DNA of 32,850 nucleotides, taken from positions 1-32,850 of the forward strand of contig JADGOS010000005.1 of assembly GCA_017882825.1 (NCBI GenBank), read 5' to 3'. Below the pieces are notes generated by a model. That model had not been told where the DNA came from and searched no databases. It was given only the letters and a program-made list of their open reading frames with translations. Made by a program: the position numbers and the translations under genes. The number at the start of each line of letters is the position of its first letter. The stretch's first letter is position 1. Source of the stretch: Demequinaceae bacterium (GTDB lineage: Bacteria; Actinomycetota; Actinomycetes; Actinomycetales; Demequinaceae). This document shows, piece by piece, positions 1 through 32,850 of the stretch.

Positions 1-2
1 TT

Positions 3-542
3 TTGGACCGCGTGCTGGGCGGTCGCGTGTCCCCCCTGTTCATGAACTTTTTGAAAGTCGTGTCGCGGCACAACAGCCCTGAGCGCTGGAGTCCGGAGGC
101 GGTGGCTCGGCTCAATGACGCGGGCGTGACACCGTGGGCCCTGGAGATCGACCGCGAGTACACCGTCTTCGCAATGATGTTGGACCGGCATGGCCTCTCC
201 GTGCTCATCCTCGCGGGGGAAGTTCGCCCGCGTCCAAGTTTCGTCTCGATCGAACTTTTCGAAATCAGTGATCCGGCCCTCGGCACGGACTGGCTCTTCG
301 ATCATGGACACGAGCCGGGAAGCACCGTGCACGCGCTGTGGGGTTATCCCGCACTCGTGCAGGACGCGGTGAACTTCGACGGGTTGTTCTCCACCCCGCG
401 TGTCAGCGCGCACGAGGCGTTCGCGGCCGCGGCACGTCGCGAAGATCTCAGCGACCGCGAACGCGCGGAACTGGAAGGGCACGAAGCCTACGTCAAGCGT
501 CGCGCCCTCCCGCGACAACCCCCCGCCGAAGCGCAGACCTGA
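3..542 (+). CDS. hypothetical protein, probably truncated at the left window edge
   Basis: Open frame from the window edge to a stop at 542 with no convincing RBS or start (first codon TTG). No recognised motif. Confidence 0.45.
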   Translation: MDRVLGGRVSPLFMNFLKVVSRHNSPERWSPEAVARLNDAGVTPWALEIDREYTVFAMMLDRHGLSVLILAGEVRPRPSFVSIELFEISDPALGTDWLFDHGHEPGSTVHALWGYPALVQDAVNFDGLFSTPRVSAHEAFAAAARREDLSDRERAELEGHEAYVKRRALPRQPPAEAQT

Positions 543-665
543 GCCACACGCCCACCATGTTTCCCCGCGTCGTAGACCCGCCGGCGCTACGAAGCGCCAC
601 GGGGCCGGGAGACGACGTTGACGCGGCTCGGTTCTGACGGACTGCGCCTGCAATTCTTGAACTCG

Positions 666-1568
666 CTACACCGACGAGTGGGGCTCTCTCGGATCGTGGC
701 CTCGAGGCTTAAGGCATGGGCCCGACATGTGCCGGGTGCGCACGCCGCAGTATGTCCGTTGGCGCAACACTTCTTTCCGCGCCACTCGCCGTAGTTTCCG
801 ATCGGACCCCGACTCGGCGAGGTCTCGTTGCCCGGATGCGTCGATCTCGTCGATGAGCCTCTCAAGACCGAGTTCGGCGTCTGGGATTCCGTAAGCGTCG
901 AGTCGAGGCTTGAGGTGGCCCACCGCGGGAACGAGATACTTGCGGTCTCCCCTAGTGATCATCGAGAAATCGTCGCGCGCAGCGATCAGACCGCACAGGA
1001 TGGCGAGGTCATGCAGGTGCCGTTCGCGGTTGGGGTCCTGCATGATGCCGTATGCGGCTGCTTTGCTCACTATCGCGCCTAAGAGATTGGGGCGGGAGAT
1101 ACGGGCCTCCCTGCCGCCGACCAACACGTCAACGGGCTCGGCTCGTTCGAGAGCCTGGATCCCTCCGGGACTTTGGATCGTGGTGCCGCCGTCCACCCCT
1201 TTCCTTGCCGCCAAACGCGGGCCGATGCCGCGAGGGATGAGCAAGTCGACCTGGGCACCGTCGTGCACCCAGCGGTGGTGGTGCCCTTCCATCGACGCCC
1301 CTGCAGCGGATGCGAAGCCGTCGTCCTTCAGGGCCGTCGTGACGTCCATGAGGATGTTGGGAAACTCGCGGGCGTTCAGCATCGCGTCGACGTCGGTCGT
1401 TTCACGCGGCGACGTCTTGTCCCGCTCGGCGCAATGCAGGTAGACCATTGAGCCGCCTACCACTGTCCAAGAGTTCGGCGGCATGACCCGTGCGAAGTCC
1501 ATGACGGCGTGCCAGGCGCGAATGTGCTCTGGGTTCGAGATCGCGAGGGTCACGATCGGCGCGCTCAC
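666..1568 (-). CDS. nucleotidyltransferase-fold protein (AbiEii/MNT-like), putative toxin partner
   Basis: VVGGSMVYLH...TTDVDAM matches the GGS-Xn-DxD pattern of nucleotidyltransferases; downstream HLHDLAILCGL-type helix. GTG start overlaps the upstream HTH gene stop by 4 nt (GTGA). Confidence 0.7.
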   Translation of the reverse strand: MSAPIVTLAISNPEHIRAWHAVMDFARVMPPNSWTVVGGSMVYLHCAERDKTSPRETTDVDAMLNAREFPNILMDVTTALKDDGFASAAGASMEGHHHRWVHDGAQVDLLIPRGIGPRLAARKGVDGGTTIQSPGGIQALERAEPVDVLVGGREARISRPNLLGAIVSKAAAYGIMQDPNRERHLHDLAILCGLIAARDDFSMITRGDRKYLVPAVGHLKPRLDAYGIPDAELGLERLIDEIDASGQRDLAESGSDRKLRRVARKEVLRQRTYCGVRTRHMSGPCLKPRGHDPREPHSSV

Positions 1569-2215
1569 GGCAGCGATCTCAACAGTTCTACGACGCGCGC
1601 ATCCTCTCGGAAGCTGCGGTTGTCGTGTCCGGCAAGATCGGCCGCTAGTCGTAACGGAGCACTGGGATCCAGGGGGATCTCTTCAACTACGTGCAGCACA
1701 ACGTTCGCCCGGGCCGGAGACGCTTCGCGCATCATGTGTCGGCGCATCAGCGGTGCCATGTCTTCGCTGTGGACGTAGGCCTCAAGGAATCCGGCTGAGT
1801 TCAGCCCCGATTGGGGTAGCGAGACTCCCGCGAGGACGATACGTTCGTCGGCCCGCAGAAAATCGAGGTCTTCGACTTCGAGGCAGAGCCTTCGTTCTCG
1901 CGAAGCCAGCCAGGCTCGCAGGAGCGACGCGGGGTCGTCGTCGTTTCGCAATTGTTCGAGCCTGGAGCGCAGTCGCGATGCTTCCTTGGGCGAAAATTGA
2001 GCGGGTACCAGACCCGAGCCGGTCGCGATGAACGCGCCTGCCATGCGTGGCGACATGGGCCTCGATCGCCTGACTTCACGTGGGAGGTCGGCCGGATCGA
2101 TATCCCAGTCGCGACCGTGCCGTTCGGCGCGCAGGCGGCCGCCCCTAATCTGAGCGCGCACGCGCTGTGCGGACACGCCTTGGCGTCGCGCCGCTTCGTT
2201 TACCGAGATACCCAT
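1565..2215 (-). CDS. helix-turn-helix (excisionase/MerR-like) protein, putative antitoxin/regulator
   Basis: MGISVNEAARRQGVSAQRVRAQIRGGRLRAERHGRDWDIDPADLP is a typical excisionase-like HTH. Start placed at the ATG at 2215, next to a strong palindrome; the ORF is open up to 2290. Confidence 0.7.
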   Translation of the reverse strand: MGISVNEAARRQGVSAQRVRAQIRGGRLRAERHGRDWDIDPADLPREVRRSRPMSPRMAGAFIATGSGLVPAQFSPKEASRLRSRLEQLRNDDDPASLLRAWLASRERRLCLEVEDLDFLRADERIVLAGVSLPQSGLNSAGFLEAYVHSEDMAPLMRRHMMREASPARANVVLHVVEEIPLDPSAPLRLAADLAGHDNRSFREDARVVELLRSLP

Positions 2216-2251
2216 GACACAAGCATTGCGCGTGCGCAATAGAAGTGTCAA
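2215..2251 (-). promoter_or_regulatory. nested palindromic operator overlapping a putative promoter and start codon
   Basis: TGACAC-N4-ATTGCGC-GT-GCGCAAT-N4-GTGTCA (2215-2250): both arm pairs are perfect. TTGACA -35-like hexamer on the minus strand at 2251-2246. Confidence 0.65.
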
Positions 2252-2411
2252 GGCCCCGTTGCGCACCGTGGAGGACAATAAGGCCACCACGGTCGTGACG
2301 GACTACGCCTACGACGCTGCTGACGGGACTGCCCCCGGTTTGATTGACTCCTGAGATGGGGCCAGCAGGGCTAGTCCCGGAAGGATGCCGCAAGGAACAG
2401 CCCCTGTACGG

Positions 2412-3629
2412 CTAGTACCGGATGGCGTCGATGACCTTGACGCGCAACGCGACCACGGCGGGGAGCAGCCCACCGATCGCGCCGACGGCCACCGAGGCGG
2501 CTATGCCGATCAGGGCCGCGCTGACCGGGAAGGGCGGGACGTCAATGACGCCATCGCCGATCTGCGCCTGGACCCACGGACTCTGGACGAACATGATCGC
2601 GACGGCAACACCCGCGATGCCCGCCACGAGGGTCGCGACGACCGACTCCATCATGACCGCGAAGAAGACCCGCGCCGCGGTCGCGCCGAAACTCCGCCGG
2701 ATGCCAATCTCCCTGATCCGCTGCCGCACCGTCACGAGCGAGATGTTGACGAGCCCGAGGCCGCCGAGCCCAAGCACCAGCACCGCGACGCCGCCGATCA
2801 GGAGCTTGATTTGCTTGTAGGGGTCTTCTCCGGCCCCCAACTGCGCCTCGTAGTCGGCGCGGCTCACGTCGACCTGATACGCGTCTCCCAGCGCCGCCGC
2901 CACGTCGCGCTTGATGCGGCCCGATAACTCCTCGGAGAGCTCCGGCGGAACCCAGTACTCGTAGTTCGGCTGTTGCTGGGCCTGCAGGACGGGGTTCGTC
3001 GTGCGCGCGTACGCCGAGTAGAGCATGTACATCGACTGGCTTTGGTCCCCGGTGGGCGAGGGCGTTACCCCAATGATGACGGCCGTCACGTCGTCGCCGC
3101 CGAGCAACACGACGGTCGGATGCGTGGCGAGATCCGGCGAGCCCATTTGCTTCCAAAAGAACTCGTTGATGATGATCGCGGGCGCGAGGCGGTCATTGTC
3201 CGCCGTCGTGAACCATCTGCCCTCCATCACCCTTACCCGGTGCATCGTTCCGTACGAGGCGTCGACCGCCTGGCCCCCGAAGAAGATGACACCCGCGCCG
3301 GGCAATTGCACGCTCGGGTTGAGCCATGTGCTTCGGCTCGAGTACGTGATGGCATACCTTTGGGCGGTCGCCTCGTACGCCGCATTGACGGCGGCCACGT
3401 CCGCCGGACTTCCGTCCGTTGTCCACGCGCCGAGCACGAGCATGGCGGGCCGCCCGCCCCAACGCTCGTTCTGCTCCTGCGAGGCCTGCTGCGCGACCTG
3501 GCCAAGCGCGACGACCGTCGTGATAGAGGCGACGGCGACGGCCACACCCACGAGGCTCAGCAGAACCCGCGTTCGGTGGATGCGCAGTTCCATCCACGCC
3601 TCGACGATGGCGCCCCAGAGGCCCGTCAC
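2412..3629 (-). CDS. ABC transporter permease, MacB/FtsX-like
   Basis: N-terminal TM followed by a periplasmic MacB_PCD-like region and a C-terminal FtsX-like domain (VRQRIREIGIRRSFGAT). Confidence 0.85.
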   Translation of the reverse strand: MTGLWGAIVEAWMELRIHRTRVLLSLVGVAVAVASITTVVALGQVAQQASQEQNERWGGRPAMLVLGAWTTDGSPADVAAVNAAYEATAQRYAITYSSRSTWLNPSVQLPGAGVIFFGGQAVDASYGTMHRVRVMEGRWFTTADNDRLAPAIIINEFFWKQMGSPDLATHPTVVLLGGDDVTAVIIGVTPSPTGDQSQSMYMLYSAYARTTNPVLQAQQQPNYEYWVPPELSEELSGRIKRDVAAALGDAYQVDVSRADYEAQLGAGEDPYKQIKLLIGGVAVLVLGLGGLGLVNISLVTVRQRIREIGIRRSFGATAARVFFAVMMESVVATLVAGIAGVAVAIMFVQSPWVQAQIGDGVIDVPPFPVSAALIGIAASVAVGAIGGLLPAVVALRVKVIDAIRY

Positions 3630-3636
3630 GCGGTCC

Positions 3637-4395
3637 TCACAGCGTCACGTCGGCGGCCGCGGCCGCAACTACTCGGCGAATGTCGATGGGCTCCAAGACG
3701 CCGCGGTCGAGGCGGTAATGGCGCCGCGCGAGGGCCGCGATATTCGCGTCGTGGGTGATGGTGATGAGCGCCGCGCCGGACCGCTCGGCGACCTGGTCGA
3801 GCAGGACCATGATCGCCTTGCCGGTCTCGATGTCGAGTGCGCCGGTGGGCTCGTCGGCCAGGATGAGCCGGGGTCCGCGAACGAGCGAGCGCGCGATCGC
3901 GACGCGCTGCTGCTCTCCCCCCGAGAGCCGCTCCGGCATGTAGTCGAGCCGCTCGCCGAGGCCGATGTCCTCAAGGATCCGCGTGGCGATGCGCCTCCGA
4001 TTGAGGAACATCCGCCCCGACGCGTAGAACAGCGGCATCATGACGTTCTCCAGCGCCGTGCGGCCGCTCAGCAGGTTGAACTGCTGGAAGATGAAGCCGA
4101 TGTCCCTGCCCCGCTTGCGGTCGCGCGCTCCCCTTCGGTAGGAACTCAGCGCGCGATCGTCGAAGAAGATGCTGCCGCTCGTCGGATTGTCGAGCATTCC
4201 GAGGAGGTTCAGGAGGGTCGTCTTGCCGGACCCGCTCCTCCCGACGACGCTCACATGGTCGCCGACCTCCACCTCGAGGTCCACGCCGTTGAGGATGTGG
4301 AGCGGGGTCTCGTCGGGCAACTCCACCGTGCGGGTGACCTTCTCGAGCCGCAAGAAGGTCACGTCACCCTCCGCATACGGTGTTGCCGTTGGCAT
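3637..4395 (-). CDS. ABC transporter ATP-binding protein, MacB/LolD-like
   Basis: Walker A GRSGSGKTT, signature LSGGEQQRVAIARSL, Walker B LILADEPTGALD. Actual start may be the GTG at 4362, preceded by GGAGGG. Confidence 0.93.
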   Translation of the reverse strand: MPTATPYAEGDVTFLRLEKVTRTVELPDETPLHILNGVDLEVEVGDHVSVVGRSGSGKTTLLNLLGMLDNPTSGSIFFDDRALSSYRRGARDRKRGRDIGFIFQQFNLLSGRTALENVMMPLFYASGRMFLNRRRIATRILEDIGLGERLDYMPERLSGGEQQRVAIARSLVRGPRLILADEPTGALDIETGKAIMVLLDQVAERSGAALITITHDANIAALARRHYRLDRGVLEPIDIRRVVAAAAADVTL

Positions 4396-5371
4396 CGGTG
4401 AAGCACTTCACGCCCGACGGCATCGGGCCGCTGAACCCCGGGTCCATGATGCCTGGGTCGGGCGCGATCGCCCCCGGGACGTACTGAAGGACCATGTCCC
4501 CCTCGGCCAGGCCACCGGTGATCTGAACGTTCATGCCGTCGTTGATGCCGAGGGTGACCGGTCGCGTCTCGGTGGAGCCGTCGGGCAGAACGAAGTACAC
4601 GTTGCCGGTCTCGGCGATGCCCTCAACAGCCGTCGTCGGCAGGATCAGCACGTTCTCGGCGCCCCCGCCGGAAATGACGGCCTGGGCGGTGAGGCCCGCG
4701 AACACCGTCACGCCCGCCGGAACCGCGCACGTGACCGTCGGGCCCGCGGTCCCGTCGGACCCCTGCTGGCCAGCGAGCGGCGTCGAGATGACGAGCCCGG
4801 TGCACGTGAAGGGCGCCGGGCCGCCCGTGATGGTCACCTCCGCCTCGGTGGGCTGAGCCTTGAGTCGGTAGAGCTGCTCGGGCGGCAGCGACCCGCTGAC
4901 GTGGAAGCTCGGCGGCGCGACTTGACCGACCGTGTCCCCGACGGAGAAGACCTGGCCGACGAGCGCGGGGAAGTCGGACAGGATGCCCGCCGCGGGCGAG
5001 GTCACGGTCGTCGTCTTGGTGTATGTGCTGAGGCCGTCTGCGGTAGGCAAGGTGGCGCGAAGGGTGAGGATCGGCGTCCCGACGTCTACCTGCTGGCCCT
5101 GGGAGACGAGCACCTTGCGCACCTCGCCCGCGAGGGTCGCCTTGATCGGCACCGCCGCGTCGGCGGACACGGTCACGGTGAGCGTGACGTTGTTCTCGAT
5201 GCTGCCCAGGGCGACGGCGACCTGGGGCTCAACGATCTGCGCGCCGGGGACGTCGGGGTTCGGGGTCTCGGCGACGGTCGGGAAGAACGCGATCTTGATG
5301 AGCGCGGCCGCTATCGCCCCGAAGACGATCAGCCGAAGGCTCGGAAAGACCCACTTACGCACGACGCCCAC
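4364..5371 (-). CDS. HlyD/MacA-like periplasmic adaptor (membrane fusion) protein
   Basis: N-terminal TM, lipoyl/barrel-sandwich-like segments (LAGEVRKVLVSQGQQVDVGTPILTL), upstream of the ABC ATPase and permease. Confidence 0.8.
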   Translation of the reverse strand: MGVVRKWVFPSLRLIVFGAIAAALIKIAFFPTVAETPNPDVPGAQIVEPQVAVALGSIENNVTLTVTVSADAAVPIKATLAGEVRKVLVSQGQQVDVGTPILTLRATLPTADGLSTYTKTTTVTSPAAGILSDFPALVGQVFSVGDTVGQVAPPSFHVSGSLPPEQLYRLKAQPTEAEVTITGGPAPFTCTGLVISTPLAGQQGSDGTAGPTVTCAVPAGVTVFAGLTAQAVISGGGAENVLILPTTAVEGIAETGNVYFVLPDGSTETRPVTLGINDGMNVQITGGLAEGDMVLQYVPGAIAPDPGIMDPGFSGPMPSGVKCFTDANGNTVCGG

Positions 5372-5472
5372 GATGCTCCCCTGGAGTAAGCAGATCCCGC
5401 TCCCCCCGTGGGAGCCAGGCTCAAGACAACCACCTGAGTCCTAGCGCCGCAACCCAACGATTCGGGCGCGCC

Positions 5473-5572
5473 GGGCGTTGTACCTGGCCGGGCGCTGAAT
5501 CTGGCCGGGCGTTGTACCTGGCCGGGCGCGGAATCTGGCCGGGCGCTGAATCTGGCCGGGCGTTGAATTTGG
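5473..5572. repeat. 17-bp tandem repeat, about 5.9 copies
   Basis: Units gggcgttgtacctggcc / gggcgctgaatctggcc repeated at 5473, 5490, 5507, 5524, 5541, 5558. Confidence 0.95.
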
Positions 5573-5582
5573 TAGAGGGCCG

Positions 5583-7277
5583 CTAGTTCCTGTCGAGCGG
5601 TACGCGCTCGAGGTGGAGCTTGTGATCCGCGTCGTACGTGACCGACAGGCGGACCTTCCAGTCGGCATCGTCGACCTCGGGGAAGTCCCTGCGGAAGTGC
5701 CCGCCGCGGCTCTCCGACCGCTCCCTCGCCGTGGCGATCAGTGCGCCCGCCGTCTGGGCGACGTTGGTCGTCTCCCATTCCGCCGTCTGCGGCGTGACAC
5801 CGACGTTCGGGTCGGCGAAGCGCCCCGGTCGCCGGATCTCCCCCAGTTCCTTCCACGCCGCCGCGAGCCCGTCGGCGTCGCGGACGGGCCCCGCGCCCGC
5901 GTGCGCGATGCGCTGGATCGCGACGCGTTGGGTCGCCGGAAGGAGCCCGGCGGAGCCCGGGCGCTGCACAGGCTCCCGCTGGACGAGGTCGCCGCCTCGC
6001 ACCCGATCCGCCGAATCGTGCGCCGCGCGGTGAGCAAAGACGAGCCCCTCAAGCAACGAGTTCGACGCCAGGCGGTTCGCGCCGTGCACCCCCGTGCACG
6101 CGGCCTCGCCCGCCGCGTAGAGGCCGTCGAGCGACGAGCGGCCCACCAGATCCGTCAGCACACCCCCCGAGTGAAAGTGCTGCGCGGGGGCGACGGGGAT
6201 GAGGTCGTAGGCGAGGCTCAATCCGTGCTGCGCGAGCGCCTCTTGAATGGTCGGGAAGCGAGCGGCGACAAACTCCTCACTCATCGCGCGGGCGTCGAGG
6301 TAGACGTGGTCGACGCCGGTGGCCTCGATCTGCTCGACGATCGCGTGGGAGACGACGTCGCGAGGCGCGAGTTCCGCCATCGGATGGACGTCCGGCATGA
6401 AGCGGCGCCCGTCCGAGTTGAGCAGGAGCGCGCCCTCGCCGCGCACGGCCTCCGAGATCAGAGGAAGCTGGCCGCGCGTGCCGGCACCGAGCCACAGGAC
6501 CGTCGGGTGGAATTGGACGAACTCCATGTCCCCGACCGCGGCACCCGCGCGCAACGCCATCGCGATGCCGTCGCCCGTGGCCGACGGCGGGTTGGTCGAA
6601 GACATGAACACCTGCCCGATGCCGCCGGTCGCGACGATCACGGCCTTGGCGAGCGCGGCGCCGATGCCGTCGCGGCTGCCCTGGCCGATGACGTGGAGCG
6701 TCGCGCCGCACACGGGGCCGGGTCGACCGTCCGCGTCGGGAGCCGAGGTCAGGAGATCGACGACGAGTGCGTGCTCGATGACCTCGATGCCCGGGTCATT
6801 GCGCACGGCCTCGAGCTGCGCCACGAGCGCTCGCGAGACCTCAGCCCCGGTAGCGTCTCCGCCTGCGTGAACGATGCGGTCCGCGTGGTGCCCGCCCTCG
6901 CGCGTGAGGGAGATGTCCCCGTTCGACGCTCGGTCGAACTTCGCGCCGAGGGTCATCAGCTCGCGGACCCGGCCCGGGCCCTCGGTGACGAGGACCTCGA
7001 CCGCGGGAACGCTGCACAGGCCCGCGCCCGCCACGAGCGTGTCGCGAAGGTGGGCTCCGGGGGTGTCGCTCGGGTCGAGCGCAGCCGCGATGCCGCCTTG
7101 CGCCCAGACGGTGGAACCCGACGCAAGGACGCCCTTGGTGACGATGAGGACGCGGTCAACCTTGGATCGCAGTTCGAGCGCCGCGGAGAGGCCAGCGACG
7201 CCGGAACCGACGACCACCACGTCCGCCTCGGTGAACCACCCCGGCTCAGGCGCGATGAGGCGCCGCGCGAAGCTCAT
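5583..7277 (-). CDS. nadB: L-aspartate oxidase
   Basis: [20 protein letters not shown] motif, [63 protein letters not shown]. Confidence 0.95.
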
Positions 7278-7741
7278 GCGTGATACGCCGACCAGCCGGA
7301 GTTGCGGAACGCCGCGATCCCCAGGCCCGACCGCTCCAGCGGCCCCCCCGGCGGGACGTCGCCCGGCTCGCAGCCGACGGAAACGATCGCGTTGTGCTCG
7401 TCCACGAACACGACCGCGGGCTCATAGGTGCGGGCCTCGGCGTCGGCCATCAACCCGTACGCCATGATGATCACCATGTCGCCGGGGTGCACCAGGTGGG
7501 CCGCCGCGCCGTTGATGCAAACCTGGCCCGAGCCCGCCGCGCCGGGGATCGCGTATGTGGTCAGGCGCGCGCCGTTGGTGACGTCCACGACATCCACCTG
7601 CTGGCCGGGGAGCAGGTCCGCCGCTTCCATGAGTGCGGCGTCGACCGTAATCGAGCCGACGTAGTGGAGGTCGGCCTGGGTCACGGTGGCGCGGTGAATC
7701 TTGGCAATCATCATGGGGCGAAGCAGAGACGTTGCGCTCAT
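7274..7741 (-). CDS. panD: aspartate 1-decarboxylase
   Basis: [51 protein letters not shown]...YGSI-type GSITVD processing site. Start at 7741 overlaps the panC stop (ATGA). Confidence 0.95.
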
Positions 7742-8586
7742 GGCCTGCCTCCCTTGATCGTCGCGGGCATGTTGTCGATGAGCCTCGTCGCGCCGACCTT
7801 GGCCGCCACGGCGATGACTACATCTCCACGGTAGTCGTTTGGCACTACCTCGCACGACGCCGGATCGACCACGGCGAGGTAGTCGAGGACGACGCCGTCG
7901 GCCCTCGCCAGGACGTCGTAACCCGCGGCAAGGACGCCGTCGGGAGCGTCCCCGTGGTCGGCGCGCTCCACGCACGCAAGGAGCGCCTCGCTCAGCGCTA
8001 GGGCACGCTTGCGGTCGCCGCGGCCGAGGAACCGATTGCGGCTCGAGAGCGCGAGCCCGTCGGTCTCGCGCACCGTGGGGACCGCGACCACGTCAACCGG
8101 GATGTTGAAGTCGCGGCACATGCGACGGATCGCGATCAACTGCTGGGCGTCCTTCTGCCCAAAGAGCGCGACGTCGGAGTCCGCAAGGACGAGGAGTTTA
8201 AGCACCACCGTGAGCATCCCATCGAAGTGGCCGGGCCGGTGCGCGCCCTCGAGGACCTCGCCGATTCGGCCGGCGCTCACCGTGACCATGGGCTCACCGT
8301 CGGGGTAGAGGTCGCTCGCGTCCGGGGCGTAGACCAGGTCCACCCCCTCGCTCGCGAGGAGCGCGCAATCCGCATCGAGGGTGCGGGGGTAACGCTCAAG
8401 GTCAACGGGGTCGTTGAACTGCAGCGGGTTGACGAAGATCGTGACGAGGACCTGCTCCGCGAGTTCCCTCGCCTCCCGCACGAGCGCGAGGTGCCCCTCG
8501 TGGAGCGCACCCATCGTCATCACGACGGCCCGCGTGTCCGGCCTCTCGGCCAGCGCGAGGTCGGCGTAACTTCTGAGGACCCTCAT
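7738..8586 (-). CDS. panC: pantoate--beta-alanine ligase
   Basis: [55 protein letters not shown]. Confidence 0.96.
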
Positions 8587-9464
8587 CGCTCCGCCTCGAG
8601 AACACCGACGAGTCCCGCAAACTGCGCCGCGTCTATTCGTCCCGCCTCCAGCGCGATCTCCGCCGTCGCGCGCGCGAGGGCCCGGTAGGTCGCGAGGGTG
8701 CCCGGGTGCGACCGGAGCGCGACGAGGTGCGCCGAGACCGTGCCGACGTCGCCCCGGACGACGGGCCCCGTCAAGCTCGTCGCGGCGCCGGGCGCCTCCG
8801 AGAGCGCCCCGTCGATCGACGCGCGCACCAGGGGCCCGAGGAGCCTTCCGGGGTCCTCCACGCCAGCCGCGCGGAGCGCATCCATCGCCTGCGTGACAAG
8901 GGCGACCACGTGGTTCGCGCCGTGCACGACCCCCGCGTGATACAGCGCGCGGTCCTCGTCGGCGACCACGACGGGCTCGCCACCTAACTCGACGACCAGC
9001 GCCATCGCGATGGGCAGGACCGGCGCAGGCGCCGTGACAGCGAAGACCGCCTCGCGAATGCGCGCAAGGTCCATCGAGGTTCCCGTAAAGGTCATAGCCG
9101 GGTGGATCGCGAGCGCCGTGACGCCGAGGAGCGCGGCCGGTTCGAGGACCGCCAGGCCGTGCAGCCCCGACGTGTGGACCGCGATCTGCCCCGGCCGCCA
9201 GGCCCCAACCGACGCGAGGCCCGCGACCACGGTGGCGAGGGCGTCGTCGGGAACGGTGAGGAGGACGAGGTCGGCGGCGCGGACCACCGCCTCGGGATCG
9301 AGCCGTGGCGTTCCCGGCAGGAGGGCGTCGATGCGAGTGGCGCTCGACTCCGAGATGCCCGAGGCACCGACGACGCGGTGCTCCGCGAGCCGAAGCGCCG
9401 CCCCGAGGACGGCGCCGACCCGACCCCCGCCAACGACCCCGACGTCGAGGCGCCCCGGCCTCAC
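8583..9464 (-). CDS. Rossmann-like / DUF2520 domain protein (possible ketopantoate reductase-like)
   Basis: LDVGVVGGGRVGAVLGAAL Rossmann motif, VLLTVPDDAL, HPAMTFTG, C-terminal helical DUF2520-like region. Stop overlaps panC start. Confidence 0.85.
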   Translation of the reverse strand: MRPGRLDVGVVGGGRVGAVLGAALRLAEHRVVGASGISESSATRIDALLPGTPRLDPEAVVRAADLVLLTVPDDALATVVAGLASVGAWRPGQIAVHTSGLHGLAVLEPAALLGVTALAIHPAMTFTGTSMDLARIREAVFAVTAPAPVLPIAMALVVELGGEPVVVADEDRALYHAGVVHGANHVVALVTQAMDALRAAGVEDPGRLLGPLVRASIDGALSEAPGAATSLTGPVVRGDVGTVSAHLVALRSHPGTLATYRALARATAEIALEAGRIDAAQFAGLVGVLEAER

Positions 9465-9532
9465 CGCTGCCCTGATTTCATCGCTGCACCGGTTTCATTG
9501 CTGCACCGGTTTCATTGCTGCACCGTCGCCAT
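9465..9532 (-). repeat. 17-bp tandem repeats encoding three chained 6-codon mini-ORFs (MKPVQQ*, MKPVQR*, MKSGQR*)
   Basis: Minus strand: ATGGCGACGGTGCAGCA|ATGAAACCGGTGCAGCA|ATGAAACCGGTGCAGCG|ATGAAATCAGGGCAGCG|GTGAGGCCG. Each stop overlaps the next start in ATGA or GTGA. Confidence 0.9.
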
Positions 9533-11122
9533 CCACTGCTCGGGGCTCTGCCTGCCTCGCGCCTCGCGCGCCCTGTCCGCCTGGGCGTCCACCAGCGCAA
9601 CAGCGTCCGCGAGGCCAAGGTGGCGCGCGACGGGGCTGATGGAACCCTTGGTCGAATGGACCTCGACGGTCGCCAGGGACAAGAGACGCTGGAGGGGGCC
9701 CTGACGGATCGACAGTGACTGGGTCTTCTCGTGGGGCACGACGGTCAGGTGGCGAGCGAAGAGCCCATGCCGGATGAGTAGCGCTCGGCCCGTCGCGAGC
9801 ACGCCGCGCCGACGCCACTGCCAGGGATCGACGAGCCACGCGCGCCGGGGCGTCGCGGTGAACCCGTTGTCCGCCCCCACTCCCGAGAGGGCCGCCGACA
9901 CCGTACCGGCCGGGTCGGGATCACCGAGGTCGGGGAGCACCAGCCACAGAGCGTATAGGGCGTCGCGCCGCGGGCCGACGGGAAGGAGCGTCGTCTCGGC
10001 CTGCTCCTCGTCTTGGTAACCCGCGACGTTGATGGTGATGCGCCACCAATCGAAGTGCCGCCACGGGAGGGGCTGGTGCAGCTGGACCGCCTGCACCCTA
10101 CCGGGAGGTACGGTCTGGCGGCGCGTGTCGAGCAGTCCATGTTGCAGCCGAATGCCGTCGGCGGAAATCGCCGCTGTGAAGCCGAAGCCGGAGGAGAAGC
10201 GGGCCCACCCGATCGCGAAGAACGCGAACAGGCCAGAGATCACGCCGTAGGCGCTGCCGCCGAAGAAGCCCGCAATGCCCCCGCCGCCAGAGACCGCGTC
10301 TCCGGCGACCTTCTCGACCGCGACCGCGCCCAGCACGACGACGACCACGATGGCGATCACGACGAAGCCGACGATCATGAGCGTCCACCACGAGGCCACG
10401 ATCGACCCGAGGAGTCGCCCGGGAGGCACGGCGTAGACCTCGCGCTGGGGCGCCGCGACGACGGGCGCGCGCCGCACGGGTTGTTGCAGCACGGGCGCCT
10501 CCAGCACGGGCGCCTGCGACACGGGCGCCTGCGACACGGGAGCCAGCGACACGGGAGCGTCAAGCCGCTCGCCGGAAGGCGCGAGACCCGCGTGCTCGAG
10601 CGAGGACGCCGTCGCGGCCGGCACGCCTGCGTGCGCGCGCCCGACCCCCGCCGCAAGGGCGACGATCTCGTTGCGCAGGGCCTCCGCGTCGTCCAGGCGC
10701 AAGTACTGGAGGCGGACGCTAGACGCCTTGCCTCCAGCGACATCGATCTTCACCTCGGCGAACCCGAACACCCTCGCCAGAAGCGGCTGAACCACGTCCA
10801 CCGCCTGGAGGCGGTCGAGCCTCGCCTGCCGGTACTGCCGAAAGAGAATGCCCTTGCGCTGGTGAACCGCATCGTCGTCCACGCGGAACTGGTTCATCCA
10901 CCACTCGCCGAAGGCGATCGCCAATGCCACCACGATGGCGATCATGATCCCGGCGAGGGGAACCCATGCCGGCGCACTCTTCGCCGCGAACAGGCCTCCC
11001 TGGCCGCCCTGCGCCAGGGCGATGGCGACGAAGACCCCCACGACCTTTCCGCCCAACAGGAGGGGCGTCACGATGTGCAGGCGCGTCCACTCCTCCCGAG
11101 GCGCGAACGGGTGGGACGTCAC
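9512..11122 (-). CDS. PH domain-containing membrane protein (YdbT-like)
   Basis: Two TM/bPH2 modules (QYRQARLDRLQAVDVVQPLLARVFGFAEVKIDVAGG; TVVPHEKTQSLSIRQGPLQRLLSLATVEVHSTKG). Confidence 0.85.
   Translation of the reverse strand: MTSHPFAPREEWTRLHIVTPLLLGGKVVGVFVAIALAQGGQGGLFAAKSAPAWVPLAGIMIAIVVALAIAFGEWWMNQFRVDDDAVHQRKGILFRQYRQARLDRLQAVDVVQPLLARVFGFAEVKIDVAGGKASSVRLQYLRLDDAEALRNEIVALAAGVGRAHAGVPAATASSLEHAGLAPSGERLDAPVSLAPVSQAPVSQAPVLEAPVLQQPVRRAPVVAAPQREVYAVPPGRLLGSIVASWWTLMIVGFVVIAIVVVVVLGAVAVEKVAGDAVSGGGGIAGFFGGSAYGVISGLFAFFAIGWARFSSGFGFTAAISADGIRLQHGLLDTRRQTVPPGRVQAVQLHQPLPWRHFDWWRITINVAGYQDEEQAETTLLPVGPRRDALYALWLVLPDLGDPDPAGTVSAALSGVGADNGFTATPRRAWLVDPWQWRRRGVLATGRALLIRHGLFARHLTVVPHEKTQSLSIRQGPLQRLLSLATVEVHSTKGSISPVARHLGLADAVALVDAQADRAREARGRQSPEQWMATVQQ
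10475..10564. repeat. 15-bp in-frame tandem repeat within the PH-domain gene (APVSQ-type linker)
   Basis: cacggg... units at 10475, 10490, 10505, 10520, 10535, 10550; encodes APVSLAPVSQAPVSQAPVLEAPVLQQPV. Confidence 0.9.
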
Positions 11123-11598
11123 AGGCCCGCCAAACGCGCCTCGCCGCGGGCCGTCAGCCGATCCCGCAAGCGCGCGGCCTCCTCTGTGAGAACCCCCGAC
11201 AGGTGGGCGTCGGTCCCCGGAGAGGCCGTGTGGAGCTGGACCCTCGCGAGAGAGAATGCCCGCGCCACGGGTCCGGCGTTCACCTCGACGTACTGCATGC
11301 GACCGTAGGGAACGACGGTCACGCGCCGGAAGATGCGGCCGCGCTTGACCATCAGGTCATCCTGACGCTCGACCCACCCGTGCGCCGTGACCTGGCGAAT
11401 CACCACCCACGCCCACCACGCGACGACGGCGAGGCCACAACCGACCGAGGCCGCCGGATGCGCGCCAAGGAGCCACGCCGCGGCGCCGACGGCCGCTCCG
11501 AGAACGGCAACGGGAACGATGCCGATAAGGAGGCGCGCGGCGATCAAACGTCGCGACGCGTAGGTCCACGTGACACCCGCAGGATCAAACCAAGACAT
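11119..11598 (-). CDS. PH domain-containing protein (YdbS-like)
   Basis: RRVTVVPYGRMQYVEVNAGPVARAFSLARVQLHTASPGTDAHLSGV is a bacterial PH (bPH2) signature. GTGA overlap with the downstream PH gene. Confidence 0.88.
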   Translation of the reverse strand: MSWFDPAGVTWTYASRRLIAARLLIGIVPVAVLGAAVGAAAWLLGAHPAASVGCGLAVVAWWAWVVIRQVTAHGWVERQDDLMVKRGRIFRRVTVVPYGRMQYVEVNAGPVARAFSLARVQLHTASPGTDAHLSGVLTEEAARLRDRLTARGEARLAGL

Positions 11599-11610
11599 GG
11601 CGCTAGTCTG

Positions 11611-12096
11611 TCACCCCGGAGCAATTCCGGCCGTCGAACCGGACGGCTTCGGTGGCTTGTCATCGCCGCCCGCGGCGCACCAGTGCTCCGCGAGCCACCC
11701 TGCGGCGCATAGGAGGGCGGCGGCCGCCATCGCGATGAGCGCCGCGATGATGACCTCGCGCCGGGGCGGATGCGACCAGTCTGGCAGGAGCGCAACGGCG
11801 TAGCCGAGGTATGCCCCGGCGAGCGCCGCCCCGGCGTAGGCGGAGGCCTGAGCGAACATCGCCGTGCGCGCGGCCTGAAGGGGGTCAAGGCTGGGACGCT
11901 TGCCGTCGACGAATTGCTTCACCCTCCAGCCGAGCCGAAGCGCGAGAGCGCCCGCCACGAGAAGCACCGGCGGCACGGTCCAGGGCACGGGCGCGGGCGA
12001 GGAGCCGGATCGAAGAATCTGCGTCGCCACGAGCCACCCGATGACCGAGACGGCCGCGGCAACGAACGTGACGCGCCGCCAGGTGAGGCGCGCCAC
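11611..12096 (-). CDS. DUF3180-like membrane protein
   Basis: Start placed at GTG (VARLTWRRVTFVAAAVSVIGWLVATQIL), four predicted TM segments, conserved position next to folK in actinobacteria. Confidence 0.75.
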   Translation of the reverse strand: MARLTWRRVTFVAAAVSVIGWLVATQILRSGSSPAPVPWTVPPVLLVAGALALRLGWRVKQFVDGKRPSLDPLQAARTAMFAQASAYAGAALAGAYLGYAVALLPDWSHPPRREVIIAALIAMAAAALLCAAGWLAEHWCAAGGDDKPPKPSGSTAGIAPG

Positions 12097-12098
12097 CG

Positions 12099-13214
12099 CT
12101 ATCCCGTTGGCGGCAAGGGCGGAGGCGGCACGGGCGGAGGCGGCGGCGCGCCAGCGGCGCGCGACCGGATCGTCGCGATCGGATCCCACGGGCTCGCGAC
12201 GACCATCGTTCCCGCAGCGTCCGGCGCCAGGACGGCGAGTTCGACGACCCTTCCTCCTCGGGTGGGATTGCGGCCGGGGCCCGCGAGAAGCACGGCATCC
12301 GGCTCAAGGGCCCCCCACGGGGTAAGCACGAACGAACGCTCGTGGGCTCGCGGGTGCGGAATGACCAGGTCGTCGGCGGCGGCGACGACGTCGTCGTAGG
12401 TGATGATGTCAAGGTCCAGGGTGCGGGGCCCGTTGATGGCGGCGTGCTCGCGCCCGTGGACCATCTCGATCCCCTGCGCGACGTGAAGGAGGGAGCGCGC
12501 CGACAGGGTGGTCTCGATCCGTACGACCGCGTTGAGGAAGTCCGCTTGGTCGGGCCCGCCCACGGGCTTGGTGGCGAGCAAGGGGGACACCGCGACGATG
12601 CGGATGCCCGCCACTCGGTCGAGGTCCTCTATCGCGCGCGCCAGCGTGAATTCGATGTCGCCGACGTTGCCCCCCAGCGCGATGAGAGCGGGAACGGCCG
12701 CGCCGGGGCGTTCATCGAGCTCATCCTTGGGTTCCGGGACCGCCCCGGGCGCCTGCGGGTCGTCGGCAAGGCCGGCCGCCGATCCGATGCGCTTGTCCGC
12801 CCACAGGTCGCCGCCGCGCACGTCGCGTCGAATCACCACGTAGGCGTCCGCCACGGGAACCCCGATCGGTGCCTCGGGCTTGTGAACAATCACGTCGACC
12901 GCATACACCGTGTCGATCTCCAGCACCGCGAACGCAATGCGCTCCGCGAGCGTCTCGATCAAATCGACATGATCTCCCGCAAGGTGGCCGACGGCGAGCG
13001 CAGCGACCTTCGCATAGTTCACGGTCTTGCTCAGTTCGTCCTCGCGCCCCGCGAGTCGCGTGTCGAGGTGCGCGATCACGTCGGCGACGAACGGCTGGCC
13101 CTGTTCCCGCTCGGAGGGCGCCACGCCGTGACGCCCGACGGCCGTGATCCCCTCGACCACGACCGTGTCGAGTTGGACGCCATTCCTGAAATAGGGCGAG
13201 ACAGTAATGGTCAT
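12099..13214 (-). CDS. folBK: bifunctional dihydroneopterin aldolase / 2-amino-4-hydroxy-6-hydroxymethyldihydropteridine pyrophosphokinase
   Basis: FolB half: VVEGITAVGRHGVAPSEREQGQPFVADV, VNYAKVAALA. FolK half: ALGGNVGD, NGPRTLDLDIITY, IPHPRAHERSFVLTPW. Start at ATG 13214. Confidence 0.93.
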   Translation of the reverse strand: MTITVSPYFRNGVQLDTVVVEGITAVGRHGVAPSEREQGQPFVADVIAHLDTRLAGREDELSKTVNYAKVAALAVGHLAGDHVDLIETLAERIAFAVLEIDTVYAVDVIVHKPEAPIGVPVADAYVVIRRDVRGGDLWADKRIGSAAGLADDPQAPGAVPEPKDELDERPGAAVPALIALGGNVGDIEFTLARAIEDLDRVAGIRIVAVSPLLATKPVGGPDQADFLNAVVRIETTLSARSLLHVAQGIEMVHGREHAAINGPRTLDLDIITYDDVVAAADDLVIPHPRAHERSFVLTPWGALEPDAVLLAGPGRNPTRGGRVVELAVLAPDAAGTMVVASPWDPIATIRSRAAGAPPPPPVPPPPLPPTG

Positions 13215-13218
13215 GTCC

Positions 13219-14040
13219 TCATCCTCCCCCGCGTCGGGCACCGTGCCAAGCAGACACCACGCCAAGTGCGTCACGTGCCGCCCTGGCGTCGTGCACCCGA
13301 ACGGCCCACGCCCCGGCGTCAGCAGCGAGCGTTGTCACCGCCGTCGTCGCGTCGTCACGGGCGAGCGGACCGTCGTCGCGGGTGATCACCCCGCCCAAGA
13401 AGCGCTTCCGGGACGCGCCCACGGCGACGCGATGCCCGAGACTTATGAGGGCGTCCAGGTTCGCGAGCAGCGGCCAGTTGTTCTGGCCGACCTTGGAGAA
13501 GCCAAGGCCGGGGTCGAGGATGATTCGCGCGGGGTCGATCCCCGCCGCAGTCAGCGCGGCGACCCGTGCCTCGAGTTCGCCCCTGACCTCGGCCACGACG
13601 TCGCCGTAGGCGTCGAGGTCGTCCATGCGGTCCGAGTGCGCCCGCCAGTGCATCGCAATGTAGTCCACCCCAGTCGCGGCGATCACGCTCGCCATTGCGG
13701 AATCCGCCAGCCCGCCCGAAACGTCGTTGACGAGGCCCGCGCCTACCTCGATCGCGGCGGCCGCAGTCTCCGCGCGAGTGGTGTCAACGCTCACGCGGAT
13801 GCCCTCGGATACCAGAGCCGCGACCACGGGACGGATCCGCTGGCGCTCCACGGCTGGCTCGACGCGCTCGGCACCCGGCCGGGTCGACTCGCCGCCAACG
13901 TCAACGATGTCGGCGCCGTCGTCGCGTAGCTGGAGGCCCCACGCGATCGCGTCGTCCACCGCCTCGAACCGCCCGCCGTCCGAGAAGGAGTCGGGGGTGA
14001 CGTTGAGGACGCCGATCACGAGGCAGCGGGGGTCGGGCAT
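13219..14040 (-). CDS. folP: dihydropteroate synthase
   Basis: VLNVTPDSFSDGGRF, DVGGESTRPGA, VSVDTTRAE, ILDPGLGFSK, GASRKRFLG. Confidence 0.96.
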   Translation of the reverse strand: MPDPRCLVIGVLNVTPDSFSDGGRFEAVDDAIAWGLQLRDDGADIVDVGGESTRPGAERVEPAVERQRIRPVVAALVSEGIRVSVDTTRAETAAAAIEVGAGLVNDVSGGLADSAMASVIAATGVDYIAMHWRAHSDRMDDLDAYGDVVAEVRGELEARVAALTAAGIDPARIILDPGLGFSKVGQNNWPLLANLDALISLGHRVAVGASRKRFLGGVITRDDGPLARDDATTAVTTLAADAGAWAVRVHDARAARDALGVVSAWHGARRGGG

Positions 14041-14045
14041 CGCCC

Positions 14046-14639
14046 CTACCGACCGACGATGAGGCTCATCGCCTCTGCCCTGGTCGCGGCGTCTCGCATC
14101 ACGCCTCGGACGGCGGAGGTGACCGTTCGCGCCCCGGGCTTGCGGACGCCACGCATGGACATGCAGAGGTGCTCGCACTCGAGAACGACGATCACGCCGC
14201 GGGCGCCGACGTGCTCGACGAGCGCGTCCGCGATCTGGCTCGCTAGCCGCTCCTGAACCTGTGGGCGGCGAGCGTAGACATCCACCAGGCGAGCCAGTTT
14301 GCTCAGTCCGGTGATGCGTCCGTGCTCGCCGGGGATGTACGCGACGTGGGCGACGCCGTGGAAGGGCAGGAGGTGATGCTCGCAAATCGAATAGACCTCG
14401 ATGTCCTTGACAAGGATCATCTCGTGGTGGCCGAGGTCGAACACGGCGGAGACGGTGTCGGCCGGGTCCTGCGCGAGGCCGGCGAAGAGTTCGTCGTACG
14501 AGCGCGCGACGCGGCCGGGGGTCTCCCTCAGGCCTTCACGATCGGGGTCCTCGCCTATGGCAATCAGGATTTCCCGAACCGCCGCCTCGATGCGCGGCCG
14601 ATCCACCGAACCGCGCTCTCCGTCGTCCACAGGAGCCAC
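14046..14639 (-). CDS. folE: GTP cyclohydrolase I
   Basis: [61 protein letters not shown]. Confidence 0.97.
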
Positions 14640-14640
14640 C

Positions 14641-16524
14641 CTAAGCCCGCTTGGGCCGAATCGCCTTGGGGTGCCCGGAATCCCAGATCTTGCGTTCCGG
14701 CATCTTCTTGACGGCCTTGAATATCGAAACGAGGTCCTCCTGAAGCAGCGTCTCCTTCTCCAGGAGTTCGCTCGCGAGGGTGTCCAGAACCTTCTTGTTG
14801 GTGCGCAAGACGTCCGCGGCCTCGCGGGCCGCGCCGTCCATCAGCGCGCGAACCTCGGAGTCGATGACCGCGGCGAGTTCCTCCGAGTAGTCCCGGTTGT
14901 GGCCGATGTCCCGACCGAGGAAGACCTCGCCGGAGCCGCCCGAGAGGTGCACGGCGCCGACCTTCGCGCTCATGCCGAACTCGGTCACCATCTGGCGCGC
15001 GATCTCGGTGGCCTGCAAGATGTCGCTCGAGGCTCCGGTGGACGGGTCGCCGAAGATCAACTCCTCGGCCATGCGACCGCCCATGGAATAGGCGAGGTTG
15101 TCGAGCAGCTGGTTGCGTCCCTTCGAGTAGCGGTCCTCGGTCGGCATGACCATCGTGTACCCGAGCGCGCGGCCGCGCGGCAGGATCGTCACCTTGGTGA
15201 CCGGATCCGTGTGGAGCATCGCCGTCGCCACGAGCGCGTGGCCCGCCTCGTGGTATGCGGTCACGCTCTTGTCATGGTCGTTCATGACGCGCGTGCGCTT
15301 CTGGGGCCCGGCGACGACGCGGTCGATCGCCTCGTCGAGCGCCGACGAGTCGAGGAGCTTCTTGTCGCGACGCGCCGTAAGCAGGGCCGCCTCATTGAGC
15401 ACGTTGGCGAGGTCAGCTCCCGTGAACCCCGGGGTCCGCCGCGCGATTCCCTCCAGGTCGACGTCCGGCGAAATGGGCTTGCCCTTCGCGTGAACCTCAA
15501 GGATGCGGAGTCGGCCCTTGAGGTCGGGGGCGTCGACCGGAACCTGGCGGTCAAATCGACCGGGCCGCAGAAGCGCGGGGTCGAGGATGTCGGGCCGGTT
15601 CGTCGCCGCGATCAGAATGACGTTCGTCCTGACGTCGAAACCGTCCATCTCGACAAGCATCTGGTTGAGGGTCTGCTCCCGCTCGTCGTGACCGCCGCCT
15701 AGTCCCGCGCCGCGGTGGCGCCCAACGGCGTCGATTTCGTCCACAAAGATGATGGCGGGCGAGTTCTTCTTCGCCTGCTCGAACAGGTCGCGGACACGGC
15801 TCGCGCCAACCCCCACGAACATCTCGACGAAGTCCGAGCCCGAGATCGAGAAGAACGGCACGCCCGCCTCGCCCGCGACGGCGCGCGCCAGGAGGGTCTT
15901 GCCCGTTCCGGGTGCGCCGTAGAGGAGCACGCCCTTGGGGATCTTGGCGCCCACGGCCTGGAACTTCTCCGGGGTCTGAAGGAACTCCTGGATCTCGCGG
16001 AGCTCCTCGACAGCCTCGTCCACGCCGGCCACGTCGGCGAAGGTCACCGAGGGGGTGTCGGCGGTGACGAGTTTCGCGCGCGAGCGTCCGAAACTCATGA
16101 TCTTCCCGCCGCCGCCCTGCATGTTCGACATCAACATCCAGAACAGCCCGACCAGAAGCAGGATGGGGACGAAGGTGAAGAGGATCGTGCCCCAGATGCT
16201 GCTCTGCGGAACCTCGGCGTTGTATCCGCTCGGAGGGTCGGCCTTCTCGATCGCGGCGATGATCGCCGCGCCCTGCTGGGAAATGTAGAAGAACTGCACG
16301 CGCTTGCCGTATTCCGGATCCGCAACCTTGAGGGTCAGTTCGACCCTCTGGTCGCCGTCGACGATCTTGGCCTGGTCGACGTTCCCGGCCGCGAGAATCG
16401 CCAGGCCCTTGGAGGTGTCGATGCGGCTCACCTGGGGCGTGGAAAGCCCGAGGACGATCCAGGTCAGGACCGCACCGCCTATGATCCAGGGCGCAAAACT
16501 GCGCAGGAAGCGACGGGCGTTCAT
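14641..16524 (-). CDS. ftsH: ATP-dependent zinc metalloprotease FtsH
   Basis: [58 protein letters not shown] zinc motif. Confidence 0.98.
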
Positions 16525-16584
16525 AGTGCCTCCGACTCTAACCTGTGATGTCCCAAGCGCCGGACGGATGCGCGCAGGGCGAAA

Positions 16585-17145
16585 CTATGAAGGTGCCCCG
16601 CCGTACACGTGCGGCGCGAGTGCGGCAACGAAGGGCAGGCCGCGGTAGCGCTCCGCGTAGTCGAGCCCGAATCCGACGACGAACTCATTGGGAATCTCGA
16701 TCCCGACGTAGCGCACGTCCGTCTTGATGACGGCGGCGTCCGGCTTGCGGAACATCGCGGCGACCTCGACCGAAGCCGCCCCACGGGAGCGAAGGTTTGC
16801 GACGAGCCACGCGAGCGTGCGGCCGGAGTCGACGATGTCCTCCACGATGAGGACGTTGCGTCCCGTAACGTCGGCGTCGAGGTCCTTGAGGATGCGCACG
16901 ACGCCGGAGGATCGGGTCCCCGCACCGTACGAGGAGACGGCCATCCAGTCCATCGGCACGGTCGCCGGAAGCCGCCGCGCGAGATCGGCCATCGTCATGA
17001 CCGCGCCCTTGAGGACCCCAACAAGAAGGAGGTCCCGGTCGGCGTAGTCCGCGCGTATCGCCGCGGCCAGGCGGTCGAGCGCGAGGCGGATGTCCTCCTC
17101 CGTGGCAACGACCCTCAGAAAGTCGCTCGAGTCCTCGTCCGTCAC
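16585..17145 (-). CDS. hpt: hypoxanthine phosphoribosyltransferase
   Basis: LLVGVLKGAVMTMADLAR, VLIVEDIVDSGRTL, YVGIEIPNEFVVGFGLDYAERYRGLP. GTG start at 17145 overlaps the tilS stop (GTGA). Confidence 0.96.
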   Translation of the reverse strand: MTDEDSSDFLRVVATEEDIRLALDRLAAAIRADYADRDLLLVGVLKGAVMTMADLARRLPATVPMDWMAVSSYGAGTRSSGVVRILKDLDADVTGRNVLIVEDIVDSGRTLAWLVANLRSRGAASVEVAAMFRKPDAAVIKTDVRYVGIEIPNEFVVGFGLDYAERYRGLPFVAALAPHVYGGAPS

Positions 17146-18140
17146 GCGTCCGCCTCTCCGGGTTCCGGGGTATCCGTCACGATGAGCCTGCCATATTCGC
17201 GGCGCGCCTCGAATCCACCGGGAAGGGCGACGGCGCCCTGACCGCGGTAGTTCGTCACCAACTGGTCCATCGCCTTGACGTGACTCGCGGTCAGCGGGCC
17301 CGCGCCGCGCTTCTCCGCGAGCATCTTGAGCATCCGGCCCCGGATCGCCTCCGGCAGGGCGAGGAGCACGTCCACCGAGTAGGCGTCCGCGGCGCCATGG
17401 GCACCCAAAACCGCTCGCGCCTGGCGCTCCAACTCGTCGGCGTCGGCCTGGAGGAGCGCGGCCGAACGCGCGAGGCCGGGCACGACGCCAGGTCCGAGGA
17501 TCTCTACCAGCGCGGGCATCACCGTCCCCCGAAGCGCGGATCGCCGCGGTCCCCCGTCCGGGTCGTTCGATGGGTCTCTCCACGGCTTCAGGCCGAGCGC
17601 CACGCAGGCCGCGAGCGTCTCGCTCCGCCGGAGCCCGAGAAACGGACGTACAAGGTTTCCGCGCCGGGGAGGCATTGCGGCGAGCGTCCGAGCCCCCGAT
17701 CCCCGCGCGAGGCCGAGCAGGACGGTCTCGGCCTGGTCGTCCATCGTGTGGCCGGTCAGGAGTTGCGGATTCATCCCCCCCTCCGCCTCCATGCGGTGGC
17801 CGATCGCCTCGTAGCGCGCGGTGCGCGCCGCCGCCTCGAGGCCGCCGTCGCGGCCCACCTTGACCCTCTCCACGTGGACCACGGCCATCCCGGCGAGTCG
17901 GCATTGATCCTGGGCGTCGAGCGCGACCCTGCCGCTGCCAGGGAAGAGCCCGTGATCGACGACGATCGCCCCACCGACGAAGCCCAACTTGCGCGCCACG
18001 AAGGCCGTCGCCGCGGTGAGCGCGAGGGAGTCAGGGCCTCCCGAGCACGCGACCCACACCCTGGTCCCCGGCTCAAGGCCCTCAAGCGCCTCGCGAACCG
18101 CGCTTCGGGTCGCGGCGACCGCGGGATGCGGCCCGGTCAC
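17142..18140 (-). CDS. tilS: tRNA(Ile)-lysidine synthase
   Basis: VACSGGPDSLALTAA PP-loop, LLTGHTMDDQAETVLLGLARGSG. Confidence 0.93.
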   Translation of the reverse strand: MTGPHPAVAATRSAVREALEGLEPGTRVWVACSGGPDSLALTAATAFVARKLGFVGGAIVVDHGLFPGSGRVALDAQDQCRLAGMAVVHVERVKVGRDGGLEAAARTARYEAIGHRMEAEGGMNPQLLTGHTMDDQAETVLLGLARGSGARTLAAMPPRRGNLVRPFLGLRRSETLAACVALGLKPWRDPSNDPDGGPRRSALRGTVMPALVEILGPGVVPGLARSAALLQADADELERQARAVLGAHGAADAYSVDVLLALPEAIRGRMLKMLAEKRGAGPLTASHVKAMDQLVTNYRGQGAVALPGGFEARREYGRLIVTDTPEPGEADA

Positions 18141-18164
18141 GACGCTCTCCGGCTCATGCCTCCA

Positions 18165-19562
18165 TTATCCGCATCCGCACGACGCAAGCGATGCCACGAA
18201 CTGGTCCATCGCCCCGAGAGCGGGCGTGGCGTTGATGGGAATGCCGTTGAGAATGATCGAGAATCCGAGCCACGAGCCATCATCGGTGACGACCGTCCCC
18301 GAAAGGGCGCTCGCACCGTTCAGCGTCCCTGTCTTCGCCCGCACCGTCCCCGCGCCCTCGGTCCCGCCGAATCGAGAGGCGAGCGTGCCGGAGAGGTTCG
18401 CCACCGGCAAATCGCGCAGGACATCGCCCGCGACGGGGTCCGCGGCCAGAAGCACCAGCAGGTCCGTGAACGCCTTGGCGGAGATTCGGGAGTTGCGATC
18501 GAGTCCCGATCCGTCCGCCATCACGATCCCCGCGGTGTCAAGGCCAAACGCGGAGTCGGCCGCAAGGACCGCCTTCGTCGCCTCGGCCGTCGTGCCTGGC
18601 AGACCCGCGTTGAGCGCGACCACCCGTGCGAGATCTTCCGCGATGGTGTTCTCCGAGTAGGTGAGCATGTACCCGACGACGTCGAGCATCGGAGCGCCCT
18701 GGACCACGCCGACCTGGACGGCGCCCGCTGGCGCCGAGCCTCCCCCCACCGCCGTCACCGCGACTCCGCGCGCCACCAGCGCATCGCCGAACAGCTGCGC
18801 GGTCCGCAGGCTGGGATCGTCGTAGCGCTTGTAGTCCGGGTTGCCCGTCCAGCCGACGTCGACGGCGAGCCCCGTGATCGGCGCCGAGTAGCCTCGCTTG
18901 ACGGGGTTCGCTGGCCAGTTCGGATTGACCCGAGGGGCTCCGAACGCCGAGTCATCGTAGGCGACGGAGACGCTCGTGACCCCCTTCGCCTTGAGTGCGG
19001 TGGCCACTTGATCCGCGAGTTCCGCAAGGCCCGCCCACCCGTTGGCCCAGGGCTTCTCGCCGTAGTGCCCGTAGCCCTCCGCGAGCATCATGTCCCCGCC
19101 CGCCACAATCGTGACGTCGCTCGCACCATCCCACACGACCGAGGTGGTGAGCCGCAGATTGGGTCCCAACACATGGAGCGCCGCGGCCGCCGTCAGTAAC
19201 TTGACGTTCGAGGCGGGAATCCGCGGGACGTCTGCGCTCGCGGACGCAAGGGTCTGGCCCGTTCCCAGATCCACGACCGAGACCCCCGTCGATGTCCCGA
19301 CGCGCCGGTCGGCAAGGAACGCGGCGACGAGCGCCTGGATCGCCGCGGCTGACGGCGGGGCGTGGTTCGAGAGCAGCGGGGCAGGCTCGTCGGGAGCCTC
19401 GAAGGGAGACGCGGCGGCGGCCGAAGGGAAGGGCTCCGGCGAGGGCGAGGGCGGCGCCAGGGTCAGTACCCCCGGCGCCACGTCGGCCGCGTCGGCCACC
19501 GCGTAGGCCCCGAGCCCCACGACGACGATCGCCAGGAGGGCCAGGCGGGTACTCGTCTTCAT
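18165..19562 (-). CDS. dacB: D-alanyl-D-alanine carboxypeptidase / PBP4-like endopeptidase
   Basis: IPASNVKLLTAAAAL (SxxK), YSENTIAEDLAR (SxN), RAKTGTLNGASALSG (KTG). Start at ATG 19562. Confidence 0.9.
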   Translation of the reverse strand: MKTSTRLALLAIVVVGLGAYAVADAADVAPGVLTLAPPSPSPEPFPSAAAASPFEAPDEPAPLLSNHAPPSAAAIQALVAAFLADRRVGTSTGVSVVDLGTGQTLASASADVPRIPASNVKLLTAAAALHVLGPNLRLTTSVVWDGASDVTIVAGGDMMLAEGYGHYGEKPWANGWAGLAELADQVATALKAKGVTSVSVAYDDSAFGAPRVNPNWPANPVKRGYSAPITGLAVDVGWTGNPDYKRYDDPSLRTAQLFGDALVARGVAVTAVGGGSAPAGAVQVGVVQGAPMLDVVGYMLTYSENTIAEDLARVVALNAGLPGTTAEATKAVLAADSAFGLDTAGIVMADGSGLDRNSRISAKAFTDLLVLLAADPVAGDVLRDLPVANLSGTLASRFGGTEGAGTVRAKTGTLNGASALSGTVVTDDGSWLGFSIILNGIPINATPALGAMDQFVASLASCGCG

Positions 19563-19624
19563 TGCCACCGTGCCTCCTCTATACGTCACACTAGTGACCA
19601 GACCCCGAGACGGTTGGAAGGTAC

Positions 19625-20137
19625 ATGGAGTTCGACGTCATCATTGAGATCCCCAAGGGGAGCCGCAACAAGTACGAGGTCGACCACAAAACGGGGAAGA
19701 TCCGGCTGGACCGGATGCTCTTCACATCGACGCGCTATCCCGACGACTACGGGTTCATCGATGGGACCCTCGGGCAGGATGGCGACCCCCTCGACGCGCT
19801 GGTGCTCCTCGAGGAGCCCACCTTCCCCGGCTGCATCATCCGCTGCAGGGCGCTCGGGATGTTCCGCATGCGGGACGAGGCCGGGCCGGACGACAAGGTG
19901 CTCTGCGTTCCCATGGCCGATCAGCGGGCCGCGTGGAGGCGCGAACTCAGCGACGTGAGCGACTACCACCGCCTAGAGGTCCAGCACTTCTTCGAGGTCT
20001 ACAAGGACCTGGAGCCCGGCAAGTCCGTCGAGGGCGCGACGTGGGTGGGCCGCCCAGAGGCGGAGGCGGAGGTCACGGCCTCCTACGCGCGCGCCAAGGG
20101 AACCCACTTCGAGTTGATCGAGCCGCCCGAGCACTAG
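19625..20137 (+). CDS. ppa: inorganic pyrophosphatase
   Basis: [54 protein letters not shown]. Confidence 0.97.
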
Positions 20138-20161
20138 CGTTCGGTCCGAGACCGGGAGCGA

Positions 20162-21415
20162 CTATGGGCGCCCGGCGTACGCCATGAGGTCCCCCGCCGC
20201 CCAGTTCCGGTAGTCCCGGGTCTTGACCGGATACCCCGTCTTGGTCGCCTCGACGATGATGTTATCTCTCACGTAGATCGCGACGTGGTAGACCGAGCCC
20301 GAGTTCCCGCCCGAGCCCCAGAAGATCAAATCACCCGCCCGAAGCTCCGAGTACGTGACCTTCGCGACGTACCCGTACTGGGACTTTGACGAGCGCGGGA
20401 GGTAGACGCCCTGGCTGCCCCACGCCCCCATGGCCAGTCCCGAGCAGTCCCATCGGTCGGGGCCAGCGGCACCGTAACTGTACATATCCCCAAGTTGAGC
20501 GAGGCCGAAGTTCGCCGCCCCCTCGCCCTTGTCACTCGTCCCGACGGAGTAGCCTCCCACCGGCGCGGGGCCCGCAGCGGCGGCGCGCGCGGCGGCCTTC
20601 TTGCTCGCAGAGGAGGAGCGCGATGCCGCGAGTCCCGCTTGTCGCTGGCGCTCGAGCGCGGCCGACGTGTTCTGCAGGGCGGCGAGCCGCGCCACCGCCT
20701 CGTCGTGGGCAACCTGGGTCTCCGCGAGAGCCTGCTTGGCCTGAGCGGACGCCTCGACCGCCGCCTGAAGAGCGCCCTCGGCCGCCTTTTCGGTCACGAT
20801 CGCCTTCTCCGAGGCCTGGGCCGCGAAGTCACGCAGGGTCTGCTGGACGAGCTCCGCCGCGCGGACGCGGTCAATAGCAATCGCCGCGGTGTCGCTCGCT
20901 CGCTTGAGGGCTTCCGTCCTCGCGATCACATCCTCGAATCCCGTCGAGGTCGCGACCGCCTCGAGCGCCCCGAATTGGCCGCCTGAGCGGTACTGGGCAC
21001 GCGCAACACCAGCAAGGTCGGCCCTGGCGGTCACGAGCGCCCGGTCCGCCTCGTCGGCGCGCGCGTTCGCCAGGAACAGTTGGAGCTGCGACTGCTCGTT
21101 GGCCTGTCGCGCCGCCGCGTACACATCGTCGGCGACCAACACGGCGACGTCCGCCTGGTGAAGCGCGTCGCTCAACTGAACTACGGCCGCGTCCAACTGG
21201 GCCACGGTGGCATTCGCATCGCTCACGGCGGCCTTCGCGGCCTGAACCTGCGCGTAGCCGGGGTAGTTTGCCGCCTCGGCGCGGGGCGCGATGACGAGGA
21301 TCGTCACGAAGGCGAGGAGAAGGGCCGAACAGGCATACATCACCCGCGGCGCGACGCGCGCCGCAATGGCGGCTCCTTGGCCCCCGGCGGCCCTCTGCGT
21401 ATCCCTGCCCCGCAT
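20162..21415 (-). CDS. NlpC/P60 (C40) family peptidoglycan hydrolase with N-terminal coiled coil
   Basis: Signal-peptide-like N-terminus, long Ala-rich coiled coil, catalytic DRWDCSGLAMGAWGSQGVYLPRSSKSQ...GDLIFWGS...YHVAIYV. Start at ATG 21415 is a best guess; 21466 is possible. Confidence 0.9.
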   Translation of the reverse strand: MRGRDTQRAAGGQGAAIAARVAPRVMYACSALLLAFVTILVIAPRAEAANYPGYAQVQAAKAAVSDANATVAQLDAAVVQLSDALHQADVAVLVADDVYAAARQANEQSQLQLFLANARADEADRALVTARADLAGVARAQYRSGGQFGALEAVATSTGFEDVIARTEALKRASDTAAIAIDRVRAAELVQQTLRDFAAQASEKAIVTEKAAEGALQAAVEASAQAKQALAETQVAHDEAVARLAALQNTSAALERQRQAGLAASRSSSASKKAAARAAAAGPAPVGGYSVGTSDKGEGAANFGLAQLGDMYSYGAAGPDRWDCSGLAMGAWGSQGVYLPRSSKSQYGYVAKVTYSELRAGDLIFWGSGGNSGSVYHVAIYVRDNIIVEATKTGYPVKTRDYRNWAAGDLMAYAGRP

Positions 21416-21635
21416 GTCCCTGCCCCGTTCCGTTGTGCCGCAAGGCGAGACTCGCCCTTCGGCCATGCCGGACTCTACTCTCCCGAAAGCGCATCCCTTA
21501 TGTCCGATGGTAAGCAGGGCGGAGTGCCTGAGGGATGTGAGATTCATCACCCTTGTCCGTCACGACCGCTTCGCCGCTCTTGCGGGGCGCGCGCGTCGCT
21601 TGTCCCGGCCCCATTCCCCTAGGGTGGTGATCGGC

Positions 21636-22835
21636 ATGGATGACGACATTATCGAATCGGATCCGTGGGCCTCTGACGTGGGCCCGCGCGCGGACGCACC
21701 CCCGCCCGCCTCCGCGGCGTGGCGCGAGGGCGATCCGCCCGGTCACCGTTCCTTCCTTGACATCGGCGACCTCGCCCTGGAAGCTGACCCGCTCGGCACG
21801 TTGCCGGGCGTGCGCCTCGCATACGAGACGTGGGGCGAACTGAGCGCCGCTGGCGACAACGCGATCTACGTCGCCCACGCGCTGACGGGCGATTCCCACG
21901 TCACCGGACCCGCGGAGGAGGGCCACCACACCGGCGGCTGGTGGAACTCGATGGTCGGCCCCGGCCGCCCCATCGACACGGACCGCTACTTCGTCGTCTG
22001 CGCGAACGTCGTCGGCGGATGCCAAGGCTCGACCGGTCCCGCGTCCCCGCACCCGTCGGACGGCAAGCCGTGGGGATCACGCTTCCCCTACCTGACCCTG
22101 CGGGACATGGTGCGTGCGGAGATCGCGCTCACCGATTCCCTCGGCGTATCGTCGTGGAAGCTCATCGCCGGTCCCTCGATGGGCGGCATGCGCGCCATCG
22201 AATGGTCGATCATGGCGCCCGGGCGCGTTCGCGCCATCGCCCCCGTCGGCGCGACCGCGGCCACGACCGCCGACCAGATTGCGTGGTCGACGTCCCAGCT
22301 GGCCGCGATCCGGGCGGACCCCAAGTTCCGCGGCGGCGACTTCTACGACGCGACCGACGGCGACGGGCCCCACGTGGGAATGGGCGTCGCGCGGATGATC
22401 GCGCACACGACCTACCGCTCCGAGGGCGAACTCGGGGCGCGCTTCGGGCGCGCCTACCAGGGAGCCTCCGACCCGATCGGCAGGGGCGGGAAGTTCGCGG
22501 TTCAGTCCTACCTCGAACACCACGCCCGCAAACTCGCGCTTCGCTTCGACGCGAACACCTACATCGCGCTCGTCGAGGCGATCCAGTCGCACGACGTGGG
22601 GCGCGACAGGGGCGGAATTGAGGCCGCGCTCGCGGGGGTGGACATCCCCGCCCTCATCGTCGCCGTGGACTCCGACCGCCTCTACCCCGTCAACAATTCC
22701 GAGCTCCTGGACGCGTGCCTCCGCGGTTCGCACGGCGTAAAGATGGTCCACTCGGACGTGGGCCACGACGGGTTCCTGGTGGAGTCGGGCCAACTGAACG
22801 CGCACATGGCTACGTTCCTCGCCTCGCTCGACTAG
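21636..22835 (+). CDS. metX: homoserine O-acetyltransferase
   Basis: LAYETWGELSA, NVVGGCQGSTGPASP, GPSMGGMRAIEW nucleophile elbow, DSDRLYP, GHDGFLVE. Confidence 0.94.
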   Translation: MDDDIIESDPWASDVGPRADAPPPASAAWREGDPPGHRSFLDIGDLALEADPLGTLPGVRLAYETWGELSAAGDNAIYVAHALTGDSHVTGPAEEGHHTGGWWNSMVGPGRPIDTDRYFVVCANVVGGCQGSTGPASPHPSDGKPWGSRFPYLTLRDMVRAEIALTDSLGVSSWKLIAGPSMGGMRAIEWSIMAPGRVRAIAPVGATAATTADQIAWSTSQLAAIRADPKFRGGDFYDATDGDGPHVGMGVARMIAHTTYRSEGELGARFGRAYQGASDPIGRGGKFAVQSYLEHHARKLALRFDANTYIALVEAIQSHDVGRDRGGIEAALAGVDIPALIVAVDSDRLYPVNNSELLDACLRGSHGVKMVHSDVGHDGFLVESGQLNAHMATFLASLD

Positions 22836-22873
22836 GCGCGCGCGCCCACCCGCCGCGCGCCCGCCCAGCCCAA

Positions 22874-25741
22874 CTACCGCGCGGCGCGCTCCGCGAGGAG
22901 TTGGGCTAGGTGCCGCCCGGTGACTCCCGCGAGGTCGTCCGCCTGCGTGCGGCACGAGTAACCGTCCGCCAGGTAGATCGAACCCTTCGGCGCGTTCGCG
23001 AGGGCGGGAAGAAGCGACGTGCCCGCGACGGTCGCCGCGAGGTCGTAGTGGTCCGCCGTCGTGCCCCACATCCCGGCCATGCCGCAGCACCCCGACGCCT
23101 CGATGACGGTCGCTCCGGCGGAGGCGAGAAGCTCGCGGTCGGCGCCGAAGCCCATGACCGAGTGGTGGTGGCAGTGCGGCTGGACGACGGCGGTAACGTC
23201 CGAGAGGTCGGGCACCTTCCAGCCGTCGCGGGGCTTGATAGGGCCGCGTCCGGTGAGCATCTCGGCGAGCGTGAACACGCCGCGCGAGACGGCGTGGGCG
23301 CGGGGGTCTTCCGGCAGCAGCTCCGTGAGGTCGGAGCGCAGCGCGGCCATGCACGAGGGCTCGACGCCGATGATCGGCACCCCGTTGACGGCGAAGGGGC
23401 CAAGCACGCCTAGGAGCTTCTCCATGCGCCTCCGGGCGCCCTCGAGTTGGCCCGTCGTGATCCACGTGATCCCGCAGCACGCGTCGCCGGCCGAGACGGC
23501 CACGTCGAAGCCCGCGTCCTCCAGCACCGCGACGAGCGCCTCGGGGATGGCGGGGTCTAGCCCGTCGGTGAAGGAGTCGGCCCACAAGACGACGAGTCGC
23601 CCCTTGGCGGTGGTTGCCTGCAAGCCCGCGGCCTTGCGCCGCGACGCGGCGCTCCTCGACTTCGCCGTCTTGCTGTTCCGGAAGGGCGTCGCGGCGAAGC
23701 GCGGCATGTGGCGGCGCGTGTCGAGCCCCGCGAGCTTCACGACGATGCGCTCGATCCAGCGCGGCTTCAACAGGGCGTTGATGAGGCGCGGCGCGATGGC
23801 GACGAGCTTGAGCCAGCGCGGGAGCCACCCGAGCGAGTAGTGCATGATCGGGCGGACCTTGCCCTTGTAGCGACGGTTCAAGACCTCGGCCTTGTACGCG
23901 GCCATGTCCACGCCGGACGGACAGTCGGATGAGCACGCCTTGCACGCGAGGCACAGGTCGAGCGATTCGATGACCTCCGGGGCCGTGAGCCCGCCGATGA
24001 GGGAGCCGTTGATCGCGTCCTGGAGCACACGCGCGCGACCGCGCGTCACGTCCTTCTCGTCCTTGGTCGCGGCGTAGCTCGGGCACATGAAGCCGGTGCC
24101 CTCCTCGATCGCGTCGCCTCGGCACTTGCCGACGCCCGTGCACCGGTGGACCGCCTCGGACAGGTCGCCGTGGTCGTGCTCGAACGCCCACCCGCCCCTG
24201 CGCTTGACGGCGGGCGCGGCGGGCCTGCGCAGGTCCGCGTCCAGGGGGCGCGGGTCAACGATGATGCCGGGGTTGAGGAGGTTCTCCGGGTCGAACAGAC
24301 CCTTGATTTCGCCGAAGGCACGGATCGCGTCGGGACTGTACATCGCGGCGAGGAGCTCGGAGCGCGCGCGGCCGTCCCCGTGCTCGCCCGAGAGCGAGCC
24401 ACCGTGCCGGGCGACGAGCGCCGCAGCCTCCTCCATGAAGGCGCGCAGGGCGGAGCCGTCGGTCCCGAGCGGGATGTCGAGGCGGACGTGGACGCACCCG
24501 TCGCCGAAGTGTCCGTAGGGCTGCCCGTGGAGCCCGTGTCGATCCATGAGGACGTCGAAGTCGCGCAGGTACGCGCCGAGGTTGGCCGGCGGAACGGCGG
24601 CGTCCTCCCAGCCCGGCCACGCCTCGTTGTTGTCCTCCGTGCGCCCCGCGAGCCCCGCGCCGTCGGCTCGGATGGCCCACAGTGCCGTCGCCTCGCGCGG
24701 GTCCTCAACGATGCGCCGGGCGATCGCGCCGGTGTCGGCGGCGAGGGCTGCCATCGCGCGCCTCGCCTCCTCCGGCGTGTCCCCCCCGACCTCGACGAAG
24801 AGCCAGCCGGCGCCGGCGGGAAGCTCGGGGATGCCCCGGCCGCCCTTGGCCTTGCGGACCCGCTCGACAATGCGGGCGTCGAGGCCCTCGATCGCCTGCG
24901 GGCCGTGGGGCAGGAGCGCGACGACGGCGTCGGCGGCCGACGGCATGTCGTCGTAGCCGAAGACGCCCATAAGCGTGGCCTTGGGGCTCGTGACGAGTTT
25001 GACCTCCGCCTCGAGGACGGTCGCGAGGGTGCCCTCGGTCCCGACGAGGAAGCGCGCGAGGCTATGGCCGTTCTCGGGAAGCAGGTGCTCGAGCGAGTAC
25101 CCGGACACCTGGCGAGAGAAGCGACCGAACTCCGGCCGAATCATGGACAGGTTCTTGGCGACCCACTCCTCCAGCCCGTCGACGGCGGAAAGGTCGTCCG
25201 AGGCGATGAATCGCGTGCCCATCCCGTCCGCCACGTCGAGCGACACGATGTTGTCCGACGTCCGGCCGAACGCGACGGCATGGGGGCCGCAGGCGTTGTT
25301 GCCGATCATGCCGCCGAGGGTCGCGCGGGTGAGGGTGGAGGGGTCGGGGCCGAAGCGAAGGCCGTGCAGGGCGGCCGCGCGCTGAAGCGTCGCCAGAATC
25401 GCGCCGGGCTGGACCCTGGCCGTTCGCGCCTCGGCATCGACCGAGATCACGGCGTTCATGTGGCGCGACGTGTCGAGCACGAGGCCCGTCCCGATCGCGT
25501 TGCCAGCTACCGACGTGCCGCCCCCGCGCATCGTCACCGGAAGCCCCATGTCGCCCGCGAGGGCGAGCGCACACAGAAGGTCGTCTACGTCGAGGGGGAA
25601 GGCGACGATCTGGGGCACGACGCGGTAGTTGGAGGCGTCGGACGAGTACTCGGCCCTGCGCCGCGACGAGGAATCGACCTCGCCCCGAATCACCTTCCGC
25701 AACGCGGTCGCGAAGGTGGCGACGGGGGGGGCGGTGGTCAC
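22874..25741 (-). CDS. FAD-binding and Fe-S-binding oxidoreductase (D-2-hydroxyglutarate/D-lactate dehydrogenase-like, YdiJ-type)
   Basis: PVTMRGGGTSVAGNAIG FAD_binding_4; FGDGCVHVR FAD oxidase C; LCLACKACSSDCPSGVD Fe-S; HCHHHSVMGF...EASGCCGMAG CCG domain. Confidence 0.92.
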   Translation of the reverse strand: MTTAPPVATFATALRKVIRGEVDSSSRRRAEYSSDASNYRVVPQIVAFPLDVDDLLCALALAGDMGLPVTMRGGGTSVAGNAIGTGLVLDTSRHMNAVISVDAEARTARVQPGAILATLQRAAALHGLRFGPDPSTLTRATLGGMIGNNACGPHAVAFGRTSDNIVSLDVADGMGTRFIASDDLSAVDGLEEWVAKNLSMIRPEFGRFSRQVSGYSLEHLLPENGHSLARFLVGTEGTLATVLEAEVKLVTSPKATLMGVFGYDDMPSAADAVVALLPHGPQAIEGLDARIVERVRKAKGGRGIPELPAGAGWLFVEVGGDTPEEARRAMAALAADTGAIARRIVEDPREATALWAIRADGAGLAGRTEDNNEAWPGWEDAAVPPANLGAYLRDFDVLMDRHGLHGQPYGHFGDGCVHVRLDIPLGTDGSALRAFMEEAAALVARHGGSLSGEHGDGRARSELLAAMYSPDAIRAFGEIKGLFDPENLLNPGIIVDPRPLDADLRRPAAPAVKRRGGWAFEHDHGDLSEAVHRCTGVGKCRGDAIEEGTGFMCPSYAATKDEKDVTRGRARVLQDAINGSLIGGLTAPEVIESLDLCLACKACSSDCPSGVDMAAYKAEVLNRRYKGKVRPIMHYSLGWLPRWLKLVAIAPRLINALLKPRWIERIVVKLAGLDTRRHMPRFAATPFRNSKTAKSRSAASRRKAAGLQATTAKGRLVVLWADSFTDGLDPAIPEALVAVLEDAGFDVAVSAGDACCGITWITTGQLEGARRRMEKLLGVLGPFAVNGVPIIGVEPSCMAALRSDLTELLPEDPRAHAVSRGVFTLAEMLTGRGPIKPRDGWKVPDLSDVTAVVQPHCHHHSVMGFGADRELLASAGATVIEASGCCGMAGMWGTTADHYDLAATVAGTSLLPALANAPKGSIYLADGYSCRTQADDLAGVTGRHLAQLLAERAAR

Positions 25742-25838
25742 GGGCTCATTGTGCCAGAACCGAATCTCGTCGCTGCGAGACGTTGGCCCTACCTCGCAGA
25801 GGGTGGTGAGGCGGCCTGGGGGGAGTCCAGCCCCGGAC

Positions 25839-26675
25839 CTACCGTTTCCCGCGGGTCGCGACCGTCGCTGGGCTCATCGCGAGCACGACGCAGGCGGCGA
25901 GGGCCACCAAGGTGGCCGCCGCGGCGCCGAATGCCCAACCGGAGCGGATAACGTCGTGGAGCACGGCGAGCCCCACCGCGCCGGGGACGACCACGTCGAT
26001 CACCGACAGCACCGCGGTGGCCGGACCCACGGCGGCCCGTTCCAGCGCCCTCGCGTACGTCACCGCGGTGAGCGCCCCGAAGCCGATGACCGCCCACGCG
26101 AGCGGCTGCCGTGCCACATCGGCGAGGGCCAACGCACCCATTCGTGTGTCCACGTGTGTGGCGCGGACGGCGATGGCCGCGCCCGAGGACGCCAGGCCAC
26201 CCAGCACCGCGAACCACAGGCCAAGACCCCGCCGGTACGTCAGCGCCGTCGCCGCCGCGAGCACGGCAAGTCCCGCGAGCGTCGCGGCGGCGAACCACGC
26301 GGGGACCACCACTCCCCCCGCGCCCGACCCGTGCTCCGGCCCGGCGGCGAGCGCGAGCACCACGAGCGCCGCTACCACCACGCCAACGGCCACCCCGTCG
26401 ACGGGGCGAAGCGCCGCGCGCAGCACGAGCCGCGCGAGGACCACCGCAACGGCGAGGGAACCCGCGAGCACCGCCTGCACGGTGAAGAGCGGCAACGCGT
26501 GCAAGGCCACCAGCGACGCGAGCCATGCGCATCCGTCGCACGCGAGGCCCGCGAGGTAGAGCGGCTGCCTCAAGGCGCGGAGGCCCCCCGAGCGCCGCAC
26601 CGCCGCCGCCTGCACCACTGAGCCAATGCCATACAGCACGGCCCCGGCAACGGCCGCGATGAGCGACAGCGTCAC
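25839..26675 (-). CDS. DMT/EamA-like multi-TM transporter
   Basis: About nine to ten hydrophobic segments with DMT-like duplicated organisation (LPLFTVQAVLAGSLAVAVVLARLVL...VGPATAVLSVIDVVVPGAVGLAVL). Confidence 0.7.
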   Translation of the reverse strand: MTLSLIAAVAGAVLYGIGSVVQAAAVRRSGGLRALRQPLYLAGLACDGCAWLASLVALHALPLFTVQAVLAGSLAVAVVLARLVLRAALRPVDGVAVGVVVAALVVLALAAGPEHGSGAGGVVVPAWFAAATLAGLAVLAAATALTYRRGLGLWFAVLGGLASSGAAIAVRATHVDTRMGALALADVARQPLAWAVIGFGALTAVTYARALERAAVGPATAVLSVIDVVVPGAVGLAVLHDVIRSGWAFGAAAATLVALAACVVLAMSPATVATRGKR

Positions 26676-26798
26676 GGGGTCCTACCGAAGAACCACCCGA
26701 AATAGGGCATTTCGGCGCCGCGCTCCGCCCCGACCGGAATCGCGACCAGTCTCCTGGCATGATCCGGGTGTCGCGTGGCGTTACCAAAGGGAGTACTC

Positions 26799-27968
26799 AT
26801 GTGGCCATTGTGTGTCACGCCCGGCGGAACCGGGGAGGACGTGCCGGGAGGCGACGTGAGGTCCGTGCTGAGAGCGACCGATGCGGACCCGCCCACGCTC
26901 TCTCCGCACGTGCAAGACCAGTTGGCCGCGGGCCGTGACCAGCTCACCACGTGGTGGCCCTCGGTGTTCGCGCTGGTGTTGGCCATCGCGTTGCTGGTTT
27001 GGGCGCTGAGGTCCCCCCGACGCAAGGCGCGGGCGTGGCTGGGCGTTCTCGGAGCGGTGCTGGTCGTCGCCGCCGGCGTCGCGCTGGGCATCAACACGTG
27101 GAGCGGGTACGCACCGTCCCTCGCCTCGGCGACGCGGCTCGTGAGCGCCCACGCCGTCGCCGCCACCGAGACGACGGGGGCGCTCACCCCCGTGTCGATC
27201 CCCGTGGCCGATGCACTGAAGATGCCGGAGTCGACCACCTGGATCTACACGCCGCCCGGCTACGACGCCTCGGCGGCCACGCGCTATCCGGTGGTGATGA
27301 TGATTCACGGCACCCCCGGACGCTCCGCGGACTGGACGGTGGGCGGGGACATGGCTCACACGATGGACGTGCTCATCGCGAACGGTCTCATTCAGCCAAT
27401 GATCGTCGTGATGCCGGAGGTCAACGGGTTTGGCCTCGACCAGCGCGACACCGAGTGTCTGAACTCGACGCGCGGGGGGCCGCAAGTGGAGACCTACCTT
27501 TCGAGCGTCGTGCTGCCGTGGGTCGACGCGCACTACGCGACGGCGGCAACGTGGCAGTCGCGCGCGATCGGCGGCGTGTCCGCGGGCGCGTTCTGCGCCA
27601 TGGACCAAGGCCTGCGGCATCCCGAACTCTACGGGGCAATCGCGTCGATCGAGGGCTACGACAACCCGGGCGACGGCGGCCGCGCGATGCTTGCCGCCGA
27701 CGCCGAGTACGCGGCGCACTCCCCGGGCGTCTACATCGGAACCATGACGTTTGAGCACCCCGTGCCCGCTTTCGTCGGCACCGCCGGCAAGGGGGACCCG
27801 AGTGACCGGCTCTCGAACGAGAAGATGGCCGCCGCGCTCGAAGCCCGCGGGCAGGAGGTCGAGTACCGGAGCGTCCCGAACGGCTATCACACCTGGATCA
27901 CCGCTCGGGAACTGCTCCCCTACGCGCTGATCTTCGTATCGGACCATCTGACCGTGGAGCGCGCGTAG
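26799..27968 (+). CDS. secreted/membrane-anchored alpha/beta-hydrolase esterase (esterase D/Ag85-like)
   Basis: Several N-terminal TM segments, PVVMMIHGTPGRSADWTVGG, GGVSAGAFCAMDQGLRHPELYGAIASIEGY nucleophile elbow, C-terminal NGYHTW. ATG 26799 preceded by AAAGGGAG. Confidence 0.82.
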   Translation: MWPLCVTPGGTGEDVPGGDVRSVLRATDADPPTLSPHVQDQLAAGRDQLTTWWPSVFALVLAIALLVWALRSPRRKARAWLGVLGAVLVVAAGVALGINTWSGYAPSLASATRLVSAHAVAATETTGALTPVSIPVADALKMPESTTWIYTPPGYDASAATRYPVVMMIHGTPGRSADWTVGGDMAHTMDVLIANGLIQPMIVVMPEVNGFGLDQRDTECLNSTRGGPQVETYLSSVVLPWVDAHYATAATWQSRAIGGVSAGAFCAMDQGLRHPELYGAIASIEGYDNPGDGGRAMLAADAEYAAHSPGVYIGTMTFEHPVPAFVGTAGKGDPSDRLSNEKMAAALEARGQEVEYRSVPNGYHTWITARELLPYALIFVSDHLTVERA

Positions 27969-27983
27969 CTCCCCGGGATCTCG

Positions 27984-28030
27984 TGGAGCCGCCTAAGAGA
28001 ATCGAACTCTTGACCTATTCATTGCGAGTC
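27984..28030 (-). tRNA. 3' fragment of a tRNA (anticodon loop to CCA; Thr-like acceptor), not a complete gene
   Basis: Minus strand GACTCGCAATGAATAGGTCAAGAGTTCGATTCTCTTAGGCGGCTCCA: intact T-arm AAGAG-TTCGATT-CTCTT, acceptor 3' strand and encoded CCA. No D-arm or 5' acceptor strand follows. Confidence 0.75.
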
Positions 28031-28111
28031 AACGTCGCGGGCTTCCCCGCGGCTTCCGCATCAGGCCCGGTCGAACCACGTTCCCGCCGCCGACGCCGAG
28101 CATGGCGCGAG

Positions 28112-28999
28112 TCAGGTCGCCGATGCCCGGAAGATGCTCCCGATCGCCGCATCGAGGGCGGCGTCGAACTCGGTCTCGCTCTGCTGGGCGGACAGGCCGC
28201 CGGTGAGTGCCCGGGAGAAGCTCGCGACCACGCCGTGATTCCTGGCTAGGCGCGCGTTCGCCTCCTCGAGGGAGTAGCCGCCGGACAGCGCGACGACGCG
28301 CAGCACCCGCGGGTGCTTCACGAGATCGCCATAGAGTCCGTCCTCCTCGGGCAGCGTCAGTTTGAGCATCACCCGCTGGTCGTCCGGGAGCTTGTCGAGT
28401 TGCGCCGCGATCGCGGCCGTCACCAGGGCCTCCGCCCTGGCCTTCTGCGGACTGTGGATGTCCACCTCCGGCTCGATGATCGGCACCAGCCCCGCGTCGA
28501 GGATTCGCCGTCCGATCTCGAACTGCTGGGCCACGACGGCGTCGATCCCAGCCTCGTCGGCCAGCAGGACGACCGAGCGCATCTTGGTGCCGAACACCCC
28601 GTGGGTCTTCGCTCGGGCAAGGAGGTCGTCCAATCCGTCCATCGGCTTCATCAGGCGCACGCCGTCGGCCTGCTCCTCCAGCCCCTGGTCGACCTTCACG
28701 AACGGAACGACGTGCTTGTCCTCCCACAGGTACTCGGCGGCGCCCTTGCCGCCGACCCGGCGCTCCATGGTCATCTCGAACAGGATCGCGCCGAGGATCC
28801 GCTCACCCGTGAAGGCCCGGCTCGTCATGATCCTGCTGCGCATCTCGTGGATGAGGTCGAACATCTGCGCCTCGCTCGCGTACGAGGTCTCGTCGAGCCC
28901 GTATGCCGCCAGCGCCTTGGGCGTGCTGCCCCCGCTCTGATCCAGAGCCGCGATGAAGCCAGCCCCGCTCTCGATCTTCCGGAGCTGTTCGGCGTTCAT
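28112..28999 (-). CDS. class I fructose-bisphosphate aldolase
   Basis: AALDQSGGSTPKALAAYG, VPFVKVDQGL, VPIIEPEVDI, MLKLTLPE, VVALSGGYSLEEANARLARN. Confidence 0.95.
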   Translation of the reverse strand: MNAEQLRKIESGAGFIAALDQSGGSTPKALAAYGLDETSYASEAQMFDLIHEMRSRIMTSRAFTGERILGAILFEMTMERRVGGKGAAEYLWEDKHVVPFVKVDQGLEEQADGVRLMKPMDGLDDLLARAKTHGVFGTKMRSVVLLADEAGIDAVVAQQFEIGRRILDAGLVPIIEPEVDIHSPQKARAEALVTAAIAAQLDKLPDDQRVMLKLTLPEEDGLYGDLVKHPRVLRVVALSGGYSLEEANARLARNHGVVASFSRALTGGLSAQQSETEFDAALDAAIGSIFRASAT

Positions 29000-29135
29000 G
29001 ACAGTCCTTCCGTCGAGACCGATCGCGCCGGTCGGTAGTGGGCGGAGATGGTCCGACCACCGAGACTGTCCGCGCTCCGTCGGATTTCAACGGTAGTCCT
29101 CGCGATCGCGACAGGGGGCGATCGCGTGGTCATCG

Positions 29136-29154
29136 CGGCGGCGTTGGGCCGCCG
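29136..29154. terminator. candidate hairpin downstream of the FixB-like gene (no T-tract)
   Basis: cggcggc-gttgg-gccgccg perfect 7-bp stem between the FixB-like stop and the aldolase gene. Confidence 0.35.
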
Positions 29155-29165
29155 CCGACAACCGA

Positions 29166-30257
29166 TCAGGCGTCGGCCGCGAGCAACTCGTTGACCTTTG
29201 CCATGACCTCGAAGGCGTCGGCGACGTAGAGCACGTCGGCCTTGCCCTGGGCCCAGCCGCAGGTCTCGTCGAGGTTGATCGCCCGGCGCTCGGAGATAAA
29301 GCGCCAGCCGACGACGTGTGGCTCCTCACCGTGGCAGCAGGTCGCGAGACCCTTGCGGTGGCGCGGTGTCGAGCCGGTCTGGCCGACCTGGTTGAGGTGG
29401 CTCATGAACGACATGACCTCGGCGCCCTCGGAGCTCTGGTCGACGAGCGACTTGCTGCTACCGAGCGAGGCGCGGGCGAGCTCGAGGAAACCGAGGATCA
29501 GGCGCTCGGCGTCCTTGACGTGTGTCGCACCGTCCTTCTGCTTCTTGGTCCAGCCGGCGCCAGCGACCAGCAGGGTTTCGGCGTCGGGGCGGATGGTCTG
29601 GGCCTCGGTGGTGGCGGCCTCGATCCCCGTAACCCGCGTGCGAAGCTCCGCAACAGTGAGGTCAACCGCCACGTCCTCGAGACTGGCCTTGCCGGGCTCT
29701 GTCGTCGAGGGCTCGGTCGTCGAGGGCGCGGTCGACGCGGGCGCAGTCGGCGCGGGCGCAGTCGGCGCGGGCTCGAATGCGCCGGGGCTCGTGAGCAGGA
29801 ACCATGGGCGCTGGCTGCGGCTGAGCTTCGCCACCATGCGCTGCCGGTAGAACCAACGCTCGCCAACCACGGCGTCGCCCTCGGCAAAGAGCGCGGTGAC
29901 CTGCGTCTCGATCCGACCATCGAGCCGCGCGGCTGCGCCAGGTAGCGCCCGGCAGAACCGCGGAGTCGCCGGGGCAACGACGATCGTCGCCGCGGACTTC
30001 TCGACGAGGGTGGCGGCCGCGGCGACGTCACTGGCGTAGCGCGAAACGGCGAACTCGGCGCCGCTCACGCCCAGCACCCGCTCGATCCCGGTCAGGGTAT
30101 TCGCCGCCGCGGCGACATCCGCGCCGATCAAGCCAGCGGCAAGGGTCGCTCCCTTGAGGTCGCGGGCGAGGTTCTTCGCTGCGGTCAACGCTTCGTACGC
30201 GGCCTTGGGCAGGGTGCCGTCCGCCTCGGCGTGGGCCAGGAAGAGAATCTTGTCCAT
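29166..30257 (-). CDS. fixB: electron transfer flavoprotein alpha subunit, FixB-like, with divergent C-terminus
   Basis: N-terminal ETF domain; ETLLVAGAGWTKKQ; SHLNQVGQTGSTP is the QVGQTG motif. Adjacent FixA- and FixC-like genes. Confidence 0.82.
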   Translation of the reverse strand: MDKILFLAHAEADGTLPKAAYEALTAAKNLARDLKGATLAAGLIGADVAAAANTLTGIERVLGVSGAEFAVSRYASDVAAAATLVEKSAATIVVAPATPRFCRALPGAAARLDGRIETQVTALFAEGDAVVGERWFYRQRMVAKLSRSQRPWFLLTSPGAFEPAPTAPAPTAPASTAPSTTEPSTTEPGKASLEDVAVDLTVAELRTRVTGIEAATTEAQTIRPDAETLLVAGAGWTKKQKDGATHVKDAERLILGFLELARASLGSSKSLVDQSSEGAEVMSFMSHLNQVGQTGSTPRHRKGLATCCHGEEPHVVGWRFISERRAINLDETCGWAQGKADVLYVADAFEVMAKVNELLAADA

Positions 30258-30271
30258 GGTTCGTAGCCTCC

Positions 30272-31081
30272 TCAGCCCTTGATCCAGGTGACGATCTCCT
30301 GCGCGATCTCGTCCGCGGAGGAGTCCTTCACGACACGCGTCTCACGCCGCTGCTGCGGCACCTCGGCCGCCCACCAGGTTGTGCCTACCCCACCGAGCGG
30401 TGCCGACTTGGCCTGCGCCAGCGCCGGCATGATCGTCCGCATGTTCTGCATGCCGACCTGCGGGCTGTTGGGCGGTTCGGGCAGCGAGCCGGTCGCCCAG
30501 GCCGCGACGAGCGGCGGCCCCTCGCAGACCGAGGCGAGGTAACGACCGCCCTCGACACGCTCGAGGACTCGGATCGAACCGTCGTCCAGCACCTTCAACT
30601 CGTCGACACCGAAGAACTGGTCGTGGATGCCGAGCCGCTCGCCGACCATCTGCACCGTGACGCCGGCATCGCGAGAGGCCGAAGCACAGCCGCCGAAGAG
30701 CAGGAGCCGGGACCGATCGAGGCCGTCGATCGCCTCGATCGCCGCAGCGAGCGCCGCGGCGACCTCGAAGGAGTCGGTGAAGCCGCTGGCAGAGCCATCG
30801 AGGGCAACGAGTTCGAGCGGCACCTTCTGCGCCACCCGCATCATGAGCTGCTGTAGCTGGGCCTTGGGCCCGAGGCTGACCAGCCACACCTTGCTGCCTG
30901 GGGTCTGCGCCGCGAGGTGTGCGGCCTCGTAGAGCGCATGCCCGGCCCACGGGTCGAGCACCGAGGGCAGCATCGCCTCGTTCTTCAGCGCGGGCCGGTC
31001 GCCACCGAGCACCGGCTCCAGGGTCTGGATCGGGTCGGGCACGAGGCTGCCACACACGACGATATGGAATCCGTCAGTCAT
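30272..31081 (-). CDS. fixA: electron transfer flavoprotein beta subunit, FixA-like
   Basis: FHIVVCGSLVPDPIQTLEP, VLDPWAGHALYEAAHL, LLLFGGCASASRDAGVTVQMVGERLG, PNSPQVGMQNMRTIM. Confidence 0.85.
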   Translation of the reverse strand: MTDGFHIVVCGSLVPDPIQTLEPVLGGDRPALKNEAMLPSVLDPWAGHALYEAAHLAAQTPGSKVWLVSLGPKAQLQQLMMRVAQKVPLELVALDGSASGFTDSFEVAAALAAAIEAIDGLDRSRLLLFGGCASASRDAGVTVQMVGERLGIHDQFFGVDELKVLDDGSIRVLERVEGGRYLASVCEGPPLVAAWATGSLPEPPNSPQVGMQNMRTIMPALAQAKSAPLGGVGTTWWAAEVPQQRRETRVVKDSSADEIAQEIVTWIKG

Positions 31082-31120
31082 CAGTCATCTCCAAGATCGG
31101 TAATCTCCTAGATCGGTGGC

Positions 31121-32850
31121 TCAGTTTTCGGCGGAATGCAGTCCTCCGGCGCCCGCCTGCAAGGCGATGGCCGCGGCGTCGTGACCCGGTTCGCGTGGCG
31201 CTGGACAGCTCCACTGGCAGGCGCCGCAGTGTACGCACTTCTCGCGGTCGAAGAGGGGAACACCGCCCTCCCCGCCCAGCGTCAACGCCTGCCCGGAGCA
31301 GATGGCGATGCACGGCTTGGTCTCACAGGCCGCGCACTCCGCTGGGGCGAGGAACACGACATGGTCGGCGTAGCCCGGCGGTGCCTGGACCTTGCCGCCA
31401 ATCAGCAATGCGTCTTGCTGAGAGACCAGGAGTTCGCCGTCGAACGGAATGCTCGGCCAGCCAGCTCGGTCCATGTACACGTCCTGCAGCGGTCGCTGCG
31501 CCCCGCTCGCCTCGGCCTCGATGCGTTCGATCTCGCTGGCGGGGATCTTGCCCTTGAAATACTCGGCCAGGCTCCCCACCTCGCGGACCTTCGCCTTGCT
31601 TTCGTCGCGCGCGTTGAGCCGACCGCGCGTCAAACCGGTGAGACCCATGCCGATCAGGCCACGGACGAAACCACGCCGGAACCCGACCCGCGCCTTGGCC
31701 GCGACCCTGCTCTCCTTGTCGAGCGCGCTCTCCCGGCGGCGCGCGACGTAGGTCCTCTCGAGGTTGTCGCGGGTGAACGGCTGCTTGCCCCGGAGCAACT
31801 CAAGCACCGCCTCGGCGAGCTGCACGCCGGTCGTCCAGGCCTCGTCGACACCGGAGTTGGTCAGAACATTCGTGCTGCCCGAGCCCTCGCCGATCCGTGC
31901 GTAGCCGTCGCCGCACAGGTGGGGCTCACCCTCGCGACCGGACTCCTGCAACGATTTGGCCCCCCATGAGCGCAGCTTGCCGCCCTTCAGGTGCCGCCAG
32001 AGGTACGGGTGCTGCATCCAGTGCTGCAGGTAGCGGTAGCTGCCGCGCACCGGACTGTCGAGGGACGACGGCACGAAGATCCCGAGCGAGGCAAGACCCG
32101 GCTGGTGGACGTACAGGAAGCCGAAGATCTCTGGTTCGGGGTAGCCCATCGTGTGCAGCACGGTGCCCGGTTCGAGCGCACAATCCTCGGGCAGGTCCAC
32201 GACCATCTTCATTCCGATCGCCCAGTCGCGCCGCACATGGCCCTCAGGCAATCCGAAATGCTCGTCGAGCCTCCGGCCGATCGGGCCGACGGGGCCATCG
32301 GCGACGACGGTCAGCGCCGCCTTGATGTCCAAGCCGGGGAGGTAGCCGGCCTCGGGCTCGCCCCTCAGATCCGTGCCCTGGTCGACAAGTCGCACACCGA
32401 CGACGGCGTCGTCTTCGATCAGCGGCTCGGCGACTGGGGTGCCCGGCCAGAGTTGGACCTGCGCTTCGGCCATCAGCTGGCCGGCGACCCACTGGTTGAA
32501 CTGGCCGATGCCGAGCACCAGCCCGCCGTCCTTGCGCAGGAACCTGGGGATGTAGGGGAGGGTGAAGGCTTCATCACGCACCGGAAGCATGAAGCGCAGT
32601 CCGCGCAACATCGTGTCGGCGCAACGCACCGCGAAGCCGCGCCGGCTAGCGCCGATCGGGTCGAGCAGGTAGACGACCTTCTCGCTCGTGACCGGCGCGG
32701 TCATCGGGATCCCTGCCGGATCGAGGTCGGGGTACGTCTGGCGGATTGATGTAGCCCGCGTGACGACACCGGACACACCGAAGCCGAGGTCGTCGGCCCG
32801 CTCGTAGCAGACGACCTGCGGCGGCATGCCTGGCATCGCGCCACTCTCGA
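31121..32850 (-). CDS. FixC-like ETF-quinone oxidoreductase flavoprotein with C-terminal FixX-like ferredoxin domain; N-terminus beyond window
   Basis: VVCYERADDLG (post-GxGxxG strand), LCGDGYARIGEGSGSTNVLTNSGVDEAWTTG, C-terminal CAACETKPCIAIC...CVHCGACQWSCP. Frame open to the window edge. Confidence 0.88.
   Translation of the reverse strand, partial: ESGAMPGMPPQVVCYERADDLGFGVSGVVTRATSIRQTYPDLDPAGIPMTAPVTSEKVVYLLDPIGASRRGFAVRCADTMLRGLRFMLPVRDEAFTLPYIPRFLRKDGGLVLGIGQFNQWVAGQLMAEAQVQLWPGTPVAEPLIEDDAVVGVRLVDQGTDLRGEPEAGYLPGLDIKAALTVVADGPVGPIGRRLDEHFGLPEGHVRRDWAIGMKMVVDLPEDCALEPGTVLHTMGYPEPEIFGFLYVHQPGLASLGIFVPSSLDSPVRGSYRYLQHWMQHPYLWRHLKGGKLRSWGAKSLQESGREGEPHLCGDGYARIGEGSGSTNVLTNSGVDEAWTTGVQLAEAVLELLRGKQPFTRDNLERTYVARRRESALDKESRVAAKARVGFRRGFVRGLIGMGLTGLTRGRLNARDESKAKVREVGSLAEYFKGKIPASEIERIEAEASGAQRPLQDVYMDRAGWPSIPFDGELLVSQQDALLIGGKVQAPPGYADHVVFLAPAECAACETKPCIAICSGQALTLGGEGGVPLFDREKCVHCGACQWSCPAPREPGHDAAAIALQAGAGGLHSAEN

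Follow-up and report, generated by a model that had tools for sequence, protein, structure and literature searches.

We propose, with a probability of about two in three, that a tandem array at one operon junction of a Demequinaceae bacterium is a ribosome relay, which arose by slippage at a stop/start-overlap junction where duplications that break the hand-over of ribosomes are purged. The window, the whole stretch of 32,850 nucleotides that was analysed, is an entire contig (C96) of a 1.8-Mb, 177-contig MAG, and species of Demequina are its family-level relatives. The array generates a chain of mini-ORFs, its layout recurs at unrelated operon junctions, the unit lengths at junctions are biased in phase, and the internal TGA codons are conserved. 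Ribosomes would translate the mini-ORFs with a small loss per step, and selection for coupling would be the filter that decides which duplications remain.

The array lies in a minus-strand operon with the gene order folP-folB/K-DUF3180-PH-PH-DUF2520-panC-panD-nadB (from the ORF list, with Pfam assignments for the last six genes), between the second PH gene and DUF2520 (Table 1). The DUF2520 and Rossmann-like domains of the downstream partner were recovered with E values of 3e-33 and 1.5e-31, and the identities of panD and of the nadB-like FAD protein were likewise confirmed by Pfam. Tandem Repeats Finder placed the array at 9461-9525 with a period of 17 and 89% matches between copies; the original prediction, which had given 9465-9532, was right about the array itself and a few bases off in its coordinates. 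On the minus strand, the TGA stop of the PH gene (9514-9512) is inside the first ATGA. A path search from this stop to the DUF2520 frame, in which only overlaps of 4 to 1 nt were allowed, returned exactly three mini-ORFs (MKPVQQ*, MKPVQR* and MKSGQR*). The layout originally described, three mini-ORFs in a 17-bp repeat with stop and start codons overlapping by 4 nt, agrees with the sequence letter for letter, and the accompanying arithmetic is correct: 17 equals 21 minus 4, and any unit of 2 mod 3 yields such a layout. When searching the 1.8-Mb genome for ATGA-N13-ATGA-N13-ATGA, three matches were found versus none for a reversed-pattern control, and this three-step pattern exceeds chance. The repeat unit joins the end of the PH gene (CGGTGCAGCA) to the start of DUF2520 (RTGAARCCGG), as would be expected if slippage across the junction produced it. 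The RNA fold of the junction was no better than that of shuffled sequences (z -0.54), and an RNA hairpin at this position was therefore rejected.

The window harbours further repeats. A second 17-bp array at 5470-5572, between nadB and the next minus-strand gene, has six copies and a 34-bp higher-order period; its units carry no RTGA chain, and it is an intergenic array of equal unit length (17 bp). Within the PH gene, 15-bp repeats at 10448-10555 encode a five-residue (VSQAP-like) linker between PH domains, and a PPPPPVPPPPLPPTG repeat tail at 12099-12200 forms the end of the folB/K gene and overlaps the DUF3180 reading frame, a junction at which Demequina G024 and G066 have a GTGA mini-ORF chain instead.

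Table 1. Features of the PH/DUF2520 junction in the window, and other junctions with a mini-ORF layout.
Feature	Position or genome	Strand	Basis
17-bp tandem array, 3.8 copies; end of PH gene and start of DUF2520	9461..9525	-	Tandem Repeats Finder and direct reading
bPH_2 (bacterial PH domain) gene, upstream partner	9512..11122	-	ORF list; Pfam PF03703, E=5e-42
Mini-ORF 1, MKPVQQ*, ATGAAACCGGTGCAGCAATGA; 4-nt overlap (ATGA) with PH stop	9495..9515	-	direct reading and path search
Mini-ORF 2, MKPVQR*, ATGAAACCGGTGCAGCGATGA; 4-nt overlap (ATGA) with mini-ORF 1	9478..9498	-	direct reading and path search
Mini-ORF 3, MKSGQR*, ATGAAATCAGGGCAGCGGTGA; 4-nt overlaps with mini-ORF 2 (ATGA) and with DUF2520 start (GTGA)	9461..9481	-	direct reading and path search
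DUF2520 / Rossmann-like gene, downstream partner, GTG start at 9464	8583..9464	-	ORF list; Pfam PF10728, PF10727
panC; ATGA start on DUF2520 stop, unexpanded 4-nt overlap, same operon	7738..8586	-	ORF list; Pfam PF02569
pgsA-like CDP-alcohol phosphotransferase to PatA-like acyltransferase; 17-nt unit; MNGFPS*, MNGSAR*	genome of the window
Response regulator to histidine kinase; 17-nt unit; VNLPAS* twice	genome of the window
ABC ATPase to permease; 17-nt unit; seven mini-ORFs, mostly VKAVAS*, GTGAAAGCGGTGGCGTC units	G000:C48:1072-1207 (L172, L323)
map to ppgK/ROK; 14-nt unit; MSGLR*	genome of the window
folK/DUF3180; GTGA mini-ORF chain	Demequina G024, G066
Acetyltransferase/NAD(P)H-hydrate dehydratase; mini-ORF layout	Demequina G009

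The origin of the array can be pictured as a series of steps. The ancestral state would have been a PH gene and a DUF2520 gene with a 4-nt overlap, as seen in a congener (G001) and in several Demequina species. A tandem duplication of the 17 bp of this junction may then have separated the two genes by about 50 nt, which would normally be far enough to abolish termination-reinitiation. In reporter work, reinitiation dropped by 40-80% at a spacing of +14 nt and was nearly lost at +38 nt, and no more than the final 15 nt of the upstream ORF were required for it (PMC10666635). By these figures, DUF2520 should be uncoupled by a 50-nt insert that lacks mini-ORFs, whereas an overlapping chain of six-codon ORFs can keep the coupling. 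With a unit length of 2 mod 3 and an RTGA in the unit, each copy begins a six-codon ORF whose stop lies on the start codon that follows, and ribosomes leaving the PH gene would be passed stepwise through the mini-ORFs to DUF2520. Duplications that break the hand-over (mostly those of 1 mod 3) would be purged at coupled junctions, and duplications that preserve it (2 mod 3) or become an N-terminal extension (0 mod 3) would persist and drift. Each relay step should cost some ribosomes, so that the array may be simply tolerated.

The mini-ORF layout was found at four further junctions of the same genome, and the unit sequences are unrelated. All steps of these chains and of the one in the window are -4 overlaps in the path search (contigs C96, C79, C40, C48 and C78), and the seven mini-ORFs between the ABC ATPase and the permease form the longest chain seen. 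Between map and ppgK, one internal copy has lost its TGA (ATGC), and a path through that copy still closes. A strict 17-nt rule was rejected, as 14-nt units occur, and also 16-nt units at one special junction (imuB/dnaE2). Of the 598 same-strand neighbours counted in this genome, 112 share an overlap of exactly 4 nt. Chains at folK/DUF3180 as well as at PH/DUF2520 in the relatives indicate that two junctions of one operon have been expanded in some relative. An array on contig C18 (L134) was rejected as a strict chain, since the upstream stop is a TAG without overlap to the first mini-ORF. In addition, other short repeats were observed in these genomes. Four unlinked intergenic 16-bp arrays in the genome of the window (L142, L172, L199 and L216) have a common CTAGAAC/CCTAGGAC-like core. 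An 8-nt GTGAGTTC array of about ten or more copies is located at G029:C5:129852-129959 (L284), and as 8 is 2 mod 3, each copy is a three-codon ORF that overlaps the next by 4 nt. Another array, at G035:C1:2145302-2145417 (L371), begins on a gene's stop and consists of nine or more perfect 14-nt ATGACCTGGCCCGA copies, with no clear downstream gene.

The PH/DUF2520 junction was then compared among 30 genomes. In 29 of these the two genes overlap, 26 directly and three via one to three mini-ORFs, and the remaining genome has a 1-nt gap. The PH gene of the congener G001 ends in a single GTGA, which is the DUF2520 start. This plain single overlap, found in G001 and in most Demequina, bears out the original view that a coupling junction was expanded by local tandem duplication. 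Demequina G009 harbours a chain of three that is built from different units (MMGAGL*, MTSAGL* and a 17-codon ORF), and judging by these sequences its expansion is independent of that in the window. An apparent 11-nt duplication at the Promicromonospora junctions (L059, L063 and L110) was not counted, the DUF2520 start being a few nt from the PH stop. One record (WNZI01000005.1, L058) is titled Vibrio cholerae and encodes an actinobacterial DUF2520 region with 55% identity and Arthrobacter-like neighbours in the list; it is probably mislabelled or contaminated.

A second junction, imuB/dnaE2, was sampled by protein search and not by the array pattern, which gave 29 readable junctions in Demequina. 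A plain ATGACTGA overlap was present at 21 of them, and the other eight were expanded or interrupted by inserts of 17, 16, 22 or about 44 nt. In all eight, the ImuB stop was linked to the DnaE2 start by a chain closed through 4- or 8-nt overlaps, and the relay length varied among species from zero to three steps. Repeat lengths other than 2 mod 3, which the original prediction had named as evidence against itself, were found only here, as 16-nt units at two junctions (G035 and G066). The native overlap ATGACTGA contains two stops, and for this reason the 16-nt array of G066 closes via 8-nt overlaps. The 16-nt array of G035 has lost the second stop and closes via 11-codon mini-ORFs, with one copy skipped. 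Because of the two stops, closure after duplication is nearly automatic at this junction, which makes it weak evidence for selection. Copy number is variable at imuB/dnaE2, and 16-nt units are not forbidden there. Nine genomes were examined for 16-nt RTGA arrays, and imuB/dnaE2 was the only junction at which one with real unit repetition joined two same-strand genes.

The effect of unit length was simulated by duplicating 109 real 4-nt junctions. The chain closed in 99.5% of cases for lengths of 2 mod 3, in 96.5% for 0 mod 3, where closure takes the form of an N-terminal extension, and in 28% for 1 mod 3. In the scanned part of the genome (about 1.1 Mb of 1.8 Mb), an automatic rule found non-triplet arrays at DTGA junctions in a ratio of 4:0 (2 mod 3 to 1 mod 3), one of the four (C18) having weaker geometry, whereas among the other intergenic arrays the ratio was 11:19 (Fisher one-sided 0.029). 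With the ABC array (flagged 'junction?') and the pgsA/patA array (below the score threshold) added to the automatic set, the ratio was 6:0 and the corresponding value 0.006. Moreover, a comparison of neighbouring copies showed differences at 1 of 63 internal TGA positions and at 30 of 256 positions in the rest of the unit (p=0.007); this value and those for phase come from small, partly hand-classified samples, from species that are not phylogenetically independent and from tests picked after the first examples. In 396 Actinomycetales, ATGA arrays with real repetition numbered 48 at 17 nt versus 22 at 16 nt, counted from the array sequence alone with flanking genes unread, deduplicated by hand and with some arrays shared by related species. 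Arrays of identical units, which are presumably recent, were divided 13 to 12 between 17 and 16 nt, and arrays of diverged units 35 to 10. This is what would be expected if both lengths arise equally and only the chain-forming one is kept. A search for ATGA with a variable gap was too loose, giving hundreds of coding matches.

These data bear directly on the possibility that the layout is a neutral by-product, in which slippage duplicates junctions irrespective of length, the downstream start survives in the last copy and the chain follows from arithmetic without selection. A unit of 2 mod 3 is by itself sufficient for the layout, plain intergenic DNA of this genome likewise contains many tandem arrays of 14-17 bp, and the identical-unit arrays are equally frequent at both lengths. 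Neutrality was already considered in the original prediction, and it does account for the origin of the chain. It does not account, however, for the absence of 1-mod-3 units at ordinary junctions or for the conservation of internal TGAs; the phase bias is seen at junctions and not elsewhere, and among diverged arrays the 17-nt units outnumber the 16-nt units. We consider a purely neutral origin unlikely. A rheostat, in which copy number itself is selected to set the flow of ribosomes to DUF2520-panC-panD-nadB (or to DnaE2 or PatA), with each step passing a fraction, seems to us quite improbable. Reinitiation is indeed imperfect (PMC10666635), and copy number, which the original prediction had proposed to compare across relatives, does vary, with zero to three steps at imuB/dnaE2 and zero or three at PH/DUF2520, in a comparison between species with one genome per species. 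The junctions involved have no common physiology, however, and intermediate copy numbers show no sign of being favoured.

Insertion of a mobile, MIRU-like element at DTGA sites would explain a landing site and a -4 coupling like those of MIRUs (PMC12548453), and one of the arrays is located in a two-component operon, as was the first MIRU. Yet each site has a different unit, similar to the gene ends beside it, and a search of the genome with the array region recovered only the array itself and one weak 39-bp match. As the arrays have no sequence kinship between loci, a mobile element was rejected and is given a very small probability. Equally small is the chance of an assembly artefact. The genome is a MAG in 177 contigs, but at 65 bp the array would fit within a typical read and its copies are not identical, and the same layout is present in near-complete Demequina assemblies of 1 to 30 contigs (G009, G024 and G035).

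If the frame filter acting on a ribosome relay is real, the arrays are natural experiments on translational coupling, in which evolution repeatedly put 17 to 140 nt between coupled genes and retained only those arrangements that permit a relay. This would be direct evolutionary evidence that downstream genes are served by termination-reinitiation and not by independent initiation, a question that is disputed (discussed in PMC10666635). The arrays would also offer a genetic ladder of zero to seven steps on which the loss per step could be measured, and short 'intergenic' repeats of this kind would probably be translated, which calls for caution in annotation. At the junction of DnaE2, an error-prone polymerase, copy number could, speculatively, affect mutagenesis capacity. 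It is tempting, if rather doubtful, to extend the filter to the Actinomycetales as a whole, where slippage at coupled junctions might be a general process that repeatedly leaves local mini-ORF relays at many operons, their copy number drifting or being selected for stoichiometry.

Among known systems, the arrays appear to be closest to the mycobacterial interspersed repetitive units (MIRUs). MIRUs sit at start codons and contain an internal ORF that is coupled to the next gene at -4 spacing, with little effect on expression (reviewed in PMC12548453); their units are 46-101 bp long and variable in copy number, with 12 of 41 loci variable in M. tuberculosis (PMC3914561). The arrays described here share with them the tandem repeats at operon junctions, the DTGA coupling site and a repeat ORF joined by a -4 overlap. 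In contrast to MIRUs, which form one dispersed and apparently mobile family, the units are unrelated between C96, C79, C40, C48 and C78, and they measure 14-17 bp. Every array is built from a unit of its own that stems from the junction where it lies, suggesting local duplication and not an element.

Each relay step also resembles known termination-reinitiation coupling (Huber et al. 2019, 2023), being a -4 (ATGA/GTGA) or a -8 (ATGACTGA) overlap, and the arrays show stop/start overlaps of the kind (4, 1 or 8 nt) by which such coupling is recognised. In prokaryotes no other overlap is nearly as common as the -4 type (PMC10666635). In the known cases one gene is coupled straight to the next, whereas here up to seven repeat-generated mini-ORFs stand in series. 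Short leader ORFs and bicistronic designs hand a ribosome over to the following start codon (PMC12548453), and by analogy the likely role of the mini-ORFs would be only to bring ribosomes to the next start. A leader, however, is a single ORF after a normal initiation site, and here several identical or diverged mini-ORFs are placed between coupled genes. In phase-variable simple-sequence repeats and VNTR rheostats, copy number shifts by slippage beside an expression signal. Repeat copy number likewise differs between related genomes at imuB/dnaE2 and PH/DUF2520, but the 2-mod-3 unit keeps the hand-over rather than breaking it. In the openly accessible literature we found no description of short local repeats of overlap junctions. 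Set apart from MIRUs by unshared sequence and by unit length, these probable relays, locally born and with short units, would be their counterpart.
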